A stretch of DNA of 64,000 nucleotides, taken from Halolamina sp. CBA1230. GTDB lineage: Archaea > Halobacteriota > Halobacteria > Halobacteriales > Haloferacaceae. Location of the stretch: NCBI RefSeq assembly GCF_002025255.2, contig NZ_CP054587.1, positions 186,001 to 250,000 of the forward strand. The letters run 5' to 3'. Of the stretch, positions 1 through 64,000 are shown piece after piece. The notes beneath the pieces are model-generated. The model was not told the origin of the DNA. It made no database searches and worked only from the letters and a program-made list of their open reading frames with translations. Numbering within the stretch: the first letter of the stretch is position 1; each line of letters begins with the position of its first letter. The translations under genes were made by a program, and so were the position numbers.

Positions 1-1290
1 GCCGAGCACTGCTGCGCGTTCGGCGTACGAGAGCGGGACGCGATCCACGAGCGGCGACACGACCAGTAGCTCCGCCCGTTCAGGGAACTGCGCGATCAGC
101 GACGACACGGTCCGGTCGTCCACTTCGCTCTCGCCCTCGATCAGCGACTGTCGCCACGCGCGATCAGCTGCGGTCCGCTCCGCGGCCGTCTCGGCGGCGG
201 CCTCGAACACGGCGTCGGCGGCGCGGCGCCCGGCCTCCGCCGCGGTGTTCTCGACCCAGATCGCGTCGCCGGCGGTCCGGACCGACACGTCCACGTGGCT
301 CCCGTCGACGCCCAGCACTGCGAGTGAGACACGGTGGCCCAGCGCGCGGTAACGCTCCACCGCTGCCTCGGCCGCGTACGCCGCGTACTCCGCGCCCGTG
401 GGGTGGGTCGGCGCCGCCGAGCGCCGCGTCGGCGGGCGGACGTCGAGCAGGACGACCTCCCGGGCCGCGCGCTCCTGGCGGAACTCGGTGGTGACGAGGT
501 CGCCGGATTTGGCGTACTGGCGCCAGTTCACCCGGTTGCGGGCGTCGCCGGCCCGGTACTCGCGGGTGGAGTGGAACTCCAGCCCCTCGCCCGCCTGGTC
601 GCTCGTCGTCACACCGGTCCGGAGTCGGGTCGCCCGATCCAGTCCGGCGAGCGCGGCCGGATCGGTGCAGTCGACCGAGTCCGCCCCGCCGACCGTCGCG
701 GAGAGGGACGCGATGTCGGTGCCGAGCAGCGAGCGCGCGAGCAGGCGAGCGTCGCCGAACGCGAAGTCCCCGCGCTTGGCGACGACGGTGTAGGAGAACT
801 CGGTGGTCGACCCCGGGCGGAGCGCCACCGACGCGCGGGGGGAGCCGTCGGTCACGGCCAGTTCTTCGGGCACGCCGTCGACGATCCGGAGGTCCGGCAG
901 CACCGAGTCGCCGGTGTTCGTGACCGACACCGTCACCTCGACGGGGTCGCCCGGGGTGAGCCGGTGGTCGTCGACGCGGCGTTCCACGTCGACCGAGAGA
1001 TCGCTCGGGAGGGTGGAGAGCGCCGCGTAGCCGACGTAGGCGAACGGGGCGGTCGCGGCGGCGACCAGCGCGGGGTCGGCGTAGAACAGCCCCAGCGCGA
1101 GCAGGAAAAAGCCGGCGAGCAGCCAGACGCTCCAGCGCGAGGCGCGGCCGACCCGGTGGCGGAGCGTGAGCGTGGAGTGGCTCGCCGTCTCCTCATCTGG
1201 CGACTCCGTGGCCGGTTCCGTTTCAGCCCCGGCGCGCTCGCCCCCGTCTGCCTCCGTCCCGTCGGCCGACCGCTCGGCTGCCTCACTCAT
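1..1290 (-). CDS. DUF58 domain protein (partial, C-terminus beyond the window)
   Basis: The reading frame starts at 1290 (ATG) and runs off the left edge. Residues 1-50 are acidic and probably disordered. A hydrophobic pair of helices follows (about 55-95), then an extracellular-type beta domain, then the DUF58 signature in the form 'LEFHSTREYRAGD...NWRQYAKSGDLV'. DUF58 proteins are usually encoded with MoxR-type AAA ATPases and transglutaminase-like membrane proteins. They resemble von Willebrand A domains, and their biochemical role is poorly defined. The start overlaps the end of the upstream gene by 8 bases, so it is the third gene of an operon with the transglutaminase. Family assignment is firm and function is not. 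Confidence 0.88.
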   Translation of the reverse strand, partial: MSEAAERSADGTEADGGERAGAETEPATESPDEETASHSTLTLRHRVGRASRWSVWLLAGFFLLALGLFYADPALVAAATAPFAYVGYAALSTLPSDLSVDVERRVDDHRLTPGDPVEVTVSVTNTGDSVLPDLRIVDGVPEELAVTDGSPRASVALRPGSTTEFSYTVVAKRGDFAFGDARLLARSLLGTDIASLSATVGGADSVDCTDPAALAGLDRATRLRTGVTTSDQAGEGLEFHSTREYRAGDARNRVNWRQYAKSGDLVTTEFRQERAAREVVLLDVRPPTRRSAAPTHPTGAEYAAYAAEAAVERYRALGHRVSLAVLGVDGSHVDVSVRTAGDAIWVENTAAEAGRRAADAVFEAAAETAAERTAADRAWRQSLIEGESEVDDRTVSSLIAQFPERAELLVVSPLVDRVPLSYAERAAVLG

Positions 1291-1939
1291 CGTTGCCCTC
1301 CGTCGTCGTTTGGACGGCCTGTTCCGGCGCCGACGCCAGTTCGGCGACGGCGTCGACGCTCCGGCGCAGTCGGCGGCGCCCCTCCGCGCCCTCGTCGAGC
1401 CAGCCGCGTAGGCGGGCAAGCAGCGGAATCGGCGCTGCATCGCCGAGGAAGCCGGCCGCCAGGTCGTCGTCGGTCCACTCGCCCTGCTTGACTCGCTGTC
1501 GGGCGTCCTCGTGGCTCTCGCCGGCGACCCGGAGCGCGTCGACCGCGGTCTTTCGCAGGTCGTGCCGCAGGTCCCGCGCGCCGTCGAGCGACGCCACGTC
1601 ACCGATGGATCGGTCGGCAGTGTACCCCGAGATGGTCGCGGGGTCGACGTTGGTCGCCTCCGGCGGACGCTCGTCGGCACCGACCAGTTCGGGCGCGCGG
1701 TCGCTGCTCGACTCCGCCCGGATCGCGACCACCAGCGCTGCGACCGCGGCGACCAGTCCGACGGCGAACAGGAGGAGCTGGTCGGTCTCGAACGACTCGA
1801 CTACCTCGTAGACAGGCACGAGTGCTGCCTCCGCCGGCGCGAGCAGCTCCGGAGCCACCACCAGCGCGGCGGCGCCGGCCAGCACGGCAAGCAGCAGGGT
1901 ACTGATCAGCCCGCGCCAGAGCAGGCGTCGCGTTCTCAC
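1283..1939 (-). CDS. small membrane protein between transglutaminase and DUF58 genes
   Basis: This 218-residue protein has two predicted transmembrane helices (about 8-35 and 54-72) and then a hydrophilic acidic domain of about 140 residues with no cysteines. Its start overlaps the end of the transglutaminase gene (ATGA), and its end overlaps the DUF58 start, so the three genes are translationally coupled. Proteins of this layout are found in haloarchaea between DUF58 and transglutaminase genes. I know of no demonstrated function. By position it is probably a structural partner of the membrane transglutaminase/DUF58 system. Confidence 0.8.
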   Translation of the reverse strand: MRTRRLLWRGLISTLLLAVLAGAAALVVAPELLAPAEAALVPVYEVVESFETDQLLLFAVGLVAAVAALVVAIRAESSSDRAPELVGADERPPEATNVDPATISGYTADRSIGDVASLDGARDLRHDLRKTAVDALRVAGESHEDARQRVKQGEWTDDDLAAGFLGDAAPIPLLARLRGWLDEGAEGRRRLRRSVDAVAELASAPEQAVQTTTEGNDE

Positions 1940-4731
1940 GCCGACTCACCCCCGTCGCCGGCCTCGCTCCTCTCACGTTCGAGCGAGTCGACCGCCTCCT
2001 CGGCGGCCTCCTGCCGGCTCGCGGGGTCGGCGCCGCCGTAGGCCACCTCGCGGTAGGCGTCGCGCAGGCGCTCGACCGGGCCCGCCGGGAGGTTCACGTC
2101 ATCGACAGCGATCCGGGCGACTTCCCCGGGTGTCAGCGTCCGCACCCGCCGGAGCGGGAGCATCGCGACGAACCGCCGCCACGCGTCGCGAACGCGTTCG
2201 CGCGCCGCCGCCGTCTCAGGGTCTTCGGGCGCCGATTCCGTCGAACCCTCGGTGTCGACGGCCGCCTCGGTGGCCCGGGAGGCGACCACCCACGCCCGGA
2301 CTCTCCCCGGGAGCGCACGGACGCTCGCGACGACTCCCCGTGCCCACGCCGTGACAGCGTTTGCGACGATGCGGGCGACCTCCCCGGGCGTCTTGCTCCG
2401 GGCCCGGAGCTCGCGGGCGAGCTCGACGAGTCGTTCGGCGACACGCCTGACGCCGTCGACGACGGCGCCGACACCCCGGCTCAGCGTGTCCGCGATCGAG
2501 ACCAGCCCGATCACGAGCAGCCGGTAGCTCCGGCCGAGCGTTCTCGCTGCGATCCCGAGCACGCTTCGGGGCGTGATCCCGCGCCGGTAGGCACCGCCGA
2601 ACAGCGCGACGGCACCGACGAGCAGTCCGGCCACGATCCCGCCGAGCGTGGTGTACAGTCCGGTGATCTCCGTCTCGGCGCGCTGGCCGTGGGCCGTCGC
2701 CGTGAACGTCACCGCGTCCGCCAGCGGGAGGCGGCGGGTCGCCGTCCCGCCGACGCCGGTCGTGCCCGCGTCCTCGCCGCCGACAGCGAGGCTCGCGTTG
2801 CCCACCGACTCGCCGTCGAGCGTCGCGTTCAGCGTCACCGGCGCGTACGGCACCGCCACGGGCCAGCCGACGCTGGCGGTCAGATCGAGCGACCGGATCG
2901 TCACGGTCCGGTCGCCGCTGACGCTCCCGCGTTCGACGGCGTACTCGTACTCGCCGGGCTCGCTCGGGAGCCGGAGGTCGAACCGCCCGCGGTCGTCGGT
3001 GCGGCCGATCCGTTCGCCGTCCCGAAGCACCACCGCGTCGCGAACCGGCACGTCGTCGACGGTCGCGACCAGCGTCACCGCGGCGTCGCTGCGCAGCTCG
3101 CCGGCGAGCGAGACCGAGGCGTTGGTGTCCAGCGTGTAGCTGGTGTTCTCCGCCGTCTGGACGGTGTACCCGTCGATCGCGAAGCGGCCGTCGGCCAGCG
3201 ACGGCACGCCGCCCGCCGAGTCGGTGCGGACGGTGACGTCGAGGCGGTCGGTGTAGGGGACCGTCCCGACGACGGTGCCGTTGGCGTCGGTGGTCCCGAT
3301 CGAATCGCCGTTGAACAGCACCTCCGCGCCCTCGACCGGTTCGCCGTCGCGAGTGACCGTCAGTTCGACGGTCGCGCCGGGGACGGCACTCCGGTTGAGC
3401 GAGACGTCCAGCGACGGTTCGGTGGTCGTCGCCGTGGGCGTCGGTGTCGGCGTTGCGGTCTCGGTCCCCGTGGTGGTCTCAGTCTCGGTGCCCGTCCCCT
3501 CGACCGGGATCGCCGTCGAGGTTTTCGTCCCCTCGGCAGCCGTCGGCGCCGAGGTGGGCGTCCCTTCGGTCGGTGTTTCGCCGAGCGCCGCCTGCTCTGC
3601 CTCGGTCCGATCGTCAGCGGGGGTCGGATCGAACCGAACCCAGCCGACCTCGGGGAAGTACACTTCCACCCACGCGTGCGCGTGCATTCCCCGGACGGTG
3701 TACTCGTCGGGGCCGGTCTGCTCGCCGGTCGCGTAGCCGACGACGTAGCGGGCGGGGACGTCCTGGCTCCGGAGCATCGTCGTCATCGCGGTCGCGAAGT
3801 ACTCGCAGTAGCCGCGGTCCATCTCGAACAGGAACTCCGAGGTGATCGTCCCCGCCTCGGGGTCGTGGCTCGCGTTCAGCGAGTACGACTTGTTGCGCTC
3901 CAGCCAGGCCTCGATCGTCGTCGCGGTCTCGTAGGGGGTGCTCGCGTTAGCGGTGAGTTCGTCGGTGAAGTTCGCGACCCGAGCGGTGTCCTCGCGGGTG
4001 GGGAGCGCGGCGTACGTCGACGCCACGTCCGCCGGGTAGTCGGTGCCCGCGGTTCGGAGTAGCGCCGGATCGTCCGGTGGCGCGACCGACTGGGCCGTGT
4101 AGCTGGTGCCCGCGGGAACGGGCTGGCTGCTCGAGATGGCCCGCTCCGGCCCCAGGCGGATCGCGTCGTCGTCGAGCGAAATGTCCGTCGGGCGCCAGAC
4201 CGTCGGCAGCCCCGTCGCGGAGCGTTCGAGCGTCACCGCGTAGCCCACGCGCTCGCCCGCCGCGCCCTCGACCGGGATCGGCCCGTCCAGCGGCGTCGAC
4301 TCGCCGGTCCGCTCCCAGCCCTGTCCGGTGTAGCTGTCGTACGCGCCGGTCCGCCAGTACGCCGGCGTGTCGCTCCGGACGGTGAAGTGGACCTCCCGGT
4401 TCAGACTGCTGTACGGGTTGGTCGGCGACCCCGGGGCGCCGCCGGCCTGGACCTGATCACCGGGTGAGAGGGCGCCGAGCCCGCCGAACCCGCCGATACC
4501 GCTTCCGCCGGCACCGCCTCCACCGCCCCCGCCGGCGCTCTCCCCCCCTTCGAGCGGCTGGTCGAGGTTGAACTGCGCGGCCGGCCCCGTCTCGCCGGCG
4601 AACGCCGGAAGTGCGACGCTGGCGACCAGAACGGCGGCGACACAGAACAGCGTCAGCAGCGCTCGCCACCAGCCACGCCCCGACCCCAGCTCGACGGCTC
4701 CGTCCTCGCTCACGTCTCTGCCACGATACAT
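1936..4731 (-). CDS. membrane-anchored transglutaminase-like protein
   Basis: The start at 4731 was chosen because a purine-rich GGGAGAG lies 7 bases upstream. The frame stays open further upstream but without protein-like sequence. The 931-residue product has an N-terminal hydrophobic helix (about 20-43) and a Gly-rich linker, then an extracellular domain holding a transglutaminase core. In that core Cys is in 'DRGYCEYFATAMTTMLR', His in 'GMHAHAWVEVYF' and Asp in 'VRFDPTPA'. A Thr/Glu-rich linker, several Ig-like repeats, a second membrane helix ('GGIVAGLLVGAVALFGG') and a cytoplasmic tail that includes a DUF4129-like end (about the last 80 residues) follow. The three catalytic residues are present, so it may act as a cysteine peptidase or crosslinker at the cell surface. 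It is the first gene of the operon with the DUF58 gene. Confidence 0.85.
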   Translation of the reverse strand: MYRGRDVSEDGAVELGSGRGWWRALLTLFCVAAVLVASVALPAFAGETGPAAQFNLDQPLEGGESAGGGGGGGAGGSGIGGFGGLGALSPGDQVQAGGAPGSPTNPYSSLNREVHFTVRSDTPAYWRTGAYDSYTGQGWERTGESTPLDGPIPVEGAAGERVGYAVTLERSATGLPTVWRPTDISLDDDAIRLGPERAISSSQPVPAGTSYTAQSVAPPDDPALLRTAGTDYPADVASTYAALPTREDTARVANFTDELTANASTPYETATTIEAWLERNKSYSLNASHDPEAGTITSEFLFEMDRGYCEYFATAMTTMLRSQDVPARYVVGYATGEQTGPDEYTVRGMHAHAWVEVYFPEVGWVRFDPTPADDRTEAEQAALGETPTEGTPTSAPTAAEGTKTSTAIPVEGTGTETETTTGTETATPTPTPTATTTEPSLDVSLNRSAVPGATVELTVTRDGEPVEGAEVLFNGDSIGTTDANGTVVGTVPYTDRLDVTVRTDSAGGVPSLADGRFAIDGYTVQTAENTSYTLDTNASVSLAGELRSDAAVTLVATVDDVPVRDAVVLRDGERIGRTDDRGRFDLRLPSEPGEYEYAVERGSVSGDRTVTIRSLDLTASVGWPVAVPYAPVTLNATLDGESVGNASLAVGGEDAGTTGVGGTATRRLPLADAVTFTATAHGQRAETEITGLYTTLGGIVAGLLVGAVALFGGAYRRGITPRSVLGIAARTLGRSYRLLVIGLVSIADTLSRGVGAVVDGVRRVAERLVELARELRARSKTPGEVARIVANAVTAWARGVVASVRALPGRVRAWVVASRATEAAVDTEGSTESAPEDPETAAARERVRDAWRRFVAMLPLRRVRTLTPGEVARIAVDDVNLPAGPVERLRDAYREVAYGGADPASRQEAAEEAVDSLERERSEAGDGGESA

Positions 4732-4884
4732 TAGCTCTCCCAACATGAATGATGCGGTGGGGGCTCCGGGGTACGTGCCAACCGTTGCCAATGTTGTTCG
4801 AGACGACTGCCGACGAGGCGATGCAGCGCGAGTAGCCGCACAGTCGAGCAACCCTTTTACTCGTGCCCGCCCTGGAATCCACAG
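4732..4884. promoter_or_regulatory. divergent promoter region
   Basis: This 153-base gap separates the divergent transglutaminase and oxidoreductase genes. For the rightward gene, a T-rich box CTTTTACT at about 4853-4860 lies about 25-32 bases before the ATG at 4885. This spacing fits a TATA box serving a leaderless transcript. No clear box was seen for the leftward gene. Confidence 0.45.
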
Positions 4885-6735
4885 ATGCAACGGGAGTCGG
4901 TGCTTCGCGTCGATCTCACCCGCGGGGTGGCCGCCGAGGAGCCCGTGCCCGAGCAGTGGCGCCGGCGCTACCTCGGCGGGAAGGGGCTCGGCGCGCGCTA
5001 CCTCTACGAGGAGCTGTCGGCCGACGCCGACCCGCTGGGGCCGGAGAACCGCCTCTGTTTCGCGCTCGGCCCGCTCTCGGGCTACCTCCCGGGCGAGACG
5101 CGCTACGCCGCGGTGACGAAGTCGCCGCTGACCGGGGGGTTCCTCGACTCCTACGCGGGCGGGCAGTTCCCGCTCGCGCTCGCCGGCGCGCTGCCGAACT
5201 GTCTGGCCGTGATCGTGCAGGGTGTCGCCGACGAGCCGACGACGCTCGTCGTCGAGGACGGCGAGGCCGAACTCGTGCCGGCCGAGAACTGGGGCGCCGA
5301 CACCGTCGAGACGGCCGAGGCGTACCCCGACGCCAGCGTCGCCTGTATCGGCCCGGCCGGCGAGAACGAGGTCGCCTACGCGACCGTGGCCTCCGACGCC
5401 GGCGACCACCACGCGGGCCGCGGCGGCGTCGGCGCCGTGATGGGTGCGAAGCGGCTGAAGGCGGTCGTCGCCCGCGGCGATCGGCCCGAGATCCCGCCCG
5501 CGATCGAGGAGCTACGCGAGCGGACCGACGCCGAATACGCGGACCACGCGACCGGTCGCTGGCAGGCAGCGAGCGGAACGCTCGAGTCCGTCGAGTTCGC
5601 CGACGAGGTCGGCGCGCTCGCGACCGAGGGCTGGCAGGCCGGCCGGTTCGAGGGGAGCGAGGGCGTCGGTATCGGCGCCGCGCGCGACGCCGCCATCGAG
5701 CGCGAGCGCGAGGACGACCGCGTGCCCGGAGGGTTCCGGGTCGACACCGAGGAGGGCGAGAGCGTCCCCCGCGGTGCGGCGCCGATCAGCCTCGGCGCGG
5801 GGCTCGGCATCGACGACTTCGACGCCGTCGCGGCGCTGGGCGCGGCGTGTGACCGTCTCGGCGTCGACGTGATCGAGTCCGGCAGCGCCGTCTCCTGGAC
5901 CGTCCTCGCGTCGGAGGCCGACGTCGTCGACGAGTCGGTCGAGTTCGGCGACGAGGACGCCGCACGCGACCTCGTCGAACGGATCGCCCGCCGGGAGGAC
6001 CCCCTTGCTGACGCGCTCGCGGGGGGCGTGGCCGAGGCGGCCGATTTCGCAGGAAAGGACGGCGACAACAGTGCGGCCGACGAAGCCGAGGACGAGCTCT
6101 CGGGCGAGGAACTGGTGCCGACGGTGAAGGCGATGGCGCTGCCGGGGTACGACCCCCGCGGTGCCGAGGGGATGGCGCTGGCCTACGCTACCAGCGACCG
6201 CGGCGGCTGTCACCGCCGCGCCCGCCCCGTCGAGGAGGAGGTGTTCCACGACCGGACCCGCGAGGAGACCGTTCGCGAGGTCGCGGAGGCCCAGACCGCC
6301 CGCTCGGTGCTCTGGAGCCTCGTCGCCGACGACTTCCTGGGCGACGTGCTCCGGGAGGATCTCGGCGCGGAGTGGCTCCGCGCGGTCGGCATCGAGCACG
6401 ACGCGGCGTCGCTGGCCCGGACCGGCGACCGGATCTGGACGCTGATCCGGCTGTTCAACGCCCGCGAGGGGTTCGACCGCGCGGACGACGAACTGCCCGC
6501 CCGCCTGCGACAGGCCCGCGAGGACGGCGCCGTGATCGACCCCGCGGAGTTCGAGCGCACGCTCGACGCCTACTACGAGTACCGCGGCTGGGGGCGTGAC
6601 GGCCTCCCGACCCGCGAGTTGGTCGCGGCGCTCGATCTCGAAAGCGTGATCGACGCCGAGACGCCGCTCTCGACCGACGCCCCGGCGACGCCAGCCGGCG
6701 ACGCGACAGCACCCGACGACACACAGACAGAATGA
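4885..6735 (+). CDS. aldehyde:ferredoxin oxidoreductase family protein lacking Fe-S cysteines
   Basis: This 616-residue protein has the AOR family length and landmarks. The N-terminal pterin domain shows 'RRYLGGKGLGARYLYEEL' and 'TRYAAVTKSPLTGGFLDSY', followed by 'HHAGRGGVGAVMGAKRLK'. The later pterin contact reads 'YATSDRGGCHRRARP'. Family members bind a tungsten or molybdenum bis-pterin and oxidise aldehydes to acids, reducing ferredoxin through a [4Fe-4S] cluster held by CxxCxxxC plus one distant Cys. None of those four cysteines is here. The segment before 'ACDRLGVDVIESG' contains no Cys, and the usual Cys after the 'SL' motif is replaced in 'RSVLWSLVADDFLGD'. It is the first gene of a plus-strand run. 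It may be an AOR paralogue with altered electron transfer, or a non-redox one. Confidence 0.85.
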   Translation: MQRESVLRVDLTRGVAAEEPVPEQWRRRYLGGKGLGARYLYEELSADADPLGPENRLCFALGPLSGYLPGETRYAAVTKSPLTGGFLDSYAGGQFPLALAGALPNCLAVIVQGVADEPTTLVVEDGEAELVPAENWGADTVETAEAYPDASVACIGPAGENEVAYATVASDAGDHHAGRGGVGAVMGAKRLKAVVARGDRPEIPPAIEELRERTDAEYADHATGRWQAASGTLESVEFADEVGALATEGWQAGRFEGSEGVGIGAARDAAIEREREDDRVPGGFRVDTEEGESVPRGAAPISLGAGLGIDDFDAVAALGAACDRLGVDVIESGSAVSWTVLASEADVVDESVEFGDEDAARDLVERIARREDPLADALAGGVAEAADFAGKDGDNSAADEAEDELSGEELVPTVKAMALPGYDPRGAEGMALAYATSDRGGCHRRARPVEEEVFHDRTREETVREVAEAQTARSVLWSLVADDFLGDVLREDLGAEWLRAVGIEHDAASLARTGDRIWTLIRLFNAREGFDRADDELPARLRQAREDGAVIDPAEFERTLDAYYEYRGWGRDGLPTRELVAALDLESVIDAETPLSTDAPATPAGDATAPDDTQTE

Positions 6736-7700
6736 CCGACAGGATCGATCTCGACGACGTCGAACAGTCCGACGAGGAGCGCGAGGAGGACCGGCCCAAC
6801 CCGGGCGACTGGCTCTGGAAGGGCGAAGGGTCGCCCGACGACGAGCCAGAGGCCCCCGACCGGACGGTGGATATCGGCGCCGACGACTTCGACGCCGACG
6901 GCGCCGCGACGCCGCGCATCCCGCGGGAGAACGACGACAAGCCCGTCGGCGTCCCCGTCGAGGGCGGCGGCGCCGGCGGCGCCGCGGCGAGTTCGGGCGA
7001 GAAACCGACCGGTGGCGTGCCGTCGAACGATAGCGACGACGGGAGTGGGGAAAGCGATGGGAGCGATGAGAGCGACGACCCCGCGAACACCGGCGACACG
7101 CCCAGCCGCGCGTGGGGGGAGGCGGCGCAGGAGCACGGCGCCTCCGGCGACGCGACCGAAGCCGATGCCGATACCGCGAAGCCCGGAACGCCTGAGGGCG
7201 GCGACGGCCCGACCCCGAGCGCGAGTCGGACGAGCGCCGGCGGCCACTCCCGCGGGGAGGAGTGGGAGAACGCTCAGCCGGTCAAGCAGCCCGAATCGAC
7301 GCCCGGCGCGGCCTCCCACGGCTCCGCGTCGACGGGGAGCGTGGACATGACGATGGCGTTCTCGTACCGTGCGATCCGGCGGTTCGAGAACGTCCACGCC
7401 GTGCTGGCCGACGCCGAGAACTGGACCGACTACCTCGGCATCGTCGGCGACGTGGACGCGACGGTGATCAACAAGTATCAGCGAGACAACACTCTGGATC
7501 TGGACTTCTTCAACGGCTCCGGCACGGGGCCGGCCGAACGGCTGGACGCCGTCGGGCCGAACTCGATGTTCTACGCCGAGCGGATGGTGCTCGTCGGCGT
7601 CGACGAGCGCGAGCAGGCGTGGGCCCAGGAGGCCGACTGGGAGTTCGTCCCGCTCGAGACTGCCGCCGAGGAGGCCGGCTGGGCGCTGGACGGGAACTGA
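6732..7700 (+). CDS. haloarchaeal protein: long disordered region plus conserved C-terminal domain
   Basis: The start overlaps the end of the AOR-like gene by 4 bases (ATGA), so the two are probably co-translated. Of 322 residues, about 1-205 are Asp/Glu/Gly/Ser-rich and low in complexity, and almost certainly disordered. About 206-322 form a compact domain beginning 'MTMAFSYRAIRRFENVHAV' and rich in aromatic residues. I recognise this combination as a conserved haloarchaeal protein of unknown function. Coupling to the AOR-like gene suggests a related role, but nothing in the sequence gives a reaction. Confidence 0.75.
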   Translation: MTDRIDLDDVEQSDEEREEDRPNPGDWLWKGEGSPDDEPEAPDRTVDIGADDFDADGAATPRIPRENDDKPVGVPVEGGGAGGAAASSGEKPTGGVPSNDSDDGSGESDGSDESDDPANTGDTPSRAWGEAAQEHGASGDATEADADTAKPGTPEGGDGPTPSASRTSAGGHSRGEEWENAQPVKQPESTPGAASHGSASTGSVDMTMAFSYRAIRRFENVHAVLADAENWTDYLGIVGDVDATVINKYQRDNTLDLDFFNGSGTGPAERLDAVGPNSMFYAERMVLVGVDEREQAWAQEADWEFVPLETAAEEAGWALDGN

Positions 7701-7748
7701 CCGCCGCCGACCCGTGGGTTTTTGGCCCGACGGATCGATGAACCCCGT

Positions 7749-8009
7749 ATGAGCCTCAGAGAAGCGTTCGGGCAGTCGCAGTTCCTGACGGTGGTGATCC
7801 TGGCAGCGATCGCGTGGCTGCTGTTCAGCGTCAGCCGCGTGCTGGGTCAGTTCGACTTCTGGGGGAGTGAGACGGTCGGCATGACTCCCGGCGCGGGGAT
7901 CGTCGGCGTGCTCGTGATGGTCGCCACGCTCGTGTTCACGGCCGCGCTGCTGGGCGCGTTCGGACACGACGAGCCGGCGCCGGACACCTGGCCGCCCGAA
8001 GACGCATAA
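7749..8009 (+). CDS. small two-helix membrane protein
   Basis: The start at 7749 is preferred because the first ten codons of the longer frame are not protein-like. The 86-residue product has two clear transmembrane helices (about 9-27 and 45-69) and a short acidic, Pro-rich tail. Its stop overlaps the next start (TAATG), so it is co-translated with the zinc ribbon gene that follows. I do not recognise a family beyond small haloarchaeal membrane proteins. Confidence 0.72.
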   Translation: MSLREAFGQSQFLTVVILAAIAWLLFSVSRVLGQFDFWGSETVGMTPGAGIVGVLVMVATLVFTAALLGAFGHDEPAPDTWPPEDA

Positions 8010-8152
8010 TGCAGTACGTCTGTACCGAGTGTGACTCCATGGCCCGGTTCGGCGCCGCGACCGGCTCCGTGGACACGGAGTGTCCGGTCTGTGAGGAAGT
8101 CACGCGCTGGGAGCCCGCCTTCGAGGGCGAGGCCCAGGGGGTGTCGTTCTGA
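8009..8152 (+). CDS. 47-residue zinc ribbon protein
   Basis: This short frame overlaps the stop of the preceding gene (TAATG) and the start of the next (TGATG). It encodes two CxxC knuckles, 'YVCTECDS' (Cys5, Cys8) and 'TECPVCEE' (Cys25, Cys28), then a short aromatic/acidic tail. Four cysteines at this spacing are typical of small zinc-binding haloarchaeal proteins. Tight coupling on both sides and the intact knuckles are the evidence that it is real. Function is unknown. Confidence 0.78.
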   Translation: MQYVCTECDSMARFGAATGSVDTECPVCEEVTRWEPAFEGEAQGVSF

Positions 8153-8505
8153 TGGCGCTGCAAGTGAGCATCGGCGATCGACTCGCCGACGCCGCGTCGG
8201 AGTGGGGCGACCAGCGAATGCTCGACGACGACGAGGCGCTGGAGCAGAAGCTCGAACAGGCGCTGCTGGAGGTCGAGCATCTCGCCTCCGGCACGACCGA
8301 GATCGAGTTCGAACTCGAGGAGCGGACGCTCCACTACGCGCCCAGCGACGAACTGGCGGAGCTGCTCGAGGAGCAGGCCGAGCGCGTCGACGCCGATCCG
8401 GCGGCGGTGCTCGAGCTCCATCTCGAACTGTTCGCCCGGACGTTCCTCCCGGACGACTCCGTCCAGCCCGGGGCCGGCCCGGGCGCGCCGGCCGATGACT
8501 GGTGA
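8152..8505 (+). CDS. acidic helical protein of unknown function
   Basis: The 117-residue product begins at the ATG overlapping the zinc ribbon stop. It is mostly helical by composition, with Glu/Leu-rich heptad-like stretches at about 22-45 and 60-85 that could form a coiled coil. It has a Pro/Gly-rich end, no cysteines and no membrane segment. It is the last gene of the coupled group 4885-8505. I do not recognise the family. Confidence 0.68.
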   Translation: MALQVSIGDRLADAASEWGDQRMLDDDEALEQKLEQALLEVEHLASGTTEIEFELEERTLHYAPSDELAELLEEQAERVDADPAAVLELHLELFARTFLPDDSVQPGAGPGAPADDW

Positions 8506-8544
8506 GGGAAAACGACTAAGCCCTCCCGGTTCCAGTGTCTCCCC

Positions 8545-8739
8545 ATGGTTAACAGGGACAGCGGCTGGCGGCCGGACGGCGCGATGGACGCGTTCGGCGG
8601 CTACGAGATCTGGGAGTACAACGTCGGCCCTCACGAGGTCAACGTCGGCGAGGTCGACGGCTCGATCGACTTCGAGAAGTACGAGGGGGAGGACGAGTTC
8701 CCGACGTCGGTCGACGAACTCGACGACGACGACGAGTAA
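8545..8739 (+). CDS. 64-residue acidic protein
   Basis: It starts 39 bases after the previous stop and is very acidic, ending in a run of Asp/Glu. Its composition (Trp, Tyr, Gly and many Asp/Glu) is protein-like rather than a shadow of another frame, because no other gene covers the region. It has no membrane helix or cysteine. Function is unknown. Confidence 0.6.
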   Translation: MVNRDSGWRPDGAMDAFGGYEIWEYNVGPHEVNVGEVDGSIDFEKYEGEDEFPTSVDELDDDDE

Positions 8740-8835
8740 CGCGGTCGATTTCTTTCGGTTTTCGGTTTCGTTTGGGTTGGGAGTGGCTTCTCTAGCGGTG
8801 TTTGGTTCTTCACCGGTAGATCGCTTCGGGGTGGT

Positions 8836-8927
8836 TGATCTGTTGGCTACTGGAACAGCGACTAGTGCTTGACCTCCACGGGTGCGGTGTGGCTGGGGTT
8901 TGATCCGTTGGTTACTGCAACAGCGAC
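8836..8927 (+). repeat. imperfect 27-bp direct repeat, two copies
   Basis: TGATCYGTTGGYTACTGSAACAGCGAC is read at 8836-8862 and 8901-8927, with 24 of 27 bases equal and 65 bases between starts. The second copy runs directly into the left arm of the inverted repeat at 8914-8964. The reverse complement resembles the repeat monomers at 9255-9390. Confidence 0.6.
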
Positions 8928-9283
8928 CGCGACAGCATCTCGAGGCTAGACCACTTGCGACCGCACTGCCCCGCACAGCCCTCACACCTCCCCAGCCGAT
9001 TCGCTCGCTTTCGCTCGCTCATCCCTCGCGCGCTCGTTCGCGCACGGAGGCGCTCACGTCGCGCACCACCGCGGCTGCGGTGCGGTACGCGGTGGACGCC
9101 TCGCGCTCGCCAACGGTCGGCGAGGCGGGCGAGAGCCGCAGGCTCTCGCTGCTTCCCGCTTGCTTCGCTCGCGGGAACGCGGGGGGAGGGGTGGGGATTC
9201 CATGCTGCGCCGGGCCTCGTGCCCGGCGCCCTGCGGTCACAAGTGGTCATGCTTCGAGGCGCTGTCGCGGTCACGGTTGCTGT
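8914..9283. repeat. inverted-repeat-bounded, gene-free element
   Basis: The reverse complement of 8914-8964 and the direct sequence 9233-9283 align as GCGGTC-R-CAAGTGGTC, then NNGC-Y-TCGAG, then GCTGTCGCGGTC, with roughly four of five bases equal over about 45 bp. Between the arms lie several hairpins (including 9130-9177) and GC-skewed runs, and no frame that looks like protein. It resembles a small non-autonomous element or the remains of one. No transposase is present. Confidence 0.5.
9130..9177 (+). repeat. composite hairpin module, copy 1
   Basis: The first hairpin is CGAGAGCC (9130-9137), loop GCA, GGCTCTCG (9141-9148). It is perfect over 8 bp. After 4 bases comes a second: TTCCCGC (9153-9159), an 11-base loop TTGCTTCGCTC, then GCGGGAA (9171-9177). 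The same triloop plus 11-base-loop arrangement recurs at 42661-42708 and 46784-46830. Confidence 0.75.
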
Positions 9284-9392
9284 CTCAGAAGTCAACGATC
9301 GAGATGCTGTTGCCGTCGCGGTTGCTGTCTCAGTGATCTACGATCGAGATACCGTCGCTGTCGCGGGTACTGATCACGTTATCAACGATCAA
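9255..9392 (+). repeat. degenerate tandem repeat of about 45 bp
   Basis: Three successive degenerate units carry the pattern GTYGCGGTTGCTGTCTCAG, then an 'ACGATCGAGAT' or 'ACGATC' box. Examples are the boxes at about 9295, 9340 and 9384. They follow the right arm of the inverted repeat. The region translates to an artificial Val/Ala-rich string, so it is treated as repeat DNA, not a gene. Confidence 0.55.
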
Positions 9393-9454
9393 ACTGCGTA
9401 CTCCTGATCCCACTCCCAGAAGCAACGCACGACGAAAAACCACGAAAACCCGAC

Positions 9455-10081
9455 TTACAGCAACTGCGCGACGATCTCGTCCTCGAACGCCGCGGTCCCG
9501 GCGGCGATGCGCGCCCCGGCGATGAACAGCGGCTCGTCGGTCTCCTCGACGATGTGGTCGGTGAACGCCTCCAGCCACGTCAGCAGGTGCTCGTCGAGGA
9601 ACACGCGCTCGAAGCCGACCGTCTCGTCCTGGCCGGCGCGCTGGCGCTCGATCAGGTTCCGCAGGAACGCGAACTCCACGGCGATGTGGTCGTTCTCCTC
9701 GCCGTACTCCTCCGGGGGGTTCCAGCCCGCGGCGTCGTAGCTGGCCTCCACGTCGGCTAGCCCCTCGCCGATGAAGTCGGTGCCGTCCCGGTAGTACGTC
9801 TCGTGGGGGAGCACCTCCGGCCGGGGGCCGACCATCACCGCAGTGTACTCCCGGGCGAGCTCGTCGACCACCTCGTCGACGTCGCGGCCCTGGTTCTGCT
9901 CGACGAACTCCTCCAGCGCGTCGAAACCGGCGTCGAGGTAGTCGTTGACCTCCTCGCCCGGCGTCTCGATCTCGCCCGCGAGCAGGCGCTCCACGAACGC
10001 CTCGTCGGGCGTGTCGTGGAACACTTCGATCACGAAGTCGACCAGTTCGATGCGTGCGTCGTAGACGGCGTTGTCGTCCAT
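9455..10081 (-). CDS. TorD/DmsD-type chaperone for the molybdoenzyme
   Basis: This 208-residue all-helical acidic protein has the TorD family hallmarks: a central 'HETYYRDG' segment and the 'EEYGEENDHIAVEFAFLRNL' pattern (family: D/E-H...E..FM..L), then a C-terminal helical half. Such chaperones bind the Tat signal and the apo-form of molybdopterin enzymes during cofactor insertion. It is the second gene of the minus-strand pair, 3 bases after the HdrA-like gene, and is divergent from a Tat-exported molybdopterin oxidoreductase at 12475. That enzyme is its likely client. Confidence 0.85.
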   Translation of the reverse strand: MDDNAVYDARIELVDFVIEVFHDTPDEAFVERLLAGEIETPGEEVNDYLDAGFDALEEFVEQNQGRDVDEVVDELAREYTAVMVGPRPEVLPHETYYRDGTDFIGEGLADVEASYDAAGWNPPEEYGEENDHIAVEFAFLRNLIERQRAGQDETVGFERVFLDEHLLTWLEAFTDHIVEETDEPLFIAGARIAAGTAAFEDEIVAQLL

Positions 10082-10084
10082 TAG

Positions 10085-12202
10085 TTACCCCTGGAAAACG
10101 ATCTTCGCGCGGCACTCGTCGCAGTACTCGAAGATGCTGTGCTCGGTGTCGCCGGCGACGCCCTCGACGAGGTCGCCCACCTCGTCGCGGACTTTCTCCA
10201 TCGACCCGCGGCTGGTAAAGGGCGTGCCACAGCGGACACACTCGAGCATCTCGCCCTCGAACACGGGCTCCCACTCCTCGCCGTCGCGGTTCTCCGGCAG
10301 GCGCGAGCGCTCGAGGCCGGCCTCGATGGTGATGGCCCCCTCGGGACAGCCGCTCTCACAGAGCCCGCAGTTCACGCAGTCCGCGTGGTTGAACTGGAGC
10401 TCCCCGTCGCTGGAACGCTGGATCGCGTCCGTGGGACAGAGCGCCGAACACGTCGGGGTGAGGTTGCAGTCGTCCGAGACTTCCATCCGGCCGAACGTGT
10501 CCAGCCCGCGGATCACGTCGCGTTCGGGCTCCGTCTCCTCGATGATGGCCCGCAGCGACTCCAGCGCCCAGTCGTGAGTGGTGAACGGCTCGCGGGGGGA
10601 GTCCGGCCGGCCCGTCCCAGTCGCCTCGTACTCGCCGGTCGGGAGCGGCGAGGGCTCAAGATCCTCGACGAACTCGTCCAGTTCGTCCGCGAAGGCGGTC
10701 GGATCGTCGCCCTCGGGGGCGAAGAAGGCGGTCCGCGAGCCGAGTTCGAGATCGCCGGTGGCGACGTTCATCCGGTCGACCAGTTCCGCCTTCGGGTCGG
10801 GGCCGGAGTGGAGACACGCGTCGCCACAGCCCACGATGGCGACGCCGTCGGCGCCCGCCGCGAGCGCGTGGAGCACCTGCGCCTCGCCTACCGTGTCCGT
10901 ACAGTTCACGCGAACTGGGAGGATCGGTTGGTAGGCGACGTCCTCGCCGCGGCCGGCGCGGCGCCCGTAGCTCGAAAGCGCGTCGGCGGCCTGCTCCGAG
11001 CAGACGAACGCGATCACGGGCGAGTCGATGCCCGTGTCGCCGCCGAAGAAGTTCGAGAGCCGGCCGCCCTCCTCGATGTCCAGCAGCGACTCCACTTCCC
11101 GCGCCAGCCGCTTGTTCGTCGGCTCGCGGAGTTCGACCGCGCCCGTGGGACACGAGGAAGTACACGCCCCACAGTCCATGCAGGCGGTCTGGTCGAACTC
11201 GACTTCGTCCACCGATGGTCGGGAGACGGCTTCGTGCGGGCACGCGTCCGTACAACGCGTACAGCCCTCGACGCCGGAGTCGCCCGAGGCACAGAGATCC
11301 ATGTCGATATCGAGGTGCTGGGGTTTGCTGATCCCGCCGAGCTGGCTCTCGACGGCCGCGGCGACGCCGCCGTCGAAGTGCGAGAAGTAGCCGAGTTGGC
11401 CGCCCCGCGCCCGCGTCGGGCCGCCGGGGTAGACGACCTGGTCGGCCTCGATCGTCCGCTCGACGCCCTCGGGTTCGATGGCGTCGACCGGACAGCAGTC
11501 GAGGTAGTCGCCGTCCGGCGCGTCCGGCGCGATGTCGACCGGGTAGGAGCTGACTACTCCGTCGGGCCCCTGCTTCACACACTCCATACAGCCGATACAG
11601 TCCTCGGTGACGCGGGTCTCGACGGCCAGTTCGAACTCGCCGAACGAGCCCGAGAGGTCACGGAGCCGGCCGCGTTCGACGTCGACGTCGTCGAGGTCGT
11701 GGTCCGGGTCGCCGAACTCCTTGCCGTTGGCGAGCAGCGTCACGTCGGCGCGTCCCGAGAGCGACGCGGCGGCGGCGGCGTCGCCGACGACCACGACGTG
11801 GTCGCCGGCTTCCTTCGACACCGTCCGCGAGGGCGACTCCTCGCGCAGGCCGGCGACGGTCGCGTCGATGGTCCGGGCGGTCTTCTCGGTGGCTTCGGGG
11901 GTGTCGTGGACCCAGCCGGAGCCCTCGCGGTGGTCGACGAACGCGGTAGCGTCGGGGTGGAGCCCCTGCGCCTCGGCCATCTCGCGGATCCGCTGCTGGC
12001 AGCCGGCGTCGGGGGCGGTCGCCACCACGTGATCGAGGTCGTACTCCTCGACGACGGCCGCCGCTTTCCCGAGGCCGTCGCCACACAGGTGGCTCGCGCT
12101 GGCGACCACCTCGACGTCGTCGTCGCCGACGCCCTCCCTGACGCCCGCCGCGTCGATGGCGTCGGGGGCGCCGCAGTCGCAGACGAACGCGCCTACCTTC
12201 AT
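10085..12202 (-). CDS. HdrA-derived multi-ferredoxin protein with MvhD-like domain
   Basis: The 705-residue protein starts 'MKVGAFVCDCG' like HdrA of heterodisulfide reductase. The flavin-binding fold of HdrA is reduced to a short remnant near residue 135 ('HVVVVGDAAAAASL', lacking GxGxxG). Ferredoxin-type motifs follow: 'CIGCMECV' with a following 'CCP', 'CTRCTDACP', 'CMDCGACTSSCP', and near the C-terminus 'CVNCGLCESGCP'. Between them is an MvhD-like domain ('VIAFVCSEQAADAL...VNCTDTVG...GCGDACLHSGP'). The end carries a CxxC zinc/rubredoxin-like segment ('LECVRCGTP...YCDECRAK'). It likely moves electrons in the cytoplasm. Its position beside torD and divergent from the formate-dehydrogenase-type operon ties it to that enzyme, though the partner is inferred. 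Confidence 0.8.
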   Translation of the reverse strand: MKVGAFVCDCGAPDAIDAAGVREGVGDDDVEVVASASHLCGDGLGKAAAVVEEYDLDHVVATAPDAGCQQRIREMAEAQGLHPDATAFVDHREGSGWVHDTPEATEKTARTIDATVAGLREESPSRTVSKEAGDHVVVVGDAAAAASLSGRADVTLLANGKEFGDPDHDLDDVDVERGRLRDLSGSFGEFELAVETRVTEDCIGCMECVKQGPDGVVSSYPVDIAPDAPDGDYLDCCPVDAIEPEGVERTIEADQVVYPGGPTRARGGQLGYFSHFDGGVAAAVESQLGGISKPQHLDIDMDLCASGDSGVEGCTRCTDACPHEAVSRPSVDEVEFDQTACMDCGACTSSCPTGAVELREPTNKRLAREVESLLDIEEGGRLSNFFGGDTGIDSPVIAFVCSEQAADALSSYGRRAGRGEDVAYQPILPVRVNCTDTVGEAQVLHALAAGADGVAIVGCGDACLHSGPDPKAELVDRMNVATGDLELGSRTAFFAPEGDDPTAFADELDEFVEDLEPSPLPTGEYEATGTGRPDSPREPFTTHDWALESLRAIIEETEPERDVIRGLDTFGRMEVSDDCNLTPTCSALCPTDAIQRSSDGELQFNHADCVNCGLCESGCPEGAITIEAGLERSRLPENRDGEEWEPVFEGEMLECVRCGTPFTSRGSMEKVRDEVGDLVEGVAGDTEHSIFEYCDECRAKIVFQG

Positions 12203-12474
12203 CGTCCGAGCGCTTACCCACCCCTCCCAATAGGGCTTGCGACACGGGCAGTTTTACTTTTGGTAGACCGAAAAATAGTCGGACAGTTTACGGTATCGGT
12301 TTCGTCGAGTCGAGATATCGGATTCATGTTCGGTAATTCAGTTTCATTTCGGGCGCGAAACCCGTAGATACGCCCCGAAATCGCGGTACAGGCGTGCGAT
12401 GGATTCAAGGAGTACCCGTCCGTGTTTCCGTTAATTCGTGCCAACACGTATCGTTGGCACGACATGATTCAACA
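12203..12474. promoter_or_regulatory. divergent control region of the formate-dehydrogenase-type locus
   Basis: The 272-base gap between the divergent operons is clearly richer in A+T than its flanks, with T- and A-rich tracts at 12250-12310 (TTTTACTTTT, GAAAAATAG) that could hold TATA boxes. It carries a perfect inverted repeat close to the rightward start (separate entry). No protein-like frame covers it. Confidence 0.55.
12436..12462. promoter_or_regulatory. perfect 10-bp inverted repeat before the molybdoenzyme start (putative operator)
   Basis: TCGTGCCAAC (12436-12445), a 7-base spacer ACGTATC, and GTTGGCACGA (12453-12462) form a perfect dyad ending 12 bases before the ATG at 12475. The spacing of half-sites suits a dimeric helix-turn-helix regulator. 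In RNA it would form a hairpin near the start codon. No regulator gene is adjacent. Confidence 0.55.
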
Positions 12475-15400
12475 ATGAGTTCAGAACCAGTCTCCCTCGA
12501 CCTGGACCGCAGGTCGTTCCTGAAGGCGAGCGCGTTGGCCGGCGCGGTTGCCCTCGGGGGCGGCGGCGCGGGACAGGCGCTCGCTCAAAGTGACGGGGAG
12601 GTCGACGGAACCGACGATGAGGGCGAACTCACGAAGACGGTCTGTAACTTCTGTGCCGTCGGCTGTGGGTTCCGGGGAGAACGGAAGGGGAACGCCTTCG
12701 TCGGGCAGGAGCCCTGGCACGAGAACCCGATAAACAACGGCTCGCTCTGCTCGAAGGGTGCCGCGATCTACGGCAGCGAGCACTCCGAGCGCCGACTCAA
12801 ACACCCCCTCGTGAAGGAGGGGGACACGTCGTGGCGCAAGGTCGGCTGGAACGAGGCGCTCGACAAGGTCGCCGGCGAGATCGAGGAGATCCGGCAGGAG
12901 CACGGCCCCGACTCGGTGATGTGGATGGGGTCGGCCCACTTCTGCAACGAGGAGTCCTACGCGTTCCGGAAGCTCTCGAGCATCTTCGGAACCAACAACT
13001 GCGACCACCAGGCCCGGATCTGCCACTCCACCACCGTCGCCGGCCTCGCGAACACGTGGGGGTACGGGGCGATGACCAACACGATCAACGACTACCGCAA
13101 CTTCGATCTCAACATCATCATCGGCCAGAACCCGGCCGAGGCCCACCCGATCGCGATGCAGCACATCCTCGAGGGCCAGAAGCGCGGCGGCACCATCGCC
13201 ACCGTCGACCCGCGGTTCACAAAGACCGCGGCGAAAGGCGACTACTACTACCGGATGCGGCCCGGCACCGACGTCGCCCTGATGATGGGGCTGATGAAGT
13301 ATCTCCGGGACGAGCAGAACCTCGACCGGGAGATGCTCGAGGAGCGGGTCATGGGCTGGCCCGACGTCGAGTCCGAACTCGACCAGTACGACCTCGAGAC
13401 CGTCGAGGACATCACCTGGGTGAGCCAGGAGCAGATCCAGGAACTCGGCGATCTGATCGCCGAGAACGCGCCGAACGTCCAGATCGAGTGGGCGATGGGC
13501 GGCACCCAGCACAACAACGGGACCCAGAACATCCGCTCGTACGCGCTCACCTCGCTGGCCTCCGGGAGCGCCGCCCGATCCGGCGGCGGCCTGCAGGTCA
13601 TGCGTGGCCACGCGAACGTCCAGGGGGCGACCGACCTCGCGGTCGCGAGCCACATCCTGCCGGGCTACTACGCGGTCGGCTCGCCCGGCTCCTGGCGCTA
13701 CTGGAGCGAAGTGTGGTCGGAGAGCCCGTACACGAGCGGCGATATTTCCTTCGAGGAACTGTACGACCGCTACGACCTGATGCCGGAGGAGAAGTACACC
13801 CGGCAGTCGGGCGAGGGGGAAGTCGACGAGACGTTCCCGAACGACCGCTCGATGATGTTCCAGAAGGGGATGACCGTCGCCCGCTGGTTCGACGGCGGGC
13901 TCCCCCAGGAGGAGCGGCTCAACGAGACGCCGCTGTACCAGCCTGACGAGCTGAAAGCCGTCGTCATCTGGGGGCACTCCATCAACTCCATCTCGGAGAT
14001 GCAGAAGATGAAGGACGCGATGGACCGGCTGGATCTGGTCGTCGTCGTCGACGTGTTCCCCTCCGTGGCGTCGGTGCTGTCGGATCAGGACAACGTCGTG
14101 ATCCTCTCGGCGGCCTCGCAGTACGAGCACCACCGCTCGCTCACCAACTCCCACCGCTCGGTGCAGTGGTCCGAGCCGGTGCGGCCGCCCTCGCACAACA
14201 CGAAGCCGGACCTCGAGATCATGCAGGAGCTCGCGGCCCGCTTCGGCTTCGGCGAGCACTTCGACTGGGGTTCGGGTCCCGGCCTCTACAACGGCAAGAG
14301 CACCTACGAGGAGGTGCTCCGGGAGGTCAACCTCGGCGTCCGAACGATCGGCTACCAGCAGGACCCACAGCGCCTGCAGGAACAGCAGGAGTACGACTAC
14401 GCGTTCTCCACGGACAACCTCCGGTGTGAGGAGGAGGGGCTCCCCGTCTCCGGGGAGTTCTGGCAGCTCCCGTGGCCCTGCTGGGGCGAGGGCCACCCCG
14501 GGACGCCGATCATCTGGAACGACGACCTCGACCCACGGAACGGCGGGCAGGACTTCCGCGCCCGCTGGGGTGTCCAGGCGCCGACACCCGAGGAGTGGGA
14601 GGGGATGAACACGGGCGACAAGGAGTACCCGATGCAGGAGACGTACGACCAGGGCGGCGAGGAAGCCCTGAACCTCCTGCGTGACCCGTACACCCCCGAC
14701 TGGGAGTCCGACTTCGACGGCGAGGTCAACGGCGTCCCGCAGTACCCCGGGTTCGCGACGACGCTGCCCGAGGACTACTCCAACCCCGATCAGCTCTCGC
14801 TCCCGTACGCGTACGCGCTCGACCCGGAGCAGTCCGTCTACGACACGGCGGTCGCGATGAACGAGCGCTACGGGACGGACTTCGACGAGGAGTTCTACCA
14901 GCAGTACGACTACGCGCAGCCCGACGCGCCGACGGGGCGTGGCCGCGCACGTGGGGTCACGTGGAACTTCATCGACACCGTCCCGGTCCACCGGGAGCCG
15001 GTCGAGAGCCCGCGTCCCGACCTGGTCGAGGAGTGGCCCGCGAACGGCCAGCAGACCAACTTCTACCGGCTCGACCAGAACAACGCGGCGGTCCAGGAGC
15101 GTGCGACCGCCGCCGCGAACGATCCGAGCGACGAAGAGGCGTTCAGCACGGTCATGACCACGGGCCGGCAGGTCGAGCACCAGGGTGGCGGGGCGGAGTC
15201 CCGCTCCAACGAGTACCTGGCCGACCTCCAGCCCCACATGTACGCCGAGATCCACCCGGAGATGGCCGACGAGATGGGGATCGACGGCGGCGACCTCGTC
15301 GTCGTCTCCACGACGGACCGTGGGTCGGTCCTGGTCAAGTCTCGCGTCACACCCCGTCCCGGCTACGGGCCCGAGGAGGAGGAGATCTTCCTTCCGTACC

Positions 15401-15690
15401 ACTGGGGCGGGATCGCGAAGGGCGAGAGCCTGCTCGAGAAGTACCCCGACGGCAACGAGCCGTTCGCCATCGGCGACTCGGCGAACTTCATCACCTCGCG
15501 CGGGTACGACGTCGAGACTCAGATGCAGGAGACCAAGGCGGCGCTGGCGAAGGTCCGCCCAGCGACGCAGGAGCTGGTCGACGAGCTCAACATGAACGTC
15601 GACCTGGAGACGTTCTCGTTCCCGCAGGACGAGGCGGGCTTCGGCCAGCAGAAGGAGTTCGACACCCGCGACCACAAATCCACTCAGTAA
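12475..15690 (+). CDS. formate-dehydrogenase-type molybdopterin oxidoreductase, catalytic subunit
   Basis: The start at 12475 gives a twin-arginine signal ('DRRSFLKASALAGAVALGG', Arg12-Arg13), so the 1071-residue enzyme is exported folded. The [4Fe-4S] ligands are Cys57, Cys60, Cys64 and Cys92. The active-site segment 'HQARICHSTTVAGLANTWG' places Cys183-His184 where FdnG-type formate dehydrogenases have Sec/Cys-His. It is followed by 'GAMTNTINDYRNFDL' and 'GQNPAEAHP', both close to FdnG. The C-terminal molybdopterin-dinucleotide domain is intact. Expected reaction: formate to CO2 on the outer side of the membrane, with electrons to the Fe-S subunit. Substrate is inferred from the Cys-His motif. 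It leads a four-gene operon and follows a 10-bp inverted repeat. Confidence 0.88.
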   Translation: MSSEPVSLDLDRRSFLKASALAGAVALGGGGAGQALAQSDGEVDGTDDEGELTKTVCNFCAVGCGFRGERKGNAFVGQEPWHENPINNGSLCSKGAAIYGSEHSERRLKHPLVKEGDTSWRKVGWNEALDKVAGEIEEIRQEHGPDSVMWMGSAHFCNEESYAFRKLSSIFGTNNCDHQARICHSTTVAGLANTWGYGAMTNTINDYRNFDLNIIIGQNPAEAHPIAMQHILEGQKRGGTIATVDPRFTKTAAKGDYYYRMRPGTDVALMMGLMKYLRDEQNLDREMLEERVMGWPDVESELDQYDLETVEDITWVSQEQIQELGDLIAENAPNVQIEWAMGGTQHNNGTQNIRSYALTSLASGSAARSGGGLQVMRGHANVQGATDLAVASHILPGYYAVGSPGSWRYWSEVWSESPYTSGDISFEELYDRYDLMPEEKYTRQSGEGEVDETFPNDRSMMFQKGMTVARWFDGGLPQEERLNETPLYQPDELKAVVIWGHSINSISEMQKMKDAMDRLDLVVVVDVFPSVASVLSDQDNVVILSAASQYEHHRSLTNSHRSVQWSEPVRPPSHNTKPDLEIMQELAARFGFGEHFDWGSGPGLYNGKSTYEEVLREVNLGVRTIGYQQDPQRLQEQQEYDYAFSTDNLRCEEEGLPVSGEFWQLPWPCWGEGHPGTPIIWNDDLDPRNGGQDFRARWGVQAPTPEEWEGMNTGDKEYPMQETYDQGGEEALNLLRDPYTPDWESDFDGEVNGVPQYPGFATTLPEDYSNPDQLSLPYAYALDPEQSVYDTAVAMNERYGTDFDEEFYQQYDYAQPDAPTGRGRARGVTWNFIDTVPVHREPVESPRPDLVEEWPANGQQTNFYRLDQNNAAVQERATAAANDPSDEEAFSTVMTTGRQVEHQGGGAESRSNEYLADLQPHMYAEIHPEMADEMGIDGGDLVVVSTTDRGSVLVKSRVTPRPGYGPEEEEIFLPYHWGGIAKGESLLEKYPDGNEPFAIGDSANFITSRGYDVETQMQETKAALAKVRPATQELVDELNMNVDLETFSFPQDEAGFGQQKEFDTRDHKSTQ

Positions 15691-15691
15691 G

Positions 15692-16369
15692 ATGTCCACC
15701 AACGAATCAAACACCGAAATAATCGGCCAAGGGGTGATGAGCACCGGTGAGGATACGCGCATCTTCCCCGACGTGGCCGCGTGTATCGACTGTGGCGGCT
15801 GTGTAGTCGCCTGTAACCGAACGTGGGACACACCCCGCGACGAACAGCGCATCAGCATCTCGACGATGCTCGAGGGCGAGGAGGGTGCCGAGGGGCTCAA
15901 CGCGAACCCCAATCAGGCGATGGCCCAGGGCGAGAAACCGGGCGAGACCAGCATCCCGATGCAGTGTTACCACTGCGAGAACGCGCCCTGCGTGTCGGTC
16001 TGTCCGGTCGACGCCCTCGTGAAGAAGGACGACGGGTTCGTCGACGTGCGTGACGACGTCTGTATCGGCTGCCAGTACTGCCTCTCGGCCTGCCCGTTCG
16101 GCGCCCCGCAGTTCCCGGGCGCGAACGACGGCTCGGCGGAGATATTCGGCACCGGCGGCACGATGGACAAGTGTACGATGTGCCAGGAGCGACAGGACGT
16201 CGGCAAGGGGCCGGCGTGTGCCGAGGAGTGTGCGACCGACGCTATCCTCGTGGGCACCTCCGACCAGATCGCGGACGAGCTCGACAAGCGTGACTCCGGA
16301 GCGTTCTTCAACGACGAGGCGATGGAGATCGTCTTCGGCGAAGACGACGCGGAGGCGTTCGGCGTATGA
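15692..16369 (+). CDS. four-cluster iron-sulfur subunit of the molybdoenzyme
   Basis: The 225-residue protein starts 1 base after the catalytic subunit stop. It has the DMSO-reductase-family beta-subunit arrangement: 'CIDCGGCVVAC', 'CYHCENAPCVSVCP', 'CIGCQYCLSACPFGAP' and 'CTMCQERQDVGKGPACAEEC'. These would bind four [4Fe-4S] clusters and carry electrons from the catalytic subunit to the membrane cytochrome. There is no signal peptide of its own, as expected if it is co-exported with the Tat-bearing subunit. Its end overlaps the next gene (ATGA). Confidence 0.9.
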   Translation: MSTNESNTEIIGQGVMSTGEDTRIFPDVAACIDCGGCVVACNRTWDTPRDEQRISISTMLEGEEGAEGLNANPNQAMAQGEKPGETSIPMQCYHCENAPCVSVCPVDALVKKDDGFVDVRDDVCIGCQYCLSACPFGAPQFPGANDGSAEIFGTGGTMDKCTMCQERQDVGKGPACAEECATDAILVGTSDQIADELDKRDSGAFFNDEAMEIVFGEDDAEAFGV

Positions 16370-16791
16370 GCGACTCGACCGAGGAGGACGACGACGTCAG
16401 CAGCTACTCGGGGATCGTCGTCGCGGTCAACGCCGTGATCTCGGTAGCGGTCGCCCTCGGGCTGATCTGGGTCGTCAGCGGGTTCAACATCTTCTACGAG
16501 CGCCTGCAGCGCGTCCGGCCGACCGTCGAGGGAGGCGGGGTCGGCACCTCGTTCGCACAGGGCAACGAGATCGGCTGGCTCGTGTTCATGGTCGAAGCGA
16601 TCCACGCGATCGACGTACTGATGGGACTGTTCATCCTGGTGATGGTGTTCGTCCACTGGGGCGCGTTCCGTCGCCTCGCAGCGCGGATGCGTCAGCCCGG
16701 CGAGTCCCGCGTCGCGACGGATGGTGGCTCGCCGGCACGGGGAGCCGGCGAGGACGGCGGTACTGCCGACGACGGAGGTGAGAGCCGATGA
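16366..16791 (+). CDS. extra small membrane subunit of the formate-dehydrogenase-type complex
   Basis: This 141-residue protein overlaps both neighbours by 4 bases and has two transmembrane helices (about 16-40 and 64-92). A connecting segment is probably exposed, and the tail is Gly/Asp-rich and disordered. A His in the second helix region ('MVEAIHAIDVLMG') and one at its end ('FVHWGAF') could be haem or quinone-site residues, but this is speculative. I do not know this subunit from bacterial formate dehydrogenases. Placement between the Fe-S and cytochrome b genes argues for membership in the complex. Confidence 0.7.
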   Translation: MSDSTEEDDDVSSYSGIVVAVNAVISVAVALGLIWVVSGFNIFYERLQRVRPTVEGGGVGTSFAQGNEIGWLVFMVEAIHAIDVLMGLFILVMVFVHWGAFRRLAARMRQPGESRVATDGGSPARGAGEDGGTADDGGESR

Positions 16792-17786
16792 CGAACCTCG
16801 ACCACGGGAAGTTCACGCGCATGACGACGGTGTTCCACTCGCTGCTCGCCATGGACGTGTTCTTCCTGTTCTTCACGGGCTATGCCATCATGTTCAACGA
16901 CGAGCTCTGGTGGATGCTCACCCTGATGGGTGGCTCCGGCTCGGTCGCCGCGCTCCACCGCGTGTTCGGCGTGGGGCTGCTCGCGCTGGTCGTGTTCTGG
17001 GTGCTAATGATGGTGACCACGGACACGGGCCGCTCGAACTTCCGTGAAGTGCTGCCGACGCCGGGCGACGCGAGGGCGTTCCTGCAGGACATCCAGTTCG
17101 TGCTGGGCAACGCCGACGAGCGCCACCCCAACGCCCGCCAGTTCGCCGGCGGCACCGCCGACGAGATCCCGCTGCTGAGCTACGTCGGCAAGGGCGTGAT
17201 CTTCATCTTCGCGTTCGAGCTCACGCTGCTGTCGATCTCCGGGCTGCTCATCTGGAGCAAGACCGGGCTGATGCAGTACTTCGCGACCCAGACCGCGGCG
17301 ATGGCCTTCGTCGTGTTCCACGGCCTGCTCGGGGTCGTGATGCTGATGGGGGTCATGTTCCACATCTTCGAGCACGGGTTCCACCCCGCGTTCTACCCGG
17401 TGGAGACGAAGGCGTTCATCCCGCGCTCGATGATCCCCGAGGAGCACAGCGACGACGACGATGACGACGACGGCACCGGCATCGAGCGCCTCCAGCTCTC
17501 CCCGGGCTGGGCGAGCGCGTCGAACCTCGCCGGCGCCGCAACGGTGATCGGGATCGTCAGCGTGCTGACCGCCAGCATCTTCGACACCGGCTACCCGGTG
17601 TCGCTCGAACTGCTGGTCGGCGGCGGCCCGACGAACCTGCTGCTGACCGTCGGCGTCAACATCGGCGTGCTCGTGCTGTTCCTCGGCATGGTGCTGTCGG
17701 TGTACGGTAACCTCGTGCGCATCCGCTGGGAGCAGCAGATGGCCGAGCAGGAGGCCGAGAGCGCCGACGCCGAAGCCGCGGACTGA
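16788..17786 (+). CDS. cytochrome b subunit (formate dehydrogenase gamma type)
   Basis: The 332-residue protein has four helices in the FdnI/FdhC-like part (about 12-37, 55-80, 125-152 and 165-193). Histidines sit at typical haem positions ('TVFHSLL', 'ALHRVFG', 'VVFHGLLG', 'FHIFEHGFHP'). An Asp-rich cytoplasmic loop and two further helices (about 240-262 and 283-306) follow, beyond the usual four. It would take electrons from the Fe-S subunit and reduce quinone. It is the last gene of the operon and is coupled to the upstream membrane protein by a 4-base overlap. Confidence 0.82.
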   Translation: MTNLDHGKFTRMTTVFHSLLAMDVFFLFFTGYAIMFNDELWWMLTLMGGSGSVAALHRVFGVGLLALVVFWVLMMVTTDTGRSNFREVLPTPGDARAFLQDIQFVLGNADERHPNARQFAGGTADEIPLLSYVGKGVIFIFAFELTLLSISGLLIWSKTGLMQYFATQTAAMAFVVFHGLLGVVMLMGVMFHIFEHGFHPAFYPVETKAFIPRSMIPEEHSDDDDDDDGTGIERLQLSPGWASASNLAGAATVIGIVSVLTASIFDTGYPVSLELLVGGGPTNLLLTVGVNIGVLVLFLGMVLSVYGNLVRIRWEQQMAEQEAESADAEAAD

Positions 17787-17863
17787 CGCCGCAGCTACCT
17801 TTCTTCGCTTTTTCGAACGGACAGTGACAGCCGTCGCTCGCGCGCGAGCGTCAAGGGACGGCG

Positions 17864-18262
17864 TTAGGAGACCAGCTCCGCGCTCTCCGTCGACAGTTCG
17901 ACGGTCACGTCCTCGGTGGCGTGCTGCTGGATCTGGTCGATGTTCCGGGTGAGCACTTCGAGCACGTCCTCGGGTTCGGGGTAGACGAGCATGTTGCCGT
18001 CGTCGTCCTCCATCACCAGCTGCGTGTCCGAGAGCTGGATCTGGCCGTCCTCGATCGAGGCGACGATCGCCGGCAGCGCCTCCGAGCCGCCGGGCTCGCC
18101 CTCGACCACCTTGTTGATGTAGAGGGTGTCCATCCCGATCAGGTCCTTGTACTCCCGGACCCGTTCGGCACAGCTGACCATGTCACGGGTCACCGCGGTC
18201 TTCTCCGCGTTCCCGTGCTCACCCTCGTAGCAGTGTTTGCAGACCCGCAGTTCCATCCGCAT
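17864..18262 (-). CDS. CxxC protein of unknown function
   Basis: The start at 18262 was chosen because a TATA-like box lies about 25-30 bases upstream, giving a leaderless message. A second ATG two codons in (18256) is equally possible. The 132-residue acidic protein has an N-terminal 'RVCKHCYEGEHGN' (Cys8, Cys11) and another Cys near residue 31 ('DMVSCAERVRE'), so a metal site is possible. The rest is alpha/beta with an acidic Gln/Asp-rich tail. I do not recognise the family. It is convergent with the cytochrome b gene and probably unrelated to it. Confidence 0.72.
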   Translation of the reverse strand: MRMELRVCKHCYEGEHGNAEKTAVTRDMVSCAERVREYKDLIGMDTLYINKVVEGEPGGSEALPAIVASIEDGQIQLSDTQLVMEDDDGNMLVYPEPEDVLEVLTRNIDQIQQHATEDVTVELSTESAELVS

Positions 18263-18285
18263 ACCCCGCCGTCGGGGATGGGGTC

Positions 18286-18294
18286 GGATATAGC
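18286..18294 (-). promoter_or_regulatory. TATA box for the CxxC protein gene
   Basis: Read on the minus strand, AGCTATATCC lies about 25-32 bases before the ATG at 18262. This is the expected spacing for a leaderless archaeal promoter. Confidence 0.55.
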
Positions 18295-18427
18295 TGTCCA
18301 CCTCGGCCGAGCGGCTCGATGCAATTCGGCTCGCGTGAGCAGGGGGGCGGAGTGGCTAGCGTCCACCGGCATCGAAAAATATTCTCTGAGAGCCAGAACT
18401 AAAACATAGCGTGGCAAGTAGATACCT

Positions 18428-19573
18428 ATGGATAGACGGTCGTATCTCGCCGCAGCCGGACTGGTACTCGCCGGGTGTTCCGGGACGCCAACGGATACCG
18501 CGACGCAGTCACCAACCGAAACCGCGATGTCGACCATGACCGCGACGGCGACTGACACGGCCACCCCAACTGACACAGAAACACCAAGCCCCACTTCAGA
18601 ACCGACGCCGACGGCAACACCCGAACCCTCAGAAGTCGAACTTCAACTGCGGGCAGCAATCGAGGATCTTGACGCCGCTTTGGACGCGTTCGATCCTCTG
18701 AACGGGACGATCCTTGACGTCACGGCCACGTCTGTCCCGTTCTCCCAGCAAGAGGTCCGAAATGCCCTCAACCCCGCACAGGACCACCTCGATACCGCAG
18801 CGGACGAAATGACTGCGGAAACTCCCGACGAACTCCGAACCCAGCACCAACGCCTCACCGGTGTTCACTGGTACCTCTGGTGGGCGGCACCGGCACAAGT
18901 CGAAATCAAGAGCGCAGCAGAAGATCTGCTCACGATCGAGACGGCAGCCTATGCGGGAGCCGATCTCGAGATGGAGCAGTCGGCCGGACTTTTCGAGGAC
19001 GATATCGACACAGTACAGACGAATCTGGAGAAACTTCGGCGTGACTCAGACCCCGAAGACGCGACTGCTCCAACTGAACTAACGGAGGAGCTCTACCGAG
19101 AGAAGCTGAATCAGTTCGAGGCCGAGATCGTCGATATGGAGGAGTTGGTCTCGTTTTTCAAGGAATTCCTCGAGATCGTAACCGATGTCGAGACGGCGAT
19201 CGAAGACTACGAGGATCGAGCCTACGAGGAGGCTTCCTCGGGGTTCTACAGCGCCAGTTCGTCGTTCGAGACCCAAGCAGAGTCCCTCAACTCGGATGAC
19301 TACCGGGACGAATTCAGCAGGATGATCGAGCGTACCATATGTGTCGCGGAGGCGATGGCCCAGGGCTGCAGCGAACTTGATGTCGCGGCGACGGCCGGGA
19401 TGAACGGGAATGAATCGAAACAGGAGACGGCACGGGAAAACGCGAAGCGAGAGTTCGAGCAGTGCGATCTCGTGTTCGAACACATGGGGTTCCTCGCCGA
19501 ATTCTTTGACGCCGATTCCCGCTCCTCGTTGGCAGGCGTCCTCGGAAAATTCAGCGCCTTACTGGGCAGTTAG
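18428..19573 (+). CDS. secreted lipoprotein, helical, function unknown
   Basis: The 381-residue product begins 'MDRRSYLAAAGLVLAGCSG', a twin-arginine signal ending in a lipobox (LAGC, Cys17), so it should be exported and lipid-anchored. Residues about 18-70 are a Thr/Pro/Ser/Glu-rich linker typical of haloarchaeal surface proteins and likely O-glycosylated. The remaining 300 residues are strongly helical, with many Glu/Gln/Leu heptads. Codons here are visibly less GC-biased than in neighbouring genes, and the following 300 bases are A+T-rich, so the locus may be a recent arrival. An A-rich TAAAACATA at about 18400 is a candidate TATA box. No function is recognised. Confidence 0.78.
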   Translation: MDRRSYLAAAGLVLAGCSGTPTDTATQSPTETAMSTMTATATDTATPTDTETPSPTSEPTPTATPEPSEVELQLRAAIEDLDAALDAFDPLNGTILDVTATSVPFSQQEVRNALNPAQDHLDTAADEMTAETPDELRTQHQRLTGVHWYLWWAAPAQVEIKSAAEDLLTIETAAYAGADLEMEQSAGLFEDDIDTVQTNLEKLRRDSDPEDATAPTELTEELYREKLNQFEAEIVDMEELVSFFKEFLEIVTDVETAIEDYEDRAYEEASSGFYSASSSFETQAESLNSDDYRDEFSRMIERTICVAEAMAQGCSELDVAATAGMNGNESKQETARENAKREFEQCDLVFEHMGFLAEFFDADSRSSLAGVLGKFSALLGS

Positions 19574-19885
19574 GTACGCCATCCACTACCCCCGATAGCG
19601 CTGGCGTACTACAGAGGTTGAGGGATATTGAGATAGGAACATCATTCGCGAGCATCCCAACGAGATAGTCCACGCAGATGGAGCTGAATACCGAGCTTCA
19701 TAAACTGAATCGGTATTGCTTCTCGCTCAAAAATATCTACTCTATCTCGCTCCAATATTCGTTGAACCAGGCAATTTGTAGCATAAAGCACCAGAAGATC
19801 GCTCCACCTCACTCTTTATCCTTATCTGAACACTGCTAACGGCTCGGACCGGGAAGTTATAGTGGCGGCGTTCGAACCGGGTGGT
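19574..19885. other. A+T-rich gene-free stretch
   Basis: These 312 bases have a base composition near 50% G+C, well below the rest of the window. I see no protein-like frame, tRNA or strong hairpin. The right end holds AGTTATAG at 19855-19862, about 24-31 bases before the ATG at 19886 and a good TATA box for that gene. The low-GC tract together with the preceding lipoprotein gene suggests acquired DNA. Confidence 0.5.
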
Positions 19886-20068
19886 ATGGCAAGTGAGCTG
19901 GTCAACATGGCGTACGCGTGGGCGGGCGTCGTCGTCGCGGTCGGCGGCGTGTTCGGAACGATGTTCCTGACTGACTCGCCGGGCGACGACGGTAGCACGA
20001 CGTCCGGCGTGACGGCGATCGCGGTCTCGCTGTTCGTGATCGCGCTAGTGGCGTCGGTGACGCTGTAA
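19886..20068 (+). CDS. small membrane protein (60 residues)
   Basis: The start at 19886 is placed by the TATA-like AGTTATAG 24-31 bases upstream. The product has two transmembrane helices (about 7-26 and 41-59) joined by a short Asp/Gly/Ser/Thr loop. It is codon-biased like the rest of the chromosome. I know small haloarchaeal proteins of this shape but no function. Confidence 0.68.
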   Translation: MASELVNMAYAWAGVVVAVGGVFGTMFLTDSPGDDGSTTSGVTAIAVSLFVIALVASVTL

Positions 20069-20212
20069 GCCGGCGTCGCGACCGTTGACGGGGGATCGGG
20101 AGCGACTGCGGTAGCTCGGGCGAAGCGCAGTTCTCACGAGTTCTCCACGTTCTCCAGGGGCCGTGACGTCAAGCAACGGGGACGGATCGCTGGCGGCCGA
20201 GAAGCCGGACAG

Positions 20213-23200
20213 CTACCGCTGGCAGTTCCAGCGACGGTCGGCGAGCCGATCGAGCAGGTCGCGGACGTCGTCCTCCCCCGCGTCGACGGTGGTGCGCTCC
20301 TCGTGCGCACCCACGGTCGTCACTGTCGCAGTCACCGACTCCGGTCCCTGTCGCTCGAGGAGCCAGGCGTACGTCGCCGCCTGGAGTTCGTAGCGCTCCC
20401 GGAGCTCGGGCTCGGGCGGGCGCAGCCCGACTTTGAGTTCGTCGACGTGCCACTCGCTGTCGGCGGCAACCGAGACGACGTCCGCCCGGCCGCCGATTTC
20501 GACGGCCAGTCCCTCGACACGAACCACGGCGTCCAGCGGCTCCTCAACGTGGCGCCGCTCGCTTGCCGCCAGCCGTTCGTAGCTCTCCGTGCCCGCCAGC
20601 TGCGGGCAGAGCGTTCCCTCGACGTAGCGGCGCAACTGCTCGCGCTCGTCGGGCGCGACACCGCGGGCGTGATCGTCGATCGCCCGATCCAGCGCTACGG
20701 GGAGCGGACCGCCACAATCACGGAGCGTGTCGGCGTCGACGCCCGCCGAGAGTGCGGTCGCGAACACGTCGTGGGCCACGTCGCCAACGACCTCCGGCCC
20801 CATCGTCTCGAACGGCAGCGGCACCGTGACGCCGTCCTGCTCGGCGTGGAGCGGCTGGCCGCTGAGGTGGGCGAGCACGCCCTCCTCCGGCGCCGCGGAG
20901 AGTTCGTACACCGTACTCGGGTTGATGAAACGCGGCGTCCAGCCACGTTCGGGAAGTGGGTCCGGGCGGTCCGTCCCGTCGGCGGCCGACTCTTCCGCCG
21001 TCGACGTCGGGTTCTCACCGTCCGCGCGATGGACGGCGACAGTCAGCGGGTCGTGGTCGCCGGGCGTCTCGACGGTGTACTCGCCCTCGCGGTCGGCGTC
21101 GAACGAGAGCGTCTCCCGGAGGGTGTCGACCCAGCGGTCCCGCGGCGTCGGCGCGGAACGCCGGCCGGGGAGCGGGAGCACGAGGTGGTCCCGCGCCCGC
21201 GAGAGCGCGACGTACAGCAGGCGCCAGCGCTCGGCGCGCGCGGCCGCGACCGGCGCTCGGAGCGGCGGCGGGCCGGCGAGCCGTGGCGGATCACCGTCGA
21301 CCCACGCCTCGCTCGCCCAGCGCAGGCCCGCGCTGCCGTCGCCGGGGGAGGCGTCGGGGTCGTACGGGCCGCCGGCGAGCACCGTCCCGCCGAGGTCGGG
21401 GGAGTCGTCGCCGACCGCCGGCTCCGGCGGCGCGAGCGCGACGTGGCGCCCGTGCGCGACGAACCGGTCGAGGTAGGCGCCGTAGCGACCCAGCCCGGTG
21501 CCGAGGTCCGCCACCGCGACTACGTCGTCCTCGTCGCCTTTCGCGCCGTGGATCGTGCGGAAGGTCACGTCGGCCTCGGCGGCGGTCGGGAGGCTCGGCC
21601 CGCTCTTGGGGTTCCGGCGCGCGTGATCCAGCGCCGTCGCGAGTTCGGCCAGCGAGTACGTCCGGTCGCCCTCCCAGTCGGCGACGACGCCGACCAGTCG
21701 GTCGAGGACGGCCTCGTCGTCAGCGGCGGTCGCGCTCTGGTCGAGCGGGTCCTCGGCCAGCGAGAGCGTCTCGATCACGTCGCCCACCACGTCCGCGCCC
21801 GCCATCGCGAGGTGGTCGGCACGCCGGTTCGCGAGGTCGGCGAGTCCGTCGACGACCGCTCCCTTCGTCCCCCGCATCGACTCGGACTCGGCGACGCTCC
21901 CGATCGACCAGTCCGAGCGCATGAGTCGGTCGACCAGCCCGTCGATCGGCAGGTCGTCGTCGTTGACCAGTCTGAGGGTCGCTTCCTGCGTCGTGGGTGC
22001 GCGGAGCCAGTCGACCACCGCACTGACCGCGCCCACGAGCGGGTGGCCGAACAGCGCGCGGCTGGCGTCCCGCACCGAGAGACCGGCGTCGGCGAACGCG
22101 TCGACGTACGTGTCCATGTGCGTTCGGCGGTGGAACAACACCGTCACGCCCGGATCTTCACCGTCATCGCGGTCGAACCGTCCCGATTCGAGCCCCGTCG
22201 CGATGCAGTCGGCGAGGGCCTCGGCCTCGCCCAGCCCCTCCTCGGGGTCGACCCATGTCGGCGATCCGGGACGGCCGTGCTCGGCGAAGGCGGCGACGTG
22301 GACGTTCGGGTCGGATGTCGGCTCGCGGACGGCGGAGAGGTGGTCGTACCCTTCGATCTCCTGGCCGGACGCCGCTGCCGCGTCAGCAGCTCCCCGGGTG
22401 GAGTCCGTGAACACCGGGTCGAACACGGTGTCGATCGCCGCGGCGATCGACGGACGGAAGCGGTAGGATCTGGTCGCAGTCCGCCGTTCGTGGGGCTCCC
22501 AGTCGACGCCGAAGTATCGACCTTCCGTCGCGGCCTGGTCGAACAGGCTCGGCTGGGCGTTTCGCCAGGCGTAGATACACTGCTCGCGGTCGCCCACCAG
22601 CAGGACCCGCGTGTCGGCGTCGACCAACGGCGCGAGCGCGTCGTGCTGGGCGCGGGAGACGTCCTGTGCCTCGTCGACGATCACCGTCGAGAGCCGGTCG
22701 GTCCAGCGCTCTCGCAGGCGCTCCCGGAACGCGCTCTCGTAGTCGGCGGCCTCGAAGAACGTCGCGACCCAGTGGGCGACGTCGACGTGGGCGACCACGC
22801 CGGCCGCCCGGCACGCTTCGTCGTAGGCGTCGAGGTAGGCGGGCAGCACCGTACAGAGCGCGTCGATTGCCGCGAACCAGCGGTCGTGGCAGTCGGCGTC
22901 CGCATCGACGACCGCGTCCGACCCTTCCCCCTCCAGTTCCCGTTCGACTGCTTCGCGCTCCTCGGCACCGAAGAAGCGCTCGGCGTCACGCAGGACGTCT
23001 TCCAGTGACTCGGGCGGACCGTCGGGGTACGTTCCTTCGGCTACGGCTTCCAGCCGATCGCGGAGCTCCGGAACCGAGAGCCGACGCTCCCGGCAGGCGC
23101 CCCGCGCCGCAGCCAACAGGTCGGCCGTGTCGGCGTCGTAGCGCCCGCCGGGGTAGGCGTCGTCGAGCGTCGCGAGCGGCTCCGCCAGCGACGTATCGCT

Positions 23201-23704
23201 CCGAACCACGTCGAGCGCATCACCGTGAACACCCGCGAGCGCGGCACTATCCCCGACTTCCGGCACCTCGTCGAACCCGACCTCGCCCGCGACGGCGTCG
23301 AACACCGCCCCGAGCACGCTGTCGATGGTGCCGACGCGGTCGCTCCCGCGGAGCGCGGTCCCCAGTTCCGCCGCCGTCTCGGCGTCCAGGTCCACCGGCG
23401 CCTCGGGGTCGTCGGCGAGCCCTCGGAGCGCGCGTTCGACGCCGGGGAGGATGCTCGCCGCATCGTCCCGGGAGAACGAGGTGAGACAGAGCGTCTCCGC
23501 GGGGCTGTCGACCCCCGCCTGCGCCTTGCGTGCGAGGTCCTCCGCGGCGATACTGTCGGCGGTGACGGATTTACCCGATCCCGGTCCGCAGTCGAGCACG
23601 AACAGTCCCGAGTCCGCCGCGAAGAACGCGTCGCGGATCTCGGCCTGAGCGTCTTCGAGCCGCCGGTAGCCGTTCCCGTCGTCGGCCGACTCCTTATCAG
23701 TCAT
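20213..23704 (-). CDS. AddA/RecB-like UvrD-family helicase-nuclease
   Basis: The start at 23704 overlaps the end of the upstream gene (ATGA). The frame is open further upstream, but that segment lies inside the neighbour. The 1163-residue protein has a superfamily 1 helicase: Walker A 'DCGPGSGKSVTAD' (40-46), Walker B 'VIVDEAQDVSRAQHDAL', and later motifs such as 'TIHGAKGDE' and 'RLLYVALSRARDHL'. The C-terminus carries a RecB-type nuclease with 'GGRADVV', 'HVDELKVG' and 'ELQAATYAWLL', giving the Asp, the Glu-x-Lys and the QxxxY motif. With the upstream gene it resembles AddAB and probably processes double-strand DNA ends. Confidence 0.82.
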   Translation of the reverse strand: MTDKESADDGNGYRRLEDAQAEIRDAFFAADSGLFVLDCGPGSGKSVTADSIAAEDLARKAQAGVDSPAETLCLTSFSRDDAASILPGVERALRGLADDPEAPVDLDAETAAELGTALRGSDRVGTIDSVLGAVFDAVAGEVGFDEVPEVGDSAALAGVHGDALDVVRSDTSLAEPLATLDDAYPGGRYDADTADLLAAARGACRERRLSVPELRDRLEAVAEGTYPDGPPESLEDVLRDAERFFGAEEREAVERELEGEGSDAVVDADADCHDRWFAAIDALCTVLPAYLDAYDEACRAAGVVAHVDVAHWVATFFEAADYESAFRERLRERWTDRLSTVIVDEAQDVSRAQHDALAPLVDADTRVLLVGDREQCIYAWRNAQPSLFDQAATEGRYFGVDWEPHERRTATRSYRFRPSIAAAIDTVFDPVFTDSTRGAADAAAASGQEIEGYDHLSAVREPTSDPNVHVAAFAEHGRPGSPTWVDPEEGLGEAEALADCIATGLESGRFDRDDGEDPGVTVLFHRRTHMDTYVDAFADAGLSVRDASRALFGHPLVGAVSAVVDWLRAPTTQEATLRLVNDDDLPIDGLVDRLMRSDWSIGSVAESESMRGTKGAVVDGLADLANRRADHLAMAGADVVGDVIETLSLAEDPLDQSATAADDEAVLDRLVGVVADWEGDRTYSLAELATALDHARRNPKSGPSLPTAAEADVTFRTIHGAKGDEDDVVAVADLGTGLGRYGAYLDRFVAHGRHVALAPPEPAVGDDSPDLGGTVLAGGPYDPDASPGDGSAGLRWASEAWVDGDPPRLAGPPPLRAPVAAARAERWRLLYVALSRARDHLVLPLPGRRSAPTPRDRWVDTLRETLSFDADREGEYTVETPGDHDPLTVAVHRADGENPTSTAEESAADGTDRPDPLPERGWTPRFINPSTVYELSAAPEEGVLAHLSGQPLHAEQDGVTVPLPFETMGPEVVGDVAHDVFATALSAGVDADTLRDCGGPLPVALDRAIDDHARGVAPDEREQLRRYVEGTLCPQLAGTESYERLAASERRHVEEPLDAVVRVEGLAVEIGGRADVVSVAADSEWHVDELKVGLRPPEPELRERYELQAATYAWLLERQGPESVTATVTTVGAHEERTTVDAGEDDVRDLLDRLADRRWNCQR

Positions 23705-25728
23705 GGCGAACCACCCCCGTCGGCGGCGAGGGCGTCCGGGAGCGTTCCCGCCGTGAGGAGCGACTGCACCGCCCCGTCGTCGACGTGCTGAGTCGACACG
23801 TCCGCGAGCAGGGGCGAGCGCTCGCGTGCAGTGCCCTCGCGGTCCCGGCGGTACCGCGTACAGCAGAGCGTCTCGGTCGCGGCGCCGAGGCCGCTCGCGA
23901 GGTGGTCGGCCTCGCGGGCGACGGTCCATCGGCCGGGGACCGCCAGCCGACGAGCGGCAGCGCTGTCGCCCGCGACGACCGACTGCCGGAGCGCTTCGGG
24001 AAACACGCTCTCGGCCCGACGCGGCCAGACGCCGTCGACCAGCCCCACGGCGACGACGTGGGGTGCCTCCCTGAACCACGCGTCCGTCGCGTCGATCACG
24101 TCGACCGTCGCGGCGTTGGCGTGTTCGCGCCGGCCGGGGCGCGTTGTCACCACCCGCTCCGCGAGATCGGCGACGGCCAGCCACGACCGCGGCACGTCGC
24201 CGGTGTCGAGCCACTCGCGGTACTTCGCTCGCGTGTCGGTCAGGAGCTCCTCGATCCGACTGAGCGCGCGGGCGTACCGCGATGTCCGGCCGAGGCCGGC
24301 GTCGTCGTCCGCGAACACGGCCGGCAGCGCGACGTCGCGGCCGGCAGCGACCAGCGGCTCGAACGTCCCGTGGATCGCGGCGGGGTCAGGTGTTCCCGGC
24401 TGTTCACGGGCCCAGTCGAGGAACTGTCCGAGTGATCGCACAGGACCTCGATCGATCTCGCCGGCGTCGACGGCGGCAGAAAGCTGCTCGGCCCAGCCGT
24501 CGAGCGAGCGCTCCACCGCCGGGTCCTCGGCGAGCGCCGTCCGCAGATCACCGATCCGGCCAGTGGACAGCGGCCACGCTGGCGCGTCGGTATCCTCCTC
24601 AGCGAGCGCCGGCGGCACCCAGTGGAACTCCAGCGGTTCGAGCAGCCGTTCCAGTTCGAGTTCGTCGGCGGCGAGAACGGCACAGGTCGCCGCGAACTGG
24701 CGGTACGGGATCGTCCGCTCGACGGGGAGCTGTGCCCAGACCGCGAGCTTCACACCCTGTCGCTCCATCGCCCGCCGGAGCGGGCGTTCGTACTCGGCGG
24801 CGTCGCGGGCAACCACCAGCACGTCGCTCGGCGACACGCCGTTCCGGCGGTGGGCGGCGACGACCGCGGCCGCGAGCCGCGCCTCCGCCTCGGGCGTGTC
24901 CGCGACGAGTTCCGTGGCAGCGAGGTCGGGAGTGACCGACGCGTTCCTGTCGTCGACTGCGAGGCTGGCGCCGTTCCGGAGTCGGTCGACGATCGCTGGC
25001 CCCGTCCCCGGCCGGAGCGAGAGTGTCACGTCGACACCGGCGTTCGCTGCGGCCTCAAGCAGCGAGAGCAGCGGGGCGTCGACCGCACTCACGCCGGCCA
25101 CGGAGAGCCGTTCGGCCGTCGGGAACGCCTCGGTCCAGAGATCCGGGCGCTCCCGGAGTGCGTCGGCTGCGGCCGGTAGCAGCGTCTCGCGGGAGTGGAC
25201 GGGACCGACGCGGTCGGCCAGCCCTTGCTCCAGCGCGCGGGCGCCGGCGAGGAGGTCGGTCGTGTCCCGTGCGGCGACAGCGGGGAGTTCGTTGGCGACC
25301 GTCGACAGCGCGTTCAGGCGCTGCTCGTCCCAGGCAGTCATCTCGGCGACGCGGTCGTGCGCCGCGGCGATCGTCTCGACGCGGGCAGTCAGGTCGCTCC
25401 CGACTGCGGCGCGCAGGCGCTCGTTCGCCTCGGTGTCCCGGGCGAGCAGTTCTTCGAGGTGTTTGAGTCGGTCGATCCGGTCGATCGTCCCGTTCGGCGC
25501 GTCGTCGGTATCCAAGAGTCGAGCCGCGATCGCGGTCGCGTCGGTGAGCCAGAGGCTGCTTCGCGGCGTGGCTCGCTCGGCGAGCCGTCGCTTCAGGTTC
25601 CGGCGGTGGAGTCGCTCCGGCGTGACGACGAACTCGGTCGGCTCGGGGGCACGATCCGCCCGATCGAGCAGTTCGTCGGGGCGATCGACGACTGCCCGGA
25701 TCGAGCCCGGGTCGGTGGTCTCAGTCAT
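23701..25728 (-). CDS. AddB-like helicase-fold partner without nuclease domain
   Basis: This 675-residue protein is encoded upstream of, and coupled to, the AddA-like gene. Its pattern is that of the inactive helicase-like half of AddB/RexB: an N-terminal 'FVVTPERLHRRNLKRRLAE' in place of a Walker A, a middle with 'SVAGVSAVDAPLLSLLEAA' and 'DVLVVARDAAEYERPLRRA', and a C-terminal region with 'VDVIDATDAWFREAPHVVA'. Bacterial AddB continues into a second nuclease with an Fe-S cluster. Here the protein ends soon after the helicase-like part, with no such motif. Assignment is by overall layout and gene pairing and is moderately secure. Confidence 0.65.
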   Translation of the reverse strand: MTETTDPGSIRAVVDRPDELLDRADRAPEPTEFVVTPERLHRRNLKRRLAERATPRSSLWLTDATAIAARLLDTDDAPNGTIDRIDRLKHLEELLARDTEANERLRAAVGSDLTARVETIAAAHDRVAEMTAWDEQRLNALSTVANELPAVAARDTTDLLAGARALEQGLADRVGPVHSRETLLPAAADALRERPDLWTEAFPTAERLSVAGVSAVDAPLLSLLEAAANAGVDVTLSLRPGTGPAIVDRLRNGASLAVDDRNASVTPDLAATELVADTPEAEARLAAAVVAAHRRNGVSPSDVLVVARDAAEYERPLRRAMERQGVKLAVWAQLPVERTIPYRQFAATCAVLAADELELERLLEPLEFHWVPPALAEEDTDAPAWPLSTGRIGDLRTALAEDPAVERSLDGWAEQLSAAVDAGEIDRGPVRSLGQFLDWAREQPGTPDPAAIHGTFEPLVAAGRDVALPAVFADDDAGLGRTSRYARALSRIEELLTDTRAKYREWLDTGDVPRSWLAVADLAERVVTTRPGRREHANAATVDVIDATDAWFREAPHVVAVGLVDGVWPRRAESVFPEALRQSVVAGDSAAARRLAVPGRWTVAREADHLASGLGAATETLCCTRYRRDREGTARERSPLLADVSTQHVDDGAVQSLLTAGTLPDALAADGGGSP

Positions 25729-25858
25729 ACGGGGGAGATATTTCCGACGTGGCTCCCGACTGGTAAGTATCCGTGGGACGGCAGCGCGGCGGGGCGGGAG
25801 TGGCGGCAACCCTCGCCGGAATCCCGCGGCGTATCGCCCATCGGCCTCCCGCTCTGCC

Positions 25859-26851
25859 ATGGACGTCACGCTACTGAGCACGGGCGGCACCATCGCCAGC
25901 ACGGACGGCGACGGCGGCAAGACGCCGTCGAAGGCAGGTGAGGAACTGGTCGACGCTGTCCCGGAACTCGCCGACCTGGCGTCGTTCACCGTCGAGCGAG
26001 TCGCGAGCGTCTCCGGGTTCGACGTGACGTGGGACCGGGCAGCGGCGATCCGGCGTGCCGCCGAGCGGGCGGCCGAGGAGTCCGACGGGATCGTCGTCAC
26101 CCACGGCACCGACACGATGGCGGAGTCGGCGTACCTGCTCGATCTGACGACGGCGCTCGGGGTTCCGGTCGCGTTCACGGGCGCCCAGCGACCGTTCGAC
26201 GAGGTGGGGACCGACGGCCCGCCGAACCTGCTCGCGGCGGCCCGAACCGTCACCCACGAGCGCGCCAAGTCGGGTACGTACCTCGTCTTCGACGACGAGA
26301 TCCACGCCGCCCGCGACGTGGTGAAATCCCACACCAGCGCGCTGTCGACGTTCCGCTCGCCCGAGCGCGGCCCCGTCGGCGAGTTCACGCCGGCCGGGAT
26401 TCGGCTGTTCCGGGAACCGCGGAGCTACGCGGACGCTGCGCCAGGGGTCGGTGAAGTCGGAGCGGAGATCCCGATCCTGACCTCCGGACTGGGCGTGAAC
26501 GGCGACACGCTCCGTCGTGTGGTCGGTGACCCGGCCGATCCCGCGGTCGACGCGGTCGTCGTCGCCGGAACGGGACTCGGAAACACCACCGGATCGCTCT
26601 GTGAAGCGATCGAGGAGGTCCGGGCCGCCGGGATCCCGGTCGCGATCGCATCCCGGTGTCATGAGGGCGCGACCGCGCCGCTGTACGGCGGCCCGGGCGG
26701 CGCGACGACGCTCGACGATCTGGGGGTGCTCTGGGCGGGCGATCTCCCGGCGTGGAAGGCACGGATCAAACTCGCGGTCGCGCTGGCGGTCGGCGGCGAC
26801 GGCGCCGACGAGGCGTTCTTCGAACGCGGGCTCCGCGAACCCGGACGGTGA
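25859..26851 (+). CDS. L-asparaginase
   Basis: The start at 25859 gives 'MDVTLLSTGGTIAS', the first asparaginase signature with the catalytic Thr in TGGTIAS. The second signature appears as 'GIVVTHGTDTMAESAYLL'. At 330 residues it has the length of a type I/II bacterial-style asparaginase and lacks the N-terminal extension of the GatD tRNA amidotransferase subunit. There is no signal peptide, so it should be cytoplasmic and hydrolyse asparagine to aspartate and ammonia. It is divergent from the AddB-like gene. Confidence 0.9.
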   Translation: MDVTLLSTGGTIASTDGDGGKTPSKAGEELVDAVPELADLASFTVERVASVSGFDVTWDRAAAIRRAAERAAEESDGIVVTHGTDTMAESAYLLDLTTALGVPVAFTGAQRPFDEVGTDGPPNLLAAARTVTHERAKSGTYLVFDDEIHAARDVVKSHTSALSTFRSPERGPVGEFTPAGIRLFREPRSYADAAPGVGEVGAEIPILTSGLGVNGDTLRRVVGDPADPAVDAVVVAGTGLGNTTGSLCEAIEEVRAAGIPVAIASRCHEGATAPLYGGPGGATTLDDLGVLWAGDLPAWKARIKLAVALAVGGDGADEAFFERGLREPGR

Positions 26852-26892
26852 GTCGGCGTGGGCGATTTACCCGTGGGGCGCCAACGCCGACC

Positions 26893-27149
26893 GTGACCGA
26901 GACGACTGCGGATCGGCTACTGCTCTCGTTCGAACCCGGCGACGATGCCACCGCGGCCGCGCTCGACACGGACCGCTACCGGCAGTACCTCCGACGAGCG
27001 CACGCCGGCCCGGTCTCGGTCGGCGACGAGTGGGCGGAGTTCGTGAGCCGTGGCTGCGGGTCGACGCGGGACGTGCGGTTGCGAGTGGAGTCGGTCGACG
27101 GTGGGGAAGAAGTCGGTGAGGGGACGGCGTTCGCGTTCCGGCGCTCCGA

Positions 27150-27153
<4 letters not shown>
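26893..27153 (+). CDS. 86-residue protein of unknown function
   Basis: A GTG at 26893 is the best start. The open frame before it is a run of artificial Arg-rich residues lying inside the asparaginase gene. The product is a small acidic alpha/beta protein with one Cys ('SRGCGSTRDV'). Its stop overlaps the convergent MoxR stop by 4 bases. No family is recognised. Confidence 0.6.
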
Positions 27154-28130
<977 letters not shown>

Positions 28131-28186
28131 TCACCCGTGGGTAGCCGCGGGGGGGTGAAAGGTTCTGCCCCTCGTGAACGGCCACC

Positions 28187-28240
28187 GCGGTCACAAGTGG
28201 TCAACGATAGAGATAGTGTTGCTGTGCGGATAGCGATCGT
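28187..28240 (+). repeat. dispersed copy of the 9.2-kb repeat
   Basis: GCGGTCACAAGTGGTCA at 28187-28203 is identical to 9233-9249. It continues into TCAACGATAGAGATAGTGTT, which is close to the 'TCAACGATCGAGAT' box at 9292-9305. It lies in the 160-base gap between the MoxR and enoyl-CoA hydratase-like genes, where nothing else was seen. Confidence 0.6.
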
Positions 28241-28291
28241 CTGCTGTGAGGGCGGGTATCTCGACTACGAACACCGTTGTACTCAGTTCGA

Positions 28292-29053
28292 TCAATCGAA
28301 ATCCGGTTTACGACCCTCCCGAAACGCGTCGACACCCTCCTCGTGGGCGGGCGTGTCGTACGCCATCGACTGGAGGCTCGCCTCCCGTTTGAGCCCGTCA
28401 TGCCACGGGGTTCCGAGGTTGTCGTGGATCGCCTCCTTCGCGAGCCCGATGTTCGATGTCGGCTTGCTCTGTAGCGTTTCGAGCAGTTCGTCGACCCGCT
28501 GGTCGAGTTCGTCGTCCGGTACCGTCTCGTTCACGAGCTCCATCGCGGACGCCTCGTCGGCGCCGACGAGCTCGCCGGTGAACGCCAGCTCCTTCGTCTT
28601 CCGGAGGCCGATCAGGTGCGGGAGGATCGCCGTCGCGCCCATGTCCGGGATCAGCCCGACGTTGACGAACGAGGCGCCGAACCGCGCGGATTCGGCGGCG
28701 TAAGCGAGGTCCGAGACTGCGACCAGCGACAGGCCGGCGCCGACGGCGTCGCCGTTCACTTTCGCGACGATCGGGACCCGGGCCGAGAGCGCGTTCTCGG
28801 CGACGCGGCCGAACGTCGCCTGGACGCGCTCGTACGCTTCCGCGGTGTTCCAGTCGCGCTCGGCCATCGAGTCGATGTCGCCGCCGGCGCTGAACGCGTC
28901 GCCCTCGCCCGTGATCACGGCCGCATCGTGCGTTTCGGGATCGAGGTCGCCGAGCGCGTCCGCCAGTTCGGTGGCGACGTCGGTGGTCATCGCGTTGTAC
29001 ACGTCCGGTCGGTCGAAGGTGATGCGCTTGACTGCGCCGTCGTCGATTCGCAT
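28292..29053 (-). CDS. crotonase-family isomerase, PaaG-like
   Basis: This 253-residue crotonase-fold protein has the oxyanion-hole segments 'FSAGGDIDSMAE' and 'KVNGDAVGAGLSLVAVSD'. Where hydratases carry Glu in 'QPE', it reads 'ASFVNVGLIPDMGATAIL'. The Asp of 'PDMG' matches the catalytic Asp of PaaG, which isomerises ring-1,2-epoxyphenylacetyl-CoA to oxepin-CoA. Since it lies next to the paa operon, PaaG function is the best guess. A general enoyl-CoA isomerase is the alternative. It is transcribed away from paaA, behind the regulator gene. Confidence 0.75.
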   Translation of the reverse strand: MRIDDGAVKRITFDRPDVYNAMTTDVATELADALGDLDPETHDAAVITGEGDAFSAGGDIDSMAERDWNTAEAYERVQATFGRVAENALSARVPIVAKVNGDAVGAGLSLVAVSDLAYAAESARFGASFVNVGLIPDMGATAILPHLIGLRKTKELAFTGELVGADEASAMELVNETVPDDELDQRVDELLETLQSKPTSNIGLAKEAIHDNLGTPWHDGLKREASLQSMAYDTPAHEEGVDAFREGRKPDFD

Positions 29054-29110
29054 GGGTAGGTCCGGGGGCGGCGGCGTCTTAGTACCCGCCGCTGCGACCG
29101 TGGCGCCGGC

Positions 29111-29758
29111 TCAGGTCTCGATATCGAACACCTGCGAGAACAGCGCGTGCTGCCCGCGACGGAGGCGTTCGAGGAACGCCGACTTACTGATCCCGATCGC
29201 GTCGGCGACCTCGCCCGCTGTCGTCCCGCGCGGAACGGTGAAGTAGCCCATCTCGACGGCGGTCCTGATCGCTTCGGTCTGGGCGGGCGTGAGATCCCAG
29301 CGCTCGGCGACCGGGCTGTCCTCCTCCGGGCCGAGGGCGTACACGCGCTCCAGTTCGACGCCGACCGTCTCGCCGGCGGTCTCCATCACGGCCTGGAGGA
29401 TCTCCTGCCCGACGACGGCGCCGGTGAGGACGGCGTCGCCGCGCTGGTAGCGCAGCGACTCGACGACGAATCCCGCGCTCACGAGTTCGTGGACGACGCT
29501 GCGCTGGAGCGAGAGACAGCGGTAGCTGTGTCGGTCGTCGACGGCCGCGCGGTAGAGGTAGCGGATACGGTCGTCGGCGTCGAGCGCGGCGGTGAACGCC
29601 TCGTTCGGTTCGGAACTGAACCGCAGGAGGACGTTGCCGTCGTCCCGCAACAGCGGCGGCGCCACGTCGACGACCGCGTCGGCGGCGCGGGAGGCGTCCG
29701 CGAGCGGGCAGTCGTCGCCCCTGATGCGGAACTCCGCCATCAGACACTCGTCGATCAT
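29111..29758 (-). CDS. bacterio-opsin-activator-type transcription regulator
   Basis: The 215-residue protein ends in the HTH_10 domain typical of haloarchaeal Bat-like regulators: 'WDLTPAQTEAIRTAVEMGYF', then 'TAGEVADAIGISKSAFLERL'. The N-terminal 150 residues form a GAF/BAT-associated sensor region, probably binding a ligand. The start at 29758 is 23 bases from a TATA box shared with the paa operon. Position between paaG-like and paaA, transcribed divergently from the latter, makes it the likely regulator of phenylacetate genes. The effector might be phenylacetyl-CoA, which is an inference. Confidence 0.85.
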   Translation of the reverse strand: MIDECLMAEFRIRGDDCPLADASRAADAVVDVAPPLLRDDGNVLLRFSSEPNEAFTAALDADDRIRYLYRAAVDDRHSYRCLSLQRSVVHELVSAGFVVESLRYQRGDAVLTGAVVGQEILQAVMETAGETVGVELERVYALGPEEDSPVAERWDLTPAQTEAIRTAVEMGYFTVPRGTTAGEVADAIGISKSAFLERLRRGQHALFSQVFDIET

Positions 29759-29780
29759 CGCCCGAGAGAGACGCCGAGTG

Positions 29781-29788
29781 TATTTAAA
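29781..29788. promoter_or_regulatory. shared bidirectional TATA box (regulator / paa operon)
   Basis: TATTTAAA reads as a TATA box on both strands (TTTAAATA on the minus). On the minus strand it lies 23 bases before the regulator ATG at 29758. On the plus strand it would start a transcript about 30 bases before paaA. Confidence 0.6.
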
Positions 29789-29841
29789 ACCCGTCTATGG
29801 ACTGCCGAACGGGTAAGGCCGATCGTCGGCAACGGTCGACC

Positions 29842-30783
29842 ATGAACATCGAGGAGGTCAAAGAGCAGGCAGAACCGCGCGCGTTCAGCCCGCGCGACGA
29901 CCTGCCCCGGGAGTACCGCGAGGCCGCGACGCGGATGCTCGAGTTCCACGCGAACAGCGAGATCATGGGCGCCTACCTGGAGCGCCCGTTCATCCGCAAG
30001 GCGCCGAGCCTCGAGCGCAAGATGGCGTTCAGCGCAAAGACGCAGGACGAGATCGGCCACGGCCAGATGCTCTACCGGGCCGCCGAGTCGCTGGGGATCA
30101 AGACCCGCGACGAGATGCTCGACGATCTCGCCAACGGCGACGGGAAGTTCCTCAACTGCTTCCACTACCCGATGGAGAGCTACGTCGAGACGCCGATGAT
30201 CGCATTCTTCGTCGACGGTGCGGCGATGCGCCGACAGGCGACGTTGAAGTCCTCGAGCTGGGAGCCGTACGCCCACGCGATGGACAAGATCTGCTTCGAG
30301 GAGGGGATGCACGTCAAACACGGCGAGTCGATCCTGCGGGAGCTGATGAGCGGCTCCAAGAAGGAACAGGAGATGACTCAGGAGGCGTTCGAGGAGTGGT
30401 GGCCCCGCATCCTGCAGTTCTTCGGGCCGACCGACGACCAGAGCACCCACCACGGGTTCGCCGAGCAGGTGGGGCTGAAGACGAAATCCAACGACGAACT
30501 CCGGAACGCGTTCCTCAACGCGTACATGCCCAAGGCGAAGGAGTACGGGCTGGAGATCCCCGACGAGCCGCGCATCCGTGACAACGGCGACGGCACCTAC
30601 GAGGTTGTCGAGGACGACCTCGACTGGGAGGAGTTCTTCACCGTCTCGAAGAACGAGTACGAGGGGAGCATCGAACAGATCGACAGCCGGGCCCGTGCCC
30701 AGGAGGCCGTCCAGTGGGTGCGCGACATGCTCGACGGCCAGTCGACCACCGGGAGCGGCCCCACGCCGCAGGCGGCCGACTGA
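29842..30783 (+). CDS. paaA: ring-1,2-phenylacetyl-CoA epoxidase subunit PaaA
   Basis: The start at 29842 gives 'MNIEEVKEQAEPRAF'. An ATG 15 codons earlier is possible but less protein-like. The 313-residue protein has the ferritin-like di-iron oxygenase pattern: Glu in 'EFHANSEIMGAYLE', 'KTQDEIGHGQMLYRAAE' (ExxH), then 'KICFEEGMHVKHGE' with a second Glu/His pair. PaaA is the catalytic subunit that epoxidises phenylacetyl-CoA with O2, working with PaaC. It is the first gene of the operon. Confidence 0.92.
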   Translation: MNIEEVKEQAEPRAFSPRDDLPREYREAATRMLEFHANSEIMGAYLERPFIRKAPSLERKMAFSAKTQDEIGHGQMLYRAAESLGIKTRDEMLDDLANGDGKFLNCFHYPMESYVETPMIAFFVDGAAMRRQATLKSSSWEPYAHAMDKICFEEGMHVKHGESILRELMSGSKKEQEMTQEAFEEWWPRILQFFGPTDDQSTHHGFAEQVGLKTKSNDELRNAFLNAYMPKAKEYGLEIPDEPRIRDNGDGTYEVVEDDLDWEEFFTVSKNEYEGSIEQIDSRARAQEAVQWVRDMLDGQSTTGSGPTPQAAD

Positions 30784-30785
30784 CC

Positions 30786-31304
30786 ATGATCTGGGAAGTG
30801 TTCCGGCAGGCGGCGCCCGGGAGAGCTCACGAGCACTGTGGCAACGTCCACGCGCCCGACCGGGAGATGGCCAAGCAGTTCGCCGTGATCCAGCACGGGC
30901 GCCGCAAGCCGACCCACTCGCTGTGGGTCGCCCCGCAGGAGCGAGTCAGCGGCGTCTACGGCGACGAGGACGCCGGATCCGTCGACGGCGAGACCGACTG
31001 GGCGGTGTTCCGGCAGGACCGCGCCGGCGGCTACCACGCTCACTGCGGGCAGGTGACCGCAGACGACGTCGACGCCGCGAAAGCCGCCGCGGGCGACGCC
31101 TACGGCGACGACGACCCCAACAGCCTCTGGCTGGTCCAGTCGCGCTACATCGGCGAGGTCACCGACAAGGAGGTCGCCTTCGGCGGCACGACGAACAAGG
31201 CGTACCGGTTCGCCCAGACGTACAACGTCGACGCGGCCGCCGAGGAGGTTCAGGCCTCCGAGAACGAACAGATCGACGCCGAGCGCCGGCGGGGTGACAG
31301 CTGA
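30786..31304 (+). CDS. paaB: PaaB subunit with a duplicated domain
   Basis: At 172 residues it is nearly twice the usual PaaB (about 95). Two copies of the fold are visible. The first has 'WEVFRQ...HEHCGNVHAPD' followed by 'SLWVAPQE' (about 3-52). The second has 'WAVFRQ...YHAHCGQVTADD' followed by 'SLWLVQSRYIG' (about 74-125). PaaB bridges PaaAC pairs in the epoxidase complex. The gene starts 2 bases after paaA and overlaps paaC by 1 base. The fused duplication could hold two sites that are served by two chains elsewhere. Confidence 0.85.
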   Translation: MIWEVFRQAAPGRAHEHCGNVHAPDREMAKQFAVIQHGRRKPTHSLWVAPQERVSGVYGDEDAGSVDGETDWAVFRQDRAGGYHAHCGQVTADDVDAAKAAAGDAYGDDDPNSLWLVQSRYIGEVTDKEVAFGGTTNKAYRFAQTYNVDAAAEEVQASENEQIDAERRRGDS

Positions 31305-32131
31305 TGTCGACCACCCGACCCGACCTCGGCGCCCCCGACGAACTCAGCGAGCGGGAGCGCGATGCGGTCGAGGCACAGCTGTTCCGGCTCGCCGACGACG
31401 AGTACGTTCAGGCCGAGCGCTACACGTTCTGGCAGGTCCGGGCGCCGACGCTGGAGTCCGACCTCGCGGTCGCGAACAACGCCCAGGACGAACTCGGCCA
31501 CGCGCGGCTGTGGTACGACGCGATCCAGCAGCTCGGCTACTCCGAGGAGTCGCTGCTGTGGGAGAGCGAGCCCGACGACTTCCAGCACAGCACCCTCGTG
31601 GAGCTCCCGTTCTCGGAGGGCGACTGGGGCGACGCGATCCTCCGGGGCTACCTCTACGACGTGGCCGAGGAGATCCGCCTCGCCGCGCTGGAGGGGTCGA
31701 CGTACGAGGCGATCCGCAACCGCACCAGTCGGATCCAGGGCGAGGAGGACTACCACGTGGAACACGCGGAGAACTGGCTGCGCCGGATGGCCGACGACGA
31801 GGAAGCCAGTCGGCGCGTCCAGGCCGCGCTCGACCGACTCTACCCCTACGCGCTGACGCTGTTCGAGCCCGTGGGCGATATCGAAGAGGATATCGTCGAC
31901 CTCGGCATCCGCGACGCCACGCTCGAGGAGATGCGCACGGAGTGGGAGGAGCGCACGACCGCGTTCCTCACGGACCTCGGCTTCGAGATGCCGACCGACG
32001 CCGAGCCGGTGACGCCGACGGGCCGGGACAACGAACACACCCAGCACTGGCACGACCTCCACGAGGAGATGGTCTCCTCCTACCGCAACCTCGGTCGCCA
32101 CGAAGCGACCACACTCATGGACGATGAGTAG
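31304..32131 (+). CDS. paaC: ring-1,2-phenylacetyl-CoA epoxidase subunit PaaC
   Basis: This 275-residue protein has the PaaC ferritin-like fold: 'FRLADDEYVQAERYTFWQVR', 'NNAQDELGHARLWYDAIQQL', 'QGEEDYHVEHAENWLRRM'. PaaC is the structural partner of PaaA. Several would-be metal ligands are retained here, as is common. The gene overlaps both neighbours, which indicates coupled translation within the operon. Confidence 0.9.
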   Translation: MSTTRPDLGAPDELSERERDAVEAQLFRLADDEYVQAERYTFWQVRAPTLESDLAVANNAQDELGHARLWYDAIQQLGYSEESLLWESEPDDFQHSTLVELPFSEGDWGDAILRGYLYDVAEEIRLAALEGSTYEAIRNRTSRIQGEEDYHVEHAENWLRRMADDEEASRRVQAALDRLYPYALTLFEPVGDIEEDIVDLGIRDATLEEMRTEWEERTTAFLTDLGFEMPTDAEPVTPTGRDNEHTQHWHDLHEEMVSSYRNLGRHEATTLMDDE

Positions 32132-32576
32132 CGAACCCGACGGCCCCGAGGAGTTCGACCGCCCGCGGGCCGACGAGGACGCCACGCCGTGTGGCTACAC
32201 CGAGTACGAGACGAAGGAGCGCACGGCCGAGGAGGTGCCCGCGACCGGCGAGGGCGCCGAGGGGCTCGAACGCGAGGTCTGGGCCGCGCTGTACGAGGTC
32301 GAGGACCCGGAGATGCCCGTCAGCGTCGTCGATCTGGGGCTGATCTACGGGCTCGAACTCGACGACGGCGACGCGACGATCGACATGACGCTGACCTACA
32401 GCGGCTGTCCCGCCCGGGAGATCATCCTCGAGGAGGTCGAGGAAGCAGCGGAGGGCGTCGACGGCGTCGACGACGCCGAGGTCCGCCTCGTCTGGGCGCC
32501 GGACTGGTCGCTCGACCTCGTGACCGAACAGGGGAAGGAAGCGCTCCGGGAGTTCGGGATCAGTGTGGAGCGATGA
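32124..32576 (+). CDS. paaD: PaaD, DUF59 half only
   Basis: The 150-residue protein has the DUF59 (MIP18-like) domain of PaaD, with 'EVEDPEMPVSVVDLGLIYGL' and the Cys of 'LTYSGCPAREII', the last a feature of Fe-S/iron-centre maturation proteins. In E. coli PaaD this domain is followed in the same chain by a zinc ribbon. Here the chain ends after 'FGISVER', and the ribbon is a separate overlapping gene (32573). PaaD is needed for an active epoxidase and probably helps metallate PaaA. Confidence 0.88.
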   Translation: MSSEPDGPEEFDRPRADEDATPCGYTEYETKERTAEEVPATGEGAEGLEREVWAALYEVEDPEMPVSVVDLGLIYGLELDDGDATIDMTLTYSGCPAREIILEEVEEAAEGVDGVDDAEVRLVWAPDWSLDLVTEQGKEALREFGISVER

Positions 32577-32776
32577 GCGACGAGCCAGCTTCGGGCCCCA
32601 GCCCCGACGCGGGCGAGCAGGACCCCAGTGTCACGACGAGTGGGGAAACTACAGGCGCGGAGTGTCCGTACTGCGGGTCGGAGAACACCGAGCGCGAGCA
32701 CCCGCGCGGGCCGTCGCGCTGTCAGTCGATCCACTACTGCAACGACTGCCTCCAGCAGTTCAAGAAGTTCGAGTAG
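32573..32776 (+). CDS. zinc ribbon split from PaaD
   Basis: This 67-residue protein overlaps the paaD stop by 4 bases (ATGA). After a disordered start it carries 'ECPYCGSENTEREHPRGP', then 'CQSIHYCNDCLQQFKKFE'. The two CxxC pairs and the conserved Ser/Gln/Phe spacing match the C-terminal zinc ribbon of bacterial PaaD ('CPRCGS...C...YRC..C..PF..FK'). It thus supplies the missing half of PaaD in trans. The spacing of the stop and start suggests both halves are made in equal amounts. Confidence 0.88.
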   Translation: MSDEPASGPSPDAGEQDPSVTTSGETTGAECPYCGSENTEREHPRGPSRCQSIHYCNDCLQQFKKFE

Positions 32777-32800
32777 GAGTCGCTGTCGAGCGTTCGCGGA

Positions 32801-33277
32801 CTATTCGGCGTCTTCCTCGGCGTCCTTCCGCTTGATCAGGAACTTCATATCGCCCTCGAACACCACGGTGTCCTCCTGGTTCTCCATCACGCAGTCGAGC
32901 ACGACCAGCCCGGCGTCGTCGCGGCTGAGCTCCTTCTTCTCGGAGACCTCCATCTCGAGTTGGAGCGTGTCGCCGATGGTGACGGGGTTCGGGAGATCCA
33001 TGTAGTTCATCCCGAGGAACGCGACCGCAGTTCGCTCGACGATGCCCGTCCGGTAGACAAAGCCCGTCGCCTGGACGAACGTCATCGGGCCGTGGGCGAT
33101 GCGCTCGCCGAACTCCTGCTCCTCGGCGTACTCCTTGTTGGTGTGCAGCTCGGTCCAGTCGCCGCTGAGCGCGGAGTGCATCACGAAGTCAGATTCGGTG
33201 ACCGTCCGCCCGACGCTGATGAACTCCTCGCCGATCTCGAACTCCTCGAAGTAGTGCGGTTCGTAGCTGTACGGCAT
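32801..33277 (-). CDS. MaoC-like hydratase
   Basis: The start at 33277 is supported by a TATA box 23-28 bases upstream. The 158-residue hot-dog protein has the R-hydratase signature 'MHSALSGDWTELHTNKEYAEE' (Asp and His catalytic pair) and 'FGERIAHGPMTFVQATG'. In bacteria the hydratase half of PaaZ, which opens oxepin-CoA, is also MaoC-like, so this protein may serve that step within the phenylacetate cluster. A general (R)-enoyl-CoA hydratase is the alternative. Confidence 0.82.
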   Translation of the reverse strand: MPYSYEPHYFEEFEIGEEFISVGRTVTESDFVMHSALSGDWTELHTNKEYAEEQEFGERIAHGPMTFVQATGFVYRTGIVERTAVAFLGMNYMDLPNPVTIGDTLQLEMEVSEKKELSRDDAGLVVLDCVMENQEDTVVFEGDMKFLIKRKDAEEDAE

Positions 33278-33299
33278 ACCCCCGGGTTCGCCCAGTCGC

Positions 33300-33306
33300 C
33301 GTATAT
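33300..33306 (-). promoter_or_regulatory. TATA box for the MaoC-like gene
   Basis: CTATATA read on the minus strand lies 23-29 bases before the ATG at 33277, fitting a leaderless transcript. Confidence 0.5.
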
Positions 33307-33399
33307 AGCTCCCGGAGAAGCGTGGCCGAATCGCCAGCACCCGTCGACGCCCCGCCCCGACCAGCACGTCTTTGGCGCCGCTGGCGGAACACGCCGCGC

Positions 33400-33798
33400 A
33401 TGCCCGACGTTCCCGAAGCGACCCGCGAGCGGATCGAGTCCGACCCGTTCTGTGCGACGCTGGGGATCGAGGTGGTCGATCTCGCCCCCGGCCGCGCCCG
33501 CACGGAACTGCGCGTGACCGAGGAACTACTGAACTTCCACGGCACACCCCACGGCGGCGCGGTCTACTCGCTGGCCGACGCCGCCTTCGCCGCGGCGTCG
33601 AATTCGCGGGGCGAGACGGCGCTGGCGCTCGAGACCAACATCTCCTACCTCGACGCTGTCGAGACGGGCGAGACGCTGACTGCGACCGCCGAGGAGACCC
33701 ACCTCGCGGGCCGGACCGCCGAGTACGAGGTCGAAGTCACGGACGAGAAGGAGGATCGGATCGCGACGTTCCGCGGGCGGGTGTACCGCCCGGAGTAA
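33400..33798 (+). CDS. paaI: PaaI-type hot-dog thioesterase
   Basis: The start at 33400 gives 'MPDVPEATRERIESDPF'. The 132-residue protein has the PaaI signature 'NFHGTPHGGAVYSLADAAFA' with the HGG loop and the catalytic Asp. It should release stalled ring-hydroxylated phenylacetyl-CoA as free acid, protecting the CoA pool. It is a complete length for the family, in contrast to the shortened relative at 39660. Confidence 0.87.
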   Translation: MPDVPEATRERIESDPFCATLGIEVVDLAPGRARTELRVTEELLNFHGTPHGGAVYSLADAAFAAASNSRGETALALETNISYLDAVETGETLTATAEETHLAGRTAEYEVEVTDEKEDRIATFRGRVYRPE

Positions 33799-33802
33799 TC
33801 GC

Positions 33803-35089
33803 CTACCGGTTGTCGTAGACGCGCTGGACCTTCCCGACCTCGCTGCGGGCGATCCCGCCGGACTCGACCAGCGTGAGTTCGTCCGGCGTGAACTGGAGCA
33901 CGTTCTCCAGGCGTTCGAGGATCTCCTCCTCCAGCTCCGCGTGGCCGCGGTCCGTGTCCTCGGCGCGTTCGACGGTGAGCTCCATCACGTCGAGGTTCTC
34001 CTCGCGGTCGAGGTCGATGCGGTAGTGGGGCGCGACGCCGTCGATGTCGAGCACCACGTCTTCGATCTCGCTGGGGTAGAGGTTCACGCCGCGGACGATC
34101 AGCAGGTCGTCGGCGCGGCCGGTGACGTTGTCCATCCGGACCATCGTCCGCCCACAGTCACACTCCTCGTACGTCAGCGTCGTCAGGTCGCCGGTCCGGT
34201 AGCGTAGGACGGGCAGCGCATCCTTCGACAGCGTCGTGAGCACGAGTTCGCCCTCCTCGCCCTCCTCGACGGGCTCGCCCGTCTGCGGGTCGACGACCTC
34301 GGGGAGGAAGCGGTCCTCCCAGATGTGGAGGCCGTTCTGGGCCTCGTGGCACTCGTTCGAGACGCCGGGGCCGACGATCTCCGAGAGCCCGTAGATGTCG
34401 ATCCCAGTCACGTCGAGGCGCTCCTCGATCTCCTCGCGCATCGGGTCCGTGCAGGGTTCGGCGCCGAAGATGACAGTCGAAATCGGCAGTTCTCGGGGGT
34501 CGTGGCCCATCTCCTCGGCGGTCTCGGCGAGGTAGAGCGCGTAGGAGGGCGTGCAGGTGAACACGTCGCTCTCCAGGTCACGCATCAGCTCGATCTGGCG
34601 CTGGGTCTGCCCGCCGCCGATGGGGATTACCGTCCCCCCGAGCTCCTCGACGCCGTAGTGGAGGCCGAGCCCGCCAGTGAACAGCCCGTAGCCGTAGGCG
34701 TTCTGGACGGTGTCGCCGGCCTCGACGCCAGCCGCCGCGAGCGAGCGGGCGACCACCTCGCTCCAGACGTCGAGGTCGTCGTCGGTGTAGGCGACGATTT
34801 TGGGTTTACCCGTGGTGCCGGAGGAGGCGTGGATCCGCGTGACTTCGTCGTCGTCGACGGCGAACAGCCCGTCGGGGTACTCGTCGCGGAAGTCTTCCTT
34901 CGTCGTCGTCGGGAGCTTCCGAACGTCGTCGACGCTGTCGATGTCCGCCGGCTCGACCCCCGCCTCGTCCAATTTCTCGCGGTAGAACGGGACGTTCTCG
35001 TAGGCGTTCTCGACGGTCTCGCGCAGTCGGTCGGCCTGGAGGTCGCGGATCTCCTCGCGGTCGGCGCCCTCGATGGGCTTGTGTACCAT
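33803..35089 (-). CDS. paaK: phenylacetate-CoA ligase
   Basis: The 428-residue protein has the PaaK adenylate-forming motifs: 'IHASSGTTGKPKIV', 'GAEPCTDPMREEIEERL', 'YGLSEIVGPGVSNEC', 'LRYRTGDLTTLTY' and 'RADDLLIVRGVNLYPSEIE'. The cysteine-rich 'EECDCGRT' is common in this family. It activates phenylacetate with ATP and CoA, the entry step of the pathway. It is convergent with paaI and divergent from the thiolase gene. Confidence 0.93.
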   Translation of the reverse strand: MVHKPIEGADREEIRDLQADRLRETVENAYENVPFYREKLDEAGVEPADIDSVDDVRKLPTTTKEDFRDEYPDGLFAVDDDEVTRIHASSGTTGKPKIVAYTDDDLDVWSEVVARSLAAAGVEAGDTVQNAYGYGLFTGGLGLHYGVEELGGTVIPIGGGQTQRQIELMRDLESDVFTCTPSYALYLAETAEEMGHDPRELPISTVIFGAEPCTDPMREEIEERLDVTGIDIYGLSEIVGPGVSNECHEAQNGLHIWEDRFLPEVVDPQTGEPVEEGEEGELVLTTLSKDALPVLRYRTGDLTTLTYEECDCGRTMVRMDNVTGRADDLLIVRGVNLYPSEIEDVVLDIDGVAPHYRIDLDREENLDVMELTVERAEDTDRGHAELEEEILERLENVLQFTPDELTLVESGGIARSEVGKVQRVYDNR

Positions 35090-35209
35090 AGTCGTCCGCT
35101 CGGCCGACGCCAGTAAAAATCATGATGATCCCGTCGCCCTCGCGGCGGTCCGCGTCCGCCGCCGTCGCCCACGGGAAGGCTTTTCGCCGGACCGCCGGAA
35201 CGTGGATTC

Positions 35210-36382
35210 ATGCGGGACGCCTACATCATCGGCGCGGGGCAGACCCCCTTCGGTGCGATGCCCGGCGAGAGCTACCGGTCGCTGTTCACTGCGGCGGTCG
35301 ACGACGCCGTCGACAGCGTGCCCGACGGGATCGACACCGACGAGATCGACGAGGCGGTCGTCGGCACGCTCGGCGTCGGCGGGCGACAGATCGGGCTCTC
35401 CGCCCCGGCGGTCACGGAACACGCCGGCCTCCACGGCGTGCCGAGCACGCGCGTCGAGAACGCGTGTGCGGCATCGGGCTACGCAGTCCGGCAGGCCGTC
35501 CAGGCCGTCCGGAGCGGGATGGCCGACGTGGTCCTCGCGGGCGGTGTCGAGGTGATGACCGACCTGAGCGGCGATACGGCGAAGTACTGGCTCGGCGTCT
35601 CCGGCGAGACCGAGTGGGAGCGCCTCACCGGCACCACGTTCGCCGGCGTGTACGCCCAGATGGCCAGCGCCTACTTCGACCGCTACGAGGCGACGCCGGA
35701 GCACCTCTCGCAGGTCGCCGTCAAGAACCACGAAAACGGCGCGAAGAACGAGAACGCCCACCTCGGCTTCGAGTGCTCGCTCGAGGACGCGCGGGACGCA
35801 CCGATCGTCGCCGACCCGCTGAACCTCTATCACTGCTGCCCAACCTCCGACGGCGCCGCGGCGGTGCTCGTCGCGAGCGAGGACGCTGTCGGCGAGTACA
35901 CGGACGAACCGATCCGCGTCGCCGGCGTCGGCGCCGCGAGCGAACGTGTGGGGCTGTTCCAGCGCGACACGTACACCGGTATCGACGCCTCGATGGAGGC
36001 GGCAGTCGCGGCGTACGATCGCGCGGGGATCGACCCCGCAGACCTCGACTTCGCGGAAGTCCACGACTGCTTCGCCATCGCGGAGCTCCTGGCCTACGAG
36101 GATCTGGGGTTCTGTGACCGCGGCGAGGCGTACGAACTGGTCGAGTCCGGCGCGACCGAACTCGGCGGCGACCTCCCGGTCAACGCCTCCGGCGGCCTGA
36201 AGTCGAAGGGCCACCCCATCGGCGCGACCGGCGCGGGCCAGATCGCGGAGGCGTACAAACAGCTCCGCGGCGAGGCTGGTGACCGACAGGTCGAAGACGC
36301 GGAACTCGGGCTGACCCACAACGTCGGCGGGAGCGGCGGTGCAGCGGTTGTCCACGTCCTCGAACGGGAGGTGGGCCGATGA
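35210..36382 (+). CDS. thiolase (acyl-CoA acetyltransferase)
   Basis: The 390-residue protein belongs to the SCP-x/archaeal thiolase branch. The nucleophilic Cys is in 'ENACAASGYAV', a second conserved site is 'EVHDCFAIAELLAYEDLGF', the catalytic His is in 'GGLKSKGHPIGATGAGQ', and the end reads 'LTHNVGGSGGAAVVHVLE'. It would cleave 3-oxoacyl-CoA in the last steps of phenylacetate beta-oxidation. Its stop overlaps the next start (ATGA). In archaea, thiolases of this group are usually encoded with a DUF35 protein, which here is fused to the next gene. Confidence 0.9.
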   Translation: MRDAYIIGAGQTPFGAMPGESYRSLFTAAVDDAVDSVPDGIDTDEIDEAVVGTLGVGGRQIGLSAPAVTEHAGLHGVPSTRVENACAASGYAVRQAVQAVRSGMADVVLAGGVEVMTDLSGDTAKYWLGVSGETEWERLTGTTFAGVYAQMASAYFDRYEATPEHLSQVAVKNHENGAKNENAHLGFECSLEDARDAPIVADPLNLYHCCPTSDGAAAVLVASEDAVGEYTDEPIRVAGVGAASERVGLFQRDTYTGIDASMEAAVAAYDRAGIDPADLDFAEVHDCFAIAELLAYEDLGFCDRGEAYELVESGATELGGDLPVNASGGLKSKGHPIGATGAGQIAEAYKQLRGEAGDRQVEDAELGLTHNVGGSGGAAVVHVLEREVGR

Positions 36383-37851
36383 GCGCCGCCGGCTCCGAGA
36401 CGGCCGACGAGCCGGGGATCGCCGCTATCGGCGCGTACACCCCTCGACTGCGGATCGACGCCGCCGAGTTCGAGGAGGCGTGGGGTCGCTTCGACGCGGC
36501 GGGCGTCGAGGGGAAGGCGGTCCCGGAGGCCGACGAGGACGTACTCACGATGGGGATCGAGGCGGCCCGGCGCGCACTGGACGCCGCCGACCGCGCTGGC
36601 GACGAGATCGCCCATCTCGCCTTCGCGACCACGACGCCGCCGATGGCCGAGGAGGATCTCACGCCGCGGCTCGTGAGCGTGCTCGGCGCGCCCGGGAGCG
36701 CCGCCACGCGAACGTTCACGGGCAGCACCCGTGTCGGCGCGCAGGCGCTCGCCGGCGCGCTCGACGCGAGCCCGTGGTACCGTTCGGACGGGAGTGACGG
36801 GATCGCGCTCGTGATCGCCGCCGACTGCCCGCGCGGCGAACCGGACAGCGAGACCGAGCACGCGGCCGGTGCAGGTGCTGCCGCGTTCGTCCTCGACGCC
36901 GGCGCCCCTGGAACCGTCGCCGACCGCACCTCCCACGTCGACTCCTACCCCGGAACGCGGTTCCGCGAGGCCGGGAGCGAGGAGACGACGGGGCTCGGGA
37001 TCACCCAGTACGACCGCGAGGCGTTCACGGCGGCACTGGGCGGCGCCGCCGACGGACTCGATGTCGATCCGTCGTCCGTCGACGCCGCGGCGGTCCAGTC
37101 GCCGGACGGCAAACTTCCCTACCGCGCTGCGGGGGCGCTGAGTGTCGACACCGAAACGATCGTGGCCGCGGAGACGGTCAGCCACCTCGGTGACACCGGC
37201 GCGGCGAGCACGTTCGTCGGCGCCGCGTCGGCGTTCGACGACGGCGCGGAGCGCGTGCTGCTCGCCGCCTACGGCAGCGGTGCCGGGGCGAACGCGCTCG
37301 TGATCGACGGGTCGGTCCCCGTCGACGCCGCGCTCTCCGGCGGAACGCACCTCTCCTACGCCGAGTACCTCCGCCGGCGCGGCGAGATCACGACCGGCGA
37401 ACCCGAGGGCGGCGGCGCGTACGTCAGCGTCCCCTCCTGGCAGCGAACCACGCCCCAGCGCCACCGACTGGTCGCGGGACGGTGTCCCGACTGCGGCGCG
37501 CTGAACTTCCCGCCCGACGGCGCCTGTGAGCAGTGTCACGGCCGGCCCGACGAGTACGAGCAGGTCGAACTCCCCGGTGAGGGGAGCGTCGAGGCGGTGA
37601 CCACCATCGCCCAGGGCGGCGCACCCCCCGAGTTCGTCGAGCAGCAGTCCCGCAGCGGCCCGTTCGTGAGTGCGATCGTCGCGCTCGACGGCCCCCACGG
37701 TGGGAGCGTGAGCGTTCCCTCGCAGGTGCTCGCGGGCGGTGAGAACGTGGAGGTCGGAACGCGCGTCGAGGCGACGATCCGGCGAATCTACACCCAGGAG
37801 GGCGTGATCCGGTACGGGTTCAAGATGCGCCCGGTGGAGCGGCGTCGGTAG
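36379..37851 (+). CDS. HMG-CoA-synthase-like protein fused to a DUF35 zinc ribbon/OB domain
   Basis: This 490-residue protein has an N-terminal thiolase-fold half (about 1-330) like 3-hydroxy-3-methylglutaryl-CoA synthase ('IAAIGAYTPRLRIDAAEF', 'SAATRTFTGSTRVGAQALAGAL'). Its C-terminal half is DUF35: a zinc ribbon 'GRCPDCGALNFP...CEQCHG', then an OB-fold. In the 'RTFTGSTRVG' position the catalytic Cys of real HMG-CoA synthase is absent, so it probably does not form HMG-CoA. Following the thiolase gene with a 4-base overlap, it likely forms a complex with it, with the DUF35 half binding acyl-CoA. Confidence 0.82.
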   Translation: MSAAGSETADEPGIAAIGAYTPRLRIDAAEFEEAWGRFDAAGVEGKAVPEADEDVLTMGIEAARRALDAADRAGDEIAHLAFATTTPPMAEEDLTPRLVSVLGAPGSAATRTFTGSTRVGAQALAGALDASPWYRSDGSDGIALVIAADCPRGEPDSETEHAAGAGAAAFVLDAGAPGTVADRTSHVDSYPGTRFREAGSEETTGLGITQYDREAFTAALGGAADGLDVDPSSVDAAAVQSPDGKLPYRAAGALSVDTETIVAAETVSHLGDTGAASTFVGAASAFDDGAERVLLAAYGSGAGANALVIDGSVPVDAALSGGTHLSYAEYLRRRGEITTGEPEGGGAYVSVPSWQRTTPQRHRLVAGRCPDCGALNFPPDGACEQCHGRPDEYEQVELPGEGSVEAVTTIAQGGAPPEFVEQQSRSGPFVSAIVALDGPHGGSVSVPSQVLAGGENVEVGTRVEATIRRIYTQEGVIRYGFKMRPVERRR

Positions 37852-37924
37852 TCGACCCTCGGGAGCCTCCTCTGGCGACCGCGTGTCACGCGGTTTTTTC
37901 TCGGCTCCGGCCCCCCACGCGAGC

Positions 37925-38812
37925 ATGCACGTAGCCGTACTCGGCGCCGGGACGATGGGCCACGGGATCGCCCAAGTATCCGCTATGGCGGGCCACGACG
38001 TGTGGATCCGAGACGTCGAACGGGAGTTCGTCGACGACGGCCTCGACGCCATCGAGGCGAACCTCCAGGGCGGCGTCGAGCGCGACAAAGTGACCGAAGA
38101 CGAGAAGGAAGCCACGCTCGACCGACTCTCCGGGACGACCTCGCTCGAAAACGCCGTCGCCGACGCCGACGTCGTGATCGAGGCCGTCCCCGAGGAGATG
38201 GAGATCAAACAGGAGACGTTCGAGGACGTCGAAGCGTACGTCGACGAGGGGGCGCTGATCGCCTCGAACACCTCCTCGCTGTCGCTCACGGAGATCGCGA
38301 GCGTGCTGGACCGTCCGGAACGTGCGGTCGGTCTGCACTTCTTCAACCCTGTGCACATCATGGAGTTGGTGGAAATTGTGATCGCGGAGCAGACGAGCGA
38401 CCGAACCTTGGAGCGCGCCAACGAGTTCGTCGAGGGGATCGACCGGACGCCCGTGGAAGTCACCGACTCGCCAGGGTTCGCCTCCTCCCGACTGGGCGTC
38501 GCGCTCGGCGTCGAAGCCATGCGGATGGTGCAGGAGGGCGTCGCCTCGCCGGAGGACATCGACGCCGCGATGGAGTTGGGGTACAACCACCCGCAGGGGC
38601 CGATCGCGCTGGGCGACGTGGTCGGGCTCGACGTGCGGCTGGATATCCTCGAACATCTCCGGGAGGAGCTCGGCGAACGGTTCCGCCCGCCGCAGATCCT
38701 GAAACGGAAGGTCCGGGCCGGGAAGCTCGGCAAGAAGACGGGCGAGGGGTTCTACGTCTGGGAGGACGGTGAGATCGTCGGCACCAGCGGTGACTGGGGT
38801 GAGGAGCAGTGA
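37925..38812 (+). CDS. 3-hydroxyacyl-CoA dehydrogenase
   Basis: The start at 37925 gives 'MHVAVLGAGTMGHGIAQVS', the NAD-binding fold. The protein (295 residues) continues with 'EAVPEEMEIKQETFEDVE', 'GLHFFNPVHIMELVEIV' (catalytic His) and 'DSPGFASSRLGVALG'. It oxidises 3-hydroxyacyl-CoA, the step before the thiolase. It overlaps the next gene by 4 bases (GTGA). Confidence 0.93.
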   Translation: MHVAVLGAGTMGHGIAQVSAMAGHDVWIRDVEREFVDDGLDAIEANLQGGVERDKVTEDEKEATLDRLSGTTSLENAVADADVVIEAVPEEMEIKQETFEDVEAYVDEGALIASNTSSLSLTEIASVLDRPERAVGLHFFNPVHIMELVEIVIAEQTSDRTLERANEFVEGIDRTPVEVTDSPGFASSRLGVALGVEAMRMVQEGVASPEDIDAAMELGYNHPQGPIALGDVVGLDVRLDILEHLREELGERFRPPQILKRKVRAGKLGKKTGEGFYVWEDGEIVGTSGDWGEEQ

Positions 38813-39612
38813 TCGAGGACGTCGCGGCCGACTGCGAGACCGTCGACGCCGAGGTCGGCGAGCACGGCGACCACGTCGCGACGGTGACGCTCAACCGTCC
38901 CGATGCGCGGAACGCGCTGAACGCCCAACTCCGAGAGGAACTCGCCGACGTGATCGACGTCGTGGAGGGGGACGAGGTGCGCGCAGTCGTGCTGACCGGC
39001 GCCGCGGAGGCCGGCGCGTTCGCCGCCGGGGCCGACGTGACCGAACTCCGGGAGCGTGACGCGCTCGAGCAGCGCGAGGCCAGCAAGCGCCCGCGAGTGT
39101 ACGAACACGTCGCGGACTGCCCGATGCCAGTGATCGCCCGGATCAACGGCCACGCGCTCGGCGGCGGCTGTGAGCTGATCCAGGCCTGTGACGTCCGGAT
39201 CGCCCACGAGGACGCCAAGATCGGCCAGCCCGAGATCACGCTCGGGATCATGCCCGGCGGCGGCGGCACCCAGCGTCTCCCCCGCCTCGTCGGCGAGGGA
39301 CAGGCGATGCGACTGATCCTCTCGGGGGAGCTGATCGACGCTGCCGAAGCCCGGGAGATCGGGCTCGTCGACGAGGTCCACGGCGACGACTTCGACGACG
39401 CGGTCGACGACCTCGCGGCGTCGATGGCGTCGAACAGCCCTGTCGCGCTCGAGTTCGCCAAGCAGTCGGTGAAAGCCGCCTCGCAGATGGGGCTGGAGGA
39501 CGGCATCGACTATGAGGCGGAGCTGTTCGCCCAGCTGTTCGCGACCGCGGACAAAAACGAGGGGATCGACGCGTTCCTCGAGGACCGCGAGCCGGAGTGG
39601 CGCGGCGAGTAG
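38809..39612 (+). CDS. enoyl-CoA hydratase
   Basis: The start is a GTG overlapping the dehydrogenase stop. The 267-residue protein has the classic crotonase pattern 'FAAGADVTELRE', 'INGHALGGGCELIQACD' and 'IGQPEITLGIMPGGGGTQRL', with catalytic Glu in 'QPE'. This distinguishes it from the PaaG-like protein at 28292. It is a PaaF-like hydratase for the beta-oxidation steps. Confidence 0.92.
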   Translation: MIEDVAADCETVDAEVGEHGDHVATVTLNRPDARNALNAQLREELADVIDVVEGDEVRAVVLTGAAEAGAFAAGADVTELRERDALEQREASKRPRVYEHVADCPMPVIARINGHALGGGCELIQACDVRIAHEDAKIGQPEITLGIMPGGGGTQRLPRLVGEGQAMRLILSGELIDAAEAREIGLVDEVHGDDFDDAVDDLAASMASNSPVALEFAKQSVKAASQMGLEDGIDYEAELFAQLFATADKNEGIDAFLEDREPEWRGE

Positions 39613-39659
39613 CGGGTACGGGCAGCATACTTTTGGCCCGACTGCCGGAACCGGTCAGC

Positions 39660-39956
39660 ATGGACGTCGAGGCGTTCTTCGAGGAGATGCCCTTCGCCGA
39701 CCTGCTGGGCGTCGAACTGACCGAGATCGACGAGGGCCACGCCGAGGGACAGGTCGAGATGCGCGAGGAACTCTCCTGGGACGAGGACGGGACGGTCGCC
39801 CACGGCGGCGTCACGTTCACGCTCGCGGACACCGTCGGCGGTGCCGCGCTCGTCTCGCTGGTCGAACAGCCGGTGCCGACGATCGACATGCGCGTCGACT
39901 TCCTCGAAGCCGGCACGGGCGATCTGACCGCCGAGGCCGGTGGTCCGACTGGGTGA
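39660..39956 (+). pseudogene. PaaI-type thioesterase, frameshifted and truncated
   Basis: The start at 39660 has a TATA-like ATACTTTT about 26-33 bases upstream. The 98-residue frame shows 'DGTVAHGGVTFTLADTVGG' (HGG loop, catalytic Asp) and 'DMRVDFLEAGTGDLTAEA', then ends in 'GGPTG'. Complete relatives have about 30-40 more residues. In the +1 frame from about 39940 the DNA reads 'VVRLGEDVGVT', just what should follow. After that the frame enters the hairpin array at 39971 and loses family resemblance. I read this as a gene broken by a frameshift and replacement of its 3' end. It is the last gene of the beta-oxidation run. Confidence 0.65.
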
Positions 39957-39970
39957 GGACGTAGGCGTCA

Positions 39971-40171
39971 CCAGAACGCTGCGCGTTCTGGTTGTCACCG
40001 GAAGCCGTCGGCTTCCGGTTGTGACCGGAAACATCGTTTCCGGTCGCCCGGGAATCTTCGATTCCCCCTGCCCGAGGGACGTAGTCCCTCAATGGCTAAC
40101 GAATCGCTACGCGATTCGTGAACGTCGTCGGCGTGTTCACCGAGGACACCCCGCCGACGCACGCGGGGTGT
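39971..40171 (+). repeat. array of six unrelated triloop hairpins plus two larger hairpins
   Basis: Six perfect hairpins, each with a 3-base loop, follow one another: 39971-39991 (9 bp, loop TGC), 39997-40019 (10 bp, GTC), 40023-40045 (10 bp, ATC), 40050-40066 (7 bp, TTC), 40074-40090 (7 bp, GTA) and 40099-40119 (9 bp, TAC). The stems differ in sequence. Two more follow: GTGAAC/GTTCAC at 40118-40140 with an 11-base loop, and a 9-bp stem at 40146-40171 with an 8-base loop. No gene is seen here. Confidence 0.88.
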
Positions 40172-40267
40172 ACAAGACTGGATAAAGTTAATAGTGCGAT
40201 ATCGAACTGTCGGGGTCGGCTGTGACTCGACAGTAGTTCTAACAGAGTAGGGCCACAGCAGTGAGCT
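40172..40267. other. gene-free gap before the phosphoesterase
   Basis: A moderately A+T-rich stretch with TAAAGTTAATAG at about 40181-40192 and TTCTAACA at about 40238-40245, either of which could be a TATA box for the gene at 40268. Nothing else was seen. Confidence 0.35.
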
Positions 40268-41203
40268 ATGCCCTCCCGACTCCTCGTGATGGGGGACAAC
40301 CACGGCGACGTCGAATCGCTCCGCCGAGTGCTCGCCGACGTCGAGGGGGAGTCGTTCGACTACGCCGTCCACGTCGGCGACTTCACGAACGCGTGGCGAA
40401 CGGCCAGGCGGACGGACGACGAAGCCGCCGCCGAACGTCTCGGGGCGGAACAGCTACGCGAGGTCGAACCGGTGCTCGCGGAGTTCGACGCGCTCGCCGA
40501 GCACGGGCTCGTGTGGGTGTACGGCAATCAGGACTACTTCGGCGACCTGCCGGAGGAGCTGTCGGTCGGGAGGGAGGTTCCGGAGGACGACGTGGTACAG
40601 GTCGGCGATCTCCGGTTCACGAACTCGCTCGATCTGGTCACGCCGGACGTGGTTCTGGTCACCCATCTGGAGTACTGGCGGCTCGGGGACCACTTCGAGG
40701 GGCTGGCCCACTTCTGCGGGAACTCCCACCGGGGTCGGCACGTCGGCGACCGACTGAACTCCGCGTTCCTGCAGGTCCGGGATCCGGAGACGGACGAGAA
40801 CCGGTTCGGGGGGTACTTCGTCGTCGAACTGGACGAATCCGGACTGGACGTCGAGATGCGGTCCGTCGGCGACCTCACGCGGATCGAGTGCGACCGCCAC
40901 CGGGAGCGCGGCGTCCAGTTCCAGCCCGACGCCCGCGGCTGTATGTTCTGCAACGAGGCGGGGACGCTGATGCGGGAGATGTGTGCGTCGGCGTTCTACG
41001 GTCTCACACGCGGCACCGATCGGGAGTCAGTCAGCGACGAGGAGCTCGTCGACTGCGCCGAGGGGCTCTGGAACGAACCCCCGACGGGGTTCCGCGAATC
41101 GTTCGCGGCCTACCTCGCGGAGCTCGAGAGCCATCGGTACGCCCCGCTCACGAGGGCCGAGGACGGATCGATCCGGCTCGCGGAGAAGAGTTACTCCTAC
41201 TGA
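40268..41203 (+). CDS. calcineurin-like metallophosphoesterase
   Basis: This 311-residue protein has the metallophosphoesterase motifs 'VMGDNHGD' (GDxHxD), 'HVGDFTN' (GDxx), 'VYGNQDYF' (GNxD), a histidine in 'VLVTHLEYW' and 'CGNSHRGRHV' as the last motif. Two metal ions and phosphoester hydrolysis are expected. A C-terminal extension of about 100 residues holds 'GCMFCNEAGTLM' (CxxC) and has no clear family. The substrate is unknown. It is convergent with the PD-(D/E)xK gene. Confidence 0.8.
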   Translation: MPSRLLVMGDNHGDVESLRRVLADVEGESFDYAVHVGDFTNAWRTARRTDDEAAAERLGAEQLREVEPVLAEFDALAEHGLVWVYGNQDYFGDLPEELSVGREVPEDDVVQVGDLRFTNSLDLVTPDVVLVTHLEYWRLGDHFEGLAHFCGNSHRGRHVGDRLNSAFLQVRDPETDENRFGGYFVVELDESGLDVEMRSVGDLTRIECDRHRERGVQFQPDARGCMFCNEAGTLMREMCASAFYGLTRGTDRESVSDEELVDCAEGLWNEPPTGFRESFAAYLAELESHRYAPLTRAEDGSIRLAEKSYSY

Positions 41204-41225
41204 ATCGACGGTCCGACTATCGGGG

Positions 41226-42380
41226 TTACTCGACGATCCACGGCTTCTCGTCGGGGTCGTACTCGTCGATCGCGCCCGAGTGGCTCCGGGTCTCCGGCGC
41301 CAGCACGCCGACGTGTTTGAGCTGCTGGACGAAGTTGAACAGGACGTTGTTCCGGATCACGTCGCGCCAGACCGACGGGTCGGCGTACAGTCGCCGTGTC
41401 TTGCCAGTCTCGATCAGCTCCCGCGCTCGCTCGGCGCCACGCTCGGTGCAGAACGCGCTCAGGAACACGTTCGGGTACTCGTGGACCAGCCGTTCGACGA
41501 GATCGAGGAAGTGGACGCGCGGGCCCTCCTGACGGAGCGCGTCGAGCAACAGGCCGAACTCCGGATGGCGGGCGAACGCGTTCCGGAGCAGGATACCGAG
41601 CGGGCGGTGGATCTCGGCGACGGTCGAGCCGTGGGTCTCCTCTTTGACCAGTCGGAGGTCGTCGAGCTCCTCGACGCCGTACCCCCGGAGCACCGTCGCA
41701 GAGAGCTCGCCCTGTTCAGTCAGGTCGTACGGCTGCCCGCTCGTGAGCAGGCCGAGCGTTCGCGCGCTGGAGACCGCGGCGCCGCCCGCACCGAACCCGT
41801 ACTCGTCGGCGAGCGCGTCGACGAGTTCGTCCCGTGCGAGCGGGCCGTAGCGATCCACGGCGACGACCGATGCGAGGTAGTTCAGCGGCTGTGCGAGGCT
41901 CAGTGTCGTCACGTCGCCGCCGAACTCGTTACCCCGGAGCCGGACCGACAGCTGCCCCTCCACGTCGACGACCTCGGTGTCCGCCTCGGCGCTTGCGGGG
42001 GGATGCCACGCCTCGACGCCCGCGTCCTCGACGCCGATCACGCCGACGCCTTTCGCCCGCAGGAGATCCGTGTGCTGGGAAACGGCGTCGGCGTCGCCGG
42101 CGAGGTAGGAGACGTGGGCGCCCTGCTGGTAGGTCAGCGCCTGCCCCATCCCGCGGAGCAGGTTCGTCGCCCCCTTCACTTCGATCGCGAACACGCGGTC
42201 GGCGTCCGTGAAGCCGAGTACGTCCGGGTAGCGCCCACGGATCGTGATCTCGTGGCGCTCGCAGCGATCGAGCACGTCGGCGTAGCTGTCGTCGTGGGCC
42301 GCCGGAACGTGGACCAGCGGCTCGTAGTTCCGTGTCGCGAGTTCGTCGACGACGCGGTCGAACACCGCCGGCTCGTCCAT
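41226..42380 (-). CDS. PD-(D/E)xK nuclease-like protein with helical C-terminal domain
   Basis: The start at 42380 gives 'MDEPAVFDRVVDELATRNYE'. Residues 51-84 read 'YPDVLGFTD', then 'FAIEVKG' and 'GQALTYQ', so Pro52-Asp53, Glu67-x-Lys69 and Gln80-x3-Tyr84 match the catalytic core of restriction-endonuclease-fold nucleases. The remaining 300 residues are helical with a possible winged-helix part ('ARDELVDALADEYGFG', about 175-240). The 384-residue protein may cut DNA or bind it. Family name and role are unknown. It lies 38 bases from the PurD-like gene on the same strand. Confidence 0.68.
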   Translation of the reverse strand: MDEPAVFDRVVDELATRNYEPLVHVPAAHDDSYADVLDRCERHEITIRGRYPDVLGFTDADRVFAIEVKGATNLLRGMGQALTYQQGAHVSYLAGDADAVSQHTDLLRAKGVGVIGVEDAGVEAWHPPASAEADTEVVDVEGQLSVRLRGNEFGGDVTTLSLAQPLNYLASVVAVDRYGPLARDELVDALADEYGFGAGGAAVSSARTLGLLTSGQPYDLTEQGELSATVLRGYGVEELDDLRLVKEETHGSTVAEIHRPLGILLRNAFARHPEFGLLLDALRQEGPRVHFLDLVERLVHEYPNVFLSAFCTERGAERARELIETGKTRRLYADPSVWRDVIRNNVLFNFVQQLKHVGVLAPETRSHSGAIDEYDPDEKPWIVE

Positions 42381-42418
42381 ACCCCGGGTCTCGGGGAGCT
42401 GGCCAATAAACGTCGCCC

Positions 42419-43813
42419 CTACTCGCCCGGTCCCAGATACCCCCACGCCTGCAGCCGGTCACCGTCGCCGTCGACCCAGCGCTCGCCGATGTCGTCGCGG
42501 TAGTACATGTTCGGCATCACGATCTCGTCGATGCGGTCGTACGCCTGCTCACGCGCGGCCTGCATCGTCTCGCCTTTCCCGGTCACGACGATCGGCATCC
42601 CGTTGTCGCCGGCGACGCGCCACTGCCCGTCGACGTTCTTCGCGTCCTCGAGGTGGATTCCGTCGGGGGCAACCCCCGACGACGTCACGCTCGCTCCGCT
42701 CGCGTGACTACCCTCGCGGCTCTCGGTCCCGAACACGACCGCCGCGTTCCGAGAGCTCTCGTCGTACGTTTTCTCGTCGTCGAACGGGAACGGCGGGAGG
42801 ACGATCCGAACGCCGATCTGGTAGCCGTTGTGCACGTCAGGTTCGGGATCGTTCCCGTGTGCGAGATCGTAGAAGAACTGTCCCGTCGAGGACTCGATGG
42901 ACTCCTCCTGTAACGCGATCGTGGGGTAGCCAAAGCGCGGCGTGAACTCCAACGGGTAGATCCCGGTCTCGTTGACGATGCAGTTGATGTCGATGCTCCC
43001 GACGTACCCCTCGTTCGCGAGCCAGTTTTCGAGTTTCCCGAACGTCTCCTCGAACAGCTTGTTTCGCCCGCCCCAGAACATCGACGTGCCCATCTCGCCG
43101 GTCGAGGGGCCGATGTTCCCCGGAAAGAGTTTCTTGTGCTCGAAGTTGAAGTTCACCTGGTCGACGAACTCGTTCCCGTCGAAGAACCCGCAGATAGCCA
43201 CTTCGACGCCCTCGACTTTCCGCTGGAGCTGGAACCCCTTCATCCGGTGTCCCCACGCCTTCTTGTACGCCTTCAGCACGTCGACGACGTCGCTGCCGTC
43301 GTTCTCGTTCCCGACGTAGAGGAGTCGCTTGACGTTCTGGACCTCCCCGAGCGGCTTGATGACGTACGGCACAGGGTTCTCCTGGACGTGCTGGATGCCT
43401 TCGTCGAAATCCTCGAAGACGTGGTGCTCGACGGTGTTGACGCCGTGGTCTTCGAGAACCTCCATCGCATACCCTCGATCCTCTTCGAGACGATCGGTGT
43501 TCGGGGTGCCACCAACCACAGCCTTCCCCTGCTCGCGAAGTTTCTGGGCGAGCTCACCCGTCCCGACGTTCGTTCCGGGGTCCTCCCCGTGGTCGGACCC
43601 CGGGACCCAGATGTCGTCGAAAACGATCACGTCAGCCCAGTCCACTTCCGCCTCCCAGTCGTCGGTTTTGGGAACGAACCCGTCGCCGATCTCCCGGTCG
43701 CTCTCGGCTTCGATGTAGTACTTCACGTCGTGGCCCTCCCGATGGACCTGCCAGGCCAGATCGGTGATCAGTGCGGCGTCGGCCGAGACGAACAGGAAGC
43801 GCTTGGTGTCCAT
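42419..43813 (-). CDS. PurD-like ATP-grasp protein with hairpin-coded insert
   Basis: This 464-residue protein has an ATP-grasp fold like phosphoribosylamine-glycine ligase: 'VVGGTPNTDRLEEDRGYA', 'YVIKPLGEVQNVKRLLYVG', 'VEGVEVAICGFFDG' and 'INCIVNETGIYPLEFTPRFG' with metal-binding Glu/Asn. It lacks the usual PurD N-terminus ('VGGGGREHA'), so it may be a paralogue rather than the true PurD. Near residue 370 a Ser/Gly-rich stretch of about 20 residues ('GTESREGSHAS...SSGVA') interrupts an otherwise conserved region before 'PDGIHLEDAKNVDGQWRVAG'. It is coded by two back-to-back hairpins (separate entry). Confidence 0.72.
   Translation of the reverse strand: MDTKRFLFVSADAALITDLAWQVHREGHDVKYYIEAESDREIGDGFVPKTDDWEAEVDWADVIVFDDIWVPGSDHGEDPGTNVGTGELAQKLREQGKAVVGGTPNTDRLEEDRGYAMEVLEDHGVNTVEHHVFEDFDEGIQHVQENPVPYVIKPLGEVQNVKRLLYVGNENDGSDVVDVLKAYKKAWGHRMKGFQLQRKVEGVEVAICGFFDGNEFVDQVNFNFEHKKLFPGNIGPSTGEMGTSMFWGGRNKLFEETFGKLENWLANEGYVGSIDINCIVNETGIYPLEFTPRFGYPTIALQEESIESSTGQFFYDLAHGNDPEPDVHNGYQIGVRIVLPPFPFDDEKTYDESSRNAAVVFGTESREGSHASGASVTSSGVAPDGIHLEDAKNVDGQWRVAGDNGMPIVVTGKGETMQAAREQAYDRIDEIVMPNMYYRDDIGERWVDGDGDRLQAWGYLGPGE
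42661..42708 (+). repeat. composite hairpin module, copy 2, inside a coding gene
   Basis: CGTCGGGGG (42661-42669), loop CAA, CCCCCGACG (42673-42681) is a perfect 9-bp triloop hairpin. Two bases later GTCACGC (42684-42690), 11-base loop TCGCTCCGCTC, GCGTGAC (42702-42708) is a perfect 7-bp stem. The order and loop sizes are those of copies 1 and 3. The module keeps the reading frame of the PurD-like gene open. Confidence 0.85.
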
Positions 43814-43892
43814 GGCGGCCGTTCAGCCGCCGAGACATAGGCTCTTTCGCCGCGGTGGGTGCACTGAAGTACGGTCCGTGGAATGCGGTCGT

Positions 43893-44843
43893 ATGGAGTT
43901 CGCCGTCAACGTCCCGGTCTGTGCGGGGAGTTCGGAGTACAGCACGCTCGCGTTCTGTGAGGAACTGTCCTGGACGGACCAGCGCGACTTCGCCGTCGAC
44001 GTCGAGGGGCTGGGGTTCGACGGGCTGGCGGTTCCGGACCACATCATGGCCGGCGCGGGGCCGACGACCGAGGGGCTCTCGACGCTCGCGGGACTGGCAG
44101 GGGCCACGGAGGAGCTGTATCTCTACCCGAAGACGTTCAACGACCAGCTTCGCCACGGCCCGCTGCTGGCAAAAGCGCTCGCGCAGTTGGATCACATCTC
44201 CGGCGGGCGGCTGAAAGTCGGGATGGGTGCCGGCTGGAAGCAGGACGAGGCGGAGGCGTTCGGCTACGACTGGCCCGCCGCGCCCGAACGGCTGCGCCGC
44301 ATGGAGGAGAGTATCGAGGTCTGCAAGGCGCTGTGGACCGGCACCGACGTCGACTACGACGGCGACTACTACGAGCTCGACGGCGCCGACGGCCGCCCTC
44401 ATCCGGTCCAGGACCCTCACCCGCCGATCATGGTCGGCGGCGGCGGCGAGCAGTTCACGCTGCGCATCGCCGCCAAACACGCCGACACGTGGAACTACTG
44501 GGGCGATCTCGACATGTTGCGCGGAAAGCTCGACGTGCTTCGGGAGCACTGCGAGAGCTACGACACCGCGTTCGACGCGATCGAGAAGTCGTGGTTCGCG
44601 CGGTGTGTGATCCGCGAGACGGAGGCCGAAGTCGAAGAGCTGCTCGACGCAGTGCCGCGGTTCCGGTCGGAGAACCTCGACGACGACGAGTTCCACCTCG
44701 TCGGGACGCCCGACCAGGTGGCGGCGGATATCGAGCGCTACCGTGAGGCCGGCTTCGAGGAGATCGTCGTGGAGTTCGTCGACTTCCCGGGGACGACGGG
44801 GGCGGAGCTGTTCGCCGAGGCGGTCGCCCCGCAGTTCGACTGA
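43893..44843 (+). CDS. LLM-class flavin/F420-dependent oxidoreductase
   Basis: The start at 43893 gives 'MEFAVNVPVCAGSSEYST'. The 316-residue protein has the luciferase-like TIM-barrel pattern: 'VEGLGFDGLAVPDHIM', 'LDHISGGRLKVGMGAGWKQ', 'HPVQDPHPPIMVGGGGEQFT' and 'FHLVGTPDQVAADIERYREA'. Members use FMN or F420. In haloarchaea F420 is likely. The substrate cannot be told. Confidence 0.85.
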   Translation: MEFAVNVPVCAGSSEYSTLAFCEELSWTDQRDFAVDVEGLGFDGLAVPDHIMAGAGPTTEGLSTLAGLAGATEELYLYPKTFNDQLRHGPLLAKALAQLDHISGGRLKVGMGAGWKQDEAEAFGYDWPAAPERLRRMEESIEVCKALWTGTDVDYDGDYYELDGADGRPHPVQDPHPPIMVGGGGEQFTLRIAAKHADTWNYWGDLDMLRGKLDVLREHCESYDTAFDAIEKSWFARCVIRETEAEVEELLDAVPRFRSENLDDDEFHLVGTPDQVAADIERYREAGFEEIVVEFVDFPGTTGAELFAEAVAPQFD

Positions 44844-44844
44844 A

Positions 44845-45687
44845 TCAGAGCCGGCGGTCCCGCAACGCCGGGAACTCCTCGCGCACTGCCTCGACCCGTG
44901 CGGGGGAGAGCTCCGCGGTCACCAGTTCGGGGTCGTCGTCGCAGGTCGCGATCGGCGTCCCCCAGGGGTCGTAGACGGTCGAGCGGCCGACGAGACGGTC
45001 GTCGCCCATCTCGCCGGCGCCGTTGACCGCGGCGACGTACGCGAGGTTCTCGATCGCTCGGGAGCGCGGGAGCGTCCGCCAGTGTTCCACCCGTGGGTAG
45101 GGCCACGCGCTCGGCACCAGCACCAGTGAGACGCCCTCACCGGCGAGGTCGCGGTAGAGTTCGGGGAACCGCAGGTCGTAGCAGGTGGTCATCCCGACGG
45201 TGAACCCCTCGAACTCGACGGTCGGCAGCGACTCGCCGGGGGTGAGGAGGTTCGCCTCCGCCGAGTCGTAGCCGAACAGGTGCTGTTTGCGGTAGACGGC
45301 CTGTATCTCGCCGTCGCGGTCGAGGAAGACGGAGGCGTTGGCCAGCCCCTCGGGTTCGGGCGTCGAGAAGCCCGCCTCGGCGCTGGCTTCGAGGTCCTCG
45401 ACGATGCTGCCGGCCTGGACCGCGACGCCGTGGTCGGCGGCGGTTGCGCCGATCCGGTCGAGCGTCTCGCCGTCGAGCCCCTCCGCGTTCCGGGCGTAGG
45501 CGTCGAACGCGAAGTAGCCGACGTTGAACAGTTCGGGCAGACAGACCAGGTCCGCGCCCTCGTCGGCCGCGCGCTCGATGGCCGCGACCGCACGGTCGAC
45601 GTTCGCCTTGACGTGGGCCGCCTCGACGCGGTGCTGGGCGAGCGCGACCGTGATCGCGTCGTCGGCGACACCGATCCCCTCGGTCAT
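44845..45687 (-). CDS. carbon-nitrogen hydrolase (nitrilase superfamily)
   Basis: The start at 45687 overlaps the stop of the upstream gene. The 280-residue protein has the catalytic triad: Glu52 in 'LVCLPELFNVGYF', Lys134 in 'VYRKQHLFGYD' and Cys169 in 'MTTCYDLRFPELYR'. The context resembles omega-amidase/Nit1-type enzymes that hydrolyse amides of 2-oxo acids. The exact substrate is inferred only from similarity. It is the second gene of a minus-strand pair. Confidence 0.88.
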   Translation of the reverse strand: MTEGIGVADDAITVALAQHRVEAAHVKANVDRAVAAIERAADEGADLVCLPELFNVGYFAFDAYARNAEGLDGETLDRIGATAADHGVAVQAGSIVEDLEASAEAGFSTPEPEGLANASVFLDRDGEIQAVYRKQHLFGYDSAEANLLTPGESLPTVEFEGFTVGMTTCYDLRFPELYRDLAGEGVSLVLVPSAWPYPRVEHWRTLPRSRAIENLAYVAAVNGAGEMGDDRLVGRSTVYDPWGTPIATCDDDPELVTAELSPARVEAVREEFPALRDRRL

Positions 45688-46118
45688 GCTTTCAGCCCCA
45701 GTTCTTCGCGGAGCGCGGCTTCGAGGTTGTCCAGTTCCGTCTCGAAGTTCTTCTCGAAGAAGCGCTCGACGCCGGGGAGTCGGCCGTCGACGACGAACTC
45801 GTTGTGCAGCGTCGTCGTCCCGCCGTCTGACTCGATCGTGTGGGTGCCGGTCACTCGCAGCGCCCTGGATTTCCCGACGAACTCGACCCTGTTCGGCGGG
45901 TCGCGCTCGACGTCCTCGGTCTCGATGGGGACGGTCGCGCCGATCCCGGGGATCGGGAGGCTGACGTGCCAGGTCGCCTCGTGGCCCGCCTCGTCGGTGA
46001 TCTCGTACGATTCGACGACGCTGATCGCCTCGGCGCGCTTGGCGGGGTCGGCGATGAACTCCCACACTTGCTCGGCCGGGGCGTCGAACGTGAAGGTCCG
46101 TTCGACACGGACGGTCAT
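45684..46118 (-). CDS. SRPBCC (START-like) protein
   Basis: The start at 46118 gives 'MTVRVERTFTFDAPAEQVWE', the typical first strand and helix of the polyketide-cyclase/START fold. The 144-residue length and the long C-terminal helix ('FEKNFETELDNLEAALREE') fit. These proteins bind hydrophobic ligands. No ligand can be named. It is coupled to the amidase gene by a 4-base overlap. Confidence 0.82.
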   Translation of the reverse strand: MTVRVERTFTFDAPAEQVWEFIADPAKRAEAISVVESYEITDEAGHEATWHVSLPIPGIGATVPIETEDVERDPPNRVEFVGKSRALRVTGTHTIESDGGTTTLHNEFVVDGRLPGVERFFEKNFETELDNLEAALREELGLKA

Positions 46119-46197
46119 AGCTCCGCGTACGGGTCGGGGGGTGATAACGGGTAGGGACTGCGGCGGGGGGTCGACGGGACGGGCGAGAAACGGTGGG

Positions 46198-46425
46198 CTA
46201 CCCCTGGGGTTCGACACGCCAGGTCGTGGATTTCGAGCGCCCCCACTTCTCGATCTCCACGTCGTCGGACTTCTCGGCCAGCGTCGGCAGGCGGCTACCG
46301 ACCTGTTTGGCCGAGAGCCCGATCGACTCGGCGATGTTTTTGGCCCGGAAGTACCGATCCCCAGAGGAGACGCTGTGGCGCAGGTACGCGACGATGCGTG
46401 CCTCCTCCTCGGTGTAGTCGGTCAT
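46198..46425 (-). CDS. small winged-helix protein
   Basis: This 75-residue basic/acidic protein carries a helix-turn-helix: 'EEEARIVAYLRHSVSSGDRY', then 'AKNIAESIGLSAKQVGSRLP' as the recognition unit, and a wing ending in 'WGRSKSTTWRV'. I recognise it as a conserved single-domain haloarchaeal DNA-binding protein. Its targets are unknown. Confidence 0.82.
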   Translation of the reverse strand: MTDYTEEEARIVAYLRHSVSSGDRYFRAKNIAESIGLSAKQVGSRLPTLAEKSDDVEIEKWGRSKSTTWRVEPQG

Positions 46426-46468
46426 TCGTCGTGAGGTAGGGCGTTCGCAGCCTTAACCGTTTCCCGAC

Positions 46469-46675
46469 CTACTCGCCCCAGAAGAGGTGGATCGCGGCGA
46501 CGGCGGCGACGCCGACGGTCATCGCGACCGCGAACGGGATCGCCGCCGCGTGCATCCCACTCTCGAACGTCGCGCTCGGGTCGGTCAGCGCCAGCCACGC
46601 CGCGGCCAGCAACGCCACCACGGAGAGGGTGACGCCGATCCCGACCCCCAGATCGGACGAAGTGTCGTGTGCCAT
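46469..46675 (-). CDS. small membrane protein (68 residues)
   Basis: The start at 46675 gives 'MAHDTSSDLGVGIGVTL'. Two transmembrane helices (about 10-31 and 44-65) make up almost the entire protein. It follows the winged-helix gene's upstream side on the same strand. It is a conserved haloarchaeal type with no known function. Confidence 0.72.
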   Translation of the reverse strand: MAHDTSSDLGVGIGVTLSVVALLAAAWLALTDPSATFESGMHAAAIPFAVAMTVGVAAVAAIHLFWGE

Positions 46676-46720
46676 ACCCTCGTTTCCGGCGGCGTGGTAA
46701 GTAGTTCTTGCGACCCGACC

Positions 46721-46830
46721 TTTTGCTGCGGGCCCCCAGAGGGGCCCTGGCAAAAGCTCGACCAAAAGCCTCCTCACTCCCTTCGAGAGAGCGAAGCTCT
46801 CTCGTGCTCCCGCTCGCTTCGCTCGCGGGA
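46721..46830 (+). repeat. three consecutive hairpins, including composite module copy 3
   Basis: At 46721-46755 a two-step hairpin pairs TTTTGC with GCAAAA and GGGCCCC with GGGGCCC around loop CAGA. At 46784-46804 CGAGAGAGC, loop GAA, GCTCTCTCG is a perfect 9-bp triloop hairpin. After 3 bases TCCCGC (46808-46813), 11-base loop TCGCTTCGCTC, GCGGGA (46825-46830) follows. A degenerate fourth copy of the 11-base motif lies at about 46850-46868. The region is a gene-free gap of 278 bases (46676-46953). Confidence 0.82.
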
Positions 46831-46953
46831 ACTCCGGTCGTTCGTCGGCCCGCTCACTTCGTTCGCGGTGGAGAAAATCCGGCCGACTGCTCCGGTACAG
46901 CACCACCGCCACCGAACCGCAACTTCGAAATCCCGCCCCACCGACGCCGAGTC

Positions 46954-47421
46954 ATGGAGACGACACGCCACTTCACCGCGACCGTCTACGTCGTCAACGA
47001 CGGCGTCGCCGCCCTGCACTACCACCCGAAACTGGAGATCCACATCCCGCCGGGCGGCCATGTCGACCGCGACGAGCTCCCCCACGAGGCGGGGCTGCGC
47101 GAGACCCGCGAGGAGACCGGCCTCGAACCGACGCTGCTCGACGACACCGACCCCGTCGGCGCGCCCGCGGGACGGACCCTTCCCACGCCGCGGGAGCAGC
47201 TCCTGTACGACATCGACACCGACGGCGACGACGTGTTCCACCAGCACGTCGACCACATCTACTTCGCGACCGTGCCGAGCCGCGAGATCGATCCGGCACC
47301 TGGCGAAGCGAGCCCCGACGCGTGGGCGTGGTACGACCGCAAGGACCTCGAAGAGAGCCACATCGACGCCGATACACGAGCATTAGCGCGCCGAGCGATC
47401 GAGACCGCCGAGAACGCGTAG
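46954..47421 (+). CDS. Nudix hydrolase
   Basis: The start at 46954 gives 'METTRHFTATVYVVNDG'. The 155-residue protein contains a Nudix box reading 'GGHVDRDELPHEAGLRE' followed directly by 'TREETGL', which fits Gx5Ex7REUxEExGU. It hydrolyses a nucleoside diphosphate derivative of unknown kind. It is convergent with the asparagine-synthase-like gene, which ends 1 base after it. Confidence 0.9.
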   Translation: METTRHFTATVYVVNDGVAALHYHPKLEIHIPPGGHVDRDELPHEAGLRETREETGLEPTLLDDTDPVGAPAGRTLPTPREQLLYDIDTDGDDVFHQHVDHIYFATVPSREIDPAPGEASPDAWAWYDRKDLEESHIDADTRALARRAIETAENA

Positions 47422-48528
47422 TTACACCTCACCGCCCACGAGCGCGTCGATGTACTGCCCGACGTGATCGTCCATCCGCTTCTTGAACCCGGCCTGTCGG
47501 GCCAGCCGATCGAGCTCCCGCGCGGCGTAAGTGCCGTACTGGACCGCCTTCTTCTCGGCCGAGCGGACCGACTCCGGAACCACGCCCGCCGCGGCGCGCC
47601 GGAGTGCGACCTTCCGTTCCTTTTCGGTCGCGAGCAGGTCGGCGGGCAGTCGGAGCGCGGCGTCGACCACGCGGTCGTGCAGCAGCGGCGCGACCGGATC
47701 CACCCCCGCAGCGCGGAGCGTGAGTACGTCCCGCGGCAGTTGGTCCGGGAGCGTCCGGATCACCTCCCGCGTCGCGCCGCGGACCGTCTCCGCCGCGACG
47801 CGGTGGTCCTCCGCCGGGTCGACGACTTTCCGGTAGCCGCCGAACAGTTCGTCGGCGCCTTGCCCGACCGCGAGGCGGTCGAAGCCGTCCGCCGCGGCCC
47901 GTTCGGCGACGAAGTACAGCGGGAGTGCGATCCCCACGTCCATCGCGTTCGACCGCCCCGTCGCGTGAACGACCTCCGGAACTGCGCGCTCGATGTCGGC
48001 GTGATCGAACGCGACGACGCGCAGATCACGGTCCATCGCCGCGGCGGCCTCCCGGGCAGCGGCCACGTCGTGGGGCTCCGCGTCCGCGAACCCCGAGACG
48101 TAGCAGGGTACTTCGGGTACGCCAGCCGCGACGACTGCGGAGTCGACGCCGCCGGAGAACGCGACCGCCAGCCCGGACTCCGCGGGCTCGCGCACGCTCG
48201 TGAGCACGGCCTCGCGGACCGCGCTCACCGCGGCCTCGTGGTCGGTTTCGATCTCTGGCGTCGGGAGCGACCACACCTCCCGGCGCTGGCCGTCCGGTTC
48301 GACGACGGATCCGGCGTCGAGGAGCTCCGGCTCGGCCAACTCGGTCGGGTCGAAGCTCCAGGTACGGTCGTCCGCGGCGGCGTCGAGGTAGAGCGGTTCG
48401 CGGCCGAGGACGTCTCTGACGAGTTGGTCGTCCACTTCGCCGGCGAAGCCGGCCGTTCCGGGCAGCGGATCGCCGGACTCGATCGCGTCGCGGACCGTCG
48501 CCGCGTCGGCGCCGCGGAGTCGGGGCAT
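47422..48528 (-). CDS. asparagine synthase-like protein without glutaminase domain
   Basis: The start at 48528 overlaps the PHP gene stop by 1 base. The 368-residue protein has the PP-loop 'LAVAFSGGVDSAVVAAG', then 'VGQGADELFGGYRK' and 'VALRRAAAGVVPESV', as in the C-terminal synthetase half of AsnB. The N-terminal Ntn glutaminase with its Cys2 is missing. A short acidic segment takes its place. It may use free ammonia or adenylate a different carboxylate. Confidence 0.82.
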   Translation of the reverse strand: MPRLRGADAATVRDAIESGDPLPGTAGFAGEVDDQLVRDVLGREPLYLDAAADDRTWSFDPTELAEPELLDAGSVVEPDGQRREVWSLPTPEIETDHEAAVSAVREAVLTSVREPAESGLAVAFSGGVDSAVVAAGVPEVPCYVSGFADAEPHDVAAAREAAAAMDRDLRVVAFDHADIERAVPEVVHATGRSNAMDVGIALPLYFVAERAAADGFDRLAVGQGADELFGGYRKVVDPAEDHRVAAETVRGATREVIRTLPDQLPRDVLTLRAAGVDPVAPLLHDRVVDAALRLPADLLATEKERKVALRRAAAGVVPESVRSAEKKAVQYGTYAARELDRLARQAGFKKRMDDHVGQYIDALVGGEV

Positions 48529-49211
48529 CAGAGCAGTTCGCGCACGCCGCGCTGGACGCGGCGCTTCACGCCGCCGGCGGCCTGCCGGAACGAGATGCGC
48601 CACGGCGTCTTCTGGCCGACGACGCTCGTTCGGCCCTGTTCGATCGCGTCGAGGATCGCGTCGACGCTGCGCTCCTCCACGCCGATCTCGGTGACGGCCT
48701 GCCCGACCATCTCGGAGATGTGGGCGTCGCTGCCGGCGGTTTTGGGCACGTCGTGGGCGGTCGCGAACCGCTCGGCCTGACGGTTCGATCGCCCCGTGAG
48801 CAGGCGGGAGTTGTACACCTCGATGGCGTCGGCGCTGGCGAGCTGGTCGTCGCTGACGTGGGCGGCGACGCCGTGACGCGAACTCTGGAACGGGTGCGGG
48901 ACGATGGCGATCCCGTCCTGCTCGTGGATGCGGTCGAGCGTCTCGTCGTAGTCGAGTCCGGGCGGGATCTCCTCCTCGATCCCGAGCGCGAGCACGTGGC
49001 CGGCCGCGGAGGTCACCTCCATCCCGACGATGCCGACGAGGCCGTACTCCTCGGCCAGCGCGGCGGCCTCGTGGCTGGCGTGGATGGCGTCGTGGTCGGT
49101 GACGGCGATGACGTCGAGCCCGACGGCGGCGGCCTGCTCGACCAGCAGATCCACCGGATCCCGGCCGTCGTGGGAGAGCTCGGAGTGACAGTGCAGCTCG
49201 GCCGAAAGCAC
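48528..49211 (-). CDS. PHP-domain phosphoesterase
   Basis: The 227-residue protein starts at a GTG (49211) with an A/T-rich box (TTTTTAGG, about 49233-49240) about 25 bases upstream. It has the PHP motifs 'ELHCHSELSHDG', 'VIAVTDHDAIHAS', 'GIVGMEVTSAAGHVLALG' and 'KTAGSDAHISEMVG'. Related enzymes (TrpH/RNase AM) trim 5' ends of RNA or hydrolyse nucleotide phosphates. It is coupled to the asparagine-synthase-like gene. Confidence 0.87.
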   Translation of the reverse strand: MLSAELHCHSELSHDGRDPVDLLVEQAAAVGLDVIAVTDHDAIHASHEAAALAEEYGLVGIVGMEVTSAAGHVLALGIEEEIPPGLDYDETLDRIHEQDGIAIVPHPFQSSRHGVAAHVSDDQLASADAIEVYNSRLLTGRSNRQAERFATAHDVPKTAGSDAHISEMVGQAVTEIGVEERSVDAILDAIEQGRTSVVGQKTPWRISFRQAAGGVKRRVQRGVRELL

Positions 49212-49315
49212 GAGCCGAGGTTGGCGGTCGCTCCTAAAAAGGCGTCCGGTCCGGCCGAACAGCGCCGTCCCGTGGGCGGCAAAACGCTCATCGGTCGCCG
49301 TGGCGGAGTCCGTGT

Positions 49316-50152
49316 ATGGCGACGGCCGAGAGCCTCGCGCTGGTGTTCGTCGCCGGCCTGGTCACGGCGCTGGCGACGGGGCTGGGCGCGGTCCCCTTCT
49401 TCGTCGTCGAGGAGTTCAGCGATCGCTGGAACGTCGCGCTCTGGGGGCTCGCCTCGGGCATTATGGTCGCGGCCTCCCTCTTCGGCCTGCTGACCGAGGG
49501 GTTGGCTTACTCCGCGTCGCCGCCGACGCTGCTGCTCCTCGGGCTGCTCGCCGGCGTCGCGCTGGTCGAACTCGCCGATAGGCTGCTTGACGCCGTCGAC
49601 GTGGACGACCACGAGGTCGACGACGACCACCCGATCGAAGCGAAAGCGTTCGCGGAAGGCGACCCGAAGAAGCTCCTGCTGATCCTCGGCATCCTCACGG
49701 TCCACAGCTTCCCGGAGGGCGTCGCCGTCGGCGTCTCATTCGCCGACTTGGGGCTCTCGGGCGGCCTGCCCGTGTTCGGCTTCGCGGTGCCGGTGCTCGC
49801 GGTGTTCATGACGGTCGCCATCTCGATCCACAACGTCCCGGAGGGGACCGCGATCGCGATCCCAATGCGGGCGATGGGGCTGTCGAACTGGCGGATGGTC
49901 GGCGCGGCGGTGTTCTCCAGCCTCCCCCAGCCGATCGGCGCGGTGATCGCGTTCGCGTTCGTGCGCTGGGCGCGGTCGTTCCTCCCCTTCGGCTTCGGGT
50001 TCGCGGCGGGCGCGATGATCTACCTGGTCGCGACGGAGTTCGTCCCGGAAGCGCTGGAAACTGGGGCGGATCTCCCCGACGGCGGCCGCCGGGCGCTGGC
50101 GCTGGGGTTCGCCGTCGGTGTGGCCGTGATGCTGCCGCTGCTGGTCGTGTGA
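49316..50152 (+). CDS. ZIP family metal transporter
   Basis: This 278-residue membrane protein has eight hydrophobic segments and the two ZIP metal motifs: 'TVHSFPEGVAVG' in helix 4 and 'SIHNVPEGTAIA' in helix 5. A His/Asp-rich loop (about 98-108) lies between helices 3 and 4. It probably takes up zinc or another divalent metal. It stands alone upstream of purL. Confidence 0.9.
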   Translation: MATAESLALVFVAGLVTALATGLGAVPFFVVEEFSDRWNVALWGLASGIMVAASLFGLLTEGLAYSASPPTLLLLGLLAGVALVELADRLLDAVDVDDHEVDDDHPIEAKAFAEGDPKKLLLILGILTVHSFPEGVAVGVSFADLGLSGGLPVFGFAVPVLAVFMTVAISIHNVPEGTAIAIPMRAMGLSNWRMVGAAVFSSLPQPIGAVIAFAFVRWARSFLPFGFGFAAGAMIYLVATEFVPEALETGADLPDGGRRALALGFAVGVAVMLPLLVV

Positions 50153-50209
50153 ATCCACGAACGTGTACAACGAAACCCCTTTGGACCCCCACGCTGACCA
50201 CACAGGTGA

Positions 50210-52429
50210 ATGCCTCTCGCGGATGCGGACCACGACCTCGTCGTCGACGAACTCGGCCGCGAGCCCACCCGGGCCGAGGAGCACCTGTTCGAGAACCTCT
50301 GGAGCGAGCACTGTGCGTACCGCTCCTCCCGGATGCTGCTCTCGGCGTTCGAGAGCGAGGGCGAACACGTCGAGATCGGGCCGGGCGACGACGCCGCGGT
50401 CGTCAGGCTCCCCGGCACCGACACGCTGCTGACGTTCGGGATCGAGAGCCACAACCACCCCAGCTACGTCGATCCCTACGACGGCGCCGCCACCGGGATC
50501 GGCGGGATCGTCCGGGACACGCTCTCGATGGGCGCCTTCCCCATCGCGCTCGCGGACTCGCTGTACTTCGGCCCGTTCGACCGCGAGCACTCCCGTTACC
50601 TGCTCGACGGCGTCGTCGAGGGGATCGCGGACTACGGCAACGCTATCGGCGTGCCCACGGTCGCGGGCAGCGTCGCGTTCGAGGACGGCCACGTCGGGAA
50701 CCCCCTCGTCAACGTCGCCTGCGTCGGGAAGACGACGCCCGAGCGCCTCGTCACCGCCGAGGCGCAGGAAGCCGGCAACCGGCTCGTCCTGCTCGGCAAC
50801 GCGACCGGACGGGACGGCCTCGGCGGCGCCTCCTTCGCCAGCGAGGATATCGACGAGGACGCCGAAACCGAGGACCGGCCCGCCGTCCAGGTCGGCGACC
50901 CGTACTCGGAGAAACTCCTGATCGAGTGTAACGAAGCGCTCGTCGACGAGGGGCTGATCGAGTCCGCACGGGACCTCGGTGCCGCCGGACTTGGCGGCGC
51001 CTCCTCCGAACTCGTCGCGAAGGGCGGCTTCGGCGCGGAGATCGACCTGAACGCGGTCCACACCCGCGAACCGGGGATGAACGCGACGGAGATCCTGCTC
51101 GCTGAGTCCCAGGAACGGATGTGCTACGAGGTCAAGCCGGAGAACGTCGAGCGCGTGAAGGAGATCGCCGACCGCTTCGACCTCGGCTGTTCGGACATCG
51201 GCGAGATCACGGAGGGGAACTACGTCTGCCGGTTTGACAGCGAGACGCAACGCGCCTCGGCGGACCCGAGCGGGGAGCACCGCGACCCGCGAGGAGGGGA
51301 GACCGTGGTCGACACGGACGCGGACTACCTCGCCGAGGGCGCACCGATGAACGACCTCGCGCGCGAACCGCCTGAGGCGCCCGACCGTGATCTCCCGACG
51401 TTCGACCTCGCCGAGGCGTTCGAGGCCGTCGTCTCGGACCCGACTGCGGCGAGCAAGGAGTGGGTGTACCGCCAGTACGATCACGAGGTCGGCCTGCGGA
51501 CCGCGGTCGAACCGGGCGACGACGCGGCGCTGCTCGCGCTCCACGACGCCGGCGACGAGGACGAGGAACACGCCATCGCACTTTCGTCGGGCGCGAACCC
51601 CCACTGGACGGACTGCGACCCCGAGGCTGGCGCCCGCGCGGTCGCGGTCGAGAACGCGGCCAACCTCGCCGCGAAGGGGGCGACCCCGCTCGCGGCGGTC
51701 GATTGCCTCAACGGCGGCAACCCCGAGGACCCCGAGACGTACGAGGGGTTCGCCAGCGCGGTGACGGGGTTGGCCGACGCCTGTGCCGACCTCTCGCTGC
51801 CGGTCGTCGGCGGCAACGTCTCGCTGTACAACGACTCCGAGAGCGGGCCCGTCGCGCCGACGCCGACGCTCGCAGTCCTCGGAACGAAAGCTGGCTACGA
51901 CGCTCCCTCTGCGACGGTCGCTGGCGAGGGCGAGCTGGTGGTCGTCGAACCGGCGGACTGGGTCGCCGGCTCCGGGATCGGGAGCGCCGACCCGCACGCA
52001 CTGGGCGGCTCGCTCCTCCTGTCGCAGTTCGGCGGGTCGGACCGCTTCCCCGCGCTGCCCGCGGATCCGGGCGCGCTCGTGGACGCGATCGTCCGCGTGG
52101 CCGATCTGGATTCGACGCTCGCGACCCACGACGCCAGCGACGGCGGCCTCGCGGTGACGCTCGCGGAGATGGTCACCGACGGCGCGGGTGTCGACGCCAC
52201 AGTCGACGACGCGGCGGTGCTGTTCAGCGAGACGCCGGGACGAGCAGTGGTCGAGACGACCGACGCCGACGCGCTCTGTGAGGCTGTCGGCGACGACGCT
52301 TCGGTGACGGAACTCGGGACCGCGACCGAGGACGGGTCGCTGTCGCTCTCGGTCGGCGACGAGTCGCTCGACTACACGGGCGCTGAGATCCGCGACCGGC
52401 GCGACGTGCTGGCTCGCGAACTGGGGTGA
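50210..52429 (+). CDS. purL: phosphoribosylformylglycinamidine synthase subunit PurL
   Basis: The 739-residue protein has the small-PurL form used with separate PurS and PurQ: '[15 protein letters not shown]', '[20 protein letters not shown]', '[19 protein letters not shown]' and '[13 protein letters not shown]'. It performs the ATP-dependent amidation of FGAR in purine synthesis. The start at 50210 gives '[15 protein letters not shown]'. Length and motifs are complete. Confidence 0.95.
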
Positions 52430-52473
52430 GGCGTCGGCACTCTTTTCGGAGATCCGATCGACTCCGGGACCGT

Positions 52474-53715
52474 ATGCGAATCGCACCGATCGCGTGCGCC
52501 CTCCTCCTCGTCCTCGCCGGCTGTGGTGCCGCGCCCGGCGGGCCGTCGCCGACGGCTGCTCCGGAGTCGACGCAGTCACCGACCCCCGAGGCTGAGCCGT
52601 CACCGACGCCGTCGGCGGGGGTAACGCCGGACGGGAACGGTGTCTCCATCGCCGGGGATCGACTGGCGGTCGACCCGGACCCGGTGTTCGAGCGCGTTCT
52701 GAACCTCACCGGGACGGACGTGCGGCCGCCGACAGTGTACACCGCCGAGAGCGCCGATCTCCCGTCGCGGGGCGCCTCGTCGTTCTACGCGTCGCTGGGG
52801 ATCACTCCCCCCGACGAGCGGGTCGGGGCGGCCGGCGCCGCAACGGACCCCTCGACGGTCTACCTCTTCGCGCCGGTGCTGGGCAACGAGACGGGCGTCG
52901 AGCGGACGCTGGCCCACGAGTTCGTTCACACCGTTCAGTACCGAACGGGGTGGATGGACGACTTGCTCTCCTCGCTCTCCGCGGGCCAGCAGTGGACCTA
53001 CGACGTGCGCAAAACTCGCAGTCTCGTGGTCGAGGGGGCGGCGACCCACGTCGAGGCGCAGTACCGGCGGGCGTTCATGCCGTCGACGGAGCCGGTGTCG
53101 TACGCGGAGCGATACCGGGAGGCCACGGCGTGGAACCGGCTCGTGCTCGCACCGTATCGGTACGGCCCCGGGTACGTCGAGGAGCGACTCGACGACGGTG
53201 ACGACCTCGCGGCGATCCACACCGACCCGCCGAACTCCACCGAGCAGGTGCTCCACGGGAGCGACGACCCGATCGCGCCGCTGAACGTCACCGCCGACGA
53301 GGTCGGCGAGTGGGAGCGACGCACCGGCGCCACGCAGGGCGAGCTGTTCGTCCGGGTCGCGCTCCGGACGGAACTGAACAGATCGACCGCCGTCGACGCT
53401 GCACACGGCTGGGGCAACGACCGCCGGCTGACGTACGATCGCGGTGAGGCGACCGCCACCGCGTGGGTGTTGCGCTGGGACGACGCCGAAAACGCCACCG
53501 AGTTCGAAACCGCGTTCGAGCGCTACCTCGACGCGAAGGCGACACGGAACGAGGGTGTCTGGACTCGGGAGGACGGGAACACGACCTACCGGCTGGAGCG
53601 CGTGAGCGACCGGAACGTGGTCGTCTACCTCGGGAACGAGTCGTTCGTCCGGGCGGCGAACGTGACGACGGCAGCCGGGCCGCGCGTCACGATCGGGAAC
53701 GCGTCGGCGGCGTAG
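52474..53715 (+). CDS. secreted lipoprotein with HExxH metalloprotease-like motif
   Basis: The start at 52474 gives 'MRIAPIACALLLVLAGCGA', a Sec-type lipoprotein signal (Cys17). A Thr/Pro/Ser/Glu linker follows. At 145-158 it reads 'RTLAHEFVHTVQYR' (His148-Glu149, His152), and about 45 residues later 'VVEGAATHVEAQYRRAF' supplies a candidate third ligand Glu. This is the arrangement of gluzincin peptidases. Thr/Asn sequons suggest glycosylation. The 413-residue protein probably sits on the outer face. Peptidase activity is inferred. Confidence 0.72.
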   Translation: MRIAPIACALLLVLAGCGAAPGGPSPTAAPESTQSPTPEAEPSPTPSAGVTPDGNGVSIAGDRLAVDPDPVFERVLNLTGTDVRPPTVYTAESADLPSRGASSFYASLGITPPDERVGAAGAATDPSTVYLFAPVLGNETGVERTLAHEFVHTVQYRTGWMDDLLSSLSAGQQWTYDVRKTRSLVVEGAATHVEAQYRRAFMPSTEPVSYAERYREATAWNRLVLAPYRYGPGYVEERLDDGDDLAAIHTDPPNSTEQVLHGSDDPIAPLNVTADEVGEWERRTGATQGELFVRVALRTELNRSTAVDAAHGWGNDRRLTYDRGEATATAWVLRWDDAENATEFETAFERYLDAKATRNEGVWTREDGNTTYRLERVSDRNVVVYLGNESFVRAANVTTAAGPRVTIGNASAA

Positions 53716-53734
53716 ACTCTCGCCCGTACAACCC

Positions 53735-54805
53735 TCAGAACCCGAACCCTTCGTGGTCCCCGCGGGCCGGGACGGCGATCGGGCTCCGCGGGAGCTCCGG
53801 CGGCAGCGACGCCTCGTTGTACACGCTCGGCGCGAGGTCGTTCGGCCCGTCGGGGTAGAACAGCGACGCGATCTCCTGGGCCTGCCCGCGGCCGGCCGAG
53901 AGCTCGAACTGGCCGCCCCCGTACAGCGTCACGCCCGAATCGAGCGCCCAGCGAAGCGTCCGGAACAGCGACTCGACGCTGCCGAACCGCGAGGGTTTGA
54001 CGTTGAGCCACGACGGCTCCCAGGGCAGCGCGCGCACGTCGTCCATCCCGTGGATCGGGCTGTCCCACGAGACCCGCCCCTCCTCGCCCTCGAACACCGG
54101 TCCCGTCTCCTCGGTCAGCAGTGGGTCCTCGATCACCGCGTCCGGGAACCCCTCGACGATCCGGCGGTAGAACTCGGGGCTCGCTTTGCCGTCGACGACC
54201 GTCCCCTCGTAGTGGCCCTTCAGGTCCACGACGCGGACGGCGTCGCGGGCCCGCAGGTCGTCGATCAGGTCGTCGCTCCAGTCGGGCGTGGGGTCGAGCT
54301 TGAACCCGATCCCCGGGTTGCGCGACCGGACCTCGTCGACGCGGTCGACGCTGGGCGGGTCGCCCAGCCGCGTGCTCGCGACGAACCTGACCGGCTGGTG
54401 CTCGCGGTCGAGCAGGGCGGGCAGGGTCGTCCCGTTCTGTCGGAGCGCCAGATCCAGCGCCGCGGACTCGACGGCCCAGCGCCGGTAGTCGACCGAGTCC
54501 TCGCGCTCGGGGCCGTCGCCGGGGAACAGGTCGGCGTCGTCGAGCGCCGTCGAGAACTCGTCGAACGAGAACTCGCCCGTCGGGAGCGGGAACTCGCCGG
54601 CGTCGAGGGCGCCCGCGAGGCGCTCGTGATCCTCGGTGTCGTAGGTGACGTCCTCGCCGCGGCCGGTCGTGTCCTCGCCACCCAGTTCGAACACGGTCGT
54701 GACGCGGGTGAACCCGGAGGAGGTGTCCTGCTCGAACTGCTCGTAGTCGACGCCCTCGACCGTCAGCGGCAGGTCGGCGATCGCGCGGTACTCGGTGTCG
54801 GTCAT
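53735..54805 (-). CDS. enolase-superfamily enzyme
   Basis: The 356-residue protein has the enolase-superfamily barrel: the Lys of 'PGIGFKLDPTPDW', metal ligands in 'VRVVDLKGHYEG' (Asp), 'DAVIEDPLLTEE' (Glu) and 'RVSWDSPIHGMDDV' (Asp), and the opposite base in 'WLNVKPSRFGSVESLF' (Lys). Members abstract an alpha-proton of a carboxylate (o-succinylbenzoate synthase, dipeptide epimerase and others). Substrate is unknown. It lies downstream of the HtrA gene on the same strand. Confidence 0.82.
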   Translation of the reverse strand: MTDTEYRAIADLPLTVEGVDYEQFEQDTSSGFTRVTTVFELGGEDTTGRGEDVTYDTEDHERLAGALDAGEFPLPTGEFSFDEFSTALDDADLFPGDGPEREDSVDYRRWAVESAALDLALRQNGTTLPALLDREHQPVRFVASTRLGDPPSVDRVDEVRSRNPGIGFKLDPTPDWSDDLIDDLRARDAVRVVDLKGHYEGTVVDGKASPEFYRRIVEGFPDAVIEDPLLTEETGPVFEGEEGRVSWDSPIHGMDDVRALPWEPSWLNVKPSRFGSVESLFRTLRWALDSGVTLYGGGQFELSAGRGQAQEIASLFYPDGPNDLAPSVYNEASLPPELPRSPIAVPARGDHEGFGF

Positions 54806-54873
54806 CGTCGGAAGAAGCGGGCCGCGGGGGTTAACTCCGGCGGGAGGGCTGGGATTCCGTCCCGCGACCGGCG

Positions 54874-55890
54874 CTACCGTTCGGAGTGTCGACGCCCGCG
54901 CGGCCGACGAGCGTGTCGGTACCCCCGGGTGCGTGGGTCCGGCCGCTCGCTCAGGGTCACGACGACCGACTGCTCAACGCCGTCGCGGCGGATGGTCAGC
55001 GTGATGTCGTCGCCGGGCGACGCCTCCGTGAGCAGGTAGCTCGTCAGCTCCGCGGTCGACCGGACGGGCTCGTCGTCGATCCCGACGATCACGTCGCCGC
55101 CGACGGGGATCTCCCGGTTTCGGTGGTTGGCGATCCGGTCACAGCCCCGGAGCGTGTCGCCGGCGTACTCGTCGCCGACGGCGACCACGAGCACGCCGGC
55201 TGAGTCGTCCAGCCTGTTGGCTTCGGCCACGATCGGGGAGACGTCCAGCGTCCGGACGCTCAGGTAGGCCGGGCGGAACGCCCCGTCCCGGATCAGCGCC
55301 GGGACTACGCGGGTGACGATCGCCGGACCGATCGCGAACCCGATGTTGTCGCCCGCTTTCGCCCGGTTGACGCCGACGACGACGCCGTCGAGCGTCAGGA
55401 GCGGGCCGCCGCTGTTCCCGGGGTTGATCGCGGCGTCGGTCTGGATCGTCTCGGGGAGGGAGAACCCCGACTCGGTGGGTGTTGCTCGGTCCGTACCGCT
55501 CACGTAGCCGACGGTGATCGTCCCGTCGAGCCCCATCGGGTTCCCGATCGCCGCGACCCGCTCGCCCGGCTCGGGGTTGGCGTCCGCGACGGACAGCGCG
55601 GTCGCGTCCGCGGGGAGGTCCTCGACGTCGATGACGGCGAGATCCGTGTACGGGTCGCTGCCGATCACCTCGCCCATCCGCCACTGGCCGTCGTGGAACC
55701 GGAGTTCGACCTCGTCGGTGTCGCCGACGATGTGGTCGTTCGTGACGACGTAGCCGTCGCCGTAGACGAAGCCGGAGCCGGCCCCCCGTCCCTGCTGGCC
55801 CGTGTCGTCGATCGACCGCGTCACGTACACCGAGACGACCGAGGGGACGACCTCCCGGTACAGCGCCTTGATCGGTTCGTCGTCGCTCAT
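54874..55890 (-). CDS. HtrA-like serine protease, no signal peptide
   Basis: The 338-residue protein has the trypsin-like triad His53 ('VVTNDHIVG'), Asp83 ('YTDLAVIDV') and Ser160 ('INPGNSGGPLL'), then a PDZ domain with 'DVIVGIDDEPVRSTAEL'. The N-terminus 'MSDDEPIKALYREVVPSVVS' has no signal or membrane segment, so the enzyme appears to be cytoplasmic, unlike bacterial DegP. The tail is Arg-rich. It would degrade or chaperone misfolded proteins. Confidence 0.88.
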   Translation of the reverse strand: MSDDEPIKALYREVVPSVVSVYVTRSIDDTGQQGRGAGSGFVYGDGYVVTNDHIVGDTDEVELRFHDGQWRMGEVIGSDPYTDLAVIDVEDLPADATALSVADANPEPGERVAAIGNPMGLDGTITVGYVSGTDRATPTESGFSLPETIQTDAAINPGNSGGPLLTLDGVVVGVNRAKAGDNIGFAIGPAIVTRVVPALIRDGAFRPAYLSVRTLDVSPIVAEANRLDDSAGVLVVAVGDEYAGDTLRGCDRIANHRNREIPVGGDVIVGIDDEPVRSTAELTSYLLTEASPGDDITLTIRRDGVEQSVVVTLSERPDPRTRGYRHARRPRGRRHSER

Positions 55891-55952
55891 TCACGACTGC
55901 GTTGGCGCCTCTCGCGGTAAACAGTGTCTATGGTGCCACGGCGAAAGCGACC

Positions 55953-56105
55953 TCAGAACCCGACCAGCCCGACCGTCAGCCCGAACGTCAGCACGAGGCC
56001 GACGACGAGCACCGCGGCGCCGATCCCGGCCTCCCCGGTCGTGAACTCCTGCATCGGCGCGGTCACGCGTCCCTCGTCGCCGTCGTCGTGATCGTGGTCG
56101 TCCAT
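55953..56105 (-). CDS. 50-residue single-helix membrane protein
   Basis: This frame reads 'MDDHDHDDGDEGRVTAPMQ' followed by a transmembrane helix (about 27-49). His/Asp-rich starts followed by 'PMQEFTTG' are typical of a very short conserved haloarchaeal protein. It lies in the gap between the HtrA gene and the next membrane protein, on the same strand. Function is unknown. Confidence 0.68.
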   Translation of the reverse strand: MDDHDHDDGDEGRVTAPMQEFTTGEAGIGAAVLVVGLVLTFGLTVGLVGF

Positions 56106-56153
56106 ATCGACGACTGCGGCCGGTGCACACTTTGGCTTATCGGAATCCCCGCC

Positions 56154-56363
56154 TCACCTGTCCAGATAGCCGGAGTCCCACACCAGCAGCATCCCCGCGA
56201 CGGCGGCGAACATCCACGCGCCGAAGGAGAGCAGGAACATGAACCAGCCGACGTTCGTCCGGCCGGTCGCCAGCAACAGCACCGTCCCGACGGTCATGCC
56301 GAGCACCGTCAGTGCGACCGCGGCCGCCGCGGCCGTCGCGCGCCTGCTGAGGCCGAACGCCAT
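56154..56363 (-). CDS. small membrane protein (69 residues)
   Basis: Two transmembrane helices (about 10-32 and 39-61) and a short cytoplasmic end ('DSGYLDR') make up the protein. It starts 'MAFGLSRRATAAAAAV' at 56363. It has the same strand and spacing as the single-helix gene that follows. No function is recognised. Confidence 0.7.
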   Translation of the reverse strand: MAFGLSRRATAAAAAVALTVLGMTVGTVLLLATGRTNVGWFMFLLSFGAWMFAAVAGMLLVWDSGYLDR

Positions 56364-56427
56364 TACCCGATCGTTCGCCCGAACCGGGATAAGGTGACCG
56401 AAGGCGGCGAAGCGGCGACCCCGCAGG

Positions 56428-58707
56428 TCAGATGGAGGGTTCGACCGCGTCGAGCGCGCGGTCGAAGTGGCTCGCCTCGATCAGGATCTCGTCGGCGTGG
56501 TCGTTGGCTTCCTCCCCCTCGTAGCGCGTCGCCACGTCCTCGACGGCCAGCAGCGTCGCCTCGCGGACGACCGCGGCCACGTCCGCGCCCGTGTACCCCG
56601 CCATCGACGCCGCGACGGCGTCGAGGTCCACGTCGTCGGCGAGCGGTTTCCCCTCGGTGTGGACCGCGAGGATCGCCCGCCGTGCGTCCTCGCCCGGCGC
56701 GGGGACGTGGACGTGGGACTCGAACCGTCCGGGGCGCAGGAGGGCGGGGTCGAGCGCGTCCTTGCGGTTGGTCGCCGCGAGCACGACGAGGTTGGGGTTC
56801 TCCGCGGCGCGGTCGAGTTCGGTCAGGAGCTGGGAGACCACGCGCTCGCCCACCTCCGAGTCCCCCCCACCGCGGGCGGTCGCGATGGCGTCGATCTCGT
56901 CGAAGAACACGACCGCCGGCGCGGCCTGGCGGGCGCGCTCGAACAGCTCGCGGACCGCCTTCTCGCTCTCGCCGACGTAGCGGTCGAGCAGCTCCGGGCC
57001 GGCGACCTGGATGAAGTTCACGCCGCTCTCGCCCGCGATCGCCCGTGCGAGCAGCGTCTTCCCCGTGCCGGGCGGGCCGTGGAGCAGCACGCCCGTCGGC
57101 GGCGACGCCTCGACGGCGTCGAACAGCGGGCCGTAGCTCAGCGGCCACGCGACCGCGCGTTCGAGCGTCTCCTTCGCGTCCTCGAGGCCGCCCACGTCCT
57201 CGAAGTCGGCCTCGGGCGACTCCGCGACGTACTCCCGCATCGCGCTTGGCTCGACCGCCGCCAGCGCCGAGTCGAAATCCGCCCGGGTGACGGTGAGCTC
57301 GGCGGCCGCGATGGCCGTCTCGGGGTCGGTCTCCGCGGACTCGGCGCCCTCGCGGCGTGCGCGCCGGAGCGCCGACATCGCCGCCTCCTTGGCGACCGAC
57401 GCGAGATCGGCGCCGGTGAACCCGTGAGTGCGCTCCGCGAGGCGGTCGACCCGGACGTCGTCCGCGAGGGGCATGTTCCGGGTGTGTACTTCCATGATCT
57501 CGCGGCGTCCGGCCTCGCCGGGAACACCGATCTCGATCTCGCGGTCGAAGCGGCCGCCGCGGCGCAGCGCGGGATCGATCTCGTCGACGCGGTTGGTCGC
57601 GCCGATGACGACCACCTCGCCGCGGGCGTTGAGGCCGTCCATCAGCGAGAGGAGCTGGCCGACGACGCGGCTCTCCACGTCGCCGCCCTCCTCGCGTTTC
57701 GGCGCGACGGAGTCGATCTCGTCGAAGAACACGATGGCGGGCGCGTCCTCCTGTGCGGCCTCGAACACCTCCCGGACGCGCTCCTCGCTCTCGCCTTTGT
57801 ACTTGCTCATGATCTCCGGCCCGGAGATGCTGATGAACGTCGCGTCGACCTCGTTGGCGACGGCTTTCGCGATCAGCGTCTTCCCCGTGCCGGGCGGGCC
57901 GTGGAGCAGCACCCCCTTCGGCGGGTCGATCCCCAGCCGGGCGAACAGCTCCGGGTTCGACAGCGGGAGTTCGACCGTCTCCCGCACGAGATCCAGCTCC
58001 TCGTCGAGGCCGCCGATGTCCTCGTAGCTCACGCCGGTAGACGTGCCGCCGGCGCCCGCCACGTCGACGGCGCCGCCTTCGACGTCGACGCTGACGCTGC
58101 CGTCCTCCCCGCGCCCGCCGCTGCTGGTACTCCCATCTCCAGCGCTCGTCGCCGATCCGCCGCCGCTCGACTGGCCGAACTCGCCAGGGTGGTCCGCGTC
58201 GGTGTCGCCCTCGATCACCAGTCGGACGTCGGTGTCGTCGGTGACGCGGACGCGCCCGTCCGGGTCGGCCTCGTCGACGGTGAACGCGATCCCGGAGAGA
58301 CGTTCGAGGTGGAGGCGGTCGCCCGGTGCGACCGGGCGGTTGCGCACGTCCTCGCTCACGAGGCGTTCGATCGACTCGCGCTCGACGTCCACGTCGCCCA
58401 GCGACGCGGGTGCGCGGAGCGTGACGGCGTTCGCCTCGGGTAGCTCTGCGGCGGCGACGCGGACGGTGTCGCCGACTTTCACGCCGGCGTTGGCGCGGCT
58501 GTCGGCGTCGATCCGGATCACGCCGGCGGGCACGTCGCCGCGGGCGGGCCAGAGCTTCGCGACGGTCTCGCGCTCGCCCTCGATCAGGACGGTGTCGCCC
58601 GATAGCAGGCCCAACTGCTGTCTGGCAGCTTCGGGGAGGCGGGCGATGCCCCGGCCCGCGTCGCGCTTCTCGGCGGCACGGACCGTCAGGCGGAGGGAGT
58701 CGCTCAT
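56428..58707 (-). CDS. CDC48-type AAA ATPase
   Basis: The start at 58707 gives '[18 protein letters not shown]', the double-psi beta-barrel N-domain of CDC48/VCP. After a Gly/Ser linker (about 179-226) come two AAA modules: D1 with Walker A '[14 protein letters not shown]' (270-277) and Walker B 'IVFFDEIDS' (326-331), and D2 with Walker A 544-551 and Walker B 'VVFFDEIDA'. Both modules keep arginine-finger regions. It unfolds proteins for the proteasome or for complex disassembly. At 759 residues it is full length. Confidence 0.92.
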
Positions 58708-58806
58708 GGCCGCAGGTGGGCGCGGGCGCCTCAAAGCGTTGCCGGAGGCGGCGTCGACTCGCGGATCGGTACGCGTTAGTGATCGGTTAGAGCAGGGCGA
58801 ACGGAA

Positions 58807-59850
58807 CTAGTTCGGCGTGATGACGGCACGGCCCTCGATCTCGCCGTGCTCCAGTTTCTCGGCGACGTCGTTGATCTCCTCGAGCCCGTACCGCGTCGTC
58901 CGCAGATCGACATCGCCGCGCTCGACGAGGCGAACGAGCTCCTGGAGTTCGGTGTAGCGGCCGACGAGCGTGCCCTTGTACGAGAACTCGCCGTCGACGA
59001 GCGCCTGCGCCGGTTCGTGGATGTGGCCACCGTACCCGACGACGTGGTGGTCGCCGCCGGCGGCGACGATGTCGGGGGCGTACCCGGTCGTCTCGTCGGC
59101 GCCGACGAAATCGAGGACCTGTTCGGCGCCGTGGCCGTCCGTGAGGTCGTCGATAGCGTCGGGGACGTCCGTCGACGTGGGGTCGACAGTGTTGTGGGCA
59201 CCGAGCTCCCGAGCGAGTTCGCGGGCTTCGGGTTTCACGTCGAGCGCGACGATGTCGGCGGCACTCATCGCGTCGAGACACTGGAGGCCGATGTGGCCGA
59301 GCCCGCCCACGCCGATGACGACCGCGGGGTCGCCGGGGTTGAGCTCGTCGACGGCCTTCTTGACCGCGTGGTAGGCAGTGATCCCGGCGTCGGCGTGGGG
59401 CGCGATATCCGTCGGGTCGACGTCGCCGGGAAGCGGGATCGTCGCGCGTTCGTTGGTGAGAAGGTACTCGGCGAACCCGCCGTCGGTCGTGAGCCCCGGG
59501 AACGCCAGGTTCTCACAGTACATGTCCTCGCCCAGCCGACACTGCCGGCACTCCCCACAGGTGGCGACGGGGTGGCAGATGACCTTGTCGCCGACGTCGA
59601 CGGTCCGGACTTCGTCGCCGACCTCGACGACTTCGCCGGCGTTCTCGTGACCGAGCGTCATCGGGAGGTCCTGGTCGACGTAGTCGGTCCACATCCCTTC
59701 GATGATATGGTTGTCAGTTTGACACCAGCCGGCGCCTTCCACTCTCACGACCACGCTGTCGGAGCTCGTTACGGTGGGCCGTTCGACGTCGTCGATACTG
59801 AGCGCGTCGCTCATCTCCTCCGTGTACTCGTGGAGTCGTGCGGCCTCCAT
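58807..59850 (-). CDS. zinc-dependent alcohol dehydrogenase
   Basis: The start at 59850 gives 'MEAARLHEYTEEM'. The 347-residue MDR enzyme has catalytic zinc ligands in 'GAGWCQTDNHII' (Cys) and 'LGHENAGEVVEVGD' (His-Glu), four structural-zinc cysteines in 'CGECRQCRLGEDMYC', and the NAD fold 'AVVIGVGGLGHIGLQCL'. It is divergent from an amidohydrolase gene, with a shared A+T-rich gap. In actinobacterial propane monooxygenase clusters an alcohol dehydrogenase, an amidohydrolase and a DUF59 protein occur together. This set is repeated here. Confidence 0.9.
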   Translation of the reverse strand: MEAARLHEYTEEMSDALSIDDVERPTVTSSDSVVVRVEGAGWCQTDNHIIEGMWTDYVDQDLPMTLGHENAGEVVEVGDEVRTVDVGDKVICHPVATCGECRQCRLGEDMYCENLAFPGLTTDGGFAEYLLTNERATIPLPGDVDPTDIAPHADAGITAYHAVKKAVDELNPGDPAVVIGVGGLGHIGLQCLDAMSAADIVALDVKPEARELARELGAHNTVDPTSTDVPDAIDDLTDGHGAEQVLDFVGADETTGYAPDIVAAGGDHHVVGYGGHIHEPAQALVDGEFSYKGTLVGRYTELQELVRLVERGDVDLRTTRYGLEEINDVAEKLEHGEIEGRAVITPN

Positions 59851-59965
59851 GCCTGTGAGTAACTGTCTCGGGGATCTCAATAAACGTTCGGCACAGATCC
59901 GGTTCGTTCCTATTTATTAATTAACGATAATGAAGTTTATGTGGTACCACTACACACTCCCTCAC
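59851..59965. promoter_or_regulatory. A+T-rich divergent promoter
   Basis: A 115-base gap with a marked A+T tract (TATTTATTAATTAACGATAA, 59911-59930). GTTTATGTGG at 59935-59944 lies about 25-30 bases before the ATG at 59966, making a leaderless start there likely. The A+T tract could also drive the leftward dehydrogenase. Confidence 0.5.
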
Positions 59966-61048
59966 ATGTATCGGACAACTGATTCGGATCGATACGACGA
60001 CGACGAGGACATCTTCGTCATCGACTCCCACCTCCACTTCTGGGACGCCAGCGAGGAGAACATCGTCCACGAGGGTGGCGAGGAGTTCATCCGGTGTTTC
60101 TACGACTACCACACCGGGTTCACGCCGACCGAGCGCGAGTGGTCCTTGGAGGAGTACCGCAACTACTCCCGAGAGCGAATGCTGCGGGACCTCTTCGAGA
60201 ACGGGTCCGTCGACATGGGGATCTTCCAGCCGACCCATCTCGACGAGTTCTACGACGAGGGGTTCAACACGGTCGACGACAACGCCGCCGTCGAGGCCGA
60301 CCATCCCGAGCGGTTCATCACGAACGGCCGGTTCGATCCCCGTGAGGGGGACGCCGGTCTGCGTGAACTGGAACGACAGAAGGAGGAGTACGACATCGAC
60401 GGCGTGAAGCTATACACCGCCGAGTGGCGCGGTGACTCGAAGGGGTGGCGCCTCGACAGCGAGGAGGCGTTCCGCTACCTCGAGAAGTGTGCGGAGCTCG
60501 GCATCGAGAACATCCATCCCCACAAGGGGCCGACCATCAGGCCGCTGAACCGGGACGCCTTCGACGTCGCCGACGTCGACGACGCCGCGAGCTCGTTCCC
60601 CGAACTCAACTTCATCGTCGAACACGTCGGCCTCCCACGCCTCGACGACTTCTGCTGGATCGCCGCTCAGGAGCCGAACGTCTACGGCGGGCTCGCGGTC
60701 GCCGCGCCAATGGCCCAGAACCGTCCACGGAAGTTCGGCGAGATCATGGGCGAACTGCTGTACTGGCTTGGCGAGGACCGTATCCTCTTCGGCAGCGACT
60801 ACGCGCTCTGGAACCCCGACTGGCTGGTCGACTGCGTCATGAACGCCGAGCTCACCGAGGAGCAGCGCGACGAGTACGGCGTCGAGCTCTCGACGGACGT
60901 GATGCGGAAGATCATGGGCGAGAACGCCGCCAGACTCTACGACATCGACATCGAGGAGAAGAAATCCCAGCTCCGGAACGACGAGATCACCGAGGAGTTC
61001 GGTCTCGAGGCGCACTACACCGACGAGACCCCCTCCACGGCCGACTGA
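59966..61048 (+). CDS. amidohydrolase family protein (monooxygenase-cluster type)
   Basis: The start at 59966 is preferred over an ATG 12 codons earlier. A TATA-like box sits at the right distance. The 360-residue TIM-barrel protein has 'IDSHLHFWDAS' (HxH metal motif), 'HPHKGPTIRPL', 'NFIVEHVGLPRLDDFCW' and 'RILFGSDYALWNPDWLVD' (Asp), the pattern of amidohydrolase_2. In actinobacterial propane monooxygenase clusters a protein of this family follows the oxygenase genes and is linked with its assembly. The gene here is 2 bases upstream of the DUF59 gene. Confidence 0.85.
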   Translation: MYRTTDSDRYDDDEDIFVIDSHLHFWDASEENIVHEGGEEFIRCFYDYHTGFTPTEREWSLEEYRNYSRERMLRDLFENGSVDMGIFQPTHLDEFYDEGFNTVDDNAAVEADHPERFITNGRFDPREGDAGLRELERQKEEYDIDGVKLYTAEWRGDSKGWRLDSEEAFRYLEKCAELGIENIHPHKGPTIRPLNRDAFDVADVDDAASSFPELNFIVEHVGLPRLDDFCWIAAQEPNVYGGLAVAAPMAQNRPRKFGEIMGELLYWLGEDRILFGSDYALWNPDWLVDCVMNAELTEEQRDEYGVELSTDVMRKIMGENAARLYDIDIEEKKSQLRNDEITEEFGLEAHYTDETPSTAD

Positions 61049-61050
61049 CA

Positions 61051-61833
61051 ATGACAGCCCGATCGACAGACGAGACTGCCGAGGGCACGTCGATACCCGG
61101 TCGGGTTCGGTCGGCGCTGGAGTCGGTCACCGACCCCGAACTCGACCGCTCCATCGTCGAACTCGACTACATCGACGACGTTCGCGTCGACATAGACAAG
61201 AACGAGACACACGTCCACGTCGTGTTCACGCTCCCGACGGCGTGGTGCTCGCCGGCGTTCGCCTGGATGATGGCGGTCGACGCCCGCGACGCCGCCGAAG
61301 CGCTACCGGCCGTCGACGACTGTACCGTCGAACTCCGCGAACACATGCATCAAACGGAGGTGAACTACGGCGTCAACGAGGGGCTCCCGTTCGCGGAGGC
61401 GTTCCCGGACGCCGAGGACGGCATCGCAGACCTCCGCTCGACGCTCGACGAGAAGGCCGTCCTCTCCAGACAGTACGCGGCCGTCGAGTCGCTTCTCGAC
61501 GCCGGCCTCGACCTCGAACAGGTCGCTCGCCTCGAACGCAGCGACCTCGACCGAGGCGCCGCTGAGGACCGGATCGCCGTCAACGTTCCCGGCGCGGCAC
61601 TCGGGGTCGAGGTGCCGGCGGCGGATATCGACCGGTATCTGGAGAAAGCGCGCTCGCTCGACTACTTCGCGGCCTCGGACCGACTGTTCCGAACCCCGGA
61701 GGGTGACCCTATCGCGCCCGACGACGCCGAGCTCGTCCACCGTCGCGCCCGCCTCGCACAGGTCAACATGGACGGTCAGGGTGGTGTCTGCGACGCCCTC
61801 CACCGAGCACGCCAGTCCGGGGCGTCCGACTGA
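61051..61833 (+). CDS. DUF59 (metal/Fe-S assembly) protein
   Basis: This 260-residue protein starts 2 bases after the amidohydrolase stop. Residues about 15-105 are a DUF59 domain: 'LESVTDPELDRSIVELDYID' and 'TLPTAWCSPAFAWMMAVDAR' with the conserved Cys. The C-terminal 150 residues are specific to the subgroup found next to amidohydrolases in alkane/propane monooxygenase clusters. It probably helps load iron into a di-iron enzyme. No such oxygenase gene is in the window other than paaA, 30 kb away. Confidence 0.82.
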   Translation: MTARSTDETAEGTSIPGRVRSALESVTDPELDRSIVELDYIDDVRVDIDKNETHVHVVFTLPTAWCSPAFAWMMAVDARDAAEALPAVDDCTVELREHMHQTEVNYGVNEGLPFAEAFPDAEDGIADLRSTLDEKAVLSRQYAAVESLLDAGLDLEQVARLERSDLDRGAAEDRIAVNVPGAALGVEVPAADIDRYLEKARSLDYFAASDRLFRTPEGDPIAPDDAELVHRRARLAQVNMDGQGGVCDALHRARQSGASD

Positions 61834-61888
61834 GCCGTCGGACGGGTCCACCGTTCAGTTCCGACGCAGCCGTCCACGTCCGTTCCTT

Positions 61889-62044
61889 TCAGTCGTCGTC
61901 CCACTCCCCGGCCCCCGACCGGGCGAGGCTGTATCGATCCCGGGACCGGAACTCCGAGCTACTCCATCCGCAGTCCGGACACTCACCGTCGTCGTAGTCG
62001 AACTGTTCCCCACAGCGGAGACATCGAGTGTCAGTTACCCCCAT
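61889..62044 (-). CDS. 51-residue zinc ribbon protein
   Basis: The frame starts at 62044 with 'MGVTDTRCLRCGEQFDYDDG' and continues 'ECPDCGWSSSEFRSRD', so Cys8, Cys11, Cys22 and Cys25 form a rubredoxin-like zinc ribbon. An acidic end follows. The spacing is typical of small haloarchaeal zinc proteins. It occupies an otherwise empty gap between the DUF59 gene and the helicase. Function is unknown. Confidence 0.78.
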   Translation of the reverse strand: MGVTDTRCLRCGEQFDYDDGECPDCGWSSSEFRSRDRYSLARSGAGEWDDD

Positions 62045-62132
62045 GCGCAAAAGTACCATGCCACGTGTGTTAACGTCTTGGGTGGCCGGGGGCTGGCGTC
62101 ACTTACCGTCACACGTACGCAACAGCGCCGGG

Positions 62133-64000
62133 CTACCAGAAGCTCTTCGTCCGCGCGTACTGCCGTTCCTGCTCCAGGATGTCCCGGTAGAAGTCCGCCT
62201 CGTCCTCCCGGAACTTCGCGATGATCCGCGCCGCAGTCTGCGGGCCGACACCGCGAGCAGCCAGCGCCCGAACCGCCTTCATCCCGTGTTCCTGGACGAG
62301 ATTGGCCGACTTGAACGCCTTCCGCGTCATGCGGTCCTGCTCGTCGTCTTTCTGCTCGGCCCGGGTCGCTTTCACCATCTCGTCGGCCCACGGATTGAGC
62401 GCCGCGATCCGGGTGGAGCCACACTTCGGGCACTCGATCGGTTCGCGGATCTTCCCGACCTCTTGCCGTCGGTTCCAGTCCTTGCAGTGGACGCAGAACA
62501 GCAGCACGCGATCGCCCTCCAGCCGGTCCCGGACGGTCTGGATGACGCTCGCGTCGGCGTCGTCGGGGACGAGGAACTCCCCGCCCGCGGAACGCCCGCC
62601 CGCGCCGATGGGCGTGCGCTCGCGGGCGCTCGTCAGTTCCACGTCGTCCTCGTCGGACTGGATCGCGTCCAAGAGCTCCTTCGTCTCCTCCACGGCCAGA
62701 TCCTCGTGGAACACCTGCCGGAGCGCCTCCTCGTAGACGGGCGTGTCCGAAAGCGCGGCGAGCAGGCGGTCCGCACCGAACCGGCTCTGCCCCTGGTAGC
62801 GCTTGAGCGCGCCGAACTTGGCCGCGACGTGGGAGAGCGTGAACTTCAGCGCGTCAGAGTTCTTGAGCGCGAGTTCGAGGATCGCCTCGACGTGGTCGGG
62901 GTCGGTCTCCCGCAGCACCTCGTCGAACGCCGCGACGCCGACGCCGCCCGGCACCTCGAACTCGATCCGGTACGGGTCGACTTCCATCCCGACGGAGGAG
63001 CCGGTTCGCTGCCCCACCAATGCCGAACAGAGCTTCCCGAGCGTCTCGTTCACCTGGTGGCCGTACGGGCTGTTGAGTACGACCGTCCGGGCCTGTGACT
63101 CCAACACCAGTCGCTCCGCCGTGGGCACCGGCGCGCCAGCCTCGACCTGCCGTTCGACCGGTTCGAGCGTGGTCTCGGCCGTCGCAGCGTCGACGGGGTA
63201 CCGGCTCGTGAACTCCGAGGCGACAGCCGAGAGCCTCCCCCCGTTCTCGAACTGCTGGGCCGCCACCTCTCGGTGGTCGCCGACCTCGTTCGCGACGGCC
63301 GCCGGGACGGGGATCTCCGAGCCGACCCACGTCGGCACTTCGCCGCCGGGGTCCTGCACGGGCGAAACCTCGACGCGTTCCTCCTCGTCGTCGACGCGGT
63401 CGACGCGCCACATCTCGCCCCGCTGGACGAACACCGATCCGGGTTCGGCGAAGTTCACGACGAACCGTTCGTCGAGGGTGCCGATCCCCCGACGGGAGGA
63501 GACGTCGTACACCTCGTACTTCTCCTCGTCGGGGATCATCGAGAGGTTCGCGTAGTAGTACTGCCACGTCCCGCCGGAACTCTCGATTCGGTCGTGGTCC
63601 TCCTCCAGCCAGAGCAGGCGGTTCGAGGAGAGCTCGCGAACGACCTCGCGGAACGTCTCCTCGGGGAGATCGCGGAACGGGTACGCTCGCTTGATCCGCT
63701 CGTACGCGTCGCGGGCGTCGATCTCCCCCTCGTCCATCAGGAGTCCGACGATCTGGTTCGCGAGCACGTCGAGGCTCCCCTCGTGGATGCCTGCGGGTTC
63801 GACCTCGCCAGCTGCGGCACGGCGAGCGATCGCCATCGCCTCGCTAGCGTCGTCGGCATCAGAGACCACGACCGTCCCGTTCGAGACCTGATCGCGGCGG
63901 TGGCCCGCACGTCCCACGCGCTGGAGGAGACGAGCGACCTCGCGGGGCGAGCCGTACTGTACGACGTGGTCGACCCGGCCTACGTCGATCCCCAACTCCA
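62133..64000 (-). CDS. Lhr-type DEAD/DEAH helicase (partial, N-terminus beyond the window)
   Basis: The frame is open at the right edge. The visible part begins in helicase motifs V-VI: 'ELGIDVGRVDHVVQYGSP' and 'ARLLQRVGRAGHR'. The Lhr-core winged-helix and C-terminal domain follow ('GTWQYYYANLSMIPDEEKYE', 'VLNSPYGHQVNETLGKLCSA'). Near the end it carries a zinc site 'FCVHCKDWNR...IECPKCGSTR' and a terminal helix-hairpin-helix-like segment ('LAARGVGPQTAARIIAKF'). Lhr-family helicases act in DNA repair. About 620 residues are visible. Confidence 0.9.
   Translation of the reverse strand, partial: ELGIDVGRVDHVVQYGSPREVARLLQRVGRAGHRRDQVSNGTVVVSDADDASEAMAIARRAAAGEVEPAGIHEGSLDVLANQIVGLLMDEGEIDARDAYERIKRAYPFRDLPEETFREVVRELSSNRLLWLEEDHDRIESSGGTWQYYYANLSMIPDEEKYEVYDVSSRRGIGTLDERFVVNFAEPGSVFVQRGEMWRVDRVDDEEERVEVSPVQDPGGEVPTWVGSEIPVPAAVANEVGDHREVAAQQFENGGRLSAVASEFTSRYPVDAATAETTLEPVERQVEAGAPVPTAERLVLESQARTVVLNSPYGHQVNETLGKLCSALVGQRTGSSVGMEVDPYRIEFEVPGGVGVAAFDEVLRETDPDHVEAILELALKNSDALKFTLSHVAAKFGALKRYQGQSRFGADRLLAALSDTPVYEEALRQVFHEDLAVEETKELLDAIQSDEDDVELTSARERTPIGAGGRSAGGEFLVPDDADASVIQTVRDRLEGDRVLLFCVHCKDWNRRQEVGKIREPIECPKCGSTRIAALNPWADEMVKATRAEQKDDEQDRMTRKAFKSANLVQEHGMKAVRALAARGVGPQTAARIIAKFREDEADFYRDILEQERQYARTKSFW

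Follow-up and report, generated by a model that had tools for sequence, protein, structure and literature searches.

The locus considered here raises a simple question: why should six different hairpins, every one closed by exactly three bases, stand in a row in the chromosome of Halolamina sp. CBA1230? The window (the whole stretch of 64,000 nucleotides that was analysed) holds them at 39970-40119, and the six perfect stems with 3-base loops were confirmed where the initial annotation had placed them. Hairpin 1 (39970-39992; 10-bp stem, loop TGC; ACCAGAACGC TGC GCGTTCTGGT) is of type A, the commonest module of the family described below. It is followed by hairpin 2 (39997-40019; 10-bp stem, loop GTC; ACCGGAAGCC GTC GGCTTCCGGT), which is found again at two other loci, L002 and L003, and by hairpin 3 (40023-40045; 10-bp stem, loop ATC; GACCGGAAAC ATC GTTTCCGGTC). 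Two shorter stems of 7 bp come next, namely hairpin 4 (40050-40066, loop TTC; GGGAATC TTC GATTCCC) and hairpin 5 (40074-40090, loop GTA; GAGGGAC GTA GTCCCTC), the latter being present at L002 with an identical loop. Hairpin 6 (40099-40119; 9-bp stem, loop TAC; ACGAATCGC TAC GCGATTCGT) recurs at L003. A C-G pair closes the loop in all six. The geometry is constant while the inner stems and loops vary, as had been noticed. The stems were also called unrelated, but hairpins 1-3 have CC(A/G)GAA in common, and modules of the array are found again at other places in the genome. The two larger hairpins that had been noted after the six do not belong to the array; their right arms, GTGTTCAC and GCGGGGTGT, are coding sequence of a thioesterase gene and are present in an ortholog that has no array (L217).

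The stretch 39967-40127, folded as DNA, has a minimum free energy of -55.7 kcal/mol (z = -9.6), which was equalled by none of 200 shuffles. To place this in context, 2.0 Mb of the same chromosome (C1:1-2000000) was scanned for triloop stems, with shuffled sequence as the control. Stems of at least 9 bp numbered 155 against 27 in the shuffled sequence, and those of at least 10 bp 92 against 9, the strongest excess among loop sizes 3 to 8. Clusters with three or more such stems were found 18 times against zero. The triloop geometry therefore belongs to a genome-wide family. Scan and fold together bear out that the array is not a product of chance, the stems being far above the rate expected from composition. 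CRISPR arrays consist of identical repeats with unique spacers of constant length between them. Here the palindromes differ and are separated by short linkers, so the array is not one of these. Nor is it a simple terminator, and a comparison of 39600-40300 with the Rfam covariance models returned nothing up to E=1. The window also has two single triloop hairpins away from the array, at 9129-9149 (GCGAGAGCC GCA) and 46784-46804 (CGAGAGAGC GAA); both are of the form C-GNA-G, and stems like theirs occur at other places in the 2 Mb.

The array breaks a decayed gene for a hotdog (4HBT) thioesterase on the plus strand (39660-40185), which matches PF03061 (E 2e-8) up to residue 93. In a sister genome the orthologous gene, L217, is intact and empty, and reads ..AEAEVVRLGEDVGVVEVGVFTEDTHVADARGVYKTG. 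The mosaic array of six palindromic modules (39968-40122, minus strand) adds 157 bp net, counting one CG. It is flanked by a direct repeat of this dinucleotide. The left CG (39966-39967) stands in the context GGCG/TC, for which L217 has a single GGCGTC, and the right CG (40123-40124) in the context GAA/CG/TCGTCGGCG, where the host sequence restarts. The thioesterase reading frame is lost through a 2-bp deletion near 39937, upstream of the array; the length of the net insertion is not divisible by 3, and the orientation of the array is opposite to that of the copies that are read in frame elsewhere, so that the family's peptide-coding orientation would here be the minus strand. Taken together, these features are consistent with a decaying gene that would no longer be under selection for its frame.

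What is inserted can be understood from the commonest unit of the family. Oriented by its linkers, it reads CG-TC-(D hairpin, GACGAGANNC NNN)-TGCCA-(A hairpin, ACCAGAANNC NNN)-GA-CG; that is, two 10-bp triloop DNA hairpins stand head to head, joined by a 5-bp linker, bounded by TC and GA and flanked by CG at either end. The linker common to the units is (T/C/A)GCCA, and the tags are on the outside. Among 83 units, most have CG or TG at the left end, followed by TC/TT. The stems are mostly of 9-10 bp, and the D stem mostly starts with G-C. Alternative stems (ACCGGAAGCC, CGAGGGAC, ACGAATCGC and others) replace or extend the common unit in mosaics, of which the window array is one. When compared with uninterrupted relatives, the net length is 57 bp, or 114 bp for tandem pairs, as measured in genes for phosphoglucomutase, isopentenyl phosphate kinase and a universal stress protein. 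Non-coding repeats give the same net lengths (57 or 114 bp); the length is thus intrinsic and does not stem from selection in genes alone.

At an empty site CG stands once, and at a filled site it stands at both ends. The flanking dinucleotides agree directly in 60 of the 83 units, and none of 5000 shuffles gave as many, a test weakened in that common descent of a TG/TG subfamily could account for part of the agreement. An outer stem uniting both hairpins as a three-way junction was considered and dropped, as T stands opposite G at the inner position in most units and the direct repeat already accounts for the outer CG/CG pairing. The units sit in genes, in the ends of IS1341-type elements, inside another dispersed repeat and beside further units, the last of which gives rise to mosaic arrays. 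The other repeat, GGTGGACGCCTCGCG-hairpin-CGCGGGGGGAGGGG, has 27 copies in C1:1-2000000 (for example at L009, near 10497), mostly outside called genes. It has a covarying GC-rich hairpin of its own, its flanks are long and conserved, and two-hairpin units of the main family lie beside or inside it.

The first hairpin type, searched as a degenerate pattern, was found at 58 places in the genome, and the reversed control pattern at one. The exact 25-bp pattern occurs at 77 loci among 84,980 species; all genus-named records are haloarchaeal, and one metagenome-assembled genome is labelled only Euryarchaeota. This distribution over twelve genera was ascertained on one stem sequence, and the counts are lower bounds. 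In a sample of the phylum, the pattern was present in 29 of the 81 genomes from the window's own order and in 0 of 312 others, with zero control matches. The copy number peaks in the window's genus, with 24 in the window's genome and 51 in another Halolamina genome. Eleven plasmids, all from haloarchaeal genera, have pattern matches, and the viral (IMG/VR) and phage collections have none. It is therefore probable that the window array is a cluster of haloarchaea-specific, REP-like miniature mobile palindromes. Their mobility is suggested by the empty sites and the dispersal, that is, by presence and absence between species.

How such units would move is a separate matter. They might derive from IS200/IS605-type elements, like the PATEs and SMR-A repeats of Haloquadratum, and be moved by a Y1 tyrosine transposase, whose single-strand mechanism the hairpins would suit. 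At L129 and L185, the end palindrome of IS1341-type elements (TTGACATCCTCCCCGCCCTAAAGGGCG..GAGGATTCC) does enclose a unit, as CCGCCCTAAAGGGCG/../CGAGGATTCC; such cases come from several genera, and L119, L144, L151, L153 and L170 offer similar contexts. Units can thus travel with these elements. SMR-A (HqIRS42, 43 and 55) is characterised in PMC3119063 as about 110 bp long, with terminal inverted repeats and over 95% likeness within a type; its mobilisation is termed "enigmatic" by the authors, and no target duplication is reported. According to the same account, SMR-A repeats target the same place, the near-terminal palindromes of IS605-type elements, as is the case at L129 and L185; like the present units, they are haloarchaeal, short and without a transposase. 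In contrast, the units described here are 57 bp net with a doubled CG, and in-frame copies are not among the features given there for SMR-A. The Haloquadratum plasmid PL47, checked as a possible source of SMR-A, has no such hairpins. The origin from IS200/IS605-type elements is also difficult to reconcile with two genomes (G006 and G050) that have units but no Y1 match, and with a third (G002, 17 type-A hairpins) in which the Y1 matches are only partial. Furthermore, IS605-type elements make no target duplication (PMC3119063), whereas CG is doubled at the units. This derivation is hence unlikely. As a mobiliser judged by presence and absence, the Y1 transposase showed no correlation with the units, and no pair of elements bracketing a transposase gene was seen among the clusters in 2 Mb.

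Some copies of the REP-like palindromes lie inside protein genes. Coding was called with a home-made codon model, for which this genome was the training set; a copy counted only if its two flanks were coding and the frame stayed open across the element. All 28 oriented coding copies, from about 23 genes, use one strand and one frame, which reads about VDESRRLSSANQNASRSGD. Over the six frames, 79, 70, 3, 64, 62 and 67 of the 83 units are open; since five of the six are mostly open, stops cannot account for the use of a single frame. Only 5 of 26 clusters of the type-A hairpin in 2 Mb are inside called genes, though 78% of the sequence is called coding. The peptide of one frame is hydrophilic and 19 residues long, and 57 is a multiple of 3; copies so oriented thus persist in working genes. 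From this we infer that purifying selection would leave the hydrophilic frame in genes. Some of the insertions are young: at the first site in a HAD hydrolase gene, the six other Halolamina genomes have no interruption, and a methyltransferase gene is contiguous in four. Others persist, as the insertion site in an SDR-family gene is common to two genera. For a UspA protein (PF00582) that carries its insert, AlphaFold2 gives residues 31-46 as a coil with pLDDT below 50 between a helix (12-29) and a strand (50-58), and the insert is modelled as a disordered loop. The unit-encoded peptide was found in no solved structure. The initial annotation, partly supported as a whole, had overlooked the membership of the array in one family, the interruption of the thioesterase gene and the presence of the same modules in frame in intact protein genes.

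The stems covary strongly. Two-sided changes numbered 130 against 38 in shuffles, with 97.9% of cells paired, and the SDR site alone provides three compensated pairs (CGTGAATCGG against CGAAAATCGC). It had been proposed that folding is kept in RNA or in single-stranded DNA. In the D stem, which was not fixed by the search patterns, there are 4 G-T pairs and 13 A-C mismatches; selection for pairing in RNA should leave the reverse. A C-G pair closes the loop in 79 of the 83 D hairpins. The sequence GNA or TNC is present in 59 of the 83 D loops and 56 of the 83 A loops, about 70% overall, as against 7-12% in the genome's triloops with 6-7-bp stems. The C(GNA)G sequence is an ultra-stable DNA minihairpin (PMC4686876). 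With such loops closed by C-G, the fixed 3-base loop can be read as a step of folding in single-stranded DNA, through which the units, judging by their sequences, would have to pass at some point. Of the two earlier proposals, the data hence favour single-stranded DNA and not RNA structure. It was also considered that the hairpins might be RNA elements (terminators, attenuators or processing sites) maintained by selection on RNA structure, for which the strong folding and the location of most copies outside called genes could be cited. Apart from the scarcity of G-T pairs relative to A-C, the lack of any Rfam match up to E=1, the copies in many unrelated genes in one frame and the opposite orientations outside genes make this most unlikely.

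In contrast to the stems, the loops change fast. At one orthologous site (7 sequences), differences amount to 0.64 in the A loop and 0.41 in the D loop against 0.07-0.08 in the flanks, and in 56 orthologous-like pairs the loop identity is 0.35 while that of the flanks is near 0.88. Inversion of the loop was tried as a source of this change; it occurs in 6 of 56 pairs, which is no enrichment over the expected share of about 9%. It is possible that the tips open and are refilled, or that they are converted from other copies. That the palindromes form locally without any mobility, through template switching that perfects near-palindromes, would fit stems that stay complementary while loops change at orthologous sites, but identical stems and linkers at unrelated sites in many genera exclude it as the sole origin, and with filled and empty sites differing by whole unit lengths it is hardly credible. 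Template switching may nevertheless be active after insertion.

For the REP-like mobile palindromes, the following course can be envisaged. The units would move or be copied as folded single-stranded DNA, by means of their C-GNA-G minihairpins, and a putative trans-acting enzyme would mobilise them. If a copy must fold perfectly to be propagated or restored, the stems would covary while the loops drift. In genes, purifying selection would then leave only the tolerated frame. The family would then be parasitic DNA for the most part, from which proteins at times gain flexible loops.

REP and REPIN sequences with their RAYT transposase are known for a GTAG tag, paired hairpins in opposite orientation and mosaic clusters. 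The haloarchaeal units likewise show paired opposite hairpins and mosaic clusters. However, they have no GTAG tag, their flanks being CG-TC and GA-CG, and no unit-flanked transposase gene was seen in the examined sequence. The initial annotation knew of no named element of this form, yet related ones exist in bacteria, namely the CGTC-tagged REPs and the Rickettsia palindromic elements. The CGTC-tagged superfamily (Di Nocera et al. 2013, PMC3733652) includes dRS3 of Neisseria and RPE-4/RPE-6 of Rickettsia conorii. Its members have been described only in bacteria and have loops of 4-5 bases and stems of 8-9 bp with A-T first pairs, and no transposase is known for these palindromes (PMC3733652). 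A CGTC (or TGTC/CCTC) tag at the palindrome end is a rule that the haloarchaeal units follow. Head-to-head dimers with a CCA-type tail are common to both, the units here being CGTC-D-TGCCA-A-GACG, as are scattered copies, the lack of a dedicated transposase gene and some in-frame copies. In these respects the haloarchaeal units work like CGTC-tagged REPs. They are not filed as members, because their loops and stems depart from the rules: the loops have 3 bases, and the stems are mostly of 9-10 bp. They also differ in their stem sequences, their frequent clusters and their restriction to haloarchaea.

The Rickettsia palindromic elements are likewise palindromic DNA in frame in unrelated protein genes with intact homologs that lack the insert. 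These inserts are probably translated and measure about 150 bp in the first family (PMC10969869, PMC3733652). By their description they differ in being bacterial and of other sequence, whereas the haloarchaeal unit has 57 bp, two hairpins and CG on both sides. No earlier description of the haloarchaeal family was found in the open-access literature that was searched. Selfish palindromes that survive in genes through a compatible length and one translatable frame are known above all from Rickettsia, and the family would bring them to archaea. Tentatively, and as a rather doubtful extension, it could represent a lineage-wide archaeal mobile system, with a C(GNA)G minihairpin as its unit, an enzyme of a type new to palindromic repeats, insertion at CG, tips reopened and rewritten in place, and a stock of in-frame peptide inserts. 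With empty and filled orthologous sites, a 2-bp signature and tractable haloarchaea, both the mobiliser of CGTC-type palindromes and the effects of the inserts on protein function become testable.

For annotation, it matters that loops encoded by the units resemble lineage-specific protein insertions. At four loci from three genera (L113, L146, L156 and L167), a small protein has its C-terminus encoded by a unit, and directly downstream is a gene starting MPRALIDTTVLFAA; the two look like a VapB-VapC pair. All four loci have the same D hairpin, but each has its own A loop. At L281 of H. salifodinae, two near-identical arrays of tandem units are separated by about 970 bp, which hints at a local duplication or conversion, and one of them is in frame within what is probably a gene for an FtsJ-like methyltransferase (..VVDLVISDMAPNMT..).
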